This document shows positions 1 through 64,000 of a DNA stretch of 64,000 nt, in pieces. The notes below the pieces were generated by a model. The model ran no database searches. It worked only from the letters and a program-made list of their open reading frames with translations, and was not told where the DNA came from. The stretch is from Lactococcus lactis. Its GTDB lineage: Bacteria; Bacillota; Bacilli; Lactobacillales; Streptococcaceae. The stretch lies in the NCBI RefSeq assembly GCF_029023865.1, contig NZ_CP118969.1, positions 1,240,001-1,304,000 on the forward strand. The letters are read 5' to 3'. The first letter of the stretch is position 1; every line of letters begins with the position of its first letter. The translations under genes were made by a program, and so were the position numbers.

Positions 1-1104
1 AAGATGGTCCGCAGGGTCTGTAGTAGCCAGATGAACTTTTTTACCTTGCTTTTGCAAAGCTTGAGCAACTTTAATCGCTACAGTAGTTTTTCCAACTCCA
101 CCTTTACCCATTGTAAAGATAATTTTTTTACCTGTTTTGACAAAATTATCAATCACAGTTGAGAGTTCTGGATATTCTCTCATTTCTGAATCAATCTCGG
201 GCAATTCGGGTTGAACTGTATCTAAAAGGATGCGAAGTTTATCTAACCCAGTCACATTATAGGGTCTGAGTGGAATAAAGAATTGTTCATACTTACTGAG
301 AGAGTTAGGCAAATGCTCTAAATCATCTTCTTGTTGATTGGCAATAATCTTTGATACTTCATCATCTGCTTGAGTTAAAAGTCCATTAATAATTAATTTT
401 TGATTATTTATTCCAAGTTCCGCAAGTTCACCAGAAGCTCTTTTGGCTTCCTCAATTGATGCTTTTTGAGGACGTGTTACTAACATAAGCGTTGTTAATT
501 CACCGTTAGCTAATGTTTTTACTGCTCGTTCGTAACTTTCCTTTTTATCTCCCAGTCCTGAAAGTTGACCTAAGCACGAAACACCAGTATCATTTTCATC
601 CAGGTAGTTAGACCATGCGGAAGGAAGAGCAAGCATTCTGAGGGTATGTCCAGTTGGTGCAGTATCAAAAATGACATAGTCAAATTCATCTTCGACATCC
701 TTATTTGTTAAGAAACCAGCAAATTCATTAAAAGAAGCAATTTCAACGGTACATGAACCTGAAAGTTGTTCTTCCATATTTTCTACAGCTGAGTCTGGTA
801 AAATTCCTCGATATGGACCAACTATACTTTCTTTATAATCATTTGCCGCAGATACTGGGTCAAAATTTGCGACTTTTAAATTTGGAATTTCTGGAATTTC
901 TTTTGGTTTATTGGTTAATTCTGTTTGAAACACATCTTGTAAATTAGAAGCAGGGTCAGTACTGACAAGAATCACTTTATGACCTGAATCCGCAAGACTT
1001 ACTGCAGTTGCACAAGCAGAGGTTGTTTTGCCAACCCCACCTTTTCCTGTAAAGAACAGGTATTTAGTCAATTCTAATTTTTTTGGATCGTAAGCTTTCA
1101 TCAT
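1..1104 (-). CDS. arsA: ArsA arsenical pump ATPase (partial, 3' end outside window)
   Basis: Soluble ATPase that energises arsenite/antimonite efflux with an ArsB-type channel. The reading frame is open from an ATG at 1104 to the left window edge (368 codons), so the C-terminus is missing. Two P-loops of the form GKGGVGKTT are visible, near residues 20-28 and 331-340, which is the duplicated A1/A2 layout of ArsA. A switch motif DTAPTGHTLR lies between them. Starts 9 bp after arsD, so it is co-transcribed in arsR-arsD-arsA order; an arsB would be expected beyond the left edge. A second ATG follows immediately, so the start is uncertain by one codon. Confidence 0.93.
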   Translation of the reverse strand, partial: MMKAYDPKKLELTKYLFFTGKGGVGKTTSACATAVSLADSGHKVILVSTDPASNLQDVFQTELTNKPKEIPEIPNLKVANFDPVSAANDYKESIVGPYRGILPDSAVENMEEQLSGSCTVEIASFNEFAGFLTNKDVEDEFDYVIFDTAPTGHTLRMLALPSAWSNYLDENDTGVSCLGQLSGLGDKKESYERAVKTLANGELTTLMLVTRPQKASIEEAKRASGELAELGINNQKLIINGLLTQADDEVSKIIANQQEDDLEHLPNSLSKYEQFFIPLRPYNVTGLDKLRILLDTVQPELPEIDSEMREYPELSTVIDNFVKTGKKIIFTMGKGGVGKTTVAIKVAQALQKQGKKVHLATTDPADHL

Positions 1105-1113
1105 TTCTCCCTA

Positions 1114-1509
1114 TTAACAACAACCAGTATTCCCACCACAACATGAAGCATTTGCCTCTACTTTGACTTCTTCTTGAGAATTTGAGCAACAAGCTCCTTT
1201 TTCAGAATTAATATTGCTTAGTCCGAGTTCTTCAGAAGTTGGATAGCTTTCGGTTTTGAGAATTTCTCCATCAATTAATGTGATTGGCAAAATATCATTT
1301 CCTTGATTTTGTATGAGATTCAGAACTTTTTCGTTAACCACAAACGCTTGAGGATTACTTGTAAGATTATAACGATAAGCTTTCACCTCCTCGTTCTCTT
1401 TCAACGTATCAAATAGGTTTGTAATACGAAGTAACTCTGAATCAACTGATGGACCACAAACTCCAGTAGAGCAACACATCGCAGCTTCAAAAATTTCAAT
1501 TTTTTTCAT
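1114..1509 (-). CDS. arsD: ArsD arsenic metallochaperone / weak repressor
   Basis: 131 residues, close to the usual ArsD length. It carries Cys12-Cys13 and Cys18, the triad that binds As(III)/Sb(III) and hands it to ArsA. Vicinal cysteine pairs follow at 107-108, 123-124 and 130-131, again typical of the family. Lies between arsR and arsA with short gaps. In known operons ArsD delivers metalloid to ArsA and weakly represses the operon; here that is inferred from family and conserved cysteines. Confidence 0.92.
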   Translation of the reverse strand: MKKIEIFEAAMCCSTGVCGPSVDSELLRITNLFDTLKENEEVKAYRYNLTSNPQAFVVNEKVLNLIQNQGNDILPITLIDGEILKTESYPTSEELGLSNINSEKGACCSNSQEEVKVEANASCCGGNTGCC

Positions 1510-1523
1510 TATAGTTCCCTTTC

Positions 1524-1847
1524 TTAATTAGAACAATTACATTTTTTATCAGTACCACACACACAAGTTTCTTCATTATGTGAGAATAGAGTCATACACA
1601 TGCTTTGGAATTCTTTAGCAAAATCATCACTTAAAGTGTAATAATTCCAAGTCCCTTTTTTCTCAACAGTGATAATTTCTGCTTTTTCTAAAACCTTCAT
1701 GTGATGGGACAATGCAGGTTGTGAAAAATCAAAATGCTCTAATAGGTCGCAAGCACATTTTGTTCCACATGACAGCAGGTCGACAATTTTTAAACGATTT
1801 GGCTCAGCTAATGCCTTCAAACTCATTGCAATTTTTTCGTAATTCAT
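1524..1847 (-). CDS. arsR: ArsR-family arsenite-responsive repressor
   Basis: Winged-helix repressor of 107 residues if started at the ATG at 1847, which has a GAAAGGA ribosome site; the frame runs 22 codons further upstream but that part overlaps the promoter. The segment SCGTKCACDLLEHF resembles the ArsR metal site at the start of the recognition helix, followed by SQPALSHHMKVLEKA. The C-terminal tail has additional Cys residues (CVCGTDKKCNC). First gene of the ars operon and expected to be autoregulated through the palindromes just upstream. Confidence 0.93.
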   Translation of the reverse strand: MNYEKIAMSLKALAEPNRLKIVDLLSCGTKCACDLLEHFDFSQPALSHHMKVLEKAEIITVEKKGTWNYYTLSDDFAKEFQSMCMTLFSHNEETCVCGTDKKCNCSN

Positions 1848-1864
1848 AAAATCCTTTCTCAAAC

Positions 1865-1935
1865 ATAAACGTACGTTTATATATAATATAAACAAATGCT
1901 TATGTATTGTCAAACATAAACGACTATTTATGTTT
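1865..1935 (-). promoter_or_regulatory. ars operon promoter with two ArsR-like operators
   Basis: On the minus strand TTGACA (1913-1908), a 17-nt spacer and TATATT (1890-1885) form a good sigma-A promoter. ATAAACGTACGTTTAT (1865-1880) is a perfect 16-bp palindrome just downstream of the -10. AAACATAAA-N6-TTTATGTTT (1912-1935) is a perfect 9-6-9 inverted repeat overlapping the -35. Both share the ATAAAC half-site, so both are likely ArsR operators. Confidence 0.75.
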
Positions 1936-1988
1936 CGATTTTTATTGTAAATTATAGTTTATGTGTCAACAGAAGCCTTTAATCAGAT

Positions 1989-2023
1989 AAAAAGAAGTTG
2001 TAGGTTAAGACAACTTCTTTTTT
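1989..2023. terminator. Bidirectional terminator hairpin
   Basis: AAGAAGTTGT pairs with ACAACTTCTT across an 8-nt loop and is flanked by A and T runs, so it can work in both directions. It separates the ars operon from the decayed region to its right. Confidence 0.7.
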
Positions 2024-2027
2024 ATCT

Positions 2028-2110
2028 TTAATTATAATTAAAAAATTGGAGTGACTCTCTAGTTAGAGTTTTTAGTGTTTCAAAGATGGTTTGGTATTTT
2101 TTCTACAGGC
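2028..2110 (-). pseudogene. RecA-paralogue remnant 1 (last ~25 codons)
   Basis: Minus-strand translation gives YQTIFETLKTLTRESLQFF before a stop at 2028. This matches the C-terminal residues of the two larger recA-like remnants in the window (VFETLKHLTRESLQFY at 8456). No other part of recA is present; upstream on the same strand the sequence switches directly to a remnant of a BMP lipoprotein gene. Confidence 0.7.
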
Positions 2111-2169
2111 AAGTAAGGCTAATTAACGATATGAGAGTAATAGTACTGACAATTTTTTAGCTTCTTCAT
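2108..2169 (-). pseudogene. 5' remnant of a BMP-family lipoprotein gene
   Basis: From an ATG at 2169 the minus strand resembles the first ~50 nt of the intact lipoprotein gene starting at 13562: both have gcttcttcat and a segment of the form gatatgag.g.aatag.act.acaatt on the plus strand. The copy here is frameshifted (MKKLKNCQYYYSH) and runs directly into recA remnant 1, so an internal deletion fused the two. Confidence 0.5.
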
Positions 2170-2201
2170 GTTACATAAAAATAGTCTTGGAGGATAAATT
2201 A

Positions 2202-2330
2202 ATGATAGAAGCAATACTTATATCTGGTACTTAAAACGCAGGAAAAACAACAGCAATTAATAATCTTTATGATTACTATACATCAAAAGAGGGACGAAAA
2301 GCTTACGATATAAAATATATAATTTATTGA
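2202..2330 (+). pseudogene. P-loop NTPase/kinase fragment with early in-frame stop
   Basis: Preceded by GGAGGATAAATTA, the ATG at 2202 reads MIEAILISGT, then TAA (2232), then continues in frame NAGKTTAINNLYDYYTSKEG to a TGA at 2330. Removing the stop gives a broken Walker A (SGT-x-NAGKTT). It looks like the N-terminus of a small nucleotide kinase or similar P-loop protein, now inactive and truncated. The parent family cannot be fixed from 42 codons. Confidence 0.5.
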
Positions 2331-2335
2331 TAAAA

Positions 2336-2372
2336 TTAAAAAGCCAGCAAACGCTGGCACTTATGTTTAAGG
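2336..2372 (-). ncRNA. Putative small RNA 1 (short, promoter plus terminator)
   Basis: Minus strand: extended -10 TGTTATAAT (2387-2379), about 25 nt of leader, then GCCAGC-GTTT-GCTGGC followed by a U-run. No ORF. The -35 is weak, so this is the least certain member of the small-RNA group in this region. Confidence 0.35.
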
Positions 2373-2477
2373 TACTCCATTATAACATATCTCTCTATTT
2401 TTGACCTCAAGACTATCTATATGATATTATTAATTTGTATGTTTTAAATATTAACTTCTTAATCTATGCACATGCAT

Positions 2478-2520
2478 CAAAAAACTACCTATCATTATGT
2501 GCTGTGATAGGTGTTTTTTT
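2478..2520. terminator. Bidirectional terminator-like hairpin
   Basis: ACCTATCA (2487-2494) pairs with TGATAGGT (2505-2512), with A6 before and T7 after. No gene was found for it to terminate on either side; the stretch 2385-2560 holds nothing else recognisable. Confidence 0.6.
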
Positions 2521-2559
2521 ATAAATCTTTTAAATATTAATTTTAATTAACAGACATTG

Positions 2560-2622
2560 AAAAAACCACTCTATATTAGAGTGATCCTAATTTATGCATG
2601 GGAAGTGTGAGTTTCCTCTTGC
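2560..2622 (-). ncRNA. Putative small RNA 2
   Basis: Minus-strand promoter TTGCAA (2656-2651), 16-nt spacer, extended -10 TGATATACT (2637-2629). The ~63-nt transcript would have a 5' hairpin (GAG-gaaa-CTC / GGAA...TTCC), a linker, and terminator CACTCT-aatat-AGAGTG followed by TTTTTT. No ORF with a ribosome site. Same layout and near-identical promoter as the elements at 3050, 4163 and (weaker -35) 4268. Confidence 0.6.
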
Positions 2623-2665
2623 TGGCTAAGTATATCATACCATCTCATAATTGCAACTGAATATA

Positions 2666-2695
2666 AAAAAACTGAAGTAATGACTCCAGTTTTTG
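2666..2695 (-). terminator. Terminator of the first csp gene
   Basis: ACTGGAGTCATTACTTCAGT can fold (ACTG.AGT/ACT.CAGT) and is followed by T7 on the minus strand, 20 bp after the csp stop. Confidence 0.65.
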
Positions 2696-2713
2696 CACGA
2701 TTTTCAGATATAA

Positions 2714-2914
2714 TTATACTTTTGTGATGTTAACTGCTTGAGGTCCACGTTGACCTTCTTCAACATCAAATTCAACTTTTTGACCTTCGTCAAGTGATTT
2801 GAATCCATCAGATTGGATTGCTGAGAAGTGAGCGAACAAATCTTGACCATCTTCAGAGGTAATAAAACCAAATCCTTTAGTAGCGTTAAACCATTTTACT
2901 GTTCCATTTGCCAT
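2714..2914 (-). CDS. Cold-shock protein (CspA/CspB family)
   Basis: 66-residue single-domain OB-fold protein, the standard Csp length. RNP1 is KGFGFI and RNP2 is LFAHF, both intact, so single-stranded nucleic-acid binding (RNA chaperone, antiterminator) is expected. Start chosen at the ATG at 2914, which gives the conserved [11 protein letters not shown]-terminus; the frame extends 25 codons upstream but that is 5' UTR. First of two tandem csp genes with separate promoters and related long leaders. Which numbered lactococcal csp this is cannot be decided here. Confidence 0.93.
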
Positions 2915-3036
2915 AATATATTTATTTCCTTTCGACAAAATTGTAAATCTTATTTTGCGAAAAGTGAATCTATAAAACATTTTACTCATGACAAAATCTA
3001 CTTCTTCATAGTAACACTAATTATACTCAATGTCAA
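2915..3036 (-). promoter_or_regulatory. csp promoter and long 5' UTR
   Basis: TTGACA (3036-3031), 17-nt spacer, TACTAT (3013-3008), then a leader of about 90 nt before the csp ATG. The leader is closely similar to that of the next csp gene (3394-3500): both contain TATTTTGCGAAAA, AAAACATTT and GACAAAA blocks. Long structured leaders control mRNA stability and translation of csp genes in the cold. Confidence 0.75.
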
Positions 3037-3049
3037 ACTACTCTCTCAT

Positions 3050-3114
3050 TAATAAAATCCATATCGTAGTGACATGGATTTTATGAACTGTAGGGAAAGC
3101 AACTAATCTTTCCC
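3050..3114 (-). ncRNA. Putative small RNA 3
   Basis: Minus-strand promoter TTGCAA (3148-3143), 16-nt spacer, extended -10 TGTTATACT (3129-3121). The ~65-nt transcript has a perfect 5' hairpin GGGAAAG...CTTTCCC, then terminator AAAATCCAT...ATGGATTTTATT. No ORF. Sits between the promoter of one csp gene and the end of the next. Confidence 0.65.
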
Positions 3115-3192
3115 TCACTTAGTATAACATTTTAATTCATTTTTGCAATAGCAATAAATAAAAAGCAAAGGACACCCTATGCTTTAAATCAT

Positions 3193-3393
3193 TTATCTTT
3201 TATGTACGTTTGAAGCGTAACGTCCACGAGACGTCATTTTGATATCAAAAGTAACCTTTTGACCTTCATCGTATTTTTTAAAATCATTTCCTTGAATGGA
3301 TAAGAGATAAGCAAACACATCTTGCATATCATCTGCCATAATAAAACCATAGCCTTTGTCAGCGTTAAACCAATTTATTGTTCCTTTATTCAT
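3193..3393 (-). CDS. Diverged cold-shock-like protein
   Basis: 66 residues from the ATG at 3393 (AAAGGA ribosome site 8 nt away; the ATG three codons upstream is too close). RNP1 is intact as KGYGFI, but RNP2 reads VFAYL where functional Csp proteins have VFAHF, and basic residues replace the usual glycine/glutamate-rich end (DIKMTSRGRYASNVHKR). The loss of the RNP2 His/Phe suggests altered or weakened nucleic-acid binding. Own promoter and csp-type leader. Confidence 0.85.
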   Translation of the reverse strand: MNKGTINWFNADKGYGFIMADDMQDVFAYLLSIQGNDFKKYDEGQKVTFDIKMTSRGRYASNVHKR

Positions 3394-3513
3394 ATAATAC
3401 ATCCTTTCGCATCATCTGTAAATCCTATTTTGCGAAAAAGTGCATTCCTAAAACATTTAAACTCGAGACAAAACCTACCTCATAATAGTAACACCTATTC
3501 TTACCAAAGTCAA
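3394..3513 (-). promoter_or_regulatory. Promoter and cold-shock leader of the diverged csp
   Basis: TTGACT (3513-3508), 17-nt spacer, TACTAT (3490-3485). The ~90-nt leader is a duplicated version of the leader at 2915-3007. Confidence 0.7.
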
Positions 3514-3523
3514 ATTGGTCTAT

Positions 3524-3724
3524 TTAAAACTTATTGATCTTTTTATGATTCCCAAGATTTTCATGAGGATTTGCTTTAGCAAGTGTCAAGGTTTCTCTAT
3601 CCACAACTCTGACATCATGGTTTTCTAATTCAACAATTAGTGCATTCTTATAGAGATTAATATCTCCAGAAACGACCGTTGCTTGTTCCCCATTTGATAA
3701 TGTAATTTTATCTCCTGTTTTCAT
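3524..3724 (-). CDS. Small hypothetical protein
   Basis: 66 residues, ribosome site GGAAGTG before the ATG. Sequence is hydrophilic with an N-terminal beta-rich part (MKTGDKITLSNGEQATVVSG), no signal peptide or membrane segment. Lies between the tRNA and the diverged csp gene; a small ORF beside csp genes is common in lactococci. Function unknown. The coding call rests on the ribosome site and biased composition only. Confidence 0.6.
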   Translation of the reverse strand: MKTGDKITLSNGEQATVVSGDINLYKNALIVELENHDVRVVDRETLTLAKANPHENLGNHKKINKF

Positions 3725-3796
3725 TTTTCACTTCCATTCTAGGCGCTGCCTATTTCACGAAAAAATTTTACTACTTAAGGGTGAGATCTATATAAG

Positions 3797-3828
3797 AAAA
3801 ATAAGGGCTCCCTAAAGCCCTTAAAATA
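3797..3828 (-). terminator. Terminator of the tRNA gene
   Basis: AAGGGCT-TTAGGG-AGCCCTT followed by ATTTTT on the minus strand, directly behind the tRNA 3' end. Confidence 0.8.
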
Positions 3829-3902
<74 letters not shown>

Positions 3903-3907
3903 TCGCA

Positions 3908-3936
3908 AGTATAACACTAATATCAGTTAAAGTCAA
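3908..3936 (-). promoter_or_regulatory. tRNA-fMet promoter
   Basis: TTGACT (3936-3931), 17-nt spacer, extended -10 TGTTATACT on the minus strand, about 6 nt before the tRNA 5' end. Confidence 0.75.
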
Positions 3937-4162
3937 TTTAACCCTTAAACTTCGATAATTATTTAACTAAAAAGTGTTTTTGTGAACATAACTCAAAATT
4001 TTTCTCACATCAGAAAACTTATTACTAGATATATAACTAATATACTTACTACAAACCCAAAAAATAGTAAGCTTATAATCGCTTTTTTCTCTTTATTCTT
4101 ATTCGTTAGACGTTCCTCGCTCCTTATTACCGACTTAATTCTTTATCACTGCACATTATTTT
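3937..4162. other. Intergenic stretch without recognised gene
   Basis: AT-rich. A 60-codon open frame on the plus strand (3982-4164) has no ribosome site and low complexity, so no gene is called. Confidence 0.5.
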
Positions 4163-4226
4163 AAAAAAGCTACTCACAATTGAGCAGCTAATGATGAAGG
4201 TGTGGTGCTTTCGCTAAACCACCCAT
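4163..4226 (-). ncRNA. Putative small RNA 4
   Basis: Minus-strand promoter TTGTAA (4260-4255), 16-nt spacer, extended -10 TGATATACT (4241-4233). The ~64-nt transcript has a 5' hairpin GTGGT-TTA-GC-GAAA-GC-ACCAC with a GNRA tetraloop, a linker, and terminator AGCTGCTC-AATTGT-GAGTAGCT followed by TTTTTT. No ORF. Confidence 0.65.
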
Positions 4227-4267
4227 GAGCTAAGTATATCACTTTAATTCGAAATTACAATAGTAAT

Positions 4268-4322
4268 CAAAAATAGAAACCATATTTGGTTTCTATTCCA
4301 CAACAGAGACTGTGATCTCATA
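4268..4322 (-). ncRNA. Putative small RNA 5
   Basis: Extended -10 TGCTATACT (4337-4329), ~55-nt transcript with short hairpin GAGA...TCTC and terminator AATAGAAACCA-AATA-TGGTTTCTATT followed by T5. The -35 is poor. Its terminator ends 8 bp before the -35 of small RNA 4, so the two units are packed head to tail. Confidence 0.5.
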
Positions 4323-4450
4323 AAATTAAGTATAGCACCATATAAAAGTTAATACTAACTATTAGTTTATTAATGAGTACAACTACAAGACTAACTCCTG
4401 CAATAATATTGGAGACAATGCTTCCAATAAGTTCGATGAGTGTAAAAAAT
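4316..4450 (-). pseudogene. Start-less hydrophobic peptide frame
   Basis: A minus-strand frame reads FFTLIELIGSIVSNIIAG, then a further hydrophobic stretch of about 12 residues, and ends at a TGA at 4316. It looks like one transmembrane helix. There is no ATG, GTG or TTG start in frame before a stop, so it is either a remnant or not coding. A small membrane toxin or holin-like peptide is possible but unsupported. Confidence 0.25.
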
Positions 4451-4472
4451 ATATTTTATATTGATTTATATA

Positions 4473-5330
4473 TCAAATTTCTCGTTCTTTAACAAGTTTT
4501 TCAAAAAAGTCTACAGTCTTGGGATCATCATGATCAAAGAACTGGCTACCAGATGTTTGTAAAGTACCAATTTGTTCCTTATCTTCTGATGTTAAGCTGA
4601 AATTAAAGATATCAATATTTTGTTTCATGCGATCTTTCTTTACTGATTTAGCAAGACTGACAATCCCTCGTTCATATAACCAACGTAAAATGACTTGTGC
4701 GGGACTTTTGCCGTATTTTTTGCCAACAGCTAATAAAATTTCATTTTTAAAAATGCCATTTTTCCCCTCTGCAAATGGTGCCCATGCCTCTAATTGTACA
4801 TTCCCACGTGATAAAGCGTTTTGCAAATCCTCCTCTCTTTGATGAAACGGATTGATTTCAATTTGATTTATCTGTGGTACAGTATCTTGAAAAGCAATAA
4901 TATCTGCTAAACGTAGTTCATTAAAATTAGATACACCAATAGCTCGTATTTTACCTTCTTTTTGCAAATCTACAAGTGCTTTATAGCTCCCAAATACATC
5001 CCCAAAAGGTTGATGAAGTAATACTAAATCAAGATAATCAAGTTTCATTTTTTCTAGTGATATTTTAATAGAAGTTTTCGTATTCTCATATCCATAGTTA
5101 CTGAACCATACTTTAGTGGTGATAAATAAGTCTTCTCGAGGAACAATGGTTTCGGCAATAGCATCACCAACTTCTTCTTCATTAAAATATGATTGAGCTG
5201 TATCAATGTGTCTATAACCTACCTCAATTGCATCTAATACAGCTTGTTTCGTTTGTTCCTGTGGAATTTGGAAGACTCCAAAACCCAATACAGGAATTTC
5301 TACCCCATTGTTTAATTTAAATGTTTTCAT
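4473..5330 (-). CDS. Aldo/keto reductase
   Basis: 285-residue (beta/alpha)8 NADPH-dependent oxidoreductase of the 2,5-diketo-gluconate reductase type. The catalytic tetrad is visible: Asp43 and Tyr48 in GYRHIDTAQSYFNEEEVG, Lys73 in ITTKVW, His106 in LLHQP. The NADPH-binding signature near the C-terminus is AKSVKKDRMKQN. Reduces small carbonyl compounds; natural substrate unknown. Second gene of a two-gene operon with the flavodoxin-like gene, driven from a MerR-type promoter, so probably part of a stress/electrophile response. Confidence 0.92.
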   Translation of the reverse strand: MKTFKLNNGVEIPVLGFGVFQIPQEQTKQAVLDAIEVGYRHIDTAQSYFNEEEVGDAIAETIVPREDLFITTKVWFSNYGYENTKTSIKISLEKMKLDYLDLVLLHQPFGDVFGSYKALVDLQKEGKIRAIGVSNFNELRLADIIAFQDTVPQINQIEINPFHQREEDLQNALSRGNVQLEAWAPFAEGKNGIFKNEILLAVGKKYGKSPAQVILRWLYERGIVSLAKSVKKDRMKQNIDIFNFSLTSEDKEQIGTLQTSGSQFFDHDDPKTVDFFEKLVKEREI

Positions 5331-5346
5331 TTTTTATCTCACTTTC

Positions 5347-5820
5347 TTAAATTCTGTTATTTTTTTCAAATTTGACTTTTAATAGATGCAATTCTCTCTC
5401 ATTAGTAGCTGCACCTTCCCAAATCATTTCTGTTTGAGTTGCAAATCTTTCCATAGTGTAGAGGATTAATTCCTTTGAAAGTTCAGTCGGAGCTGAACCT
5501 TGGAGGAAAAAGTATAGATGTTTCCCTTTGAAGGGATTTTCCAGACTGCTTTCAGAACTTCTATCTATGAACGTTTTTAATGCACCACTCATATAGTGCC
5601 AATAAACTGGAGTTCCAATGATTAGTACTTTACTATTTTTAATTTCAGTAAATATCTTGTCTAACTCATCATTATTATCACTTTGCCCTAAAAATCCGAC
5701 TTTATAATTTATTAAGCTCAAAGTTTTGTAATCATATTTTTTTAGAAGTCTCATCCCCATCTGGACTGTATTTCCGTTCAGGTGCTGACTTGAATTAATA
5801 AACAATATTTGATTATTCAC
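5347..5820 (-). CDS. Flavodoxin-fold NAD(P)H oxidoreductase
   Basis: 157 residues with a flavodoxin-like fold: N-terminal INSSQHLNGNT phosphate-binding loop for FMN and the TPVYWHYMSGALKTFIDR motif of NADPH-dependent FMN reductases. Starts at a GTG at 5820 preceded by GGAGGGCGAT. 16 bp upstream of the aldo/keto reductase and divergent from a MerR regulator. Likely a quinone/flavin reductase; substrate unknown. Confidence 0.8.
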   Translation of the reverse strand: MNNQILFINSSQHLNGNTVQMGMRLLKKYDYKTLSLINYKVGFLGQSDNNDELDKIFTEIKNSKVLIIGTPVYWHYMSGALKTFIDRSSESSLENPFKGKHLYFFLQGSAPTELSKELILYTMERFATQTEMIWEGAATNERELHLLKVKFEKNNRI

Positions 5821-5965
5821 ATCGCCCTCCGTTCATTTTGATTGACCTAATATAGCAAGCCACTTTACTTAATGTACCCAAGCTGATGAGGTCATTATAA
5901 TTAAAATACCTAATAATATAAATAAGTGTATATCACATCTCCTTGTTTATATTATTAATTTCTGG

Positions 5966-6005
5966 TACTATTTAAGTATACTACTCGTGTGTAACACCCG
6001 GTCAA
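5966..6005 (-). promoter_or_regulatory. MerR-type promoter with 19-bp spacer, overlapping divergent merR promoter
   Basis: On the minus strand TTGACC (6005-6000) and TATACT (5980-5975) are separated by 19 bp, the overlong spacing of MerR-activated promoters. The dyad CGGGTGT-T-ACACACG (6 of 7 positions matching) sits in the spacer. A plus-strand promoter TTGTTT-17-TACTAT (5943-5971) for the regulator overlaps it, so one operator can control both directions. Confidence 0.75.
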
Positions 6006-6035
6006 GTAATAAATATTATTTTAGGAGATTTTTTT

Positions 6036-6437
6036 ATGTATACTATGAAAGAAGTTTGTGATTTATGTGATATGACATATGATACACTCAAATTTTATTG
6101 CAACAAAGGATTGATTCCTAATGTTAAAAGAGATAAAAATAATTATAGAGTTTTTAGTAAGCATGATGTAGATTGGATTAATAGTCTTTCATGTTTAAAA
6201 CAGTGCGGAATGTCAATTATAGAAATGCAACAATACTTGGAATACTGCCTTAAGGGACAAGATACAATTAATGAACGAAAAATTATGTTGGCTAAGAAAA
6301 AACAAGAGCTTTTGGCTAAACTTAAAACAGTTGAGGATTCAATAGAATATATTGATAATAAGCAAAAGTTCTATAATGATGTACTTAATGGTACTATAAG
6401 ATATGAGAGCAATCTCATAGCCGAAAGTAAAGAGTAA
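6036..6437 (+). CDS. MerR-family transcriptional regulator
   Basis: 133 residues. N-terminal winged helix MKEVCDLCDMTYDTLKFYCNKGLIPNVKR-like MerR signature, then NYRVFSKHDVDWI, then a dimerising coiled coil (about 75-115). Length and lack of a C-terminal metal-binding cysteine cluster fit the AdhR/YhdM group that senses aldehydes or electrophiles; the few cysteines are in the DNA-binding half (Cys8, Cys11, Cys22, Cys53, Cys57). Divergent from the reductase pair it most likely activates. Confidence 0.9.
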   Translation: MYTMKEVCDLCDMTYDTLKFYCNKGLIPNVKRDKNNYRVFSKHDVDWINSLSCLKQCGMSIIEMQQYLEYCLKGQDTINERKIMLAKKKQELLAKLKTVEDSIEYIDNKQKFYNDVLNGTIRYESNLIAESKE

Positions 6438-6451
6438 AAAATTATATTTAA

Positions 6452-6485
6452 AAAAATGACTACAATTATGCAGTCATTTTTTAGT
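6452..6485 (+). terminator. Terminator of merR
   Basis: AAAAAATGACT...AGTCATTTTTT, 15 bp after the merR stop. Confidence 0.8.
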
Positions 6486-6524
6486 ATTTTAAATTATTTA
6501 GATTTGTTGAATTTAATAAAAAAT

Positions 6525-6650
6525 ATAAATAGATTTTCTCTAAGTAGTTCTTTAAAGTACCAAAGATAGATTGGGACTTTCCGAGTACTTTCTTGATACG
6601 AAAGATTCTTATCTTATTTTTAACGATTAAAATAATAACGCTCTCTCATT
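6525..6650 (-). pseudogene. RecA-paralogue remnant 2 (highly diverged C-terminus)
   Basis: Minus-strand reading gives NKIRIFRIKKVLGKSQSIF followed by GTLKNYLEKIYLYF, which lines up with QKLGRGIFNVKEYLASHQSVF and ETLKHLTRESLQFY of the remnant at 8456. DNA similarity is weak but the residue pattern (F..K..L...QS.F.TLK) is kept. An upstream frameshift gives ERYYFNR for NEWYLFND. Confidence 0.5.
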
Positions 6651-6905
6651 TTTTGGTATATCTTTCCGAAAAAGTTTGCTTTTTCTCAAAGCATATAGCT
6701 ATAAATTTTTGTAAGTCTAGTATTAAAATTAATAATACTATTCAATACCGACCCTAATATCAATATAATTCCAAAAAAAACTTAAAAATACCAAAATATG
6801 ATGTTTTATGGTTTATTTTTTCATTGTTTTTAACACTAAATTTTTTTATCATCCGAAGGCTATTTCTGTTTCAGCATTCATAACCGCTCAACCAATAGTT
6901 CAAAC
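6651..6905. other. Intergenic stretch without recognised gene
   Basis: AT-rich, no ORF. One inverted repeat TAGTATTA-aaattaa-TAATACTA near 6718-6742. Confidence 0.4.
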
Positions 6906-6916
6906 AAATTTCATTT

Positions 6917-7708
6917 CTAAGATTTAAAATTATTATCATCAATAGCTGCACTAATCCAATGTCCAAACTCACAAGCTAAATGTAGTTGATGCTCTTTAAT
7001 CATATAATTTGGTAAAACAGCTGGAAACTCAACTAAAGCTCTAAATCTCAAAACATCTTTATCACGTCCAACTTGATGGCGAACTCCACCAATTATCGTT
7101 CCATCTTCTAATCTTGCTGTACCTGGAGCTTGAACTTCAAATTTAGGATCGAACGTAGATACCAGCTTTTCTTCATCATTATAATGTGCAAAGAAATGAG
7201 TTGGTAGTGGTGAGCCACCAGTTGTCTCTAAGACCTCTTGAACATCATCAGACACTTCTTGTAAAACATAATGGTCGGGGTTTGTATTTAGATTAATTTC
7301 TAGATGTTTATCATTATTTACCATCATTATTTCAATTATTCTATCAAGCAGTTCCTTTGGAGTAAGATTTGTATTGGGTACAACAATTTCTGTAATACTG
7401 AATTTTCTTTTGTTGCTCAGAACATTAGAAAACTTTGAAATAATGTTTGCCAATTTGGTCTTAGCTTTAAGCTCTGATCGCATCTTTTCTATTCCCAATT
7501 GTATTTTAATTCTCAAAATTTCTGAACGCATAGCATCTATATTTTTTTCTTTGACCCACTTATCAAAGTACGGTGAAAATTTAACCCCCTCCATCTTAGC
7601 AAGCGTTTTATGAACAGCAATCATTCTCTTATATTCCCAGTTATAAACTATATCATGTGTTACTTTCTCACCGTTAATTTCAAATATTAGTTCATTATTA
7701 ATTTTCAT
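6917..7708 (-). CDS. Hypothetical protein in a MarR operon
   Basis: 263 residues, not recognised. No signal peptide or membrane segment; the N-terminal half is charged and helical (about residues 20-100), the C-terminal half contains GTARLEDGTIIGGVRHQVGRD and a conserved-looking RALVEFPAVLPNYMIKEHQLHLACEFGHW block. Its ATG overlaps the stop of the upstream MarR gene (ATGA), so the two are translationally coupled and probably function together. Could be an enzyme controlled by the MarR ligand; no reaction is proposed. Confidence 0.75.
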   Translation of the reverse strand: MKINNELIFEINGEKVTHDIVYNWEYKRMIAVHKTLAKMEGVKFSPYFDKWVKEKNIDAMRSEILRIKIQLGIEKMRSELKAKTKLANIISKFSNVLSNKRKFSITEIVVPNTNLTPKELLDRIIEIMMVNNDKHLEINLNTNPDHYVLQEVSDDVQEVLETTGGSPLPTHFFAHYNDEEKLVSTFDPKFEVQAPGTARLEDGTIIGGVRHQVGRDKDVLRFRALVEFPAVLPNYMIKEHQLHLACEFGHWISAAIDDNNFKS

Positions 7709-8196
7709 TTTCTTTCTCCGTTATCTCTATATTCCTCTTGGTATTGATTGATGCTGGCTACAATTTTTTCTAAAATAAGATTTATCAAATCCAAATCTAT
7801 TGAAGTTAGTTTTTCTAAATCTTTCTGAATATCCTTGTATAGTTTCAAGTGCATATTGTCATGAAAGACGAATATTTCATCACCTTCTTTTGTTAATGAT
7901 AACAATATCTCTTTCTTATTAGAATCAAATTTTTTCTTCTTTATAAGGCCTTGCTTTTCTAACCTTGGTATTTGTTGCGAAACCGCACCTTTGGTAACTT
8001 CTAATATTTGAGCAAGATCTGTTATGTTTGAATCAGGGTGTTTACCTATTACCTCTATTAGATGAAGAGCATTAGTTGATAATTTAATTCCATTTGGAAA
8101 TGATAGAGGTATTTTTTGAATCTGTGTAATTTTATTATTTACTTTGAAAAAATTTTCAACTAATGTATTGAAATCTTGATTTTCTATTTTAGTCAT
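7705..8196 (-). CDS. MarR-family transcriptional regulator
   Basis: 163 residues with the MarR winged helix: NITDLAQILEVTKGAVSQQIPRLEKQGLIKKKKFDSNKKEILLSLTKEG at about 55-105, flanked by dimerisation helices. Start ATG at 8196 has AAAGGAGG. First gene of a two-gene operon, with palindromes in its own promoter that suit autoregulation. Confidence 0.9.
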   Translation of the reverse strand: MTKIENQDFNTLVENFFKVNNKITQIQKIPLSFPNGIKLSTNALHLIEVIGKHPDSNITDLAQILEVTKGAVSQQIPRLEKQGLIKKKKFDSNKKEILLSLTKEGDEIFVFHDNMHLKLYKDIQKDLEKLTSIDLDLINLILEKIVASINQYQEEYRDNGERK

Positions 8197-8217
8197 AAAT
8201 CCTCCTTTAATTTAGTT

Positions 8218-8283
8218 CTATATTATTATCAAAGTTCGGAGCTTTGATAATAATATAGTATAGTACTATACAATATTTGTAAA
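8218..8283 (-). promoter_or_regulatory. marR promoter, palindromic operator and 17-bp leader hairpin
   Basis: Minus-strand TTTACA (8283-8278), 17-nt spacer, TACTAT (8260-8255). The spacer contains the palindrome TATAGTACTATA. Downstream is a perfect 17-bp inverted repeat (8218-8234 with 8242-8258, arm TATTATTATCAAAG plus flanks, 7-nt loop) covering the start of the transcript. Confidence 0.7.
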
Positions 8284-8388
8284 GTATTTTGATTTGTGAA
8301 TAATGTTTAACAAAGAATATTTCTAATTTTTGTAAAAAGTATAACGACTACAAATTGAACTTAATATCGACCCCAACAACTAAGAAAA

Positions 8389-8420
8389 AAAAGCCACTTA
8401 CCTGAATGCAGTGACTAAAA
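8389..8420 (-). terminator. Terminator behind recA remnant 3
   Basis: AGTCACT...AGTGGCT (one G-U pair) followed by T8 on the minus strand. Confidence 0.6.
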
Positions 8421-8455
8421 ATAAATACATAATAAAATTTATGTATACGATGTGT

Positions 8456-9235
8456 TTAGTAGAATTGTAGCGACTCTCTAGTAAGATGTTTAAGTGTTTC
8501 AAATACGGATTGGTGACTTGCCAGATACTCCTTAACATTAAAGATTCCACGTCCTAACTTTTGATCGTTGAACAAGTACCACTCATTTATCTTTTTAACT
8601 ACTCCCATTTGAATCGCTAAAGTGACCACGTCTATTTCTTGAGAGAATCCATCCCTAAAGACATTGATAACAGTTGGCTTTTTATAAGGTGCTGACACCT
8701 TGTTTTTAACAATGTGAAGACTTGTTTTTTTCCGATAGTATCAATTCCATCTTTGATTTTTTCTCCTGATTTAACTTCGATTCGTACAGAAGAATAAAAT
8801 TTTAGTGCTGAACCTCCTGGAGTGGTTTCTTTATTTAAGAATAGTCCACTCATGGTTGAACGCACTTGATTGATGAAGATAATGACCGTCTTAGTCTGAT
8901 TGACTTTTGAAAGGAGCTTAGAGAGTTGTTCTGACACCGTTTTAGCCTGCTGACCTGGAATATTTCAATTTTTAAAGCAGGTGTCCGAGCAGCAACCGAA
9001 TCAACAACAATTAAATCAAAAGCCCTCTTTTTACAAACTCGTTTATCATATAAAAGGCTTCTTCGCCTGTATCTGGTTGAGCAAATATCAAACTTTCTGA
9101 TTTTACCCCAATATCTTCAGTATATTCAGTATCAGGTGTCAGCACCAAATAACTCTAGACATGTCCTTTTGCATAATCACTAATACCAAGGGTACAATCT
9201 AATGATAGAATGGCAGTGAAAAAAATTGTTCCTCT
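8456..9235 (-). pseudogene. RecA-paralogue remnant 3 (frameshifted, N-terminus lost)
   Basis: Three overlapping frames spell out most of a RecA. The C-terminal part has SAPYKKPTVINVF and DGFSQEIDVVTLAIQMG. The middle part has VIIFINQVRSTMSG, the NQVR loop of RecA, and TPGGSALKFYSSVRIEV. Upstream pieces match the region after Walker A and the AILSLDCTLGISDYAKG segment. Relative to the copy at 15673 there are frameshifts near 8650-8700 and 8940-9000. The Walker A region itself is lost or unrecognisable. The sequence resembles plasmid-type lactococcal RecA (RecALP) more than a standard chromosomal RecA, from memory of the family. Confidence 0.8.
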
Positions 9236-9414
9236 CACCCAAAAATAGTTTTTTAAAAGTCCTCTAATCATTCCCGTACTTATTGCCTACCTTATCAGTT
9301 AGCAAAAGTTGGGTCCTTCTCAAGTTCTTTACTCAAGAAAATTCAATAAAGAATATTATAATTCGAAAGAATTTTTGATCACAGTTATTATATTTTAATA
9401 TCTTATGATAAATA
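9236..9414. other. Intergenic stretch without recognised gene
   Basis: Between recA remnant 3 and the flavoprotein terminator; could hold eroded recA 5' sequence, but no reading frame supports it. Confidence 0.4.
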
Positions 9415-9446
9415 AAAAACAACTAACATTAATTAGTTGTCTTTTT
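9415..9446 (-). terminator. Terminator of the flavinylation operon
   Basis: ACAACTAA...TTAGTTGT with T6 on the minus strand, about 75 bp after the flavoprotein stop; A/T runs on both sides make it bidirectional. Confidence 0.7.
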
Positions 9447-9520
9447 GATGATAATATTATGATAGCTCGATATAAAAATATTAACATAGTACACTTTATG
9501 AGCAATGTATTTAGTCTTTA

Positions 9521-10732
9521 TTAATGACTAGATGCACCGCTTGTAGCATCTGTTTCATTTTCAATAGTTGTATTTGACGTTGAAGATGCACCACTTGTAG
9601 CATCGACTTTATTTCCTCCTGATAGATGCTGACCAGTTTGATTCAAGTACCAGTCTAGCCAAGGTTTAAAATTGAGCACAATCTCATTGATACCAGCATA
9701 GTCACCATTAGGGTAGTACATAGCTTGATAATTATGAGTATTAATTAAATCCGGATTCTTTCCTGGAATAGCAGTCCGAACATACTCCTGATTGCCCGCC
9801 CTAAGAGTTGCAATAACCCACTCTACATTTTTCATTCTTTGAGGTGGAAGTGAGCTATGGACAGTAGAAAGCCGATTCCCAGATTGTTCGGGTATCCGTT
9901 TTGCTAACATAGTTTCTGGGTCTTGATGTTTGTTATTATAATATAAAAATTGGTTATTATCATCCGCATACGTTAGCTCAAAAGGCATAGAATCTAGAAA
10001 CATATTAATTTGATCCACTGTAAGTAAACCGTGATTAAGCTTCACATACGTATCTCCAGATACTGCTCCAACTTGCTCAGAAGCTTTTTCAACCCAGTGA
10101 GGATCATCTGGATCGATTCCTTTTATTGTTGTTGAAATGGGTTTTCCTACTGTTAAATCTTCTGGATCAAGAGGCTTTGGTTTTTTTAAATGCGAAACAA
10201 CTTCGACATACTTCGTAAAGTTATCAAGACAGAGTTCTAAAAATTCTATAGTAGATGAATTAATGAGGTTACCATTATTGTCGAAAGCTTCTTTAGCTTT
10301 ACCAAGTAAAAACTCATTACCAGGTAATACATATGCGTTGACACCTGGTGCATCAAGAATTTGTCTTAATTGAAGTTGAGCACGTGAAGACCCCTGATCA
10401 TAATAGGAAGCACCAACAATCATAACTGGTTTATGCTCAAAAGGATGTAAATCATAAGATAGCCACTCAATAACACTTTTAAGTGCTGGAGTAGTTGTAT
10501 GATTATGCTCAGGTGTTGCTATAATTACACCATCAGCACGAGTAATTTTATTATAAAGGAGTTTTAAATTAAAATTATCTGAAGCATCAATATCTTGATT
10601 AAACATTGGGATATCAGTTATTTCTAAAAGTTCAAGTTCAAACTTCAATTTAAAATGACGTCGAATAAATTTTAACAACTTTCTATTATAAGATTGTTCA
10701 GCATTCGAACCTACTATTCCGACAAATTTCAT
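9521..10732 (-). CDS. NADPH-FMN reductase with PAS-like domain and twin C-terminal flavinylation motifs
   Basis: 403 residues. Residues 1-180 are an NADPH-dependent FMN reductase domain (GSNAEQSYNRKLL, ATPEHNHTTTPALKSVIEWLSYD, GSSRAQLQLRQILD). Residues about 230-365 look like a DUF438-type PAS domain (LDSMPFELTYADDNNQFLYYNN). The tail contains DATSGASS twice (377-384 and 395-402), which fits the ApbE acceptor pattern D-x-x-S/T-G-A-T/S with Ser383 and Ser401 as acceptors instead of the usual Thr. No signal peptide, so it is cytosolic. Last gene of an operon that begins with apbE, so covalent FMN loading is very likely. Electron acceptor unknown. Confidence 0.85.
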   Translation of the reverse strand: MKFVGIVGSNAEQSYNRKLLKFIRRHFKLKFELELLEITDIPMFNQDIDASDNFNLKLLYNKITRADGVIIATPEHNHTTTPALKSVIEWLSYDLHPFEHKPVMIVGASYYDQGSSRAQLQLRQILDAPGVNAYVLPGNEFLLGKAKEAFDNNGNLINSSTIEFLELCLDNFTKYVEVVSHLKKPKPLDPEDLTVGKPISTTIKGIDPDDPHWVEKASEQVGAVSGDTYVKLNHGLLTVDQINMFLDSMPFELTYADDNNQFLYYNNKHQDPETMLAKRIPEQSGNRLSTVHSSLPPQRMKNVEWVIATLRAGNQEYVRTAIPGKNPDLINTHNYQAMYYPNGDYAGINEIVLNFKPWLDWYLNQTGQHLSGGNKVDATSGASSTSNTTIENETDATSGASSH

Positions 10733-10785
10733 ATTATTTACCTTCTATATTACTATTCTTGTTTACGAATAGATATTCATATTTT

Positions 10786-11391
10786 TTATTTATTCAATGA
10801 TTCTTTATTCTCAGTATCTTCGAGGATAAATTCCTTTGCACTGGAAAAGTTTGCGACCATTTTTACGAAGAGCTGAAAACTTTTAAAGAGTTTTTCTAAA
10901 TTTTTTGCAACTTCAATATCAGATAAATCGCCTGCTTCATTAAATGACTGTAAAGAATGAGCCAGTAAAAATTCTGAGCCAGGCATAACATTGGCCTTAA
11001 GCTCAGGTGCATCAAGAATTTGTCTCAATTGAAGTTGAGCACGAGATGAACCCAATGTACCATACGAAGCTCCTATAATCATAACAGGTTTATTCAAAAA
11101 TGGGTCTATTCCATATGATAACCAAGCTAAAGCATTCATTAACGTTGCTGGAATTGCGTGATCATATTCTGGGGTAGCGATGATCACACCATCAGATAGT
11201 TTAATTTCTTCAGATATTTCTTGAACGATATCTGGTAGCTTCATGCTAGCAGGTTTATTAAACATTGGAAATTCCTTTATTTCAATAAGTTTAATTTCAA
11301 CCCCTTCCGTAAAATGCTTCTGCATATACTGTAAAAGTATACGATTAGTTGATTTCTTAGAGTTACTTCCCACGAGTCCAATTAATTTCAT
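10786..11391 (-). CDS. NADPH-dependent FMN reductase (paralogue of the next gene's N-terminus)
   Basis: 201-residue flavodoxin-like reductase. LVGSNSKKSTNRILLQYM binds flavin phosphate, and ATPEYDHAIPATLMNALAWLSYGIDPFLNKPVMIIGASYGTLGSSRAQLQLRQILDAPE-type core matches the first domain of the 403-residue protein downstream, so one arose from the other by duplication. Lacks the PAS domain and flavinylation tail. 15 bp after apbE; probably forms a complex or electron relay with the flavinylated protein. Confidence 0.87.
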   Translation of the reverse strand: MKLIGLVGSNSKKSTNRILLQYMQKHFTEGVEIKLIEIKEFPMFNKPASMKLPDIVQEISEEIKLSDGVIIATPEYDHAIPATLMNALAWLSYGIDPFLNKPVMIIGASYGTLGSSRAQLQLRQILDAPELKANVMPGSEFLLAHSLQSFNEAGDLSDIEVAKNLEKLFKSFQLFVKMVANFSSAKEFILEDTENKESLNK

Positions 11392-11406
11392 TGGTTATTC
11401 TCTTTT

Positions 11407-12330
11407 CTATATTAAGTTAAAATGTGATTTTATATTTTCTGAATATAAAATTTGACCGGCTTTAGTAATAATAATTCCCTCTATTTCTGGTCGGTCATCT
11501 ATTATTTGAAGAACATCCAAAATGGGTAATCCAAAAAGCCGCGTGGTCCAAATTTCACAAGTTAATGATTTATCCGCTAATATTGTTAAACTTGCCATTT
11601 CAGTCTCTATAGGATAGCCGGTCCTAGATGAAAAAATATGGTGATAAGTTTTTCCTTCCAACTCAAAGCTACGTTCATAAATGCCCGAGGTTACAACCGA
11701 TTGGTTTTCTATCGATACTACTCCAACATGCATTCCTCTGGGTTTTGTTGGAGATTGAATCCCGATATTCCAAGAACTTGATTCTCTGTTAGAATTTGGT
11801 CCTGAAACTAGAACATTTCCTCCAAGATTAATTAGTATGGAACTTGCATTGATTTTTTTAATTATCTGATCAGCGATATATCCTTTAGCTAATGCCCCTA
11901 AATCTATTATCATTCCTTTTTGTTGAAGAAAAACGGTTAAGTTCTCTTCATCTAAAATAATCATTTCTGGATTACTCAATAAAAGTAATTTTTGTATCTC
12001 CTGACTATCCGGTAGCTTGGCATCAGGAAATCCGATGTGCCAAGCTTGTGTAACCGGGCCTAGAGCAATATTAAGATTACTAGGAGTAGATAAGCTTTCC
12101 TTTTTACCTATTTTAATAAGTTCAAACAACTCAGGATGGATCTGTACTGGTTTGAGACCAGCCTGATGATTAATTTGAGATAATTCTGATTCAGAGTCAT
12201 TAGCACTGAATCTTTTGTTATAGATATCGAGTAATTGACAAGCAATTTCTAATTTCAGGTCTGCCTGATCATCTTCAATGAGAAGGTCAATTGTTGTTCC
12301 CATCATATGAATTTGTTGACTTAACTTCAA
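11407..12330 (-). CDS. apbE: ApbE FAD:protein FMN transferase
   Basis: 307 residues, no signal peptide or lipobox, so a cytosolic ApbE. Transfers FMN from FAD to Ser/Thr of target motifs. Seen: GALAKGYIADQI, NLGGNVLVSG, VVTSGIYERSF, and HHIFSSRTGYPIE followed by the metal/catalytic region. Start is a TTG at 12330 with GAGGATAATTA in front; the first ATG is inside the conserved N-terminus. First gene of the operon whose last product carries two ApbE-type acceptor motifs. Confidence 0.92.
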   Translation of the reverse strand: MKLSQQIHMMGTTIDLLIEDDQADLKLEIACQLLDIYNKRFSANDSESELSQINHQAGLKPVQIHPELFELIKIGKKESLSTPSNLNIALGPVTQAWHIGFPDAKLPDSQEIQKLLLLSNPEMIILDEENLTVFLQQKGMIIDLGALAKGYIADQIIKKINASSILINLGGNVLVSGPNSNRESSSWNIGIQSPTKPRGMHVGVVSIENQSVVTSGIYERSFELEGKTYHHIFSSRTGYPIETEMASLTILADKSLTCEIWTTRLFGLPILDVLQIIDDRPEIEGIIITKAGQILYSENIKSHFNLI

Positions 12331-12466
12331 TAATTATCCTCACTTTCGTATAGCATTAAACAAGTTTATTATAATACTTTCAAAAAGATAATGCTTACAT
12401 AGATAAATATTAGTTGTACAAATAGTGGTATTTTGTTTTATATTTTGAATTTATATTATGAAAAAA

Positions 12467-12500
12467 ATAAAAGGTTAACCATTAAGGCTTCCTTTTTGTG
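12467..12500 (-). terminator. Weak terminator of the nucleoside-salvage operon
   Basis: AAAAGG...CCTTTT with a downstream T7 interrupted by one A on the minus strand, just past the lipoprotein stop. Confidence 0.45.
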
Positions 12501-12509
12501 TATAAAATA

Positions 12510-13562
12510 TTATTTTTCAGGAACAATGATTTTTCCTGAAACAATTTTTTCCTTAGCTTGTATAATAGAGTTTTTGATTTCTGAAGTAACATTATCCAGC
12601 CCTAGGCTAACACCTCCATTTTTAAGGTCATACTTAATGACTTCTTCGCTAGGGAATTTATTATTTTTCGTCTTTTCAGATATATCCTTAACTACTTCTC
12701 CCACCTCTTTAATAGTAGAAACTAAAACAAAGTTAGACTTTTTACCATCTTTTGAGGTATATTTACCTAAATATTTTTGATCCTGATCTACACCTATAAG
12801 CCATACTTTATCTGATTCTTTTCTATTGTTATTTAATGATTTTGCCTCATTAAAAGCCCCAGACCCAGCATTACCAGCACATTGAAAGATAACGTCATTT
12901 CCCGAAGCATACATGGCAGCTGCAATTGTTTTAGTTTTCGCAGCATCTGTAAATGTTCCTGAATATTGAACTTTAACTTGAATGTTTGGCTTTATAGACT
13001 CGGCTCCAGCAATGTATCCTTTTTCGAAATGGGTTACAATATCTGACTCCATTCCACCAATGAAACCAATTTTATTGGTTTTTGATGCCTTAGCTGCTGC
13101 GACACCAGCAAGATAAGCTGCTTCATTATCTGCAAATGTTGCTGACGCAACATTTTTTTGACTTGTGATAACAGAATCTATAATGACAAAATTTGAATCA
13201 GGATTATTTTTAGCCGCTATCGTTGTAGCATCCTGCAGCGAATAACCGATACCAAAAAGTAGTTTATAGCCAGCTTGTTTAGCTGAGTTATAGTTTGTTA
13301 TATATTCAGAATCTGAATTTGACTGATAATAATTATAACCTACCCCCTTTTTTAAATTGTTTTCTTTACCCCAATCCTGTAATCCTTCCCAAGCGGATTG
13401 ATTAAATGAGCGATCGTTGACTCCTCCTGTTCCTGGAACAAGTGCCACCTTTAGAGTCGTTTTTGCTTTACCTGATTGATTTTCTCTGTTGTATCCACAA
13501 GCTGTAAGACTAAATAATGATATGAGCGCAATAGCACTCACAATTATCTTTTGCTTCTTCAT
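12510..13562 (-). CDS. BMP-family nucleoside-binding lipoprotein
   Basis: 350 residues. Signal peptide with lipobox LTAC and acylated Cys22. Mature part is a PnrA/BmpA periplasmic-binding fold: ALVPGTGGVNDRSFNQSAWEGL, FGIGYSLQDA, IGFIGGMESD and GNDVIFQCAGNAGSGAFNEA are characteristic. Family members deliver purine/pyrimidine nucleosides to an ABC transporter (NupABC type). No permease or ATPase gene is beside it, so it probably serves a transporter encoded elsewhere. Co-located with three deoxynucleoside-salvage genes. Confidence 0.9.
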   Translation of the reverse strand: MKKQKIIVSAIALISLFSLTACGYNRENQSGKAKTTLKVALVPGTGGVNDRSFNQSAWEGLQDWGKENNLKKGVGYNYYQSNSDSEYITNYNSAKQAGYKLLFGIGYSLQDATTIAAKNNPDSNFVIIDSVITSQKNVASATFADNEAAYLAGVAAAKASKTNKIGFIGGMESDIVTHFEKGYIAGAESIKPNIQVKVQYSGTFTDAAKTKTIAAAMYASGNDVIFQCAGNAGSGAFNEAKSLNNNRKESDKVWLIGVDQDQKYLGKYTSKDGKKSNFVLVSTIKEVGEVVKDISEKTKNNKFPSEEVIKYDLKNGGVSLGLDNVTSEIKNSIIQAKEKIVSGKIIVPEK

Positions 13563-13626
13563 AGAAAGATTTCCCCCAAAAAATTTTTATTATTCAAATT
13601 TACTTTCGTTTAATCATAATTATTTC

Positions 13627-14106
13627 TTATTGATATTTACCGCTATAAGGAATTGCTGGTGATGCCAAAAAATCGTAGTTTCTAATTTGATTTATCTCAG
13701 TAAAGAAAGCTCGGTTGCGTTCCGTAAGCATAATATTAGTAGGGACAGTTTCTTCAAAGCGAATCAAATCCGTTGGTTTCTCTTGAGCAATTGCATAGCC
13801 CAATTCCCACGCAGTTCCAGAATCTGTATCTTCATCATCAAAATCCACAATTGCAATAATAATATCTGCGGCTTCTACTTCTTTTACATCATTTTCCATC
13901 GTTATTTTTGCCCACTCGGGTGTGAAATCTTCTATTTCTTCTGCTAGTTCTTCGGGGCGTTGACAACGCATTGGACTAAATATTGATGATACTGTCTTAT
14001 TATCTAGGAGCGCTTTTTCAAGTTGTTCCACTTTTTGTATCTGTTTTTCACTAAAAAAAGGTCCTGCTAAATAGACTTTTACAGGTTTATTAAATAATTT
14101 GTTCAT
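13627..14106 (-). CDS. Nucleoside 2-deoxyribosyltransferase
   Basis: 159 residues from the ATG at 14106 (GGAG 9 nt upstream; a TTG five codons earlier is less likely). Swaps the base of 2'-deoxynucleosides. Seen: KVYLAGPFF near the N-terminus, DSGTAWELGYA with the nucleophilic Glu, and NIMLTERNRAFF in the C-terminus. Overlaps the upstream LOG gene by 17 bp. Fits a purine/pyrimidine deoxynucleoside salvage operon with a kinase and binding lipoprotein. Confidence 0.93.
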   Translation of the reverse strand: MNKLFNKPVKVYLAGPFFSEKQIQKVEQLEKALLDNKTVSSIFSPMRCQRPEELAEEIEDFTPEWAKITMENDVKEVEAADIIIAIVDFDDEDTDSGTAWELGYAIAQEKPTDLIRFEETVPTNIMLTERNRAFFTEINQIRNYDFLASPAIPYSGKYQ

Positions 14107-14644
14107 ATTCTTGATCTCCAATTAATTGCATTGCTTCCTCAGTTGTATCTACAAGGTACATTTCTTTAACCACTTCTAAGCTTAACATTTCTTCTTCAAT
14201 TTGATGCTGCACCATTTCAAATAAGGGTTTATAAAAATTGATTCCAATAAAAATTACGGGTCTGATTAACGTTTGACCGATTGACATTTCTGTTAATAAC
14301 TGAAATGCCTCTTCCATTGTTCCAAATCCGCCTGGGAGAATAACAAAAGCATCACCAAAATCGATTAATTTATGTTTACGTTCATCCATAGTTTTAGCTA
14401 AATGTAACTCGGTTGCATTTTGTCTAGGAGGTTCTAAAGGTAGTATTCCATCGGGATATACTGCAATTACTTTACCATGATTTTTTAAAACAGCGTCAGA
14501 TACCACACCCATACATCCTTCCATAGAGCCTCCATAAACCAAAGTATGTCCAGATTTGGGTAGTAGCTCACCTAAACGTTGACTTTTAATCCTATGGATA
14601 GGATTTTTTCCATCTCGTGCTGATAAAAATACTGTAACATTCAT
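14090..14644 (-). CDS. LOG-family nucleotide 5'-monophosphate phosphoribohydrolase
   Basis: 184 residues with the family signature ILPGGFGTMEEAFQLL (PGGxGTxxE) and the nucleotide-binding VYGGSMEGCMGVVSDAVL. Members (often misnamed lysine decarboxylase) hydrolyse nucleoside monophosphates to base and ribose 5-phosphate. Two bp after the kinase and overlapping the deoxyribosyltransferase, so nucleotide turnover/base recycling is the likely role. Confidence 0.9.
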   Translation of the reverse strand: MNVTVFLSARDGKNPIHRIKSQRLGELLPKSGHTLVYGGSMEGCMGVVSDAVLKNHGKVIAVYPDGILPLEPPRQNATELHLAKTMDERKHKLIDFGDAFVILPGGFGTMEEAFQLLTEMSIGQTLIRPVIFIGINFYKPLFEMVQHQIEEEMLSLEVVKEMYLVDTTEEAMQLIGDQEYEQII

Positions 14645-14646
14645 TT

Positions 14647-15297
14647 TTACTTGTCCTTTCCAATTTCTTTTAATTTATCGTTGATTTTATTTAAAACAAT
14701 CTTACGCGCTGATTCTTCTTCTACAAAGTCAAATTTATCACCATCAATTTGTATTTTAGGGCAAATATCAAAATTATCAAACCAATCTTCATACCTTCTA
14801 TTGAGTTCTTTATAATAGTCAAACAAACTTGGGTCATATTCCAACTGTTCAAATTTTCTACCCCTTTTTTGGATGCGTTCCAACATTTTTTCAAAGGAGA
14901 CACTGATATGAATGAGTAAATCTGGTTTTTTCTTAAAAGTTAATATATTGATTTCTTGCATCATATTTTCTAATAATGAATCATAAACTTCAACCTCTGT
15001 TTTTGTTGCCCTTCCCAGGTCAGCATTAAGGTGAAAAAGTAAACTATCTTCATAAATCGATCGATCAAGAACATTATTATTGTTTGATAATGCTTGTTTT
15101 ATTGAATCAAATCTCTTATTTAAAAAATATATTTGAAGTAAAAACGCATATTTTTGAGGATCTTTATAGAAAAGAGGTAAAACTTTATTGTCATCTACGC
15201 TTTCATAGAAAGCCTCCGTACCTAATTCTTTGGCCAACATTTCTGTAAGGGAACTTTTTCCAGCTCCAATTGTACCTGCTAATACTAACACTGACAT
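14647..15297 (-). CDS. Deoxynucleoside kinase (dAK/dGK type)
   Basis: 216 residues. P-loop LAGTIGAGKSSL at 6-17, substrate residues in the Glu-containing FYESVDDN, the DRSIYEDSLLF motif (catalytic/sugar-binding DRS), and a basic LID region RIQKRGRKFEQ. Phosphorylates deoxyadenosine/deoxyguanosine to 5'-monophosphates; the precise specificity cannot be read. First gene of the four-gene salvage operon; ATG with GGAAGGACATA. Confidence 0.9.
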   Translation of the reverse strand: MSVLVLAGTIGAGKSSLTEMLAKELGTEAFYESVDDNKVLPLFYKDPQKYAFLLQIYFLNKRFDSIKQALSNNNNVLDRSIYEDSLLFHLNADLGRATKTEVEVYDSLLENMMQEINILTFKKKPDLLIHISVSFEKMLERIQKRGRKFEQLEYDPSLFDYYKELNRRYEDWFDNFDICPKIQIDGDKFDFVEEESARKIVLNKINDKLKEIGKDK

Positions 15298-15417
15298 TAT
15301 GTCCTTCCTATTCTAATAAATCTATTAATATAGACTATAAGAGTTAATATATACTGCTCATTTTCTTGATAGAAAATAAGACGATTTTGTATGTTACCAC
15401 GTGAAACAAACGTCAAT

Positions 15418-15491
15418 AAAACACAAGTTACTACATGTTGTGTTTTGTGACGCTTTTTATTATAGCACAACACAACATATAGTAGCGTGTT
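15418..15491 (-). promoter_or_regulatory. Salvage-operon promoter flanked by two copies of one operator-like box
   Basis: Minus-strand extended -10 TGCTATAAT (15467-15459). Box A (15418-15446) is AAAACACAA-N11-TTGTGTTTT; box B (15469-15491), in the opposite orientation, has the same core: AACAC..G.TACTA.ATGTTGTGTT. The two boxes share ACTAYATGTTGTGTT and straddle the start site. They look like binding sites for one regulator; no known consensus was matched with confidence. Confidence 0.65.
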
Positions 15492-15602
15492 TAAACTGCA
15501 AAAATGTCAAACTTTTTTTACATTTGTTTGTGTATAGCTTTTACTAAGCGATTTATTTAATAAAAAAATGTGATATTTCTATTTTATTTAACATAAATTT
15601 AC

Positions 15603-15646
15603 AAATAAAAAAGTCGACTCTTGGTAGTTAACTTTTTTATTTACAT
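15603..15646. terminator. Bidirectional terminator behind recA remnant 4
   Basis: AAATAAAAAAGT and ACTTTTTTATTT form a long A/T inverted repeat with an inner ACT/AGT pairing. Confidence 0.6.
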
Positions 15647-15672
15647 AATACTATTTATGTAAGTTGTTTATT

Positions 15673-16555
15673 TTAGAAAAATTGTAGCGACTCTCTGGTT
15701 AAGTTTTTAGGCGTTTCAAAAACAAATTGATGACTTGCTAGTTATTTCTTAACGCTAAAAATTCCACGACCTAACTTCTAACCATTAAACGAGTACCATT
15801 CGTTCATCTTCTTAAGCACACCCATTTGAATCGCTAATGTGACCACGTCTATTTCTTGAGAGAATCCATCTCCAAATACATTAATAACAGTTGGCTTTTT
15901 ATATGGAGCTGATACCTTATTTTTAACGGTATGAAGCGTGGTTTTCTTACCGATAGTATCAATGCCATCTTTGATTTTTTGTCCTGATTTAACTTCAATC
16001 CGTACAGAAGAATAAAATTTTAGTGCTGCCCCCCTGGAGTGGTTTCTTTATTTAAGAATAGTCCACTCATGGTTGAACGCACTTGATTGATGAAGATAAT
16101 GACCGTCTTTGTTTAGTTGACTTTTGAAACGAGCTTAGAGAGCTGTTCTGACATCATTTTAGCTTGCTGACCTGGAATACTCACTCCATCTATCTCTAAA
16201 GTAGGTGTCAGAGCAGCAACCGAATCGACAACAATTAAATCAAAGGCCCCTGTTTTGATAAACTCGTTAATCATATTGAAGGCCTCTTCGCCTGTATCTG
16301 GTTGAACGAATATCAAACTTTCCGATTTTACCTCAAGGTTTTCAGAGGATTCTGCCCCGAACAGTCCTATAAAACGTCCTTTTCTTTTGCATAACCACCA
16401 CTTCCAATTGCACAGTCTAATGACAGAATACCAGTAAGTACTGCCTGAACATGCTGGACAGACTTCCCATCATCATCAAGAATTATATTTGAATTAAATT
16501 TTTTCTCAATTGATTATGTGACTTTGATTATAGAAAATTTTTTCTTATGGCTCAT
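15673..16555 (-). pseudogene. RecA-paralogue remnant 4 (nearly full-length, stops and frameshifts)
   Basis: Starts at an ATG at 16555 (MSHKKKFSIIKV, then TAA) and continues with VLTGILSLDCAIGSGGYAKE, FIGLFGAESSENLEVKSESLIF, then an intact stretch 16316-16113 with LIVVDSVAALTPTLEIDG and GQQAKMMSEQLSKLVSKVN. Beyond a one-base lesion it reads TKTVIIFINQVRSTMSG. Two further in-frame stops are near 15780 and 15745. The normal Walker A GPESSGKTT is GAESSENLE here, so the ancestor of this copy had already lost ATP binding or it decayed early. Confidence 0.85.
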
Positions 16556-16564
16556 TTATTTTTT

Positions 16565-16600
16565 AAAAAAAGAGTTAGAACTTTGTCTAACTCTTTTTTT
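16565..16600 (-). terminator. Terminator of the glp operon
   Basis: AGAGTTAGA-actttg-TCTAACTCT flanked by A6 and T7, 16 bp after the glpF stop. Confidence 0.9.
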
Positions 16601-16615
16601 GTATATTATTTCAGT

Positions 16616-17353
16616 TTATTTACTTGCAAATTGAATAACCATGTTAAAGAGAAGGGCGCCCAAGCTACCTCCAATGATTGGACCTACGACAGGAATCCAT
16701 GCGTAAGACCAGTCTGAATCCCCTTTGCCTTTGATAGGCAAGATAGCGTGCATGATACGGGGGCCTAAGTCACGTGCGGGATTTAAAGAGTATCCTGTTG
16801 TTGCACCAAGTGATAAACCAATAGCTGTGATGATAGCACCCACTAAAAGAGGTGAAACACCTGAAGTTTGCGTAATTGCGTATTGACCAAAGGCCAGAAT
16901 ACCTGTCGTTAAGACTGCTGTTCCCACAATCTCACTGATTAAGTTTGAACTCGTCTGGCGAATGGCAGGACCTGTAGAAAATGTCCCCAAGATATCTGCT
17001 GGATTTTTAGTTTCCGCATAGTGAGGGTAAAACATCAGATAGAGGATAATACTGGCCACCATTGCCCCGAGCATTTGTGCGATAATATAAGGGAAGACCA
17101 GACTCCAGCTAAAGCTGCCAATCATTGCCATTGCAATTGTTACTGCTGGATTCAAGTGGGCAGGCGACATAAATCCGGAAACATAAACCCCCATCATTAC
17201 TGCAAAGCCCCAACCGAGTGTGATGGCAACCCAACCCGCTCCTGTAGCTTTCGTCTTGTTCAGGACAACGCCTGAAACCACACCGTTACCAAGAAGGATT
17301 AAGATAAATGTGCCTAAAAATTCACCAAGTAACTGTACCATTTCTGAGTGCAT
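16616..17353 (-). CDS. glpF: Glycerol uptake facilitator / aquaglyceroporin
   Basis: 245-residue MIP channel with six membrane helices. Both NPA boxes are present: NPA at 68-70 (HLNPAVTIA) and NPARD at 191-195 (SLNPARDLGPR); the Asp after the second box marks glycerol-conducting members. Third gene of glpK-glpO-glpF, 51 bp after glpO. Supplies glycerol to a kinase that is interrupted in this sequence. Confidence 0.93.
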   Translation of the reverse strand: MHSEMVQLLGEFLGTFILILLGNGVVSGVVLNKTKATGAGWVAITLGWGFAVMMGVYVSGFMSPAHLNPAVTIAMAMIGSFSWSLVFPYIIAQMLGAMVASIILYLMFYPHYAETKNPADILGTFSTGPAIRQTSSNLISEIVGTAVLTTGILAFGQYAITQTSGVSPLLVGAIITAIGLSLGATTGYSLNPARDLGPRIMHAILPIKGKGDSDWSYAWIPVVGPIIGGSLGALLFNMVIQFASK

Positions 17354-17404
17354 ATTGACTCCTTTTTTCTATTTTTTATTTGTTTCAATTATTTTTACAT
17401 TTTT

Positions 17405-19234
17405 TTACTTCTTCAAGTCCGACAAGTCAGATTCACGAAGTGCTTCTTCCAAAGCTTTTTCTTGTTCTGCCTTTTCTTCTGCAGACCAGCCAAGGTAGTC
17501 CGCCATGGCATTGACAACATGTACCTTGATAGCATCTACTCCTTCACGCATAAACAAAATATGGTTGGTACGACGAAGCAAGTAGTCCACTGGTGTTAAG
17601 ATCATTTCATCCTCAAGCGCATAGCGAAGACGTGCGGATTCGGCTAGAGATAAGCCTTCGTAAACTTCCATTTCAGAAGCATAGGCAAAGACTTGGAGTG
17701 CATTCATACCATAAAAGTCAGCAATGTATTTTGCTTCTTCTTCTGTAAGACCTGCAGCGACACCAACCTTCATGTTTCCATCAACGACTTCTTCAACTTT
17801 AGTTGGGTCAAATTCGCCACCAGAGATTTGGTATTTTTTAGAGTCAATAGGTTCGTATTTCAAACCAAAGTCCTCCTCAAGCAGTTGGCAAATGAGCTCC
17901 ATCGCACCTGCTGCCATTTTACGGTAGTCCGTGATTTTACCACCCGCTAAAGTAATCAAACCATCGCTCTCGCGTTCAAGTGAGCTGCCACGAGAAACGG
18001 AAGATGGTGCATCTCCTTTTTCGGAAAGACTTGATTCCATATTGTTCAACAAATGCTCCACTTCGGCTTTTGTTGCTGTTTTATTTTTATAGCGGAGCAC
18101 CGCCTCAACGACAGCGTTAAAGCTGGTTTCAGAGACCGCACCATTATCACCGCCGTTATAGTCTGATCCAGAATTACCGCCTAACAATGGACGCAATCCA
18201 GCCCATGAAGCTTCGATGTCATTAATCATAATATTTGCTTCTGGGTAACGGAAATTAATAACATCCAAGAGGTAATCTACATCTTCTTGAGTTACTTTTG
18301 GATCGGTAAAGTCGCCATGATAATCCGTATCTGTCGTACCAAAATAAGTTTTATTTTCACGTGGAATGGCAAAGACCATGCGTTTATCGTGTTTGCCTGT
18401 ATCAAAATAAGTTGGTTGTGGCACAGGTAATTTGGCCGCATCTACTACAAGATGGACACCTTTTGTTGGACGCATTTTGGGTACGATGGGACGTGTGAAG
18501 TTCAAGTAACGGATCTTATCTACCCAAGGTCCACTTGTGTTAATCACAAGTTTAGCTTTGACTTCAATGACTTGATCTGTCAACAAATCACGCGCACGAA
18601 CACCAGAAATTTGTCCGTCTGTATAGATAAAATCAATCACTTTCATCTTGCTTATGGCTTGGGCACCGTCTTCCACAGCTTTTTTGATGTTATCAATCAC
18701 CAAGCGGGCATCGTTGTTACGGTAGTCAAGATAGACTCCAGCCCCTTGCAAACCTTTTTTCTTGATGAGTGGCTCGCGGCGCAGGACTTCTTCTGGTGAG
18801 ATAGTGTAGTTGGCATATGGCGAATCTTCATCCACACCGGCCAAACGGTCATACAAATCCATCGCAATTTTCACAGAAAACATATCAAACGTTGTCTTGC
18901 CTTCATCATCGTAGATAGGAAGTAACATCGGATCTGGCTTAGGAATATGTGGCGCAATGCCTTGAACAACAGCGCGTTCTGAAACTGTATCGGAAACGAC
19001 TTCGACATCGAAGTTTTTGAGGTAACGGATGCCACCATGCACGAGTTTTGTTGAGCGTGAGGATGTCCCTTCTGAGAAATCCTGCATTTCAAGTACAGCA
19101 ACTTTCATGCCAGCCGCCGCCGCTTGTAATGTCAAACCAGCACCAGTGATCCCTCCTCCGATAACGAGTAAATCCATCTCTTCATTTTGAATTTTTGTGA
19201 TTGCTTCTTGTCTTGTTTTTTTAGAAAAAGCCAT
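17405..19234 (-). CDS. glpO: Alpha-glycerophosphate oxidase
   Basis: 609 residues, the size of lactic-acid-bacterial GlpO. FAD-binding GGGITGAGLTLQAAAAGMKV at about 26-45, then SSRSTKLVHGGIRYL, and a C-terminal domain. Oxidises glycerol 3-phosphate to dihydroxyacetone phosphate with O2, giving H2O2. A distinct insert of about 50 residues near 380-430 separates GlpO from GlpD dehydrogenases and is present here (NNMESSLSEKGDAPSSVSRG). Membrane-associated, cytosolic face. Confidence 0.92.
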   Translation of the reverse strand: MAFSKKTRQEAITKIQNEEMDLLVIGGGITGAGLTLQAAAAGMKVAVLEMQDFSEGTSSRSTKLVHGGIRYLKNFDVEVVSDTVSERAVVQGIAPHIPKPDPMLLPIYDDEGKTTFDMFSVKIAMDLYDRLAGVDEDSPYANYTISPEEVLRREPLIKKKGLQGAGVYLDYRNNDARLVIDNIKKAVEDGAQAISKMKVIDFIYTDGQISGVRARDLLTDQVIEVKAKLVINTSGPWVDKIRYLNFTRPIVPKMRPTKGVHLVVDAAKLPVPQPTYFDTGKHDKRMVFAIPRENKTYFGTTDTDYHGDFTDPKVTQEDVDYLLDVINFRYPEANIMINDIEASWAGLRPLLGGNSGSDYNGGDNGAVSETSFNAVVEAVLRYKNKTATKAEVEHLLNNMESSLSEKGDAPSSVSRGSSLERESDGLITLAGGKITDYRKMAAGAMELICQLLEEDFGLKYEPIDSKKYQISGGEFDPTKVEEVVDGNMKVGVAAGLTEEEAKYIADFYGMNALQVFAYASEMEVYEGLSLAESARLRYALEDEMILTPVDYLLRRTNHILFMREGVDAIKVHVVNAMADYLGWSAEEKAEQEKALEEALRESDLSDLKK

Positions 19235-19270
19235 TTCTATTCTCCTTTTAGATTACTGTCTGATTGATTA

Positions 19271-21094
<1,824 letters not shown>

Positions 21095-21095
21095 A

Positions 21096-21122
21096 TAAAA
21101 AAAGAGGAGAGCACCCCTCTTT
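21096..21122 (-). terminator. Terminator of the Mga-like regulator
   Basis: AAAGAGG...CCTCTTT followed by T7 on the minus strand, 12 bp after the stop. Confidence 0.75.
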
Positions 21123-21134
21123 CGTGTTTCATTC

Positions 21135-22601
21135 TTAATTCAAAATTGCTTTTTTTTGAAATTTTTCTTTTTTTAAGTTTTCAATACGCGACAATAACTC
21201 TTCAAAATCATAATCACTGGAAAACTCGGAAAGTATATAGACAAACTTTCGACTGTCATTTCTTTTACTTGAGATAAGTAGATCATAACTCTGGCTTTCT
21301 TGATAATGCTCTAATTTTATCTTTTCAACAGATCTGAGGTGATTTTTCAGATAGTGTTCCATCGGGATTTGATAGGCAGGTGTATCAGACAAATCATAAG
21401 CCACCGTCAATTGTTGAGCAGATAAGAGCTCCAGCAGCATCAAGGCATTGCGATAACCAAAGATGAGTTCTGGCAAATCCTGCTCTTTGGGTATATAACT
21501 TAAAGCAATATCTTTGAGGTTATCGAGTAAATCTTGAAAACTCTTATCGACCCAGTTTTGTTTATGTAGCATCAAATCTTCTTGAATTTTGGTAAAGAGG
21601 CTACCTTGGAAAAAGGTGAATTTATTGTTTACTTGAGCTAACTGATAACTGATGGATTTCTCCTCTTCGAAACCTAAACGATGGGGACGATAGTGGTTTA
21701 ACATTCGCTCTCTTAAAGAAATATTCAAGAGAACAGTTGGAATTTTTTTACTGCGATAAATATCAAAACGGTAATAACTTTCTTTATCTAGAATGAAAAA
21801 AGATTGGAGAAAACCGTAGAAAAAAATTGTCTCACAGTTATCCTTGCTCTGATTATCATAAATATGTTGATAAAAAAGAGAATCCAATAGTTGATAGAGA
21901 TGGTCATCTTGGTATATTTTCTTCATTTCTAAAGATTTAGTAATTTGGATATCTGTAAGTTTCCGCCTTCTTTCTGTGATTGCCAACCACCGATAAAGTT
22001 TATCTTTGCTACTTTCGGAAAAATTTACTTTTAATGTTTCTTCAAGTTGCCGTACAAATTCAACCTGAAATTTAGTGACTTGCAGCAAATCTGGTCGAAA
22101 TTTAGGATGAAGCGAATCAAATAGCAGATAGTAAAAATAGCGAATTTGACTTTCTTCTCCGATCAATTTATTATTTTTGATTTGAATATCAAATTCCAAT
22201 AAAAGTTTATTGAGTTCTTTGATTTTGCGAAACAAAGTAGATTCACTGAGTAGCAAGAGTTCTGCTAATTCAAAAATCATGTAATTTTTTTGTTCTAAAA
22301 ATAAGAGAATCAGGCGATATTTGACACTATCTTGGATTAAAAAACTGATGACTTCATCTAAGGTTTGTGATTCCGACATGTTTAGAACGAGTTTATTGTT
22401 CTGACGAATAACTTCCATGGGTTTCCCAATCATTCGTCCTATATAAGATATATCCTCCAAATAACTCTGAACTGAAGGTCGAGAGAGGTTTACCCAATCA
22501 CACAGTTCCTGCGCAGTTAGCTTATCATGTTTGAGGAACAACTGACGTAAAATCTTAACCTGTATTTGTTCTTTCTTTTCAAGTAAAACTTCAATATTCA
22601 C
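21135..22601 (-). CDS. Mga-family (PRD-like) transcriptional regulator
   Basis: 488 residues. Two N-terminal helix-turn-helix regions: LTAQELCDWVNLSRPSVQSYLEDI (about 29-52) and MIFELAELLLLSESTLFRKIKELN (about 107-130), then a long PRD-like middle and a C-terminal EIIB-like part. GTG start at 22601 with GAGGAACAGCT. Transcribed towards glpK; a Mga-like gene also precedes the glp genes in streptococci (recalled), so it is probably the glycerol-operon regulator. Confidence 0.82.
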   Translation of the reverse strand: MNIEVLLEKKEQIQVKILRQLFLKHDKLTAQELCDWVNLSRPSVQSYLEDISYIGRMIGKPMEVIRQNNKLVLNMSESQTLDEVISFLIQDSVKYRLILLFLEQKNYMIFELAELLLLSESTLFRKIKELNKLLLEFDIQIKNNKLIGEESQIRYFYYLLFDSLHPKFRPDLLQVTKFQVEFVRQLEETLKVNFSESSKDKLYRWLAITERRRKLTDIQITKSLEMKKIYQDDHLYQLLDSLFYQHIYDNQSKDNCETIFFYGFLQSFFILDKESYYRFDIYRSKKIPTVLLNISLRERMLNHYRPHRLGFEEEKSISYQLAQVNNKFTFFQGSLFTKIQEDLMLHKQNWVDKSFQDLLDNLKDIALSYIPKEQDLPELIFGYRNALMLLELLSAQQLTVAYDLSDTPAYQIPMEHYLKNHLRSVEKIKLEHYQESQSYDLLISSKRNDSRKFVYILSEFSSDYDFEELLSRIENLKKEKFQKKAILN

Positions 22602-22870
22602 AGCTGTTCCTCTTTTTCTAAATTAATATTTTTTGTAGGAGTTTTCATATTCTCATTCTATTTTATCACTCCCCTATATTTTGTTATTAAAAATTGCTCA
22701 GTATGAACATAGTAAATTGGACACTAAAAAGAATATGACCAAAAGCCTTATTCTTCTTTTAAACTTCTATATTTTGCGACTAAACTATAAAAGTGATTAG
22801 ATAAACTTAGATTATAATCTGTTTATCAAACACTAAACATGTTTTATATTAATTCACGATAATATATAAA
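22602..22870. other. Intergenic stretch without recognised gene
   Basis: AT-rich, no ORF; one small palindrome GATTATAATC near 22810. Confidence 0.4.
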
Positions 22871-23578
22871 CTAATATAACCAAATCCCTTTTAGTAAATA
22901 TACCAATGAATCAATAAAAAAATAAATACCAATACCTAATATAAATAATGATATTATTATTCTAGTGACATTACTTAATTTTTTTCTTCGGTTATTTTTA
23001 TCTAAATAACTACTTGCTATTTTAATCAATTTTTCATAGACATTAAATATTAATGATATTACTAAAGTATATAAAGGAATCTGTCCTAACAACATCCAAA
23101 TTGTTAAACATAATATTGTTAATAGTATATTCCCCTCTTTTGCACTTAGTGCAACCACTGCCCAAAAAGTCGGATCTGACATAGCCCAAAACCCAAAAAT
23201 AAAACCTACAAGTGGCATACTTCTCTTTGCAAATTTCATAAATTTCGATTCTTTCTGATCATCTACTCTTTCTTTATTTCCTTTTAGTAAGGTAGATCTT
23301 ATAAACCAAGCTACACATACAATGGATATCAAAAAACCGGTAAATACATAAGCCATATCTGGAATATGATTCATTATATCTATAAAATAATTCAAGCTTA
23401 TACTAGTACCGTATGAAAATATTAATCCGAAAACGACCGTGGAAAGTAGAGCCATCAAAGAAAATAAATATACTTGTTTTTTCTTTGTTCCATTTGCTAG
23501 TGCAGCCATTATAAGCACTGCTCCCACTGGATCAAATCCACCGAATCCTAACAAAATTGATGATCGTATTAATTTCAT
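22871..23578 (-). CDS. Six-helix integral membrane protein (LysE/GAP-like)
   Basis: 235 residues with about six hydrophobic segments (near 10-30, 38-60, 75-95, 125-145, 150-180, 205-230). The opening GFGGFDPVGAVLIMAAL and the central GFIFGFWAMSDPTFWAVV form an internal repeat-like pair typical of LysE/GAP-type exporters. Good ribosome site GGAGGTAATGATAG. Monocistronic. Substrate unknown. Confidence 0.75.
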   Translation of the reverse strand: MKLIRSSILLGFGGFDPVGAVLIMAALANGTKKKQVYLFSLMALLSTVVFGLIFSYGTSISLNYFIDIMNHIPDMAYVFTGFLISIVCVAWFIRSTLLKGNKERVDDQKESKFMKFAKRSMPLVGFIFGFWAMSDPTFWAVVALSAKEGNILLTILCLTIWMLLGQIPLYTLVISLIFNVYEKLIKIASSYLDKNNRRKKLSNVTRIIISLFILGIGIYFFIDSLVYLLKGIWLY

Positions 23579-23883
23579 CTATCATTACCTCCATGTATCA
23601 ATTTCTCTAGCAACAATCTTTTAAATTTTTGTAAATTCATTAGGCATCCATTACTTGTTACAGACTGATTTTATTATTATCAATGAAATAATAAAGACAC
23701 TCCAACATCATAAGCTCTTGTCCAACACAAGCATATTCTAGCAAATAGAATTGATAATTACCAGTAATCAACTGAGTTCTAATAAAGAGGGTAATGATCC
23801 TACGGCTGTTTGATGGAACATAATCGTTTATCGTTGCTATGAACCATGCGAATCAACTTTATTGGTAATATATTTAGTTACTT
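23579..23883. other. Intergenic stretch without recognised gene
   Basis: About 300 bp with no usable ORF. The part near 23780-23860 is less AT-rich and may be a remnant, but no family was recognised in any frame. Confidence 0.4.
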
Positions 23884-23884
23884 T

Positions 23885-23912
23885 AGAAAAAAGCCTCAAT
23901 AGGCTTTTTATT
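23885..23912 (-). terminator. Terminator of the antiporter gene
   Basis: AAAAAGCCT-ATTG-AGGCTTTTT on the minus strand, overlapping the end of the gene. Confidence 0.8.
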
Positions 23913-25857
23913 GTTTCTGTAATTGTAAAACTTGAGCATTATTTATCTCTTTAAAAAGTTTATTACTTGTTTCTTTAGAAATTACATCAGTTTTTACCTG
24001 GTTCAATATAAATTGATATTCAAGTTGAAAAGCCTCTATGAGTAATTCGTTTGGAATAATTGTATCTTCTTGAATTTCGTTACGAATACGGTAATGTCTA
24101 TTTTCCAAAATATGTTTTACTTCTTCAATATCACTAAAGTCAGTTATCTTATTTTCTAATCGCTCTTTTTCAAGAGAACTTAATTTTTCGATTGTTTGTT
24201 GATATAAACTGCTTTCTAGTCGGCTTATATCAGTTCTTATTGTCGCAAATTCTTGCATTTCTACTGAATCTACTCTTCTGCCACGTCGTCTTTTGGAGAA
24301 TAATCGTCTTATTTTCTTACTAGTTGAATGTTTACTACTGTTTTCTAGATAAATTCTAAAATAGTCAATAACTTTAGATGAAAATTGTGCTTTTATAGTT
24401 GTTGTATCAAGTAATGTTTCCTGCCAACTTATTATCTCGTCCATTAATTTACTACTCTTAGTGTGGTCAGGGATTTGTAATCCTTTTTGTGATTGTAGTT
24501 GTTTGGTAAGACTACTACGAACTTTACTATCCTCAATTTCTTCTACCATATGAAGAATCGCATAATCAACCATATCGTTACGAACCTGATTTATATTATC
24601 AGTACTTTCACCTCCAAGTGCCGGTAATAATTTTGGCAGAATCAGTGTTGGTACAATAAGACTTAAAAGAATAACAATAGCGGCCATTGTAATAATAATT
24701 TCCCTATTCTCGTTGCTCAAAATACTAGTATTCAAAGGTAAAGAGAAAGCCATTGCTAATGTCATTGTTCCATGGGCTCCTGACAAAGCAAAAATTGTTG
24801 AATCACTATTACGCTCTTCTTTTACATCAGAGAAAAAGTGTTCGATTGATCTATTTCCTTTTCTATTAGTCCAAAATTTTCTTATGAATAACATAAGTAA
24901 ATAAACTAAAACGCTTATCAAAAATAGTACAATTGATTCTTTCCAACCAAGTGATTTAAAAATGTCCCAAATTCCAAATAGACTTACACCCAAGAGAATG
25001 AAAACAAAGTTATTCAGAATATCGCTTAAAATCTCCCAGATTGTATTATTCGTTAATTGAACATTTGTTGAAGTCAGTTTGAGCATATCTCCTTCAAAAT
25101 TATGAATCAACCCAGCAGCAACTACAGCTAAAACACCGGAAGTTCCAAAATGTTCTGCTAACAAATAAATAAAGAAGGGGGTCAGAATTGAAATAGGAAT
25201 TATGGTAGCTTCTGGCCGAGTTGCTCTGAGATTGATTGCCGTCCTAATTCGTACCAGTAGAGCACCGACAACTAAACCAATTATAATTCCACCAATTGAG
25301 ACAAATATAAAGCGACCAAGTCCTTCCCAAATACTGAAATGCCCACTCTCTAAAACAGATAATCCTAAGCTCAGTAAAACTAACCCTGTTGCATCATTAA
25401 ATAAAGATTCAAATTCAACTGCTTCATTAACCCCTTCGGGCATTTTCTTTCCAGAAATGATTGACTTTACAGCAACTGCATCTGTTGGCGTTACAATTGC
25501 TGCAAAACAGATAGCTAAAGGAAAAATCCAACTACCCATTATATTATTCGTAAGCACTGCTACCAAAAGTACAGTTACCACTGCTAAAGTAATTGATAGA
25601 AAAAATATTCCTCTAAAATTTTTACGTACTTTTTTTAATGAAGTTTTACTTCCCTCATAAAACATTAATGGAGCAATGATTAACATCATAAAAAACTCTG
25701 GCTCCAATTCAAAATTTTGAAATTCTGGTAGGAAACTCAAAATAAGGCCCACACCAATCAAGATAAAAGTTTCTGAAATTTGTGGAAAAAACTCTTTGAT
25801 TATATTTGCCCCGATAACACCAATCATCATCACAGCAATAAAACTAATAGCTGACAT
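23908..25857 (-). CDS. Na+/H+ antiporter (CPA1, NhaP-type)
   Basis: 649 residues from the ATG at 25857 (AGGAAATGG upstream); the frame extends 37 codons further but that part is not conserved-looking. About 11-12 membrane helices up to residue ~390, including AAIVTPTDAVAVKSI and EFESLFNDATGLVLLSL, the PTD and ND motifs that bind the exchanged cation. A ~250-residue cytosolic tail, rich in charge with an RRRGRR stretch, follows. Exchanges Na+ or K+ for H+. Confidence 0.9.
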   Translation of the reverse strand: MSAISFIAVMMIGVIGANIIKEFFPQISETFILIGVGLILSFLPEFQNFELEPEFFMMLIIAPLMFYEGSKTSLKKVRKNFRGIFFLSITLAVVTVLLVAVLTNNIMGSWIFPLAICFAAIVTPTDAVAVKSIISGKKMPEGVNEAVEFESLFNDATGLVLLSLGLSVLESGHFSIWEGLGRFIFVSIGGIIIGLVVGALLVRIRTAINLRATRPEATIIPISILTPFFIYLLAEHFGTSGVLAVVAAGLIHNFEGDMLKLTSTNVQLTNNTIWEILSDILNNFVFILLGVSLFGIWDIFKSLGWKESIVLFLISVLVYLLMLFIRKFWTNRKGNRSIEHFFSDVKEERNSDSTIFALSGAHGTMTLAMAFSLPLNTSILSNENREIIITMAAIVILLSLIVPTLILPKLLPALGGESTDNINQVRNDMVDYAILHMVEEIEDSKVRSSLTKQLQSQKGLQIPDHTKSSKLMDEIISWQETLLDTTTIKAQFSSKVIDYFRIYLENSSKHSTSKKIRRLFSKRRRGRRVDSVEMQEFATIRTDISRLESSLYQQTIEKLSSLEKERLENKITDFSDIEEVKHILENRHYRIRNEIQEDTIIPNELLIEAFQLEYQFILNQVKTDVISKETSNKLFKEINNAQVLQLQKQ

Positions 25858-26003
25858 AAAACACCATTTCCTAATTTTTATACTCTTACAGTATAACATG
25901 TTCAAGATTGGGTTTCCAAGACTAGTATTAAAATTTATGAAATATACAAGACGATTTGTCATTTTCATAGTATATAAAAGTTATTTAGATTATTAATATA
26001 ATG

Positions 26004-26036
26004 ATAAAAAGACATCTATTTTGACGTCTTTTTATT
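26004..26036 (-). terminator. Terminator of the glycosyltransferase gene
   Basis: AAAAAGAC...GTCTTTTT between the antiporter 5' end and the stop of the next gene. Confidence 0.7.
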
Positions 26037-26073
26037 TATTTTGATTTGGTCATTAGTAATTTTGCTGAACATT

Positions 26074-26976
26074 TTAACCATCCAGTAAACTATCACGATA
26101 TTCAATATTCAGTAATTCCTTTTCAGGAAATAAGAATCTGTCAAACCAGTTTTGGCTTTCAAAAAAATTGATTTTATCATGTTCTAGCGGATGATAGTCT
26201 TTTTCCAAAAAATTAGATAAGTTCTCTATTGAGTCCTCTCCTAAAATAAAAATATTATCTGGATGATAAAATAGGTAATGCTTGATGGCTTTATTTGTTG
26301 TAACTAATTTTTTCTTAAAGAAAATAGCCTCCATTGTTCTCAAGGTCAAACCTGTCTGGTTTTCTTGCATAATTTCAAGAATACCATTACTGTTAATTAA
26401 GAACTCTAAAAATTTTGGATAGGGTAAATATCCTTTATTTTTAAAACCTTTTTCTCCATTAATGATATAAAGTAATATTGAAATATCTAAACTGGCACAT
26501 TTATCTAAAATAACATGTGCAAGTTGAGTTCTTCCTTTATCATTTCCTCCAAAAAACAAATCATAATCTGGTATTTGAAGAGGTAAATTTATACAAGGAG
26601 TATAAAAAGTAGAATTATGATAGAGCCCATATTTTTTTGCTTCAATAGGGTCAAAACTATAGTAGGAATCAATTACTCCTATTTCTCTAGAGGTATGTAG
26701 CAAATCAATATATTTTTGAGTCAAATGATTCCAAAAAAATAGAATCATCTTTGCCTCGGTAAAATCCTTTATAATATTAGGATAGTTAGCTTTAAAACCA
26801 GAATCTAAAAATATAATAAGCTGATAACGGGCAAGCCGATGCTTTCCCAAATCACTTTTTATAAAATGGACTAATCGGCGTCCTGAAATTACATCAATAT
26901 TATCTAAGGTATCGAAAAAATAAAGATGTGCATTTTTAGCTACTAAGAGTATTTTACTGTAAGAAATTTCTTTCAT
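26074..26976 (-). CDS. Glycosyltransferase-like protein (GT-B fold)
   Basis: 300 residues, no signal peptide or membrane segment. The C-terminal block LPYPKFLEFLINSNGILEI and QTGLTLRTMEAIFFKKKLVTTN is the acceptor/nucleotide-sugar half seen in polysaccharide glycosyltransferases. N-terminal half is Rossmann-like. Monocistronic, divergent from an alpha-amylase, and far from the other polysaccharide genes here. Donor and acceptor sugars cannot be told. Confidence 0.7.
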   Translation of the reverse strand: MKEISYSKILLVAKNAHLYFFDTLDNIDVISGRRLVHFIKSDLGKHRLARYQLIIFLDSGFKANYPNIIKDFTEAKMILFFWNHLTQKYIDLLHTSREIGVIDSYYSFDPIEAKKYGLYHNSTFYTPCINLPLQIPDYDLFFGGNDKGRTQLAHVILDKCASLDISILLYIINGEKGFKNKGYLPYPKFLEFLINSNGILEIMQENQTGLTLRTMEAIFFKKKLVTTNKAIKHYLFYHPDNIFILGEDSIENLSNFLEKDYHPLEHDKINFFESQNWFDRFLFPEKELLNIEYRDSLLDG

Positions 26977-27025
26977 GTTCTAACTCCTTTCAATTCAGTA
27001 TAATTTCATTGTATGATTAAATTTC

Positions 27026-27098
27026 AGAATATTCAAAAATATCGTCTTACAAAAAATACATTCACCAATGATGATAGTATTATATTTTTGAATATTCT
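27026..27098. promoter_or_regulatory. 17-bp perfect inverted repeat in the divergent intergenic region
   Basis: AGAATATTCAAAAATAT (27026-27042) is repeated in reverse at 27082-27098 with 39 bp between. Each arm contains the palindrome GAATATTC, so this can be either a large cruciform or two identical operator sites. It lies between the divergent glycosyltransferase and amylase genes and may control both. Confidence 0.6.
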
Positions 27099-27213
27099 AA
27101 TTAATTCTAAAACATTCTGCTGTCCTTCAGATTCCTTTTTGTGTATACTAATTATTAATAGCGCTAGTTTTTAGAAAAGAATTGTATCAATTTGAAAAAG
27201 GAGAAATGATTTT

Positions 27214-28689
27214 ATGAAAACAATCCTTCAAGCTTTTGAATGGTATTTACCCTCAGATTCTCAGCACTGGAATAATATAAAAGAGAATATTCCTGACTTA
27301 GGAAAGTTAGGATTTTCAGGATTGTGGTTACCTCCAGCTTCCAAGGCAGCTTCTGGAGTTGAAGATGTTGGTTATGGGACCTATGATTTATTCGACTTAG
27401 GGGAATTTGATCAAAAAGGGACAATTCCTACAAAATATGGGACTAAAGATGAATATCTTGATTTAATTAATACACTACACCACAACAATATTGAAGTGTA
27501 TGCGGATATCGTTTTTAATCACATGATGGGTGCTGATGAAACAGAAACTATTGAAGCTGATATTAAAGCAGAAGATAATCATCTTCATAACATCGAAAAT
27601 AATAAAACTGTTGAAGTTTGGACCAAATTTACATTTCCTGGAAGACAAGGAAAATACGACAATTATATATGGACCTGGCACAACTTTACGGGAATTGATT
27701 ATGATGAAAGGAAAAATCAAGAAGAAATTCTTGAATTTGAAGGACATGAATGGGATGAGAATGTAGATTCAGAGAATAATAATTTTGATTATTTAATGGG
27801 GGCTGATCTTGATTTTAGTGTTTCGGAAACGGTTGAACAACTTGAAAAATGGGGACATTGGTTTTCAGAAATGACAAAAATTGATGGTTTTCGATTAGAT
27901 GCAATTAAACATATTGATTTCAAATATTTTGATAAATGGCTTGAGCAGAGAGCAAAGCAATTGGATAGAAAACTTTTTATTGTTGGCGAGTACTGGTCTG
28001 ATGATCTTGGCAAATTAGAGTATTATCTAGAACAATCCAGTGATAGAATACAATTATTTGATGTACCACTACATTTTAATATGAAAGAAGCCTCTTCAAC
28101 CAATGGAGAATTTGATATGCGTACTCTTTTTGATCACACACTCACTGCCTGCCAGCCAGAACTCTCGGTCACTTTTGTTGATAACCATGATACTCAAGAA
28201 GGACAGGCTCTTCAATCTTGGATTCCAGCTTGGTTTAAAGAGCACGCTTATAGCTTAATTTTACTTCGAAAAAAAGGAACTCCTACTGTCTTTTGGGGAG
28301 ATTTATATGGAATACCCTCACATAATGTTAATCCTGTAGGTGATAACTTAAGAACTATGATAGCATTACGTAAGGACTCTGAGTTTTTAAGGGAAAATGA
28401 TTATTTTGATCATCCTGATATTATTGGATGGACAAATATTTTAAAAATAGATAATAAGGAATATGGATTATCATGTATTTTAACTAATAAAAATGGTGGC
28501 TCAAAATATATGATAATTGATAAGGCGTATGCAGGTAAAGTTTATATAGATTTATTTGGAAGACACGAAATACCTATTACGCTGGATCAAAATGGTGGAG
28601 CTGAATTTTACGTCAATGATGGAAGTGTTTCGGTTTGGGTAGATAAGGAAATTGTTTCAAAAATTGATCAAATGAACTTTCAAAACTAA
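27214..28689 (+). CDS. Cytoplasmic alpha-amylase (GH13)
   Basis: 491 residues without signal peptide, so it acts on internal glycogen or imported maltodextrins. GH13 motifs: DIVFNHMMG (region I), GFRLDAIKHID with the nucleophile Asp (II), IVGEYW with the acid/base Glu (III), FVDNHDTQ with the transition-state Asp (IV). Starts at MKTILQAFEWYLP, the family's cytosolic N-terminus, with AAAAAGGAGAAATG upstream. Hydrolyses alpha-1,4 glucans. One of very few plus-strand genes here. Confidence 0.94.
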   Translation: MKTILQAFEWYLPSDSQHWNNIKENIPDLGKLGFSGLWLPPASKAASGVEDVGYGTYDLFDLGEFDQKGTIPTKYGTKDEYLDLINTLHHNNIEVYADIVFNHMMGADETETIEADIKAEDNHLHNIENNKTVEVWTKFTFPGRQGKYDNYIWTWHNFTGIDYDERKNQEEILEFEGHEWDENVDSENNNFDYLMGADLDFSVSETVEQLEKWGHWFSEMTKIDGFRLDAIKHIDFKYFDKWLEQRAKQLDRKLFIVGEYWSDDLGKLEYYLEQSSDRIQLFDVPLHFNMKEASSTNGEFDMRTLFDHTLTACQPELSVTFVDNHDTQEGQALQSWIPAWFKEHAYSLILLRKKGTPTVFWGDLYGIPSHNVNPVGDNLRTMIALRKDSEFLRENDYFDHPDIIGWTNILKIDNKEYGLSCILTNKNGGSKYMIIDKAYAGKVYIDLFGRHEIPITLDQNGGAEFYVNDGSVSVWVDKEIVSKIDQMNFQN

Positions 28690-28706
28690 CTATTTTATCA
28701 AATAGG

Positions 28707-28742
28707 ATAAAAAAAGTACCTCTAATAAGGTACTTTTTTATT
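28707..28742. terminator. Bidirectional terminator between amylase and lactate oxidase
   Basis: AAAAAAGTACCT-ctaata-AGGTACTTTTTT between convergent genes. Confidence 0.9.
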
Positions 28743-28749
28743 TGAACTA

Positions 28750-29850
28750 TTAGTCAATCAATGAGGTATGTTTGATTTCTTCAATATTTTTTGTTCCAGC
28801 AAGTTGCATAGTAATACTTAGCTCTTTGCTTAAGTGTTCAAAAACAGATTGAACGACTTTGGCTCCCCCTAAATTCAAACCATAAAGAACTGGACGACCT
28901 ACCGCAACAACATCTGCTCCTTGTGCTAAAGCTTTGAAGACATGTTCCCCACGTCTAACTCCACTGTCAAAAACAATAGGAACTCGATGATTAACACTTT
29001 TAGCGATGAGGGGTAGGACATCAATTGAAGCAGGGCCTCCATCTAATTGTCGTCCCCCATGATTTGAAACCCAGATACCGTCTGCCCCAGCGTTAATGGC
29101 ATCATCTGCATCAATAGGAGATTGGACCCCCTTAACAATTACAGGAAGATTAGTTATTTTTTTAATTTTTTGAATATCTTCTAAAACAAGACCTTGTTTT
29201 GCTGCTGCATAAATTTCGCTTATTCCTTTGCCCGTTCCATCACTTTCTGAAAAAGCAGCTAGATTTGGCATTGGTAAAGGAAATTGGAAATGATTGACAA
29301 TGTCTTCTTCTCTATAGCCACCTAATGTTGAATCAGCGGTTAAAATAATTGCCTTAACTCCAGCTGATACAGCTTTTTTCAAAAGAAATTCATTAAATTT
29401 ATCATCTTTACTCATGTATAATTGGAAAAATTGCGGTGCACCTGGTGCTGCTTTTGCGACGTCTTCCACTGATGTACTTCCGTAAGTACTAATTGAAAAG
29501 ATTGAGCCAACTTCAGCCATCGCTTTAGCAGTTGCAACTTCTCCTTCTTCATGAGCAAGGCCTTGGGCGGCAACTGGTGCTTGGATTATTGGTGTTTTTA
29601 GTTTTATACCAAAGAGTGAGGTACTTAAATCTGCAGAATCAATTCCTCTTAATACTCGAGGCATAATTTGTTTTTTGTTAAATGCTGATGTATTTTCATT
29701 CAGTGTCCACTCATCTTCAGAGCCACCACGAATATAGCCAAAGGCACCTTTATTTCCCGCAGCCTCCATACTTTGTTTCACTTTACCTTCAAGTGATTTA
29801 ACATTTACAATTTCTAACGCTTTGTTTTCAGTACTAGTTTTATAAGTCAT
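28750..29850 (-). CDS. FMN-dependent L-lactate oxidase-type enzyme
   Basis: 366 residues from the ATG at 29850 (AGGAGAAC upstream; the longer frame is not needed). FMN-dependent alpha-hydroxy acid oxidase barrel: GGSEDEWTLNENTSAFNK near the N-terminus, APVAAQGLAHEEGE, then SNHGGRQLDGGPASIDVLP with the catalytic His and Arg, and VFDSGVRRGEHVFKALAQGADVVAVGRP for FMN phosphate. Converts lactate to pyruvate, with O2 giving H2O2 in oxidase members; oxidase versus dehydrogenase cannot be settled by eye. Confidence 0.87.
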   Translation of the reverse strand: MTYKTSTENKALEIVNVKSLEGKVKQSMEAAGNKGAFGYIRGGSEDEWTLNENTSAFNKKQIMPRVLRGIDSADLSTSLFGIKLKTPIIQAPVAAQGLAHEEGEVATAKAMAEVGSIFSISTYGSTSVEDVAKAAPGAPQFFQLYMSKDDKFNEFLLKKAVSAGVKAIILTADSTLGGYREEDIVNHFQFPLPMPNLAAFSESDGTGKGISEIYAAAKQGLVLEDIQKIKKITNLPVIVKGVQSPIDADDAINAGADGIWVSNHGGRQLDGGPASIDVLPLIAKSVNHRVPIVFDSGVRRGEHVFKALAQGADVVAVGRPVLYGLNLGGAKVVQSVFEHLSKELSITMQLAGTKNIEEIKHTSLID

Positions 29851-29981
29851 CTTAGTTCTCCTATTTTTTGTAAAGTTTACATCTGTAGATGATAAATACA
29901 TTATACATCTTATTTTTAAAAAATACACAAATGAAAGATTTATTTTTTTATAAACTAAAACTTATATAAAAAGATAAATTA

Positions 29982-30008
29982 AAAAAGTAGCAAAACTACT
30001 CTTTTATA
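29982..30008 (-). terminator. Terminator of aroF
   Basis: AGTAG-TTTTG-CTACT followed by T6 on the minus strand, about 130 bp past the aroF stop. A second hairpin, GATAGAAAA...TTTTCTATC, lies at 30055-30081. Confidence 0.6.
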
Positions 30009-30135
30009 TTATTATTTTAAAAGGTGGTACGATAAGGTTTGGTTCTTTACTTTTGATAGAAAAATTCATTTTCTATCTGAACAGAATATGAAAATATTCT
30101 ATTAAGTTTCTCACTCATCCCTTCTCATTTTACAA

Positions 30136-31158
30136 TCACGAATTATAAATTTCATTAATAAGTTCTTCTGTTTTATCCCAACCCAAACATGGGTCAATGA
30201 TTGATTTTCCAAATACTTCTGGTTTGTCTTGACGACCGTCTTCAAGATATGATTCAATCATAAATCCTCTGACATATTTATGAATTTGTTCATCCCAATT
30301 ACGATTGACTAATGTTTGACGAACAATTCTTATTTGTTCCATATACTTCTTCCCAGAGTTATCATGATTAGTATCAATAACAATAAATGGATTTTGTAAG
30401 CCCATTTTTTCGTATATTTCGATACTTTCAAGAAGATTATCTGTATAGTAATTTGGATGGTTTTTACCATTTTCATCTTGTCCACCACGAAGGATGGCAT
30501 GAGCTAATGGATTTCCTGATGTTTCTACTTCAGCATTCCCAAATAGAAAATCTTGAGATTGTTGGGCTGCATACATTCCATTAAACATAACTTTTAAATT
30601 CCCTGATGTCGGGTTTTTCATTCCTGTTGGGGCATCTATTCCTGAAGCAACAAAGCGATGTTGTTGATTTTCAACTGAGCGAGCGCCAACTGCATAGTAA
30701 CTTACTAAGTCATCAACTAATGGTAGATTTTCTGGGTATAGCATCTCATCTGCTGTAGTCAGACCAGTTTCAGTAATTACTTTATAGTGAAGGTCACGAA
30801 CCATTTTTATCCCATTGATAAGGTCTGTATGTCCATCTGCATCAGGTTCGTGAATGAGGCCTTTATAGCCATCTCCGTTTGTCCGCGGTTTTGCAGTATA
30901 AACACGCATCACAATAAAAATTTTATCTTCTATTTCTTTTTGAAGTTTTGACAATCTGTGAGCATATTCTAGAACTGCAGCTTCATTATCCGATGAGCAG
31001 GGGCCAATGACTAAGAGGATTCTATCGTCTTCACCCTTAATTATCGCTTCAAGTTCCTTATCACGTTTTTCTTTCTTTTCTCGTTGCTCATCATTTAAAT
31101 GATTTAGCTCTTTTACATCTTTAATGTTAATTTTGTTACTGAGTTCTTTAAAAGTCAT
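30136..31158 (-). CDS. aroF: DAHP synthase (3-deoxy-7-phosphoheptulonate synthase)
   Basis: 340 residues, class I AroFGH type. First step of aromatic amino acid synthesis: PEP plus erythrose 4-phosphate. Seen: VIGPCSSDN, VMRVYTAKPRT (PEP-binding Lys/Arg), VGARSVENQQHR, MKNPTSG, and ILRGG with NHDNSGKK (metal/His). Monocistronic. Ribosome site AAAGGT. Preceded by a Phe-rich leader peptide and attenuator, so expression should rise when charged tRNA-Phe is scarce. Confidence 0.94.
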   Translation of the reverse strand: MTFKELSNKINIKDVKELNHLNDEQREKKEKRDKELEAIIKGEDDRILLVIGPCSSDNEAAVLEYAHRLSKLQKEIEDKIFIVMRVYTAKPRTNGDGYKGLIHEPDADGHTDLINGIKMVRDLHYKVITETGLTTADEMLYPENLPLVDDLVSYYAVGARSVENQQHRFVASGIDAPTGMKNPTSGNLKVMFNGMYAAQQSQDFLFGNAEVETSGNPLAHAILRGGQDENGKNHPNYYTDNLLESIEIYEKMGLQNPFIVIDTNHDNSGKKYMEQIRIVRQTLVNRNWDEQIHKYVRGFMIESYLEDGRQDKPEVFGKSIIDPCLGWDKTEELINEIYNS

Positions 31159-31258
31159 CTTTTACCTTTTTTCTATAGTTTTTTAGTAAAAATACTTAAT
31201 AATATTTTACTTGCAATAAATTTTTTCTATTTTACTTTTTATGTGCCTCCTTTATAAT

Positions 31259-31353
31259 AAAAAAAGACGTCCCAGGGGACGTCTTCTTTATCCCCTAGAT
31301 GATTAACGAACATCAAAGAGGACCCACATTTTATTAGCCAAAAACTAATGTGG
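31259..31353 (-). promoter_or_regulatory. aroF transcription attenuator
   Basis: Four segments of a trp-type attenuator. Segment 1 CCACATTAG (31353-31345, covers the leader stop codon) pairs with segment 2 (CTAA.. ATGTGG, 31337-31324). Segment 2's tail GGGTCCTCTTT (31325-31315) can instead pair, with one mismatch, with segment 3 AAAGAAGAC (31289-31281). Segments 3 and 4 make the terminator AAGACGTCC-CCTG-GGACGTCTT followed by T7. Ribosome stalling at the Phe codons would mask segment 1 and favour 2:3, letting aroF be transcribed. Confidence 0.85.
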
Positions 31354-31398
31354 ATCATTCATAAAGAAAAAATAAAATTTTTTAAAGTTGTTAATCAT
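31345..31398 (-). CDS. Phe-rich leader peptide of aroF (17 codons)
   Basis: ATG at 31398 with GAGG 7 nt upstream encodes MINNFKKFYFFFMNDPH and stops at TAG (31345). Five of 17 residues are Phe and one is Tyr, with F-Y-F-F-F in a row at 8-12. The stop codon lies inside the first attenuator stem. This is the composition and position expected of a phenylalanine-sensing leader; its product has no function of its own. Confidence 0.87.
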   Translation of the reverse strand: MINNFKKFYFFFMNDPH

Positions 31399-31428
31399 TT
31401 TGGAACCTCGATATTTAATATTATTAGT

Positions 31429-31457
31429 TAGTATAATTAAAATTTTTTGATTTGTCA
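31429..31457 (-). promoter_or_regulatory. aroF promoter
   Basis: TTGACA (31457-31452), 17-nt spacer AATCAAAAAATTTTAAT, TATACT (31434-31429). Transcript would begin about 25 nt before the leader ATG. Confidence 0.85.
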
Positions 31458-31521
31458 ATTATTTATCTATTTTTTCTTAATTTTATTTCAAAATTTCATT
31501 TTACATAACTTTTATTATGTA

Positions 31522-32373
31522 TCAAACGGTAAATAAAGAAGAAATTGAAGCATGGATGGAGTGTGCTGTATTTGCATTATTCATCGTATAGAGGTGAATT
31601 CCAGCAACATCCTCTGTTACTAAATCAACGATTTGATCGATGGCGTAAGCAATTCCAGCATCCCTTAAAGCGATAGGGTTATGTTCATATTTTTCGAGTA
31701 TTCTAATAAATTTTGCTGGTAATGGCGTATTACAATTTTTTAATAGACGAAGAATTTGATTTCGATTGATTACTGGCATTATTCCAGCGAATATTGGAGT
31801 ATTTATCTCAGCAATTGCACACCGTTCTTGAAAATCATAAAAACTATCATTATCAAAAAATAGTTGCGTGATTAATCTGTCACAACCAGCATCTACTTTT
31901 TCTTTCAGATAATGAAAATCACTCACTCGATTTACTGATTCGGGATGAATATCGGGATAGCAAGCACCTAAAACTTCAAAACTATCATCATAATCTTTGA
32001 TAAATTTAACCAAATCACTTGCAAATCTAAAATCATCTTTCATCGGTTCATCGCTGATATCACCTCTTAAAGCAAGAATTTTTTTGATTTGTTTATCTTT
32101 TAACCGTTCCAAAATTTCGATCACTTGAGCTTTATCTAAATAAGCGGCAGGTAAATGAGCAACCGCTGGAATATCTAGTGTATTGTTTACATAATCAGCA
32201 AACTTTATAGTTGTATCTCCAATATTATCATAATTATTGTTACTACAAGTTACACTGATAAAATCTGGCGAGAGAGTTCTTAGGCTATCCAAGGTCTTTA
32301 CCAAGTTGGTACTTCCAATTTGAGTTGTAGATGGAAAAACTTCAAAAGAAAGAATTTTGGAATTACTTGTCAT
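31522..32373 (-). CDS. metF: 5,10-methylenetetrahydrofolate reductase
   Basis: 283 residues from the ATG at 32373 (AAAGG ribosome site; a TTG two codons earlier is unlikely). FAD-dependent (beta/alpha)8 enzyme making 5-methyl-THF for MetE. Seen: FEVFPST with the catalytic Glu, VTCSNNN, ALRGD, and TQLFFD. Overlaps the end of metE by 11 bp, so translation is coupled in a metE-metF operon that uses the product of one for the other. Confidence 0.93.
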   Translation of the reverse strand: MTSNSKILSFEVFPSTTQIGSTNLVKTLDSLRTLSPDFISVTCSNNNYDNIGDTTIKFADYVNNTLDIPAVAHLPAAYLDKAQVIEILERLKDKQIKKILALRGDISDEPMKDDFRFASDLVKFIKDYDDSFEVLGACYPDIHPESVNRVSDFHYLKEKVDAGCDRLITQLFFDNDSFYDFQERCAIAEINTPIFAGIMPVINRNQILRLLKNCNTPLPAKFIRILEKYEHNPIALRDAGIAYAIDQIVDLVTEDVAGIHLYTMNNANTAHSIHASISSLFTV

Positions 32374-34636
32374 ATTCAACCTTTTCCTTTCTTAACACCC
32401 TAGTTGCCTCAACTAAGTGTCTTAAACTAGGAATGGTTTCGGCATTACCACGTGTTTTAAGACCACAATCAGGATTTACCCAAACTTGTTCAATTGGTAA
32501 TTTGGCCAATATTTTTTCTAATTGATTTTGTATTTCTTTTACGCTAGGTATTCGTGGAGAATGAATATCATAGACTCCAGGTCCAACCAAAGTTTTAAAA
32601 TGGTGAGCTTTCAATGCATCGATAATTGATAGCTCACTTCTACTTGCTTCAAAAGAAATTACATCAGCATCCATTGCGTCAATTGATGGAATAATATCTT
32701 CAAATTCAGAATAACACATATGCGTGTGAATTTGCGTTTCCGGTTTTACTTTAGAGTGAACTAAACGAAAGGCAGGGATTGCCCAATCTAGATATTCTTT
32801 ATACCAATCACTTTTGCGAAGTGGTAACTTTTCTCTCAAAGCTGCCTCATCAATTTGAATAATCTTAATGCCAGCTTTTTCTAAGTCAAGAACTTCTTCT
32901 TGAACAGCTAATGCCAATTGCAAAGTACTTGCTTTTAACGAAATATCTTCTCGCGGAAAAGACCAATTTAGAATCGTTACAGGACCTGTCAGCATTCCTT
33001 TTACTGGTTTAGATGTTTGAGATTGAGCATAGGCTGACCAACGGACGGTTATCGCTTCTGGTCTAGTGACATCAGCCCACACGATTGGAGGTTTGACACA
33101 ACGTGTTCCGTAAGATTGAACCCATGCTTTTTGAGTAAAAACATAACCTTCTAACATTTCTCCAAAATACTCTACCATGTCATTTCGTTCAAATTCACCA
33201 TGGACTAAAACGTCTAATCCAATATCTTCTTGGAGTTTAAGACATTCTTTTATTTTTTCTTCTAAGAATGTGTCATAATCTGCTTGGCTTAATTCTCCTC
33301 GCTTATTTTGTAGCCGAACTTTTCTCACTTCTGCCGTTTGAGGAAATGAACCGATGGTTGTGGTTGGTAAAAGTGGTAAATTAAGCGATTGAGATTGACT
33401 TGCTCGTCTTTCCACTAGTGACGGTCGTCTAGTAAAGTCTTTTTCTGTTAATTTATCAAGTTTTTGCTTAAGTTTAGTATTTTCACGAACTCTGTCATTT
33501 TCAAAAAGTTCGATATTCTTCTTCAAAAAAGGAGTGTTTTTATTAAAATAAATATCGGAAATTTCATCAATTTCTTTTAATTTTTCTGTGGCAAATGAAA
33601 AGTGTTTAAGGATTTCTTTTGATAATTTAGTTTCGTTTTTAACTGTTACCGGAACATGTTGTAAAGAGCAGCTTGTATTAATTACGATATCTGCTACTGC
33701 ATCTAACGCGGTTAGTAGCTCAAGTGTCTTTTGATAATTATTACGCCAAATATTTTTTCCATTTACTAGTCCTGCAAAAAGTATTTTCTCTTTGGGAAAA
33801 CCGTATTTTTGAATAAGAGCTAAAGAATCTCTTCCTTCTATAAAATCAAGACCAATACCATCAAAATCAAGCTTTACTATTTCTTTATAGCTATCACGAA
33901 CATCTCCAAAATATGTTTGAAGAAGTATCTTAAGGTTGTTTTTACTCTTAAGTAGTTCTTCATAAATACTCGCAAATAATTTTTTTTCTTCTTCAGTTTG
34001 GTCTAAAACAAGTGCTGGTTCTTCAATCTGTAACCATTCTACTCCTAGTTGATTAAGTTCTTTTAGTAGTGTTTGAAAAGCTACAATAACATCATATAAT
34101 ACTGTATCTTTTGTGGCTCCTGACTTGTAATCTGCTAAAACTAAAAATGTATATGGGCCAATAATTGTTGGTCTGGTTTCAAATCCAGCAGATTTTGCTT
34201 CCTTATATTCATTTAATAATTTTGAAAAATTTGCTTTAATAATCGTATCTTTGTTAATTTCTGGAACTAAATAATGATAGTTTGTATTAAACCATTTTTT
34301 CATTGGTCTTGCTTTTACGTCATTTTGTTCATCTTGGAAACCACGCGCTAATGCAAATAAAGTATCTAGTTCATTTAATTCTAAATTTTTATAAGACTCT
34401 GGAATTGCACCAAGAGCAATTGATAAATCTAAGGTTTGGTCATAGAAAGAAAAGTCATTGGAAATAGGTGAGTCAATTCCAGCTTCTTCTTGACTTTTCC
34501 AATTTTCCAACCGAATTTCTTTGGCTACTTTTTGTAATTCTTCTTCTGTAATTTCTTTACGAAAATATTTTTCAAGAGCAAATTTTAATTCACGGTTTGA
34601 ACCGATACGTGGGAAAGCAATAATTGATTTTTTCAT
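32363..34636 (-). CDS. metE: Cobalamin-independent methionine synthase
   Basis: 757 residues from the ATG at 34636, which has GGAG 9 nt upstream; another ATG two codons earlier is too close to the ribosome site. Two-domain MetE: N-terminal FPRIGSNRELKFALEKYFR and C-terminal catalytic half with the zinc ligands His in IHTHMCYSEF, the Cys of this motif, Glu in EFERNDMVEYFGE and Cys in NPDCGLKTR. Transfers methyl from 5-methyl-THF-polyglutamate to homocysteine. A Met-box lies upstream. Confidence 0.95.
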   Translation of the reverse strand: MKKSIIAFPRIGSNRELKFALEKYFRKEITEEELQKVAKEIRLENWKSQEEAGIDSPISNDFSFYDQTLDLSIALGAIPESYKNLELNELDTLFALARGFQDEQNDVKARPMKKWFNTNYHYLVPEINKDTIIKANFSKLLNEYKEAKSAGFETRPTIIGPYTFLVLADYKSGATKDTVLYDVIVAFQTLLKELNQLGVEWLQIEEPALVLDQTEEEKKLFASIYEELLKSKNNLKILLQTYFGDVRDSYKEIVKLDFDGIGLDFIEGRDSLALIQKYGFPKEKILFAGLVNGKNIWRNNYQKTLELLTALDAVADIVINTSCSLQHVPVTVKNETKLSKEILKHFSFATEKLKEIDEISDIYFNKNTPFLKKNIELFENDRVRENTKLKQKLDKLTEKDFTRRPSLVERRASQSQSLNLPLLPTTTIGSFPQTAEVRKVRLQNKRGELSQADYDTFLEEKIKECLKLQEDIGLDVLVHGEFERNDMVEYFGEMLEGYVFTQKAWVQSYGTRCVKPPIVWADVTRPEAITVRWSAYAQSQTSKPVKGMLTGPVTILNWSFPREDISLKASTLQLALAVQEEVLDLEKAGIKIIQIDEAALREKLPLRKSDWYKEYLDWAIPAFRLVHSKVKPETQIHTHMCYSEFEDIIPSIDAMDADVISFEASRSELSIIDALKAHHFKTLVGPGVYDIHSPRIPSVKEIQNQLEKILAKLPIEQVWVNPDCGLKTRGNAETIPSLRHLVEATRVLRKEKVEYDK

Positions 34637-34716
34637 AGTCATAGTCTCCAATTTTTAATAGGTCTATCTTATCAAATTTAATAAAACTTTAATAATACAT
34701 TTTTAATATGATGACC

Positions 34717-34733
34717 TATAGTTTAAAACTATA
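34717..34733. promoter_or_regulatory. Met-box (MetR/MtaR-type operator)
   Basis: TATAGTTTAAAACTATA is a perfect palindrome around its central base and matches the streptococcal Met-box TATAGTTTnAAACTATA exactly. It lies about 80 bp before metE. A LysR-family activator responding to homocysteine is expected to bind; that regulator is not in this window. Confidence 0.85.
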
Positions 34734-34749
34734 TGAAAACTCAAAAATA

Positions 34750-34778
34750 AAAAGTCCAAATAAATTTCTTGGACTTTT
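34750..34778 (-). terminator. Terminator of the DtxR-family gene
   Basis: AAAAGTCCA...TGGACTTTT just past the stop. Confidence 0.8.
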
Positions 34779-34791
34779 AGTGTATCTTATC

Positions 34792-35445
34792 TTATCTTCT
34801 ATGCATGAGATGAATTTTAGATTGTAAAAATGGTGGGATTACAATTGAACTTTCTCGATCTTCTTTAATAATTATTGATTTATCTTCTAATTTATCGATT
34901 ACTTTAATAAGATGTGGAAGAGAAATTTCTAATTTTTTGAAAAAGTTTTTTCCTTCTTCTTCTATAGTAGTAACGTGGTAAGTCTGATCAACTTGTGCTT
35001 CATCAAGTGTGAGTTCCACTTCATTTTTCAGCCAAAATGATTCTGTAGGAATTTCTGAGCCGTGAGGGTCAGTTGCTGGATAGCCCATCAGGACATACAG
35101 AGATTCAATCAACCTTGGTGATGAAGCATGTTCTAAATTTTCGGCTTCATCGTGCACTTCCTCCATTGTATATCCAACCTTCTCAAAAAGAAAAGTTTCC
35201 CAGACCCTATGACTTTTTAAAATAAATCTCGCTTCGTGATTTCCTAAGTCTGTAAGTGATACCCCATAATAAGGTTTATGAATAACAAGTTCTTTTTTGG
35301 CTAATCGTTTAATCATTTCAGTGGCGCTTGGTGATGATACTGATAATTTTTGAGCAATGGCATTAATACTAACAGATCCATTATTTTCATTTTTTAGGCT
35401 ATATATTGCCTTTAGATAGTCTTGTTCATTTTTTGATGTTTTCAT
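34792..35445 (-). CDS. DtxR/MntR-family metal-dependent regulator
   Basis: 217 residues. N-terminal winged helix SINAIAQKLSVSSPSATEMIKRLAKKELV (about 25-53), then the metal/dimerisation domain with RVWETFLFEKVGYTMEEVHDEAENLEHASS carrying His and Glu ligands, then a ~75-residue SH3-like C-terminal domain, as in ScaR/MntR. Likely manganese or iron sensor controlling metal uptake elsewhere. Sits beside the Mg2+ pump gene but has its own promoter. Confidence 0.87.
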   Translation of the reverse strand: MKTSKNEQDYLKAIYSLKNENNGSVSINAIAQKLSVSSPSATEMIKRLAKKELVIHKPYYGVSLTDLGNHEARFILKSHRVWETFLFEKVGYTMEEVHDEAENLEHASSPRLIESLYVLMGYPATDPHGSEIPTESFWLKNEVELTLDEAQVDQTYHVTTIEEEGKNFFKKLEISLPHLIKVIDKLEDKSIIIKEDRESSIVIPPFLQSKIHLMHRR

Positions 35446-35471
35446 TTTTTTACCTTACTTTTCTTGATTTA

Positions 35472-35499
35472 ATTATAGCATAGACTATACCAAAGTAAA
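35472..35499 (-). promoter_or_regulatory. Promoter of the DtxR-family gene with internal dyad
   Basis: TTTACT (35499-35494), 16-nt spacer, extended -10 TGCTATAAT. The dyad TATAG-CATAGA-CTATA (35474-35489) overlaps the -10 and spacer and could be an autoregulatory site. Confidence 0.65.
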
Positions 35500-35501
35500 A
35501 T

Positions 35502-35533
35502 AAAAGTGGGATAAATTATCACCACTTTTATTT
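35502..35533 (-). terminator. Terminator of mgtA
   Basis: AAAAGTGG...CCACTTTT immediately after the mgtA stop; a T-rich stretch follows on both strands. Confidence 0.7.
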
Positions 35534-35538
35534 TTTAT

Positions 35539-38289
<2,751 letters not shown>

Positions 38290-38330
38290 CTATAATATTT
38301 TTGTGTGTACAGTCCCAAACGTTAGGCACT

Positions 38331-38423
38331 TTAAAGAAGGTGATAAAAACGGAAAGCTGCTCTTATCACGTTAAATATCTGCGGCCTATCAGGCTCGGGA
38401 CTATTAATACTCTGGGATTCCAT
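38331..38423 (-). CDS. Putative mgtA leader peptide (30 codons, acidic/proline N-terminal half)
   Basis: ATG at 38423 lies 11 nt after GGAGG. The product starts MESQSINSPEPDRPQIF and is 30 residues. The run SPEPDRP resembles the acidic/Pro stretch of enterobacterial MgtL (MEPDPTP), which makes ribosomes fall off at low Mg2+. The SD and start region (AGGTGAAAACGGAAA) is complementary to the end of the ORF (TTTCCGTTTTTATCACCT), so translation and folding are mutually exclusive. Located between the M-box terminator and mgtA. Coding is inferred; no homologue was checked. Confidence 0.55.
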   Translation of the reverse strand: MESQSINSPEPDRPQIFNVIRAAFRFYHLL

Positions 38424-38450
38424 TTCCGTTTTCACCTCCTTTTTAAATAT

Positions 38451-38490
38451 AAAAAAACCTTGCCTACAAAACTTAAACGTAGGCAAGGGA
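38451..38490 (-). terminator. Riboswitch-controlled terminator before mgtA
   Basis: CCTTGCCTAC-gtttaagtttt-GTAGGCAAGG followed by T7 on the minus strand. It is the expression platform of the M-box: Mg2+ binding should favour termination. Confidence 0.9.
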
Positions 38491-38519
38491 ATAATTCCAA
38501 AAAAGATACCACTACTATA

Positions 38520-38700
38520 GAGCGAATCAGTTACAAGCTATCGTTCAAGCTTTAGCTCCGCAGGGCAATGTTGTTGCACTATTTCACGCCTTGTTTGTCG
38601 ACGTGAACTGTTAGCCCTCTCATCGTGTCTCCACGACTCTGCGGCAGCAACCCGTATCCCTGCGGTAGCCTCACCTACCGACGATTATGTCATAGACATA
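38520..38700 (-). promoter_or_regulatory. M-box (ykoK) Mg2+ riboswitch
   Basis: Minus strand contains GGTAGGTGAGGCTACCGCAG, GGATACGGGTTGCTGCCGC and, 3', GCGGAGCTAAAGCTTGAACG, which match the conserved blocks of the ykoK leader (GTTAGGTGAGGCTCC, TGGAGATACGCTGCTGCC, GCTAAAGCTC). Followed by a strong terminator and then mgtA, so high Mg2+ switches off the importer. Confidence 0.92.
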
Positions 38701-38709
38701 ACCTTTATT

Positions 38710-38738
38710 ATTATAACTGACATATTCTTTTTTGTCAA
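38710..38738 (-). promoter_or_regulatory. mgtA promoter (consensus)
   Basis: TTGACA (38738-38733), 17-nt spacer, TATAAT (38715-38710); starts just before the M-box. Confidence 0.9.
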
Positions 38739-38750
38739 TCTTTTTTATTT

Positions 38751-40037
38751 TTAATTTACTATAGACTCTGTTGCACCATTCATTGCCCAATCTTTTGATA
38801 AAAATAACGAATTATCAATATGATAGTTGACCTTGCTTGGTGTCTTCATGAATTTTTCAATTGCTTTGTCTGTAGCCAACCAACCTATAGTACCAAAGTG
38901 AACAGTATCACCAGAGGCATAAGGTGTGTTATACATATCTGTTAAGTCAGCAATTTGATAAAAGCCTTGACTGCGCAATTGCGTTTTAATTTTAGAGCTA
39001 AAATTTTCGAGTGTTGCTTTTGATACTCCAGTGTAAGATGACCATGAGCCGTTTACTGGTTGAATAACAAATAAAACATCATTATTATTTTTGGCAAAGA
39101 CATTTAAGAGCTGTTGGAAATCTTGATACTCTGGACTTTCTAAATAGGAAACATGTTTTTTGTAATTTTCTAGATGTTTATATTTAGATTTTATTTTCTT
39201 ATCCCAAACTTTATTATTGATTTGGAAAGGATTGTTATTTGAACTATCTTTTCCTTGGTCAACTGCCAATTTTTCTAAGTTTTCAGAGGTTGGATCATTG
39301 GGTAATTCTTTAGCAAACTTATTAATTTTTGGTGTAAGTCCAAGAGGTTGTGCTGTGAATTGTGAAACACTTGAGAAGAGTAAATCTTCTTTTCGCCAAA
39401 ATTGAAGATTGGTCGCCACAGTCATTTTTTGTAGAGTGGTCAGTGGTTTTTTATCTGCTAGACGTTCTAGAGAATTATAAATCGTCTCTTCAGATTTAAG
39501 CGATCTAAATCTTAATAAATGTTTTGCAAGTTGGGTGGTGGTATTTTCTTTAGGATCTGCTTCTTTTAACCAATCGTAAATCTCACCTTTGGATACAAAG
39601 TTTTTCAATTCACTTTCAACAATTCCTTGTTTTGAAAACCATTGTGGACTAATGACAAAAACAATTTTACGATTTTTTAACTCATTTGCCACAGAGTTCA
39701 TGTAGAAAAAGTGGGTTAAAGTAGTTGTTCCTGGTTGTCCTACTAAGAATGGCGTAAAACCAGAATTGTATTTTTTGAAATAGGCACTTGGGTGAAAAGA
39801 ATCCACATGTTCCATTTCTGATGAACCAAGAACTGGTAAAAACTCGGGGTCTGAATAGGCTTGTTTTTTAATTGAATAGCCTGTAAAGCTTGGAGTATTT
39901 AGTGGTGATTGAGCAAATTTAACAAGTTGGTCTTTTGAGTATTTCATACCAACATTTATTGGGAGAAATATCAGTAAGCCAACAAGGGCTAAAGCTGCAA
40001 TTAATGGGCCAATGGCTCTAAAAATTTTAATTTTCAT
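38751..40037 (-). CDS. dltD: D-alanyl-lipoteichoic acid biosynthesis protein
   Basis: 428 residues. One N-terminal membrane anchor (about 8-28), then an extracytoplasmic SGNH-hydrolase-like domain: LPVLGSSEMEH has the GSSE nucleophile block, and DTVHFGTIGWLATDK has the catalytic Asp/His. Accepts D-Ala via DltB/DltX on the outside and passes it to lipoteichoic acid. Overlaps dltC by 11 bp; last gene of dltXABCD. No clear terminator follows before the mgtA promoter. Confidence 0.94.
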   Translation of the reverse strand: MKIKIFRAIGPLIAALALVGLLIFLPINVGMKYSKDQLVKFAQSPLNTPSFTGYSIKKQAYSDPEFLPVLGSSEMEHVDSFHPSAYFKKYNSGFTPFLVGQPGTTTLTHFFYMNSVANELKNRKIVFVISPQWFSKQGIVESELKNFVSKGEIYDWLKEADPKENTTTQLAKHLLRFRSLKSEETIYNSLERLADKKPLTTLQKMTVATNLQFWRKEDLLFSSVSQFTAQPLGLTPKINKFAKELPNDPTSENLEKLAVDQGKDSSNNNPFQINNKVWDKKIKSKYKHLENYKKHVSYLESPEYQDFQQLLNVFAKNNNDVLFVIQPVNGSWSSYTGVSKATLENFSSKIKTQLRSQGFYQIADLTDMYNTPYASGDTVHFGTIGWLATDKAIEKFMKTPSKVNYHIDNSLFLSKDWAMNGATESIVN

Positions 40038-40266
40038 CCTTTTTTTCCTGAACGCGTGCTGCTATTTTATTTGCTGTATTCCAATCTTCACGGTCCATTT
40101 CTGATGGTGGAAGACTGATATCAAAAGCGCCTTCTAATTCAACAATGAGCATGATGGCTCTCATTGAATCAAGAATTCCTTCTTCAAATAAATCCATGTC
40201 TAAGTCTTCACGGAATTCGTCTGTGCCTGATACGGTTTCGATAATATCAAAAATTTGTTCTTTCAT
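40027..40266 (-). CDS. dltC: D-alanyl carrier protein
   Basis: 79-residue acyl-carrier fold. Phosphopantetheine attachment Ser34 in EEGILDSMRAIM. Receives D-Ala-AMP from DltA and presents it to DltB. 42 bp downstream of dltB. Confidence 0.95.
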   Translation of the reverse strand: MKEQIFDIIETVSGTDEFREDLDMDLFEEGILDSMRAIMLIVELEGAFDISLPPSEMDREDWNTANKIAARVQEKKDEN

Positions 40267-40308
40267 TTTGTTTCTCCTAATGTTTTTTTATGATATGCCT
40301 AACGCCTT

Positions 40309-41532
40309 TTAGAAGTTAGGAAGTGGGAAATGTGGATCTATGCAGTGCATAATAATGTGATTTGGTATTCCTGAGAAAATAAGGAAACTGATAAATACTA
40401 GATTAAATGTAATGAAAATACTTATAGCACTTGTCCATTTATTATCTGGAATTTTCCAGTTTTTACGTTTCTTCAGACGTTTCCATGCGTCATACCCAAT
40501 CATTAACATGGCGTGGTAGAAACCATAAAGGATGTAATACCAAGTTAAACCATGCCAGAATCCCATGAGTAACATATTTGCGAGGTAACCAACATTTGAG
40601 ATGGTTATCATATTTTTCGACCATTTTTTAACCATGAATGTTTTCACTAATCTCATGAATACAAAGTCACGGAACCAAAAACTCAAAGTCATGTGCCATC
40701 TTTGCCAAAAGTCATGAATATTTTTTGCTAAGAAGGGTTTGTTAAAGTTGTGTGGGAGGTCATATCCCATTAAATTGCTGACACCAATAGCGAAGAGTGA
40801 GTAGCCAGCAAAGTCAAAGAATAGATAGAGTCCGTAAGCATACATTGATGATGAAACATTCAAGAAGCTTGGGTGTATCGTTGCAGAGATTGCAATGCCA
40901 TGTAGCCAATATTGGTCAATCAAGTATCCGATGATGAATTTATAAAGGAAACCTTGGAAAATTCTAAAGACACCTTTATTTAATAAATCAAGGTATTTTT
41001 CAGTGACAACTGGCGCTTTTAGTTCTTTAACAAAACGTCGGAAGCGGTCAATTGGGCCTGATGAAATCGTTGGATAGAAATAGAGAAAATAAAGAAATTC
41101 TTTAAGAGGAACGGCTTTAATAAGTCCGTCTCGTATTTCCATAATCATGGCTACTGTCTTAAAACTGATGTAAGAGATTCCTAAGAATCCAAGAATTGAA
41201 CCTGGTCCAGGTCCTGGATTGAACAGAGGATGCACTTTGACAATCACTAATGGCAAAATAGAGAGCAGAATGATGAGGTAGAAAACAAAACTCTGATTCT
41301 TGTTTTGTTTTACTCGATACCACTCATAGAATTTTACAATGATAGTCTGGAAGACTCCGAAGCCGATTAATGCCCAAATTGTCACTGTTCCCGAAAATGT
41401 CAGCCAAAGAAAAGCGATGGTCAATAGGACTTGATACCACATGAGTTTTTTGCCCAGAAGCTGGGCAATAACGATAGGAATTAAAGCAAGTCCTAAAATC
41501 ACGAAGTAAAAGGGTGTTGAATAGGGTTGCAC
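40309..41532 (-). CDS. dltB: D-alanyl transfer protein (MBOAT)
   Basis: 407 residues, about 11 membrane helices. MBOAT signature with the catalytic His in LLMGFWHGLTWYYILYGFYH and the preceding conserved WQRWHMTLSFWFRDFVF. Moves D-Ala across the membrane with DltC and DltX. Start codon overlaps the dltA stop by one base. Confidence 0.95.
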   Translation of the reverse strand: MQPYSTPFYFVILGLALIPIVIAQLLGKKLMWYQVLLTIAFLWLTFSGTVTIWALIGFGVFQTIIVKFYEWYRVKQNKNQSFVFYLIILLSILPLVIVKVHPLFNPGPGPGSILGFLGISYISFKTVAMIMEIRDGLIKAVPLKEFLYFLYFYPTISSGPIDRFRRFVKELKAPVVTEKYLDLLNKGVFRIFQGFLYKFIIGYLIDQYWLHGIAISATIHPSFLNVSSSMYAYGLYLFFDFAGYSLFAIGVSNLMGYDLPHNFNKPFLAKNIHDFWQRWHMTLSFWFRDFVFMRLVKTFMVKKWSKNMITISNVGYLANMLLMGFWHGLTWYYILYGFYHAMLMIGYDAWKRLKKRKNWKIPDNKWTSAISIFITFNLVFISFLIFSGIPNHIIMHCIDPHFPLPNF

Positions 41533-43031
41533 TAGTTGTCACCTCGCTCTTTTTGGGCGAGTGCCTTGCGGTCAACTTTGCCATTTTGATTCAATGGGAA
41601 CTTTTTAAGATAAACAAACTTAGTTGGCATCATGTAATCCATAATTGTTTTTGAAAGTTCAGCTTTGAGTTCTTTTGTGAAGGCGCGTTCGGCTGCACGG
41701 TCTTCAAATGTTTTTTCTGTTTCTAAATAAGCGATTAATGCGGTGACTTTATGCTGGTCATTTGTTTTCGGTAAGACTACCGCTTTTTCAATCTCTTTTA
41801 AGTTTTGAATATTGGCTTCAATATCTTGAAGTTCAATACGGAATCCATTAAATTTAACTTGAAAATCAATTCGTCCTTGGTAACGGAGCATTCCGTCAGC
41901 GGAAATTGAACCGGCATCTCCTGTATGATAAGCGGGTTTTCCGTCGACTGTGAAAAAGGCTTGCTCAGTTTTTTCTGGATTTTCAAAGTAACCTTTGGCT
42001 ACCGAATCACCAATAATGATGATTTCCTTATCCATAATTTTTAAGTCAACACCTGGTTTGGCAAAACCAATTGGGACACGATCATTTTCTGTCAGTAATT
42101 CTTTCGTGATTTTTACTGACGAAATGGCTCCTGTTGCTTCTGTTGGACCATAGGTATTGTATATATTTGCTGACGGAAAAGCTGTCAGTAATTTTTCTGC
42201 TGTTTTCTTTGTTAATTCTTCACCGCAGAAAATAAATTGAACTAATTGAGGGTGTTCTTTCTCAGTGAACGAAGGGTCCAATAAGCAAATATCAACAAAT
42301 GATGGTGTTGAAATCCAAGTATTAATGACCGTTTTGTTCAAACGTTCAAAAAGTAATTTGAAGTTGGTTGTTTCGTCACGTGAGAGTGAAATTAATGTTC
42401 CGCCAGTTGTAAGACTTGGATACAAGCTGAAAATTGATAAATCAAAGCTGTAAAGGGCTTGTGACAAGATTTGATTATTTTCATTTTTCATAAAATCATT
42501 GTTCATCCAATTGGTGAAAGTCACAAGATTATCATGACTGACTTCAACACCTTTTGGTACTCCTGTTGTTCCAGAAGTATAAATAATATAATTGCTGTCA
42601 TTTCCAGAAACAGCTTTAGAAAAATCAAGTGCTGGAAGTTTGTCAGTCAAAATCTGGTCAGTAAGTTCAAGAGAAATTCTGTCAGTAAAAAGTGCTTCAA
42701 AATCTGCTGACAGCTCAACTGTAGTGAGTACCGCCGCTGGTTTTGCCGCTGATTTAATCATTTCTGTCCGCTCAAATGGTGTGTGAGCATCAACAGGAAT
42801 ATAAGCGTGACCAGTTAAATTTGTCGCAAGCATGGCTGCTAAAGTGATAAAATCGTTTTTACCGAAAATCAAGATTGGACGCTGATTTAAATTGCGTTCA
42901 TTGATTTGTTCTGAGATATGTGAAACCGCGGCAAATAATTGACGGTAAGTAAATTTCTGCTCACGCTCGGCAAGTACAATAAGGTCTGGTTCTTTTTTTG
43001 CAATTTCAAAAATTTGTTCTAATAATTTCAT
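41532..43031 (-). CDS. dltA: D-alanine:carrier protein ligase
   Basis: 499-residue adenylate-forming enzyme. Motifs: YIIYTSGTTGVPKGVEVSH (A3 P-loop), FIFCGEELT, YNTYGPTEATGA (A5), YHTGDAGSISADGMLRYQGRIDFQVKFNG (A7/A8), and the C-terminal Lys in NQNGKVDRKAL (A10). Activates D-Ala with ATP and loads DltC. Ribosome site GAAGGAG. The gene is rich in the heptamer CTGTCAG/CTGACAG. Confidence 0.95.
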   Translation of the reverse strand: MKLLEQIFEIAKKEPDLIVLAEREQKFTYRQLFAAVSHISEQINERNLNQRPILIFGKNDFITLAAMLATNLTGHAYIPVDAHTPFERTEMIKSAAKPAAVLTTVELSADFEALFTDRISLELTDQILTDKLPALDFSKAVSGNDSNYIIYTSGTTGVPKGVEVSHDNLVTFTNWMNNDFMKNENNQILSQALYSFDLSIFSLYPSLTTGGTLISLSRDETTNFKLLFERLNKTVINTWISTPSFVDICLLDPSFTEKEHPQLVQFIFCGEELTKKTAEKLLTAFPSANIYNTYGPTEATGAISSVKITKELLTENDRVPIGFAKPGVDLKIMDKEIIIIGDSVAKGYFENPEKTEQAFFTVDGKPAYHTGDAGSISADGMLRYQGRIDFQVKFNGFRIELQDIEANIQNLKEIEKAVVLPKTNDQHKVTALIAYLETEKTFEDRAAERAFTKELKAELSKTIMDYMMPTKFVYLKKFPLNQNGKVDRKALAQKERGDN

Positions 43032-43055
43032 AATTAACTCCTTCGATAATTCTCT

Positions 43056-43187
43056 CTAAAATTCGTTATAGATAAAGTGTGCTCCGCCAGTATGACTGTA
43101 GGAATAAAGATAGAGCAGAATTAAAATAATTATAAAGTAAAATACTGTTTTAGCCAAAAATAGACGAATTTCTTTTTTCTTGTCCAT
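43056..43187 (-). CDS. dltX: DltX teichoic-acid D-Ala incorporation-associated peptide
   Basis: 43 residues, ATG at 43187 with AGGAG five nt upstream. N-terminal MDKKKEIRLFLAK, one membrane helix (about 14-29), and the C-terminal motif ending HFIYNEF that accepts D-Ala in DltX. First gene of the dlt operon, 24 bp before dltA. Confidence 0.9.
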   Translation of the reverse strand: MDKKKEIRLFLAKTVFYFIIILILLYLYSYSHTGGAHFIYNEF

Positions 43188-43262
43188 TGGAACTCCTTTT
43201 AAATATAAAGTAATAAGAGGTTTTTAGAATAATCAGTTAATCTCATATCATTTATGACTCTG

Positions 43263-43271
43263 ATTATAACA
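43263..43271 (-). promoter_or_regulatory. dlt operon extended -10 promoter
   Basis: TGTTATAAT on the minus strand, about 75 bp before dltX. The -35 region falls in the T-run of the neighbouring terminator and is poor. Confidence 0.55.
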
Positions 43272-43283
43272 TTTATTAAAGAA

Positions 43284-43315
43284 AAAAAACTTACATTTGT
43301 GTAAGTTTAATTTAT
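43284..43315 (-). terminator. Terminator of the thi operon
   Basis: AAACTTAC-acaaat-GTAAGTTT followed by T5 on the minus strand. Confidence 0.8.
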
Positions 43316-43376
43316 ATAATAAAAAGAAAACGGAATCATTTTGTTTTGTTGTATTTTTAAGGGTACAACATCTTTT

Positions 43377-44024
43377 TCATCTAATATTTTGCTTAATTTT
43401 TTGAACCATATTTTTGTAATTTTCGGATTCTGTCAGCAAAGAAATTACCGCAACTCCACCCAAACCAATTTTTGAAAGCTCTGTCAGTGAATTTTCAGTA
43501 ATTCCACCAATTCCAACAGTTGGTAATTGATTATGCTCAAGCATTTTTCTTAAATGGTCAACCCCAATTGGTTCTGCTGCGTCGGACTTGCTATTTGTTG
43601 GATAAATTGGACCAATTCCCAAATAGTCAGCTCCACTTTTTTGAGCGCTTTCTAATTCCATATCATTACTGACAGAAAGTCCTACCCACATTTCTTAGCC
43701 AATCAGCTCACGAATTTTACTGACAGAATCATCGTCTTGTCCGACATGAATCCCGTCAGCTGACAGTTCACGCGCTAATTCAACATCATCATTCACAATA
43801 AAAGAAACAGCCGCTTTCTGAGCTACTTCTTGTAGTCTTTTTGCTACTTCTAATCGTTGATTATTATTTTTATAAATTGTTCCCTTATCACGAAATTGAT
43901 AAACCGTTACTCCACTTTTTATGATTACAGAAATTTTATCGATTGCATCATCAATTGAAAGTTTTGGAAAATCTTGTGGGCCAGCAATAAAATACGCCCT
44001 CAGGTCTAAAATTTTATTTTTCAT
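43377..44024 (-). pseudogene. thiE: Thiamine-phosphate synthase interrupted by one in-frame TAA
   Basis: 216 codons in one frame with a single TAA at 43697-43695 (codon 110, SKIRELIG-stop-EMWVGLSVSN). Codons around it read as normal ThiE: YQFRDKG near the N-terminus, ADGIHVGQDD, then GADYLGIGPIYPT and PTVGIGGI for phosphate binding. ThiE proteins commonly have Lys here, so AAA to TAA is likely. Last gene of thiM-thiD-thiE; overlaps thiD by 11 bp. Without readthrough the strain cannot join HMP-PP and HET-P. Confidence 0.88.
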
Positions 44025-44817
44025 TAATTGTCACCCAATGGTTTAACGGTCCATGACCGTGACCAACATTAATTGTTTGTGAAATAGCTTCAGTAATAAA
44101 CAATTTAGCTTTTGGCATCACTTCTTTTAAATCTTCTCCTAAAGCTAAATGAGCTGTAATATAAGAAGAAAGTGTATCTCCGGTTCCGTGTGTTCTTTCT
44201 GTCAGTAATCTTTTAGAGTCATAAGTACTGACAGAACCATCTGTCATCAATAAATAATCTCTGACCAGTTCTCCATTACCATGTCCCCCTTTAATCAGCA
44301 CATTTTTAGCACCTAACTTTTGAATATCATGAAGGGCTTTTAAAATTTCCTTTTCGTCAATAATTTTATAGCCACACATAACCTCTGCCTCTTCCAAATT
44401 GGGAGTGACCAATTCTGCTAAAGGTAACAATTCATTTTTTATCAAATCAATGGCTTCTCTTGTCAAAAGAATTGCCCCGCCTTTAGCCACCATTACTGGA
44501 TCCACCACCAAATGCTTCGGTTTATATTTTTTCAAGCCTTGAATTACCGCTTCAACTTGAGCAGTATCAAAAAGTGCCCCCGTTTTAGCTGCCGAAATTT
44601 CCAAATCAGAAAATACTGAGTCAAATTGAGCCAAAATAAAAGCTTTATTTGTCGGTAAAATTTCTTGTACTCCATAGGTATTTTGCGCTGTCAACCCTGT
44701 CACAATTGTTGCCGAATATACTTTTTGATTATGAAAAGTTTTTAGGTCAGCATTAATACCAGCCCCACCAGAAGAATCAATTCCAGCGATTGTCACAACT
44801 TGAGAAACATCAATCAT
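44014..44817 (-). CDS. thiD: HMP/HMP-phosphate kinase
   Basis: 267 residues from the ATG at 44817 (GGGAG upstream). Ribokinase fold: AGIDSSGGAGINADLKTF, VTGLTAQNT, VDPVMVAKGG, TPNLEEAEVMCG, and RTHGTGDTLSSYI with the catalytic Asp. Phosphorylates hydroxymethylpyrimidine twice. Start lies 14 bp before the thiM stop. Confidence 0.93.
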   Translation of the reverse strand: MIDVSQVVTIAGIDSSGGAGINADLKTFHNQKVYSATIVTGLTAQNTYGVQEILPTNKAFILAQFDSVFSDLEISAAKTGALFDTAQVEAVIQGLKKYKPKHLVVDPVMVAKGGAILLTREAIDLIKNELLPLAELVTPNLEEAEVMCGYKIIDEKEILKALHDIQKLGAKNVLIKGGHGNGELVRDYLLMTDGSVSTYDSKRLLTERTHGTGDTLSSYITAHLALGEDLKEVMPKAKLFITEAISQTINVGHGHGPLNHWVTINEK

Positions 44818-44830
44818 TTCTTTTTCTCCC

Positions 44831-45583
44831 TTATATAACCTCTTGCGTCGCTTGATAAATTTTATCAAGAAGACGATTCACAAAATTTCCTGGTAGATTT
44901 TCTACTTGCTCAGTAGCTTTCACACCAGATTCACCGAAGAATTCTGTCGCTTCATAAGCCGCCTTAAATAAATCATCAGATACAGCCGCAAAAGTTCCAA
45001 CAATTGCTGACAACATATCCCCACAGCCAACATTAATTTTAAAAAGTGGACTATCAGTTTCAACAAATAGTTCCTCAAACCCATTAGAAATAACATCAAC
45101 TTTTCCAGTTTGAATAATGACTGCCCCTGTTTTTTGAGCAGCAACTCGCGCGTGCTCAACTTCTAAATTTGACTCAAGTGCATCAATTCCTTTGTTCAAG
45201 CTTTCTTTATCAGCAAACCAAGCAATTTCCGCTGAATTCCCACGAATGATATCAAATTTCACCTCTTGCATTAATCTTTTGACAAAATTTGCTCTAAAAG
45301 GGACATTGACAGCAACTGGGTCCAAAATTAAAGGTTTGTGCTTTTGATTTGCTAACTGACAAATAGTCAAAAAAAGCGGATAATCCTTTTCTGAAATGGT
45401 TCCAATATTAACCACTACAGCATCTGCAATTTCAACTAAAGTTTCACTTTCTGAAATTTCCGCAGTCATTAATGGTGAACCACCAGCAAAACTAATCGCA
45501 TCCGCAACTCTTTGTGGAGTTACAAAATTCGCTAAATTTAAGATAAGTGGTTGTTTTTCTTGAATCTTTTCTAAAATTGACAT
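44831..45583 (-). CDS. thiM: Hydroxyethylthiazole kinase
   Basis: 250 residues from the ATG at 45583 (AGGAGTTTTTTG). ThiM motifs: TNFVTPQRVADA-like LNLANFVTPQRVADAISFAGGSPLMT, LDPVAVNVPFR, IRGNSAEI, and NVGCGDMLSAIVG with catalytic Asp. Phosphorylates thiazole. First gene behind the TPP riboswitch, so the operon is a salvage set rather than full thiamine synthesis. Confidence 0.94.
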   Translation of the reverse strand: MSILEKIQEKQPLILNLANFVTPQRVADAISFAGGSPLMTAEISESETLVEIADAVVVNIGTISEKDYPLFLTICQLANQKHKPLILDPVAVNVPFRANFVKRLMQEVKFDIIRGNSAEIAWFADKESLNKGIDALESNLEVEHARVAAQKTGAVIIQTGKVDVISNGFEELFVETDSPLFKINVGCGDMLSAIVGTFAAVSDDLFKAAYEATEFFGESGVKATEQVENLPGNFVNRLLDKIYQATQEVI

Positions 45584-45588
45584 CAAAA

Positions 45589-45610
45589 AACTCCTTTATA
45601 GACACAAGGA
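45589..45610 (-). promoter_or_regulatory. SD-sequestering hairpin of thiM
   Basis: CTCCTT pairs with AAGGAG, the thiM ribosome site, across a short loop. No terminator lies between the TPP aptamer and thiM, so this is likely the translational expression platform. Confidence 0.7.
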
Positions 45611-45671
45611 GGGCTCTAGTATGATAAGAAAGTAAGCTAAAAGATTTTCATAAAGAAAATACAATTAAAAC

Positions 45672-45765
45672 TCGGACACATTCTTACGCAGGTCTTAACC
45701 TGTTCAAGTCTGATGGTCTTTCTCAACCGGTAATTTTAGTTTTTACCAGTACCCATTGTGTTATT
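45672..45765 (-). promoter_or_regulatory. TPP riboswitch (thi-box)
   Basis: Minus strand ACACAATGGGTACTGG...TTGAGAAAGACC...TTGAACAGGTTAAGACCTGCGTAAGAATGTGT matches the thi-box: the GGGT start, the TGAGA pyrimidine-binding loop and the CCTG..GCGTAAG..ATGT block. Confidence 0.92.
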
Positions 45766-45836
45766 GATTTATTTTTAAAACTACAACTACTTTAACATAT
45801 TTAAACTAAAAAAACTAATTTCGCAAATATACAAAA

Positions 45837-45867
45837 GAAAAAACCTAGCCCAAAAGGCAGGTTTTTC
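45837..45867 (-). terminator. Terminator of the glycosyltransferase operon
   Basis: AAAAACCT.GCC-ttttg-GGC.AGGTTTTT immediately after the stop. Confidence 0.8.
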
Positions 45868-48342
45868 TTATTTTTTATACTCATCAATATGAGGGTCAAC
45901 ACTTTCTTCTTGACGATTAGTTTTTACCCAATCATTTTTAGAGTTGAAATATCGAATGGCTGACTGTGGATAAATTTGAGTTAAAATAAGTAGAAATTTC
46001 GTCAGATTAACCGTATCTTTCACTACATCCCACACCCTTGTTTTTTCTTGAGATTTTCCTTTGTTATAAAGAATAGCCCATACAAAATTCACAAAGATAA
46101 TATAAATTGACATCACGATAAAAAGCACAACAACAATTTTAAGTGATTGAGTAATCCCTGATAGGATAGCAGAATTAACAATCATAATCAGTGTATAAAT
46201 TACAATGATATATTCAATCCCCATTAACCAAGGTTTCAGTAGGGTCATCAATAATTCAAACTTCTGTTTATTCTGCAATTTTTTTGACCGAATCGTCGGT
46301 AAAATATATTTTGAAGATTGGATATTTCCCTGCGCCCATCGCACTCGTTGTTTAACCAAAGCTTCATTATCATTGATAATCCCTGTTTGTTCAATGTAAA
46401 TATCATCAAATTGAGCATTTTTAACTTCAATATCTGACAGAAACAGACGGGTTGATAAATCAAAATCTTCCACAAGAGAATCTGTCCAAGGGTCTTCATT
46501 CAATGCCTGAAGAGTACTTAATTTACAGAACTGTCCATTTCCACCAAAAGCAACTGTATTGGTCAAAGTCCGAAACATCTGTGTCGCATTGATAATTTCA
46601 GAAAATTCCAAGTCTTGTGAAGCATCTTTAAGCAAATTGGCAACACGAACCTTGGATTGCAAACCAGTAAGCTTAGCATCATGATTGAAAACCATATTTA
46701 CTTTTTCAAAATAATTGTTATCAAGTTTTGTATCGGCATCAATTATCGCAATAAGAACATCCTCCGGAGCAATTCCAGCTTCTTGAATTTGCTCACTAAT
46801 TTGATAATAAGCCCAATTCAAAGCCGTCCCTTTTCCTTTTTGCGCATTAGGTTTAATACGTCTTAGAACATTCAATCGAGAATCTTGAATTTCAGAAATT
46901 TTTTCTAAGCTCCGATCATCACTTGCATCATCAATAACAGTTACTACCAAATTCTCATAATTATTTTTCAAAATACTTTTCAAAGTCGTTTGAATAACCA
47001 ATTCTTCATTCAAACACGGAATCAAAACATAAATATGAAATTGTTTTTTTATTTTCTCATCTTTGAAATCTAATGCTGTTATCTTTTGTCTTTTATTATA
47101 TGAATACCACAAAATAACGACTTCTACCGTATAGTAAAGAAATACGAAAACTGAAAAAATAAAGAAAATATAATTGATACGGTCAAAAATATCAAAAACC
47201 AAATAACTTTGTTTCCAATAATGATATCTTACAATATATAAATAGAGGAAAGGCAAGCTTGAACCAATATATAGCAATATCTTCGTTCTTGGTCTGATAA
47301 ATTTTTTCAAACCTGTATAGATTGTCAAAAGCATAATCACAACAACTTCAAAAATTTGTAGCGCAAAATAACTATTGAAAATTTTGTTATTAAAATGAAT
47401 AAAATTAGTTGGTGGATTAAGAAGGAAAAGATAAGCATAAACTCCCAGAGCAACCAGTATTAATACATAAATTGGTTTTAATGACAGTATCTTTTTCTTT
47501 GATTTTTCTCCCTTATATCCAATAACTAAAGCAAAAGCAATAATTGGTAGGACGAATTGAGAAAATACAGTCAATCCTTCTATCCAATGTGCCAAAAAGA
47601 CATTATAGTTAAGCTCAATGCTATTAAAGAAACCTTCTTGAGCAAAATTAAAGGTAATATTTACTTGAGTTCCTGAATAAACGATTAATGCAACGATGTA
47701 GACAACTAAGAGCACATAAACCGTATATTTGATATTCTTTCCTAATTGTTTGGCATCAATCCCACTAAATTTACAAAAACTCAAATACATGATTGGCATA
47801 AATGGTACAATCAGATACCTGATATCCATATTACTGACAATCGAGAAATCAAACCCCTGATGTTCAACCAAGAATTTAATAATGAATTGAATCGTTATAA
47901 TTGGCAATGTAACGAACCACAAAGAAGCAATCAATGTTGCTAATTTATAAATTAACCTCTTCTTTGTTGAAACATAATAAGCTAAAGCACAACAAAGTAA
48001 AATGAAGATAGCAATCAAAAATCGGAAGGGAAATAACTGTGGAACAGCATGTTCCCCACCTATAAGGTAAGTCAAGGAAACGATTAAGCGATTGGAACCA
48101 TACATCAGGAAACCAAAGACACCGAGAATACTCAAATTTCTAACTGAATTCGGAATTTTTTCGCTATCCGTAATGATAAAAAATGAGCTAAGCATCAAAG
48201 GAGCCACAAAAAAGAAAATGGTAAAGAATTTTTCTCTAGAAGTAAAATTTGATAAGCGGAAAATAAACTCAAAATTAAAGAGGAAGATAAAAATGAGACA
48301 GACAGACTGGAAAGACTTTAAATTAATTTTTTTATTTTTCAT
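45868..48342 (-). CDS. Processive membrane glycosyltransferase (GT2)
   Basis: 824 residues. About 11-12 helices fill residues 1-420, a GT2 domain follows (about 430-690), then two or three more helices. GT2 motifs: VTVIDDASDDRS, AIIDADTKLDNNYF (DxD), LVEDFDLSTRL (the ED acceptor motif) and QRVRWAQGN (QxxRW), so it is a polymerising BcsA/PgaC-like synthase. Preceded by UDP-GlcNAc 2-epimerase with an 11-bp overlap; ManNAc or GlcNAc is the likely donor sugar. The long N-terminal helical domain is unusual for PgaC. Confidence 0.85.
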   Translation of the reverse strand: MKNKKINLKSFQSVCLIFIFLFNFEFIFRLSNFTSREKFFTIFFFVAPLMLSSFFIITDSEKIPNSVRNLSILGVFGFLMYGSNRLIVSLTYLIGGEHAVPQLFPFRFLIAIFILLCCALAYYVSTKKRLIYKLATLIASLWFVTLPIITIQFIIKFLVEHQGFDFSIVSNMDIRYLIVPFMPIMYLSFCKFSGIDAKQLGKNIKYTVYVLLVVYIVALIVYSGTQVNITFNFAQEGFFNSIELNYNVFLAHWIEGLTVFSQFVLPIIAFALVIGYKGEKSKKKILSLKPIYVLILVALGVYAYLFLLNPPTNFIHFNNKIFNSYFALQIFEVVVIMLLTIYTGLKKFIRPRTKILLYIGSSLPFLYLYIVRYHYWKQSYLVFDIFDRINYIFFIFSVFVFLYYTVEVVILWYSYNKRQKITALDFKDEKIKKQFHIYVLIPCLNEELVIQTTLKSILKNNYENLVVTVIDDASDDRSLEKISEIQDSRLNVLRRIKPNAQKGKGTALNWAYYQISEQIQEAGIAPEDVLIAIIDADTKLDNNYFEKVNMVFNHDAKLTGLQSKVRVANLLKDASQDLEFSEIINATQMFRTLTNTVAFGGNGQFCKLSTLQALNEDPWTDSLVEDFDLSTRLFLSDIEVKNAQFDDIYIEQTGIINDNEALVKQRVRWAQGNIQSSKYILPTIRSKKLQNKQKFELLMTLLKPWLMGIEYIIVIYTLIMIVNSAILSGITQSLKIVVVLFIVMSIYIIFVNFVWAILYNKGKSQEKTRVWDVVKDTVNLTKFLLILTQIYPQSAIRYFNSKNDWVKTNRQEESVDPHIDEYKK

Positions 48343-49420
48343 TTAGAATATTAACAATCTGCAAGGAAGTTGTTCCGTCACCATAAGGATTCTTACTTCC
48401 TGACATCCTTTCATATTTAGTCTTGTCTGTCAGTAAAGTCCGAGTCTCATTAACAATATTTTCTTTTGAAGTCCCCACAAGTTTTAAAGTACCAGCCAGT
48501 ACACCCTCGGGTCTTTCAGTTGTATCACGTAAAACAAGCACTGGAATCCCTAAGAAAGCCGCTTCTTCTTGAATTCCACCAGAGTCAGTTAAAATCAACT
48601 CGGCATGACGCATCACATTATGAAAGTTAATTGTATCCAGCGGGTCAATGATTTTAATATTACTATGTTCCAGTAATTTTTGCGCTTTTTCACGAATGAT
48701 TGGATTCATATGAATTGGATAAATGATTTTATGTGTTTCTTTAAATTCATCAGCGATCTCTGCAATTCCATCAAAAATTTCTTCTAAATCACTCAAATTT
48801 TCACGACGGTGAGCCGTCACTAAAATCATTTTCTTATCAGCTTGCCATGATAAAGCTTCATTTGTATAATCATCCTTTAAAGTATACTGAAACATATCTA
48901 TAGCACTGTTTCCAACTACAAAAACCTGTTTTTTGGGCTTACCTTCTTTTAAAAGATTTTCTTTCGTCATTTCCGTTGGTGTAAAATGATAATCAGCCAT
49001 TAAACCAACAATTTGACGATTCATTTCTTCAGGAAATGGTGAAAATTTATTGTAAGTTCGCAAGCCTGCTTCAATATGTGCCAACTTTATCTGATTAAAA
49101 TAAGCAACCAAACTTCCAGCCAAAGTAGCTGCAGTATCACCATGAACTAAGATGACATCTGGTTGTTCCTTTTTAATAATTGGGTCAAGACCGCTAATTG
49201 ATCCTGCCACAATTTCTGATAAACCAGAATATTTTTCCATGATTTTTAAATCGTAATCAACTTCCACAGAAAATTCATCTAAAAGTTCATTGAGCATTTC
49301 TTTGTGCTGCCCTGTGTTAACCAGAACAATTGGATTGCCTTGCCTTTTCGCCTCTTGGATTACTGGATAAACTTTAATAAATTCTGGCCTAGTCCCAAAT
49401 ATAAAGAGTAACTTTTTCAT
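48332..49420 (-). CDS. mnaA: UDP-N-acetylglucosamine 2-epimerase (non-hydrolysing)
   Basis: 362 residues, WecB/MnaA type. Motifs: FGTRPEFIKVYPV near the N-terminus, VHGDTAATLAGS, HIEAGLRTYNKFSPFPEEMNRQ with the catalytic His/Glu/Arg, VTAHRREN, and LTDSGGIQEEA near the C-terminus. Makes UDP-ManNAc. First gene of a two-gene operon with a polymerising glycosyltransferase. Confidence 0.93.
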   Translation of the reverse strand: MKKLLFIFGTRPEFIKVYPVIQEAKRQGNPIVLVNTGQHKEMLNELLDEFSVEVDYDLKIMEKYSGLSEIVAGSISGLDPIIKKEQPDVILVHGDTAATLAGSLVAYFNQIKLAHIEAGLRTYNKFSPFPEEMNRQIVGLMADYHFTPTEMTKENLLKEGKPKKQVFVVGNSAIDMFQYTLKDDYTNEALSWQADKKMILVTAHRRENLSDLEEIFDGIAEIADEFKETHKIIYPIHMNPIIREKAQKLLEHSNIKIIDPLDTINFHNVMRHAELILTDSGGIQEEAAFLGIPVLVLRDTTERPEGVLAGTLKLVGTSKENIVNETRTLLTDKTKYERMSGSKNPYGDGTTSLQIVNILNEK

Positions 49421-49937
49421 CTCTACCTCACCATCTATTTTTATAAATATACTTTTTGCTTCATCTAAAATTATTCCTGTTGTAGTTTATTACCTACTTC
49501 ACTTCTATTCTAATAGATATTGGTTTCAAGAGCAAATATATTGCATGGAATAAGATTAAATTTGGAATTTATTAGCCTATTAATCTATTAATAAAATACA
49601 TAAATCAATTAATTTTGTAATTATTAGCTGACAATTATTGATTAAATCTGACAAAATAGATTTTCATTAGCACTTTATTCATCTTTTGTAGACAGTCATT
49701 GTCAAAAAAAAAAAAAAGAGAAATTCTCTTTCTTTAAAATATATTCAATTGAAATTTTGTGAATTTTGATTTATTTTTAAGTCTGAAAAGACAAGATATT
49801 CTTTAATCTCTAAACAATTATTGAAATTAACAGTAAGCTCTTCACATTAAAGATACACAAATCATTATCATTTATAATAAAAATATTATAAAATAAGATT
49901 ATAATTATAAATTGTAGTTTTACTTTTTAATTTTTGA
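49421..49937. other. AT-rich divergent intergenic stretch
   Basis: About 500 bp, no ORF. An A-run followed by AAAGAGAA-ATTCTCTTT near 49715-49737 is terminator-like without an obvious gene. The rest holds promoters for the divergent mnaA and the InlB-like gene, not resolved. Confidence 0.45.
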
Positions 49938-49958
49938 ATGATGAGAAAGGAGTCTCCT

Positions 49959-50636
49959 ATGAATCCAAACAAGCAATCAACAACTTTTAACTATTATTTT
50001 AACATCACTGATAAAATGAAAAACTTTATTAAAAATAGTGGCACTAGTCCATCTGTCAAGTTTGAAAATAGACAAGATTATCAGCCTATTTTTGATAATA
50101 AGCGACAAGTCGGATTGACAATTAGTTCAAACGTTAGTCAAACAGAACATGAAATTGCTGATTTTTCGCTCACTCTGCCTGGTTACCACTTTGAAGGTTG
50201 GAAAATTGTTCGCGATAGTCATTATGTGATCCCGCATAATATCTACCGCGAGCAAGCTGCACTCTATGCTGGTGCAAATTCTGCCTTACACAAAACAGGA
50301 ATAAGCCCCGATTTCCTTTGGACTGCAGGTGATTACCTTCAAAATGTTGGTAAAGAATATGATTTATATGCCCAGTGGACACCTTTAGAATACGAAATTC
50401 GCTATTCTTCTCGTACAATAAACAAGGTCGAACTCTCTTGGACCCACCCCTCAGATGTACGAACAGTTGAAAAAAATTTCATTCCCTATCTAAAACCCGA
50501 GTTGCGTGGCTACGAGTTTGCCGGTTGGACAAGTATCGTCGATTCAACTGAACAAACAATTTTTGAACCATATACGATTATTCCTGCTGGTATTGGGCCA
50601 GTTAAACTTATTGCTCTATTTGAAGAAGTATTTTGA
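49959..50636 (+). CDS. Protein with two InlB B-like repeats and no signal peptide
   Basis: 225 residues from the ATG at 49959 (AAAGGAG, 6 nt spacing; the frame extends seven codons upstream). Two copies of the Flg_new/InlB B-repeat pattern: GYHFEGWKI...YDLYAQW (about 75-145) and GYEFAGWTS...VKLIALF (about 185-220). Such repeats are normally in secreted or wall-anchored proteins, but there is no signal sequence, transmembrane segment or LPxTG motif. Monocistronic. Function unknown. Confidence 0.75.
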   Translation: MNPNKQSTTFNYYFNITDKMKNFIKNSGTSPSVKFENRQDYQPIFDNKRQVGLTISSNVSQTEHEIADFSLTLPGYHFEGWKIVRDSHYVIPHNIYREQAALYAGANSALHKTGISPDFLWTAGDYLQNVGKEYDLYAQWTPLEYEIRYSSRTINKVELSWTHPSDVRTVEKNFIPYLKPELRGYEFAGWTSIVDSTEQTIFEPYTIIPAGIGPVKLIALFEEVF

Positions 50637-50665
50637 AAATTTGAGACTCATAGATAGCAAAAAAA

Positions 50666-50700
50666 AATACTACCAAGAAAAGACTTGGTAGTATTTTTAA
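50666..50700. terminator. Bidirectional terminator between the InlB-like gene and rplL
   Basis: AAATACTACCAA-gaaaagac-TTGGTAGTATTT with A and T runs on either side, between convergent genes. Confidence 0.9.
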
Positions 50701-50748
50701 TAGAAAATCGATAATATTCAATTTTCTTTTTAAACAAGAATAAAATTC

Positions 50749-51117
50749 TTATTTAAGTGTGATTGAAGCACCAGCTGCTTCAAGTTTTTCTTTAACTTCG
50801 TTAGCTTCTGATTCAGAAAGACCTTCTTTGATCATTGTTGGTGCACCATCAACGAGTTCTTTAGCTTCTTTAAGTCCAAGACCAGTGATTCCACGTACTT
50901 CTTTGATTACTGCAACTTTTTTGTCGCCAGCTGATGTCAATTCAACGTCGAATGAATCTTTAGCTGCTGCTGCTGCATCACCAGCACCTGCTGCTGCTGC
51001 AACTGGAGCTGCTGCTGTTACGTCAAATTTTTCTTCGATTGCTTTTACAAGTTCAGAAAGTTCAAGGATTGTTGCGTTTTCAAGTTCAGCAACGATGTTT
51101 TCAATGTTCAATGCCAT
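50749..51117 (-). CDS. rplL: 50S ribosomal protein L7/L12
   Basis: 122 residues: N-terminal dimerisation helix ([20 protein letters not shown]), Ala-rich hinge ([19 protein letters not shown]), and C-terminal factor-binding domain [23 protein letters not shown]. Binds L10 in the ribosomal stalk. 69 bp after rplJ. Confidence 0.97.
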
Positions 51118-51186
51118 TTTAATATTCTCCTATTAATTTTTTAGTTTGTTGCGTAAATCCGCCGATATAAGTAATGTTGCTTATAA

Positions 51187-51702
51187 TTAAGCAGCTGATT
51201 CTTCTTTTTCTGCAACAGCTTTGACTGCAAGAGCCACGTTGCGGACAGGTGCTTGAAGCACTGAAAGAAGCATAGAAAGAAGTCCATCGCGGCTTGGAAG
51301 AGACGCAATAGCTTGGATTTCTTCTTTAGAAGAAACTTTACCTTCGATAACACCAGCTTTGATTTCAAGATTTTCAGCATCTTTTGCAAAGTCAGCCAAA
51401 ACTTTTGCTGGTGCTACAACATCTTCGTTAGAAAATGCTACTGCTGATGGGCCAGAGAATGCTTCTGACAAACCTTCAAGACCAGCTTTTTCAGCTGCAC
51501 GACGCAAAACTGAGTTTTTAACGACTTTGAATTCAACGCCTGCTTCACGAAGTTGTTTACGAAGTTGAGTATCTTGATCAACTGACAAACCACGTGAATC
51601 TGCAACAACGATAGATGCTGCTTCAGTCATTTTTTGTGCGTAAACATCAACCAATTCTGCTTTCTTAGCAATTGTTGCTTCATTTACTTTGTAATCGCTC
51701 AT
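51187..51702 (-). CDS. rplJ: 50S ribosomal protein L10
   Basis: 171 residues. Globular N-terminal domain with [38 protein letters not shown] (rRNA binding) and C-terminal L7/L12-binding helix. Its mRNA leader carries the autoregulatory L10 element, so L10 and L7/L12 are co-regulated. Confidence 0.96.
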
Positions 51703-51719
51703 TTTTTTACCTCCATTTT

Positions 51720-51855
51720 ATTTTGGTTGTAGAAATAAAAAATCTCTACACACAAAAGACATAGAGAGTTCAATTATCATTTTGATATTTGTCCTCGGTA
51801 GGAAGTTTATGACTTTCGTCCCCTACTGTCTTCGGTCAGTTCTTTTAGAACCATA
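51720..51855 (-). promoter_or_regulatory. L10 leader (autoregulatory mRNA element)
   Basis: Minus strand contains GAACTGACCGAAGACAGTAG and GACGAAAGTCATAAACTTCC, resembling the L10-L12 binding leader of Firmicutes. It is followed by hairpin TCTCTA...TAGAGA and T6 (about 51752-51775), a likely attenuator before rplJ. Confidence 0.8.
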
Positions 51856-51859
51856 AATA

Positions 51860-51888
51860 AGTATATCAAAGTTTTTCTGAAATTGCAA
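51860..51888 (-). promoter_or_regulatory. rplJ-rplL promoter
   Basis: TTGCAA (51888-51883), 17-nt spacer, extended -10 TGATATACT (-10 at 51865-51860). Confidence 0.8.
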
Positions 51889-51923
51889 GACTAAACTTAT
51901 TCTTTTTTCTTTTTTATTTTAGT

Positions 51924-52112
51924 TCATGCAATGTTCTTTTGGTTTTTTGAAAGATGAAAAAATTTGACATTAACAATCTTTTTTTCCTTTTTTATTTTCT
52001 CTTTGCTATCATTTTCTATCAATTTCTGTGAAAGCCATAAAACTAATTCATAAGCAATTGCAAAAATTGATCCAATTCCCAGTATTGGTAAAATTTCTCT
52101 TATCCAATTCAT
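51924..52112 (-). CDS. Small membrane protein downstream of hdiR
   Basis: 62 residues. One hydrophobic helix (about 9-29, ILPILGIGSIFAIAYELVLW), then a highly basic tail (KEKIKKEKKIVNVKFFHLSK). Ribosome site GAGGG. Starts 15 bp after the hdiR stop on the same strand, so it is probably co-transcribed and SOS-induced. No function recognised; small SOS-linked membrane peptides can be toxins or division inhibitors, but that is only analogy. Confidence 0.6.
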   Translation of the reverse strand: MNWIREILPILGIGSIFAIAYELVLWLSQKLIENDSKEKIKKEKKIVNVKFFHLSKNQKNIA

Positions 52113-52127
52113 TTTTAAGCCCTCATT

Positions 52128-52886
52128 TTAATCTATAATCTGTGATTCTTCAATTTCTTCAAAATTATCAACTACTGGTCCAATAATTCGGAAATTATCT
52201 TCCTGTCCTAGATAAAAATCCTTGTATTGTGGATCTGGATTGAGTGAATGAATTCTAAATTGTCCATCTTCTTCTTCAAATACTTGTTTGATATACAAAC
52301 GTTCTTCGCCCAAATCTCCTTCAGCAATGGCGTAAATATCCCCACTCCGACCAAAACCAGTGTGTAAGAATGTTGCAATAGAAAAATTAGGGAATTCAGG
52401 TTCCATCGATTCCCCTTTTACTCTGGCTGCACCATCATATCGACCAAGAGTTTCAGATGTGTAAGCTTTGTAGTGGCCACCTGTATTGCTTTGAGATTGA
52501 CCAAAACCTGCCGATAATTCTTCATCTTCAACAATGGCATAATCTAAAGAAGAACGTCTGTAGGTTTTCAAATTAATAAGCTCTGTTTTATTTTGTTCAA
52601 TGAGAAAATCCGTAAAATTAATAACTGATTCTTGTTGTTCTCCTGTCAGTGAACGATAATTATCGATTAATTGTTTTTCTGCATTATTATCAGTTTCTTT
52701 GATTAATTCTTGAATAGGTAAATCATAGATATCTGCTAGTTTTTCTAGTATTTCTAACGTTGGGTTGGTTGATTTTTGTTCCCAAAGTACATAAGCATTT
52801 TGCTTCATTCCTAGCTTTTCTGCTAATTGACTCTGTGTCAATTTTGCATTTTTTCTTAATTTTTTTAAGTTCTGACCAAAATTCAT
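52128..52886 (-). CDS. hdiR: HdiR-type self-cleaving SOS/heat repressor
   Basis: 252 residues. N-terminal Xre helix-turn-helix (LTQSQLAEKLGMKQNAYVLWEQKSTNP, about 17-43) and C-terminal LexA/S24 protease fold. Cleavage site Ala-Gly in EELSAGFGQ; catalytic Ser in VKGESMEP and Lys in LYIKQVF. In L. lactis, HdiR is cleaved with RecA after DNA damage and further degraded by Clp; recognition here rests on this architecture. It has its own palindromic site and a small membrane-protein gene behind it. Confidence 0.88.
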   Translation of the reverse strand: MNFGQNLKKLRKNAKLTQSQLAEKLGMKQNAYVLWEQKSTNPTLEILEKLADIYDLPIQELIKETDNNAEKQLIDNYRSLTGEQQESVINFTDFLIEQNKTELINLKTYRRSSLDYAIVEDEELSAGFGQSQSNTGGHYKAYTSETLGRYDGAARVKGESMEPEFPNFSIATFLHTGFGRSGDIYAIAEGDLGEERLYIKQVFEEEDGQFRIHSLNPDPQYKDFYLGQEDNFRIIGPVVDNFEEIEESQIID

Positions 52887-52924
52887 AAACTCTCCCTTCC
52901 CGATTCTTTATTAATCTTTCTTAT

Positions 52925-52979
52925 ATTATATCGCTTATTTTATTTTTTGTCAATATTTTTTATCAGAAAAACTGATAAA
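52925..52979 (-). promoter_or_regulatory. hdiR promoter and palindromic operator
   Basis: TTGACA (52953-52948), 17-nt spacer, TATAAT (52930-52925). The perfect inverted repeat TTTATCAG-AAAAA-CTGATAAA (52959-52979) sits directly upstream of the -35 and is the likely HdiR operator. Confidence 0.75.
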
Positions 52980-52982
52980 CGA

Positions 52983-53008
52983 AAAACCGCTGCTATCAGT
53001 GGTTTTTC
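52983..53008 (-). terminator. Terminator of the ABC exporter operon
   Basis: AAAAACCACTG...CAGCGGTTTTTC overlaps the stop of the downstream ABC gene and touches the hdiR operator. Confidence 0.7.
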
Positions 53009-54833
53009 ATAGTTCTTTTTGTAAAGTTTGAATTCGATACATATCTGCATAATAACCATTAAGCTCTAAAAGTTGGTCATGATTTCCTCGCTCAATAATT
53101 TCTCCCTTGTTCAAGACTAAAATTTGGTCAGCATCTTTAATCGTTGATAAACGGTGAGCAATTGCCATTGTCGTTCGATTTTGTCGCATATTTGTCAGAC
53201 CTTCTTGAATAAGCGCTTCAGTTTCAGTATCAATATTGGCTGTTGCTTCATCTAATAAGAGAATTTTCGGATTACGCACAATCGTTCGAGCAAAGTTAAT
53301 TAATTGACGTTCACCGGCCGAGAAGGCAGCTCCACCTTCAATTACTTTGGTTTCGTAACCATTTTCCAAATCCTTGATGAATTTGTCAGCTTGAACAAAT
53401 CGAGCCGCTTTTTTGGCTGCTTGGTCAGTAATCTGTGGATTCATCATTTTGATATTGTCAGTAACTGACGCAACAAACATAAAGGAATCTTGCAATACTA
53501 AACCAATTTTTTTCCGAAGTTCTTCTTTTGAATAACTTCTAATGTCCTGATCATCAATCAAAACTTGACCTTCTGTGAATTCATAGAAGCGCATGAAAAC
53601 ATTAATAATACTCGATTTTCCTGAACCTGTATGACCTACAAAAGCAAGCGTTTCTCCAGGATTCACAATGAATGAGATATTTTTCAAAACTTGATGTTCT
53701 CCGTCATATGAAAAACTGACATTGCGAAATTCAATTTTTCCTTCTTGAATGATTGGAAAATTGTTGACAGATTTTCTGTCATTAAATTTTTCATCAACAT
53801 TTTTACTGACAGAAGTTGAAATTCCTTGTTGTGGCGCAAATTCTTTTTCTTCCATGATTGTCTTGATACGACTAGAGGCTACCAATCCATTTGAAAAGTT
53901 TGATAAAGAATCCATCAATCCTGAAATAGGATTAAAGTAAATTTGTACATTACTGATGAAAGCATAAATTAAACCAGCCTCAACCACTGCATGTAGACTT
54001 CGATTAGAATACATCAACAAGACAACAACAATTGAGATGGCCATCAAAAAATTAACCAAAGGGCTCAACAAAATTCCATTAATCTGAATCACTCGTTTTC
54101 GATAACCATAATATTCATCATTTGTTTTTTCAAATTCATTTCCTAGTCTGCTCTCTTGACGAAATTGTTGAATAATTCTCATCCCAGAAATGTATTCATT
54201 TAATTTCGTATTCAATTCTGAACGCTTAGCAAGCATGGCTTGATAAACTTTTGTACTCACTTTTTGATAAATCAATACTGCCAAAATCAATAGGGGAAGA
54301 ATCAACAACATCACAAGCGCAATTTGGTGGTCAATAATAAACAAAGCAATGAAGGCAATGATAATAGAAAGCAAACTTGTTAATGCATTAAACAAAGTCT
54401 GCCAGAAATCAAATAAATCGGTGTCATTTGTGATTCTGGTGATTAACCAACCCGTCGGTTTTTTGTCAAAATATCGCATGCCTAGCTGATGAATTTTTCG
54501 ATAAACTTTCTTACGAATGTATTGATTAACAAAAATCGAACCATTTTGCAGATAATTCCATTTGAAAAAGAAAGCAATTGAATTGATTATTGCTAAAATC
54601 AAATAAAGACCTGCAAAATAGAAAATAATCTGGTCAGTCGCTTTCATAGGTGTCAAATAAGAATCCATAAAAACGGACAAAACAAAAGGCATAAGTGAAG
54701 CCAGACCAGTTGTAATTACACTAAAAACAAAAGCCCAAACGAAATACTTTTTGAAAGGTAATAAGAATTTGAAAATAAATTTAAAAACTTGCCAACTTTC
54801 TCTGACAGACATTTTGTCAGTAGATTTCTCCAT
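53007..54833 (-). CDS. ABC exporter half-transporter B (consensus ATPase site)
   Basis: 608 residues: six membrane helices (about 25-320) and an NBD. Walker A GHTGSGKSS, signature FSAGERQLINFAR, Walker B LLLDEATANIDTE with the catalytic Glu, H-loop AHRLST. Pairs with the upstream gene, which overlaps it by 17 bp. Multidrug/lipid exporter family (YheI/YheH, BmrCD-like); substrates unknown. Sizes differ from LmrCD, so it is a different pair. Confidence 0.9.
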   Translation of the reverse strand: MEKSTDKMSVRESWQVFKFIFKFLLPFKKYFVWAFVFSVITTGLASLMPFVLSVFMDSYLTPMKATDQIIFYFAGLYLILAIINSIAFFFKWNYLQNGSIFVNQYIRKKVYRKIHQLGMRYFDKKPTGWLITRITNDTDLFDFWQTLFNALTSLLSIIIAFIALFIIDHQIALVMLLILPLLILAVLIYQKVSTKVYQAMLAKRSELNTKLNEYISGMRIIQQFRQESRLGNEFEKTNDEYYGYRKRVIQINGILLSPLVNFLMAISIVVVLLMYSNRSLHAVVEAGLIYAFISNVQIYFNPISGLMDSLSNFSNGLVASSRIKTIMEEKEFAPQQGISTSVSKNVDEKFNDRKSVNNFPIIQEGKIEFRNVSFSYDGEHQVLKNISFIVNPGETLAFVGHTGSGKSSIINVFMRFYEFTEGQVLIDDQDIRSYSKEELRKKIGLVLQDSFMFVASVTDNIKMMNPQITDQAAKKAARFVQADKFIKDLENGYETKVIEGGAAFSAGERQLINFARTIVRNPKILLLDEATANIDTETEALIQEGLTNMRQNRTTMAIAHRLSTIKDADQILVLNKGEIIERGNHDQLLELNGYYADMYRIQTLQKEL

Positions 54834-56634
54834 TTTCTTCTCCTTCCCGATTTACTGACGAACCTGTCAGTAAATTCTCATCTTCATCATTCGCTGTCAA
54901 ATGACTTTCAATCTGTTGCATTTGCCACATTTGAGCATACCAACCTCCAGATTTAATCAAATCTTCATGCAAACCACGCTCAATCACTTTTCCTTCATCT
55001 AGTACGAGAATTTCATTAGCTTCCATTACTGATGACAATCTGTGACTGACAACTAACGTTGAACTTTCATGACGTAAGGCCTTCAAATTTGACAAAATTA
55101 ACTGTTCAGTCTTGGCATCAACAGCTGACAGCGCATCATCTAAAATCAATAATTTAGGCTGAATAAGTAGCGCCCTCGCAATAGATAACCTTTGCTTTTG
55201 TCCACCAGAAAGTGAAACGCCACGCTCGCCAACCAAAGTATCATAACCTTCAGGAAAAGCAATAATATCATCATGAATTCCAGCTGTTTTAGCTGCAATT
55301 TCAACTTCTTCTTGACTCGCTGACATCTTAGCAAAGCGAATATTATCTCTGACAGACATCGAAAATAGAAAATGTTCTTGCGGAACATAACCAATCGCTG
55401 GCAAATATTCATCTAATTGATAATCCATAATATCATGGTCAGCAAAAGTAATATGTCCTTTGTAATGGTCAAACTCTCTCATTAAAAGTTTAATAATCGT
55501 TGATTTTCCTGCACCTGTTCGTCCGACCAAACCTAAAACATGACCTTCTTTTAAATTAAATTGAACTTTCTCCAAATTGCGCCCTTCATTCTCATTTGGA
55601 TAAGTAAAACTTTCAATATCAAAAAGGAGTTGACCTTCTTTTGGCATTTTCAAAGTACCTTCAGAAATTTTTGATTCCGCTTTTTGAGCTAATAATTTTT
55701 CTACTCGACTGTATGAAGCTCTTCCACGTTCAATAACATTAAAAAGAACACCAATAGCAAACATCGGCCAGACCAAATTTCCGATATAAGTCATAAAAGC
55801 AACTAACTGACCAATCGTTAAAACATGGTGAACAACATAGTAGCCCCCTAAAAGAATGGTTAACGTATAAGATAAACCAACAATTAAAGTGATTAAAGGA
55901 TCGTACATTGAGTCAATCCAATTGACCCTGATAAAGGCTTTATCAATATTATCTAACTTAACTTGGAAATCAGCCATATCTTGTTCTTCTTCACCAAAAG
56001 ATTTGATTGCTTTCATTCCTGTAATCGATTCTTGGACCTTATCATTCATTTCAGAGAAGGTTTCTTGGGCATGTTCAAAACTTACATGAATTTTATCCCC
56101 TAAAACTTTAGATACTAGCGCGAGTAAAGGCAAAGGAAGGACAGCAATAATCGTCAAACGCCAGTCGATAAATAAGAGCATAGCAATGATTGTCATCCCG
56201 CCCGTCATTAAAGAATCTGCCCAAGTCAAAACACCAAGTCCAGCAACACTCTGTATCGCTTGTAGGTCATTTGTCGCATGAGCCATCAAATCGCCAGTCC
56301 GATTTCTCTGATAAAAAAGGGTATCCATTCTTAAAAAATGCCTAAAAAGCCGACTACGGATTATTTTTTCCAGTTTAAAGGCTTCACCCCAAATATTTGT
56401 AGACCAAAGAAAACGAAAGCCATATTCAACGAGTGCAGTGATCAATAAAATACCAGAAAAACTCAAAATTAAGGGTAAAGTCAGGTTACGCTTAACAATA
56501 TGGTCAATAATTTTTCCGATAATTAAAGGCGGAATCAAGTGAGTTAACGAAACAATAAAAAGGGCTAATAGACCAACGCCATAACCTTTTCTCTCTGCCT
56601 TAAAAAACCACCATAAATCTTTAAAAATTTTCAT
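54817..56634 (-). CDS. ABC exporter half-transporter A (degenerate ATPase site)
   Basis: 605 residues, same layout. Walker A GRTGAGKSTI, signature LSGGQKQRLSIARA, but Walker B reads LLILDDALSAVDAKTE with Asp in place of the catalytic Glu, as expected for the non-catalytic partner of a heterodimeric exporter. H-loop SHRLSS intact. First gene of the pair; ATG at 56634 with GGAATAGACTGT. Confidence 0.9.
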   Translation of the reverse strand: MKIFKDLWWFFKAERKGYGVGLLALFIVSLTHLIPPLIIGKIIDHIVKRNLTLPLILSFSGILLITALVEYGFRFLWSTNIWGEAFKLEKIIRSRLFRHFLRMDTLFYQRNRTGDLMAHATNDLQAIQSVAGLGVLTWADSLMTGGMTIIAMLLFIDWRLTIIAVLPLPLLALVSKVLGDKIHVSFEHAQETFSEMNDKVQESITGMKAIKSFGEEEQDMADFQVKLDNIDKAFIRVNWIDSMYDPLITLIVGLSYTLTILLGGYYVVHHVLTIGQLVAFMTYIGNLVWPMFAIGVLFNVIERGRASYSRVEKLLAQKAESKISEGTLKMPKEGQLLFDIESFTYPNENEGRNLEKVQFNLKEGHVLGLVGRTGAGKSTIIKLLMREFDHYKGHITFADHDIMDYQLDEYLPAIGYVPQEHFLFSMSVRDNIRFAKMSASQEEVEIAAKTAGIHDDIIAFPEGYDTLVGERGVSLSGGQKQRLSIARALLIQPKLLILDDALSAVDAKTEQLILSNLKALRHESSTLVVSHRLSSVMEANEILVLDEGKVIERGLHEDLIKSGGWYAQMWQMQQIESHLTANDEDENLLTGSSVNREGEENGEIY

Positions 56635-56741
56635 ACAGTCTATTCCATTTTATTTTATAATATTCTAAATATTAGTATACCATAAAGAAAGCGTTTAAAA
56701 CAGACTATATGAATTGAGATTCCCACTTATTTACTATTTAA

Positions 56742-56782
56742 ATAAAAAAAGAAACTTCAAATCAATGAAATTTCTTTTTTTA
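56742..56782 (-). terminator. Terminator of ribU
   Basis: AAAAAAAGAAA...TTTCTTTTTTT next to the ribU stop. Confidence 0.7.
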
Positions 56783-57403
56783 TTAAGCATTATAAAATTT
56801 AACGACTTTGTTTTTCTTGAACACTGCAACAATCAATCCAAATACCAGAGCAAAGATGATGTACTGCAAAGCATTAAAAGGTAAAACTACTGTTAAAAGA
56901 TAAGTTGGATTCAAAGTAACTGATAGAGAACCCATATTAAAAAGATGAGTTGCTCCAACAAAAATCTTATCAACATCGAAGCCAGCAGCTAAACGATAGA
57001 GAGGGAGTGCGTAGAAAACATTCAATACCATCATCACAAGAACTGATGCGATGGCTGCTAAAACCACACCAACTGTATAGTTTTTGATTGAGAATTTTTT
57101 CTTTGTAAAGAACCAAACAATTGCCATGAAGATTCCCAAAGCAATGAAGTTCATCGGCACACCAATCCAAGTTGATGGCCCTTGATTAAATAGGAGATAC
57201 CATAAGATAGAGCGAATAAAGAGGATTATAAATCCATCACCCAATCCCAAAGTAAAGACTCCAATAAGTACTGGAATGATTGAGAGTTCAACTTTCATAA
57301 AATCAATTCCAGGCAATAGCGGAAACTGCAAAATCGGCAATAATAAGATTGTTGATAATGCAGCAAGCATGGCAATTAACACCATCCGACGTGTTTTAGA
57401 CAT
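56783..57403 (-). CDS. ribU: Riboflavin ECF transporter S component
   Basis: 206 residues from the ATG at 57403 (TTTGGAGG; the longer frame overlaps the riboswitch). Six membrane helices; N-terminal MSKTRRMVLIAMLAA has the Ala-containing motif that docks onto the ECF module. Binds riboflavin; FMN riboswitch upstream confirms the vitamin. Needs EcfA/A'/T encoded elsewhere. Confidence 0.95.
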   Translation of the reverse strand: MSKTRRMVLIAMLAALSTILLLPILQFPLLPGIDFMKVELSIIPVLIGVFTLGLGDGFIILFIRSILWYLLFNQGPSTWIGVPMNFIALGIFMAIVWFFTKKKFSIKNYTVGVVLAAIASVLVMMVLNVFYALPLYRLAAGFDVDKIFVGATHLFNMGSLSVTLNPTYLLTVVLPFNALQYIIFALVFGLIVAVFKKNKVVKFYNA

Positions 57404-57473
57404 AAAAAAACCTCCAAATATGAGAAAATAATTCTTCAAATTTCGAGGAAGTTGATAGACATTTTTGGTTTGG

Positions 57474-57508
57474 CTAAAAACAGTAATCCAACCGAAGTTG
57501 ATTACACT
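57474..57508 (-). terminator. FMN-riboswitch terminator
   Basis: GTAATCAAC-TTCG-GTTGGATTAC with a UUCG tetraloop, then TGTTTTT, located between the aptamer and ribU. It is the likely expression platform. Confidence 0.8.
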
Positions 57509-57520
57509 ACAAAAATTGTT

Positions 57521-57655
57521 CATCTTCTTCCATCCAGACTTTACTGTCGCTAGCATATTCTCACTGCTTCAATCGCCGTAGCGAATCGCGGAGTCATAAG
57601 GTCAAAGCCCTATTTACCGCCGGTCCCGAATTACACGGTGCCCTGAAGATGTTTT
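57521..57655 (-). promoter_or_regulatory. FMN riboswitch (RFN element)
   Basis: Minus strand CTTCAGGGCACCGTG...TTCGGGACCGGCGGTAAAT...GACTCCGCGATT...CTGGATGGAAGAAGATG contains all conserved RFN blocks. High FMN should terminate ribU transcription. Confidence 0.96.
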
Positions 57656-57708
57656 TATTATAGCACAAAAATAGTTTGCTTATCAAGAATAAGATTTGCT
57701 TAAGAAAT

Positions 57709-57740
57709 AAAAAAACAACTCTTTACCAGAATTGTCTTTT
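57709..57740 (-). terminator. Terminator of the murI-rluB operon
   Basis: ACAATTC-tggtaaa-GAGTTGT (one G-U) followed by T7 on the minus strand, behind rluB. Confidence 0.65.
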
Positions 57741-57751
57741 ATAATAATCAC

Positions 57752-58471
57752 TTAATTTCCTTGGGCTGCATTAATCAATTGAGAAACTTCTTTTTTACTC
57801 AAACGACGAAATTGTCCTGTTGGAAGTCCATCCAATGTAAGAGTTCCATATTGAATACGACTCAATTTTTGTACTGGAAGTCCTGCAGCCGCAAACATTT
57901 TTTTAACTTGATGATTTTGTCCTTCATGGATAGTTAAACTAACAATCGAATGATTTTTTGTTTTCTCTTGTTTGATAATCTCATAACGGGCGGGACTAAC
58001 TTTTTTACCTTCAATAGTCATACCTAAAGTTAAAGGACGCAAGTTTTCTTTGTTCGCTTGGCCTTCTACCTTAGCAACATAGACCTTATCAACGCCATGA
58101 CGTGGGTGAGTCATCATATTCGTAAACTCACCGTCGTTTGTAAGCAAAAGCAAACCGCTTGTGTCCCAGTCCAAACGTCCCACAGGGTAAATCCGTTCTT
58201 TAACTTGAGGCATTAAATCCATTACCGTTTGACGTCCTTTGTCATCGCTAACTGAAGAAATATAGCCTCTTGGTTTATTTAGAAGATAATAAACGGGTTC
58301 TTCGTTATAAACTGCTACTCCATTAACTTCAACGATATCTCCAGTTGAAACTTGATAACCCAAGTTTGTCATTGGAACATTATTTACCGTTACTTTTCCC
58401 GCTAAAATTAGTTCTTCTGCTTTACGTCTGCTTGCCACACCTGCATGGGCCAAATATTTATTGATTCTCAT
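57752..58471 (-). CDS. rluB: rRNA pseudouridine synthase (RluB-type)
   Basis: 239 residues from the ATG at 58471; the longer frame overlaps scpB. N-terminal S4 domain MRINKYLAHAGVASRRKAEELI, then YLLNKPRGYISS and YPVGRLDWDTSGLLLLTNDG with the catalytic Asp. Modifies 23S rRNA (U2605-type). Overlaps scpB by 14 bp, as in streptococci. Confidence 0.92.
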   Translation of the reverse strand: MRINKYLAHAGVASRRKAEELILAGKVTVNNVPMTNLGYQVSTGDIVEVNGVAVYNEEPVYYLLNKPRGYISSVSDDKGRQTVMDLMPQVKERIYPVGRLDWDTSGLLLLTNDGEFTNMMTHPRHGVDKVYVAKVEGQANKENLRPLTLGMTIEGKKVSPARYEIIKQEKTKNHSIVSLTIHEGQNHQVKKMFAAAGLPVQKLSRIQYGTLTLDGLPTGQFRRLSKKEVSQLINAAQGN

Positions 58472-59024
58472 TTTCTTCACTTTCGTTAAATAAGGTTTGT
58501 TCTTCTGCGATAAATCTTGACTCATCTATTTCAGGTAATTCATCTAAATGATTAATCCCAATATAGTCTAAGAAAAATTCAGTTGTTGCATAAAGACTTG
58601 GACGTCCTGGTGCTTCAACTTGCCCGACCTTTTCAACCAAATCAAAAGCACGAAGTGTTGAGAGAACACCTGAGGAATTCACTCCGCGGAGCTGATCGAT
58701 TTCGAGTCGAGTTAAAGGTTGCTTATAAGCAATAATTGATAAAACTTCAAGAGCTGATTTTGACAAGGATTGATTAAGAGGAGTTTTGGCATAGTTTTTA
58801 AGAATTTCTGCAAACTCTTCTTTTGTAGCCATACGATATTTACCTGCAGTTTCAATAATCGTCAAAGCAGATTCTTCATCAGAATGATATTTTTCTTTTA
58901 AGTAATCAATTTGTTGCTGACAAGCTTGTTTAGACATTTCTGTCAATGCTGACAATTCTGCCAAAGTTAAACCAGCTTCGCCAGATACAAAAAGTAAGAG
59001 TTCACAACTTGCTGTCTTATTCAC
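58458..59024 (-). CDS. scpB: Segregation and condensation protein B
   Basis: 188 residues with two winged-helix domains; [24 protein letters not shown]-type motif ([18 protein letters not shown]) is diagnostic. GTG start at 59024, inside the end of scpA. Kleisin-associated partner of SMC. Confidence 0.95.
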   Translation of the reverse strand: [188 protein letters not shown]

Positions 59025-59745
59025 TAGTTTCTTTTCTTTCTAAAATAATTTCTCCAAAAAGCTCTCCTTGAGAAAAAGAAATCTGTTGATTTTTGATTAA
59101 TTCTAAAAGAGCCATAAAAGTGGTGACGAGTTCATCTTTATTAGTAGAGTTAGAAAACAAATCTGAAAATTTACATATTTTTTGTTCTGTAAATCTAGTA
59201 CTTAACTCTGAAATCTTATCAGCGATTGTAAATTTCTCAGCTGCTATTTTTGTGTTCTCGTCTTGAAAATGTTGTCTTTGCAACTCAAGAATCTTAGTAA
59301 AAGCTAGAAATAAATCTAAAGCAGATTTATCCTGCAAAAGTACAGTTTCATCAGTGATAATTTCTGTCTTAGCTTTTGAATAAAAATGACTACGTTCCTG
59401 ATGAAGTTCATCTAAATCTTGTGACAACATTTTATATTTCCGATATTCATCAATTTGAGCCAATAAATCATACTCAAGTTGTTCTGTATCTTCAATAAAA
59501 GTTTCGGTAACTGTTGGTAAAAGTCTTCTTGATTTAATTAACATCAGTTGACTTGCCATTAACATGTACTCTCCAGCTACTTCCAATTCAAGTTCTTTCA
59601 TGGTTTGAATATAGATAAGATATTGCTCAATAACTGGTACCAATGGAACTTCAAAAATATCCATTTCATACTGACTTACCAAATGCAATAAAAGGTCGAG
59701 AGGACCCTCGAAGTTTTTAATTTTTATATTGATTTCTTTAATCAT
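59017..59745 (-). CDS. scpA: Segregation and condensation protein A (kleisin)
   Basis: 242 residues. N-terminal FEGPLDLLLHLVSQYEMDIFEVPLVPVIEQYLIYI and ASQLMLIKSRRLLP are the SMC-neck-binding kleisin motifs; C-terminal winged helix. Works with SMC and ScpB. Confidence 0.95.
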   Translation of the reverse strand: MIKEINIKIKNFEGPLDLLLHLVSQYEMDIFEVPLVPVIEQYLIYIQTMKELELEVAGEYMLMASQLMLIKSRRLLPTVTETFIEDTEQLEYDLLAQIDEYRKYKMLSQDLDELHQERSHFYSKAKTEIITDETVLLQDKSALDLFLAFTKILELQRQHFQDENTKIAAEKFTIADKISELSTRFTEQKICKFSDLFSNSTNKDELVTTFMALLELIKNQQISFSQGELFGEIILERKETSE

Positions 59746-59774
59746 AGTTTACATAATAAAAATAATGTAAATTC

Positions 59775-60488
59775 CTATCTATAATATTTTTCAAGCGTTG
59801 TAATAGTTGTTAAACCAAGTAGAGTTGCCAGTTCATAAATTGACTTCCCTGCTTTAACTTGATGCAAGATATACTGTTCTCTAATTTCTTTGGAAGAATA
59901 GTTCGTAAATTTTTTCAATTCAGTATAAAGAAATTGACGAGATTTTGCGAATAATTCATCAGCATTATTAATGGCTTTAACTCTTATGGCAAATTTTTCT
60001 CTAATTGGTAAAACTCGTTTTATTCCTGCTTTTTCAATCGTGAGATATTTAAAGTTCCAATTAAAATTTTCCCATTTCAATTTTTGTATCTCAGCAAAAT
60101 TTAAACCAAATTCTAAAATTAATAAGGCTAAAAATTGTCCTGGACAGGTCAAAGGACCATAGAACTCAGGAAATTCCTTAATCATTGGATGATAACTTTG
60201 AGCAGTCTGTGATTTTTTTTGAACGACTTGTTTAATTTTAAAGTACTGGTCAACTTTTTGTCTTTGATACAGGAAAAGCAAATATTGATTTGCACTCGAA
60301 ATCTTCCTTCGCTGTGCTGCTGGCGAAAGATTACTAATTTGAATTTTGTAAAGTTCTAAGTTTTCTGTTGTGAGTGACTTATCTTCAAAGAAAGCCTGCA
60401 AAGAAACTAAATCATAATGGTAATTTGAACGAGTATTCTCTGAAAAATTTCTGCTTGCTAAATACTCGTCAATCTCGTTTGGTAATTT
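59775..60488 (-). CDS. XerD-like tyrosine recombinase with degenerate catalytic residues
   Basis: 237 residues from the ATG at 60488, which overlaps cbpB (a GTG 11 codons earlier is possible). N-terminal SAM-like core-binding domain ([20 protein letters not shown]), C-terminal integrase fold. The first catalytic Arg position reads [12 protein letters not shown] (normally GLRxxE), and the HxxR box is not recognisable; a Tyr is kept (LEKYYR). Matches the streptococcal XerD-like protein located beside scpA, whose catalytic role is doubtful. Confidence 0.8.
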
Positions 60489-60930
60489 CATAATATTTTG
60501 TAAAGTCGTGAGCAAAGGCACTAAAGGCCTTTAATATTTCTTGCCTAACAACAATCCCCATAAATTCCTGTCTTTTGACTACTGGGAGAAATGGCTCCTT
60601 AATTAATTTGTGCATCATTTCTTCCAAGGTTACTGATGGTCCAACTGTTTGAACATCTTTATTAACTATTTCCGAAATTGATGTATTATGTAATTTTTCA
60701 AAAAAGAAATTCTGCTCCATTTCAAATTCAACGATTTCTGTTAAACCCAAAACACCAACGTATTCTTTTTTTTCATTTAAAACTGGAACTCGTGAATACT
60801 TATACTGACTAAGCATCAGTTTGGCATGAGCAATATTATGCTCAGCATAAAGTACAGCAACATTTGAGGCAGGAATCATAAAGGTTTCACTTTGATTCAA
60901 GATAAAATCCTCAATCTTTTTATCAATCAT
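60469..60930 (-). CDS. cbpB: CBS-domain protein CbpB/DarB-like (c-di-AMP receptor family)
   Basis: 153 residues, tandem CBS domains (about 15-75 and 85-140: [58 protein letters not shown]). Family members bind c-di-AMP and modulate the stringent response. Position next to xerD-like, scpA and scpB is the Lactobacillales arrangement. Ligand binding inferred. Confidence 0.83.
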
Positions 60931-60960
60931 GCAAATTACTCCTTAAAGAGCTTTGTAGAC

Positions 60961-61464
60961 TTAGAGTCTGAACTGTAGTTCCGGGATAGGTTCATGTTGC
61001 AGATTTCGATATGAAACTTTGAACTCTTCTCCTTCAATCTCAATTATAGCATACATTTTGATATCATACTTCCCTCTAGGTTGTGCAACTGAACCTGGAT
61101 TTACATAAAGTATATTATTAATTTTTTGTGCTACTGGTTGATGGATATGTCCAAAAAGCGCGATATCTGCGTTCTTTTCCTCAGCAAAATAAGAATAACG
61201 GTCTAATCCTAAACCAACATAAAAAAGATGACCATGTGTAATTAATACCTTTTTTCCTTCAACTTCTTGAGTAAGAAAATCATGATATCCACTATCATAA
61301 TCACAGTTCCCAGCAACAACAGTTATTCCTTGCCAAATTTCATCAGAACTAGGAAGTTCAGAATCTCCGCAATGAAAGATAGCAGTTGCTTCATTCAAAT
61401 ATTTAGATTTTATGGATTGAACCACATCGCGGTCATAATGTGAATCAGACATTACTACAAACAT
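60961..61464 (-). CDS. YfcE/MJ0936-type metallophosphoesterase
   Basis: 167 residues. Metal-binding motifs SDSHYDRD, HCGD, VVAGNCDYD, ITHGHLF, FGHIHQP in the usual order, so a dinuclear-metal phosphodiesterase. Between rdgB and cbpB in the operon; substrate unknown. Confidence 0.9.
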   Translation of the reverse strand: MFVVMSDSHYDRDVVQSIKSKYLNEATAIFHCGDSELPSSDEIWQGITVVAGNCDYDSGYHDFLTQEVEGKKVLITHGHLFYVGLGLDRYSYFAEEKNADIALFGHIHQPVAQKINNILYVNPGSVAQPRGKYDIKMYAIIEIEGEEFKVSYRNLQHEPIPELQFRL

Positions 61465-61511
61465 AAGCGTCCCTCTTTTACATAATTATTTTTATGTTAA
61501 TTTATTTAAAC

Positions 61512-62117
61512 TTATTTGTCAAGCCACTCAGGAAGTTCAGCCATTAATTTTCTCAAGGCTTGTCCACGATGAGAGACTTGATTTTTTTCTTTTTCTGATA
61601 ATTCTGCGGCTGTTCTAAAGGCATCAACCATGAAAATAGGATCATAGCCAAAACCATTTTCTCCTTTAGGAGCGAGAGCAATATAGCCATCCCAATCTGC
61701 TTCTACAACTAAACTCTCACGGCCTGGTTTTGCCGCCACAAGCGTAGTATGAAAATGTGCGCTTCTACGTTCTGGGGTAATTGCCGTTGGAGCCAGTTCG
61801 TGCAAAAGTTTTGCGATATTTTTCTCATCAGTAGGATCTGGAGCCGAGAAACGATGCGACCAAATGCCAGGCAAACCACCAAGGACATCAACACAAAGTC
61901 CTGAATCATCGCCAATAACTACTTGCCCAGTAATTTCAGCGATTTGTTCTGCTTTTAAACGAGCATTTTCTTCAAAAGTAGTTCCAGTTTCTTCAATTTC
62001 AGGAAGTTCTGGATAATCTGTTAAATCTTTGATTTCATAACCGAAATCAGCAAATAATTTTTTAAATTCTTTTGTTTTTCCTGAATTTCTTGTTGCGATA
62101 ATAAGTGTTTTTTCCAT
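61512..62117 (-). CDS. rdgB: XTP/dITP pyrophosphatase
   Basis: 201 residues, Ham1/RdgB family: [12 protein letters not shown] for the nucleotide, [35 protein letters not shown], and FGYDPIF and SHRGQAL near the C-terminus. Removes non-canonical purine nucleotides. Immediately follows murI (fused to it in some streptococci). Confidence 0.94.
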
Positions 62118-62933
62118 TTATTTTTCCTTATTGAAATTCTCTATTTCAGTATGTTCAATCTGAAGTTGTCCGATGTTTAACCATTTTTCTGCAATTTCTC
62201 GAAATGAATTAACGCCCGCAGTAGTATAGAAACGATGCTCTAATGGTTGACGTTCTTGTCCATTTATTGAAAAATAGTTGAGCAGAACAGAGATATCTCG
62301 TACAGCTTCTGCTCCAGAATCAATCAAACGCACCTCTTTTCCCATTGTTTCTTGGATTAAGGAACGTAAGAGAGGATAGTGAGTACATCCGAGAATTAAG
62401 GTATCTACTTTTCCAATTAGTGGAACAAGACTTTCTGATACAACTTTTCTAGCAATTTCAGATTCCATTTCATTTGATTCCACGATTGAAACAAATTTTG
62501 GACATGCTAGGCTATATACTTCTACTGCTGATGATTTACGAACAATTGTTTTATGATATTCATCTGAACGAATCGAAGCTTGAGTGGCAATTACACCAAT
62601 TTTGTTTGTTTTTGTTTTTTGAATCGCTGAGCTTGCTCCGGGTAGGATGACACCAATCACCGGTATATCTAGTTTTTCTTTTACAATTTCTAAGGCCATC
62701 GCTGTTGCTGTATTACAGGCCATTACAATCATTTTCACATCTTTTGATAGTAAAAAATTAACCATGTCCCAAGTGAACGCTATGATCTGTTCACGACTAC
62801 GCGGACCATAAGGAGCTCTTCTTGTATCTCCTATGTAGACAATTTCTTCATTTGGGAGTTGTCTAAGGAGTTCGCGAGCAACAGTCAGTCCACCAACACC
62901 AGAATCTAAGAGGCCGATTGGTCGATTGTCCAT
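62118..62933 (-). CDS. murI: Glutamate racemase
   Basis: 271 residues. Catalytic Cys pair in [10 protein letters not shown] and [11 protein letters not shown], with [13 protein letters not shown] and [11 protein letters not shown] at the N-terminus. Makes D-Glu for peptidoglycan. First gene of the eight-gene operon to rluB; RBS AGGAG. Confidence 0.96.
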
Positions 62934-63028
62934 TTTTCTTCTCCTTTTTAAATATCTAATTCAAATTCTTTCTTATCCAAAATCTGTATTTTTTAATATA
63001 ATGGATACTTTATTTATGATGATAAAAG

Positions 63029-63080
63029 CAAACGCTGAGAGAGTTTAGAACTTGTGTTCTACTGCTTCGCTCAGCGTATA
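63029..63080. repeat. Long imperfect hairpin behind yneF
   Basis: ACGCTGAG (minus) pairs with CTCAGCGT across about 30 nt that includes GAAC/GTTC; a T-rich stretch follows. Could be the yneF terminator, or a small dispersed repeat. Confidence 0.5.
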
Positions 63081-63087
63081 TAATAGC

Positions 63088-63327
63088 TTATTTTTTGTTT
63101 GTGTCTGATTGCTTTGCAGCAGCACGAATTTGGCGAAGAACTTGTTGGACTTGAACTTCACTTGGTTTACGTCCCATAGATCCCATCATAAGACGAACAG
63201 CATCTTCATTAAGGGGTGGGTTATCCATAAGTAATTTTTTTGTTTGGCGTTGTGAGAACCATGTTCCCAAGAAAAAACCTGCCAAAAGGCATACAACCAT
63301 AAGCAAAATAGCTAAGATTAAATTCAT
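63088..63327 (-). CDS. YneF family (UPF0154) membrane protein
   Basis: 79 residues from the ATG at 63327 (AGGAGATTCAAA). One N-terminal helix (LAILLMVVCLLAGFFLGTW) and the conserved cytosolic NPPLNEDAVRLMMGSMGRKPSEVQVQQVLRQIR-type tail typical of the family. Function unknown; widely conserved in Firmicutes. Confidence 0.93.
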   Translation of the reverse strand: MNLILAILLMVVCLLAGFFLGTWFSQRQTKKLLMDNPPLNEDAVRLMMGSMGRKPSEVQVQQVLRQIRAAAKQSDTNKK

Positions 63328-63441
63328 TTTGAATCTCCTAATTTTGGCGAAAAGCTTTCGCCATTGATGACATCTTATTATATCAAATTTTAGTCCTTTT
63401 GTCAGCACTTTATATTACTGACAGAAAAGATAAATGAGGCA

Positions 63442-63475
63442 AAAGTTACTGACAGAGCTGTCAGTAACTTTTTAT
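63442..63475 (-). terminator. lysA terminator built from CTGACAG/CTGTCAG
   Basis: GTTACTGACAG-AG-CTGTCAGTAAC is an almost perfect palindrome with A4 before and T5 after, just past the lysA stop. Confidence 0.85.
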
Positions 63476-63478
63476 TTC

Positions 63479-64000
63479 TCAAATTGTAAAATCAAAACCA
63501 TCTAATGTTGCAAAATAATCAGCTGGCTTCTCTGCTCGACGAATTAAACGAGTCTTTCCATCTTCTTGAAGCAAAATTTCGGAACTTCTTAATTTAGCAT
63601 TATATTGATAACCCATTGAGAATCCATGCGCACCAGTATCATGAATCACTAATAAATCTCCTATTTCTATTTTAGGAAAGGCTCTTTCTTTTGCAAATTT
63701 ATCATTATTCTCACATAAAGAACCTGTAATATCATAAATTTCAGTCGCTTCATCATTTTCTTTTCCAGCAACTGTGATGTGGTGGTAAGCACCATAAAAG
63801 GCTGGACGCATCAAGTTAACTGCTGATGCATCAACGCCAACATATTTTCGATAAGTTTCTTTAAGATGCAAAACTTTTGTAATCAAATGACCGTGTGGAG
63901 CAAGCATAAAACGTCCCAATTCGGTATAAATTTTTAGATTTTCTATTCCGTTAGCGCTCAAAACTTCATCATAAGCTTCATGAACACCTTGTCCGATTTT
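63479..64000 (-). CDS. lysA: Diaminopimelate decarboxylase, C-terminal part (5' end outside window)
   Basis: 174 codons open to the right window edge, so the N-terminal PLP-binding half is missing. Seen: LGRFMLAPHGHLITKV (ELGR, GxG), YVGVDASAVNLMRPAFYGAYHHI (dimer/active-site block), TGSLCENNDKFAKERAFP with the catalytic Cys (CExxD), and GAHGFSMGYQYNAKLRSSEIL near the C-terminus. Makes L-Lys from meso-DAP. Confidence 0.93.
   Translation of the reverse strand, partial: KIGQGVHEAYDEVLSANGIENLKIYTELGRFMLAPHGHLITKVLHLKETYRKYVGVDASAVNLMRPAFYGAYHHITVAGKENDEATEIYDITGSLCENNDKFAKERAFPKIEIGDLLVIHDTGAHGFSMGYQYNAKLRSSEILLQEDGKTRLIRRAEKPADYFATLDGFDFTI

Follow-up and report, generated by a model that had tools for sequence, protein, structure and literature searches.

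A Phe-coded leu/phe leader RNA of family RF01743 ahead of aroF in Lactococcus lactis, with a proposed wiring of its attenuator

The window analyzed here is a stretch of 64,000 nucleotides of Lactococcus lactis (contig NZ_CP118969.1, positions 1,240,001 to 1,304,000); coordinates given below are positions within it. On its minus strand lies aroF, the product of which matches the NCBIfam models PRK12755 (403.7 bits) and TIGR00034 aroFGH (257.2 bits), both above cut-off. The best three relatives of AroF among the named genomes are lactococci, records close to the window's own having possibly been excluded. The gene begins 102 bases downstream of an RNA leader. Upstream of this leader, on the same strand, are metE and a gene that reads by eye like metF. 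Downstream of aroF comes a lactate-oxidase-like gene, with a score below the cut-off of that family. The parts of the leader, in the direction of transcription, are the following.

31458-31430, minus strand: promoter, with TTGACA (-35 box, 31458-31453), a 17-base spacer and TATACT (-10 box, 31435-31430), from sequence reading
31425-31261, minus strand: entire leu/phe leader RNA element, RF01743 (136.6 bits against a cut-off of 70)
31409-31406, minus strand: GAGG ribosome-binding site of the leader ORF, 7 bases 5' of the ATG, from sequence reading
31398-31345, minus strand: leader ORF MINNFKKFYFFFMNDPH, from ATG (31398) to TAG (31345), stop included; F-Y-F-x-F occurs in three Phe leaders among 28 matches
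31398-31390, minus strand: 5' arm of P0, AUGAUUAAC, covering the start codon, with its partner at 31307-31299 (minimum-energy fold; co-variation z -5.0)
31356-31348, minus strand: segment 1, the 5' arm of hairpin 1, made of the final ORF codons (native versus swapped pairs, z -6.7)
31329-31314, minus strand: segment 2, the 3' arm of hairpin 1 (31329-31321) and a near-invariant tail GUCCUCUUUG (31323-31314) (leader alignment, co-variation)
31307-31299, minus strand: 3' arm of P0, GUUAAUCAU (minimum-energy fold; native versus swapped pairs)
31295-31290, minus strand: segment 3, GGGGAU, proposed antiterminator arm, with its partner GUCCCC at 31280-31275 (segment 3:segment 4, z -7.0)
31288-31277, minus strand: segment 4, the 5' arm of the terminator, AAGAAGACGUCC (folding)
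31288-31261, minus strand: terminator, with a T run reaching 31259, from sequence reading
31272-31259, minus strand: segment 5, the 3' arm of the terminator and the U run (folding; native versus swapped pairs, z -7.2)
31158-30136, minus strand: aroF, DAHP (3-deoxy-7-phosphoheptulonate) synthase, the regulated gene (NCBIfam models above cut-off)

The leader ORF contains five Phe codons and one Tyr codon among its 17 codons, and its stop codon is found inside hairpin 1, directly after the paired 5' arm. The folding energy of the 171-nt leader RNA is -45.5 kcal/mol (z = -4.91). Because none of 200 shuffled sequences was equally stable and the match extends over all 162 positions of RF01743, the fold goes beyond chance. 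The leader features described at 31458-31259 on the minus strand are confirmed as genuine. An earlier note, made from the letters of this DNA, had listed a promoter, a leader ORF with its ribosome site, a stop codon in the first stem and a terminator, followed by aroF; all are present, and its coordinates are accurate to within a few bases.

The element is a full-length match (positions 1-162 of 162) to the Rfam family 'leu/phe leader RNA from Lactococcus', with an E value of 2.5e-23 for the whole window. The curated cut-off is exceeded and a Phe-related gene, aroF, stands downstream, as befits a member of this family. The idea put forward in the earlier note, that a Phe-coded attenuator of the ribosome-stalling type precedes aroF, is borne out by this match and by the conserved Phe run. 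Its remark that no T-box was seen also holds, since no T-box family is among the six Rfam matches above threshold within the 64,000-nt window. Besides the leader, the Rfam matches in the window comprise three riboswitches (M-box, 38529-38689; TPP, 45664-45766; FMN, 57518-57654) and an L10 leader (51728-51853), all on the minus strand. The M-box is located just upstream of a gene (35539-38286) that looks by eye like a P-type ATPase.

The surprise that the earlier note attached to finding such an attenuator in this bacterial group did not survive comparison with the literature. A table row of Weinberg et al. (2010; PMC2864571) reads 'Leu/phe leader, Y Y N, Lactococcus lactis, RF01743', where 'Y Y N' denotes certainly RNA, certainly cis-regulatory and no riboswitch. 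Moreover, leader peptides rich in branched-chain amino acids and associated with terminators, including a Leu attenuator, were predicted in L. lactis by Godon (1992, as cited in PMC6123439), and PMC5794164 likewise mentions leaders of this kind as predicted for the organism. Since RF01743 is catalogued in Rfam and listed from L. lactis, the aroF leader is not novel; it is a real member of an already known kind and family, catalogued since 2010. A search of the titles and abstract starts of the open-licence literature found no paper on the aroF leader, an absence that means little. The wiring proposed below is absent from the table entry and the 'Other motifs' section of Weinberg et al. (2010), the additional files of which may describe it.

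Three copies of RF01743 are found in this genome: the one at aroF, one at C1:1214499 before leuA, and one at C1:1748872 before a permease of the APC amino-acid type, for which no NCBIfam model scored above cut-off. In each case the codons agree with the gene, the leuA and permease leaders carrying Leu runs and the aroF leader a Phe run. Among 14 control genomes, a match was obtained in L. lactis alone, and an order-wide search found RF01743 in one of 395 genomes, the window's own, under stricter filters that may miss weak members. Across 295 genomes of the family Streptococcaceae, matches occur in 20, of which 12 exceed the cut-off, and number 28 in total. After orientation and translation, the run is seen to contain Leu or Phe codons in all 28. 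According to the gene behind, 16 are of the leuA type (assigned by family in the window genome and elsewhere from the resemblance of the beginning of the protein), nine of the permease type and three of the aroF type, one of which is on a contig that ends ahead of the gene. In the leuA and permease leaders the Leu codons, mostly three to four in succession, lie directly 5' of the hairpin. The runs of all nine permease leaders contain Leu, and two of them Phe as well. A close permease orthologue (at least 79% identity) was found in nine of the 18 genomes searched, and in all nine the leader precedes it.

The leuA-type leaders are divided equally between the genus (eight) and three other genera (eight). 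The RF01743-like leaders of these other genera (L014, L015, L017-L022) precede leuA, and seven of the eight score below the Rfam cut-off. The family extends beyond the species named for it in 2010. The Phe-type leaders were found in three genomes, two of the three being near-copies. Their runs read FYFFF, FYFFF and FYFIF, in peptides ending in KFYFFFMNDPH, KFYFFFINDPH and KFYFIFIKDPH. The earlier note had named beforehand a lack of conservation of the Phe codons in relatives as one of two findings that would speak against it; F-Y-F-x-F is present in all three Phe leaders, two of them near-copies.

An Rfam scan (E 0.1) of 27 of the 28 aroF places of the genus, L046 being excluded, detected a leader within 1.5 kb only at the window's locus and at that of G024. 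The same scan (E 0.1) found no leader within 1.5 kb of aroF in six named relatives. At several leader-less aroF loci (L031, L034, L035, L039, L041-L044), a small upstream hairpin was seen by eye close behind a -10-like box, in several cases followed by a T run; it may represent a different, promoter-proximal control of aroF. Another arrangement occurs in genomes G062 (C1:1771813-1774503) and G058 (C1:172393-175034), where a mixed FFLLF leader is followed by a permease and then by aroF (L024, L025, L033, L049). The aroF match starts 55 and 43 bases after the permease match in G062 and G058, respectively, which suggests that one leader serves both in a single attenuated operon. A tree of aroF with 30 rows (26 of the 28 genus aroF places, one broken copy dropped, plus five named loci) neither supported nor excluded a common origin of the leader-bearing and permease-linked copies.

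Which pairings matter was studied by comparing native pairs with partners swapped between sequences. The comparison used 22 of the 28 leaders (G053, G018, G020, G037 and both G058 leaders, which are cut, incomplete or near-copies, were dropped), with kinship among the sequences still included and with segment borders set by a script, at least one of them (G025) being misplaced. Native pairs were superior for segments 1:2 (z -6.7), 3:4 (z -7.0) and 4:5 (z -7.2) and for P0 (z -5.0). For the 17 leaders of the genus taken by themselves, the corresponding values are -4.5, -5.1, -5.8 and -5.0. The signal for 2:3 is weak (z -2.5, p 0.006 overall; p 0.063 in the genus), segment 2 being nearly invariant. 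Segment 4 is shared by the terminator (4:5) and the 3:4 hairpin, and both co-vary in this set of 22; they are mutually exclusive. RNAalifold, run on an alignment of 25 of the 28 leaders, recovers hairpin 1 and the terminator and, on this alignment, neither P0 nor 3:4.

The effect of translation was then modelled by blocking out ribosome footprints in the folding of 26 of the 28 leaders (G018 and G053, with a cut or incomplete terminator, being excluded). If one ribosome occupies the start codon, the preference for the terminator is lower, by more than 0.5 kcal/mol, when a second ribosome is at the run than when it is at the stop codon in 24 of the 26, the exceptions being G060 and G025. A smaller set of 14 leaders (16 hand-picked ones minus one with terminator arms misassigned by the script and minus one near-copy) had given 14 of 14, and there the result is the same whether the downstream footprint is set to 7, 9 or 12 bases. 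For the window leader, the preference is 6.0 kcal/mol at the run and 9.3 at the stop codon. When the start-codon ribosome is left out, the difference exceeds 0.5 kcal/mol in only nine of the 26 leaders and is reversed in one, and the window leader has 2.1 at the run and 2.8 at the stop codon. Folding of the 16 hand-picked leaders with a single ribosome showed no clear effect of which codon the ribosome occupied. Untranslated RNA does not favour the terminator in all leaders alike; in this genome's permease copy the preference is 0.4 kcal/mol. Forbidding 3:4 at the stall raises the terminator preference in all 26 leaders. If queued ribosomes and equilibrium energies are assumed, the direction of these predicted changes fits the logic of readthrough under starvation.

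Taken as a whole, the evidence makes it highly probable that this Phe-coded member of RF01743 is a ribosome-mediated transcription attenuator that tunes aroF to how much charged tRNA-Phe is available. Charged tRNA-Tyr is perhaps also sensed, given the single Tyr codon in the run. As to the wiring, the models point to the following scheme. When Phe-tRNA is short, the ribosome would wait within the FYFFF run, and hairpin 1, which starts beyond the run, would stay closed. Segment 2 would then be occupied and segment 3 free for segment 4; with 3:4 paired, the terminator 4:5 would be blocked and aroF transcribed. When phenylalanine is plentiful, the ribosome would reach the stop codon in hairpin 1 and open this hairpin, so that segment 2 could pair downstream, 3:4 would be lost and the terminator would form. 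In a leader that is not translated, P0, which joins the start codon to bases just 5' of segment 3, would close, hide the start codon and favour termination. The P0 step is the least supported part of the mechanism. The earlier note had taken 2:3 for the antiterminator; co-variation and constrained folding suggest that the antiterminator is probably the local hairpin 31295-31290/31280-31275 (3:4) and that 2:3 opposes it. Considered on its own, the wiring in which a stall leaves hairpin 1 closed and allows 3:4, and arrival at the stop codon allows 4:5, has in our view an even chance of being correct.

The most serious competitor of this wiring is a classical four-segment attenuator, in which the stalled ribosome would free segment 2 (GUCCUCUUUG) to pair with UAAAGAAGAC and block the 5' arm of the terminator. 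The ten bases of GUCCUCUUUG can indeed pair with UAAAGAAGAC at nine positions (counted by eye in the window leader), and this pairing belongs to the minimum-energy fold with ribosomes at the start and stop codons. The ribosome position, however, is the wrong one: this pairing is seen once the ribosome has reached the stop codon and not while it is at the Phe run, and hairpin 1 remains closed with the A site at codons 10-11, three pairs being trimmed at codon 12. Moreover, forbidding the downstream pairing of segment 2 at the stop codon lowers the terminator preference, where the classical scheme would have it rise, in 24 of the 26 leaders. Downstream pairing of segment 2 (at least six pairs) is seen at the stop codon in only 12 of the 26, including the three Phe leaders, all of which lose 3:4 there; in the other 14, including all six tested from other genera, the fold formed before segment 5 keeps the 3:4 hairpin. 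In the window leader the partner of segment 2 at the stop codon is UAAAGAAGAC; because this overlaps the 5' arm of the terminator (segment 4), the predicted win of the terminator there is one of equilibrium energies alone. Overall, the classical scheme appears rather unlikely.

Two further explanations concern what the leader senses. It might respond to translation in general, or chiefly to tyrosine, instead of phenylalanine: one Tyr codon is present in the run of all three Phe leaders, and the pairing of the start codon in P0 would render the switch sensitive to initiation. Yet each of these runs has at least three Phe codons against a single Tyr, and the homologous Leu leaders hold Leu at the same place, with Leu-related genes behind them, which makes this explanation improbable. 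Finally, the terminator could be regulated by another factor and the small ORF be a product of chance, TTT-rich codons being common in AT-rich DNA. The conserved F-Y-F-x-F, the stop codon within hairpin 1, the full-length match to RF01743 and the Leu or Phe codons in the runs of all 28 matches leave this last idea with very little credibility. Attenuation governed by charged tRNA-Phe is the reading retained.

In proteobacteria, the pheA, his and trp attenuators combine competing hairpins and a terminator with a leader peptide in which the amino acid under control is abundant. The aroF leader shares these three traits and, by its chain of alternating pairings, is nearer to the his than to the trp attenuator. 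Unlike in the proteobacterial systems, its hairpin 1 holds the stop codon and, according to constrained folding, would have to stay closed for readthrough, and its start codon sits in a co-varying stem. No feature sets the aroF leader outside RF01743, which in its table entry covers the same organism group and the same Leu and Phe gene classes (Weinberg et al., 2010; PMC2864571). In the branched-chain operon of L. lactis, the Leu leader (Godon, 1992, as reported in PMC6123439) is likewise a predicted attenuator with an amino-acid-rich leader peptide; it differs in having Leu codons and leuA behind. It is very likely the copy found in this genome at C1:1214499 before leuA.

The most complete picture would be that of a six-part switch, where a closed hairpin 1 is needed for readthrough, a ribosome at the stop codon frees an anti-antiterminator and a conserved stem at the start codon causes the untranslated leader to terminate. 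On one scaffold, the sensing codons would have changed from Leu to Phe, and the mixed FFLLF leader of two genomes would control a permease-aroF pair. This full picture is offered tentatively, and we would sooner doubt it than rely on it. The reading of raw sequence was sufficient to recover a genuine regulator. What is added here is a wiring that lends itself to testing, in two respects: which of the two rival pairings acts as antiterminator, and whether a change of codons alone alters the amino acid that is sensed. The case also shows that lactococci carry leaders of the ribosome-stalling type for leucine and aromatic pathways alike.
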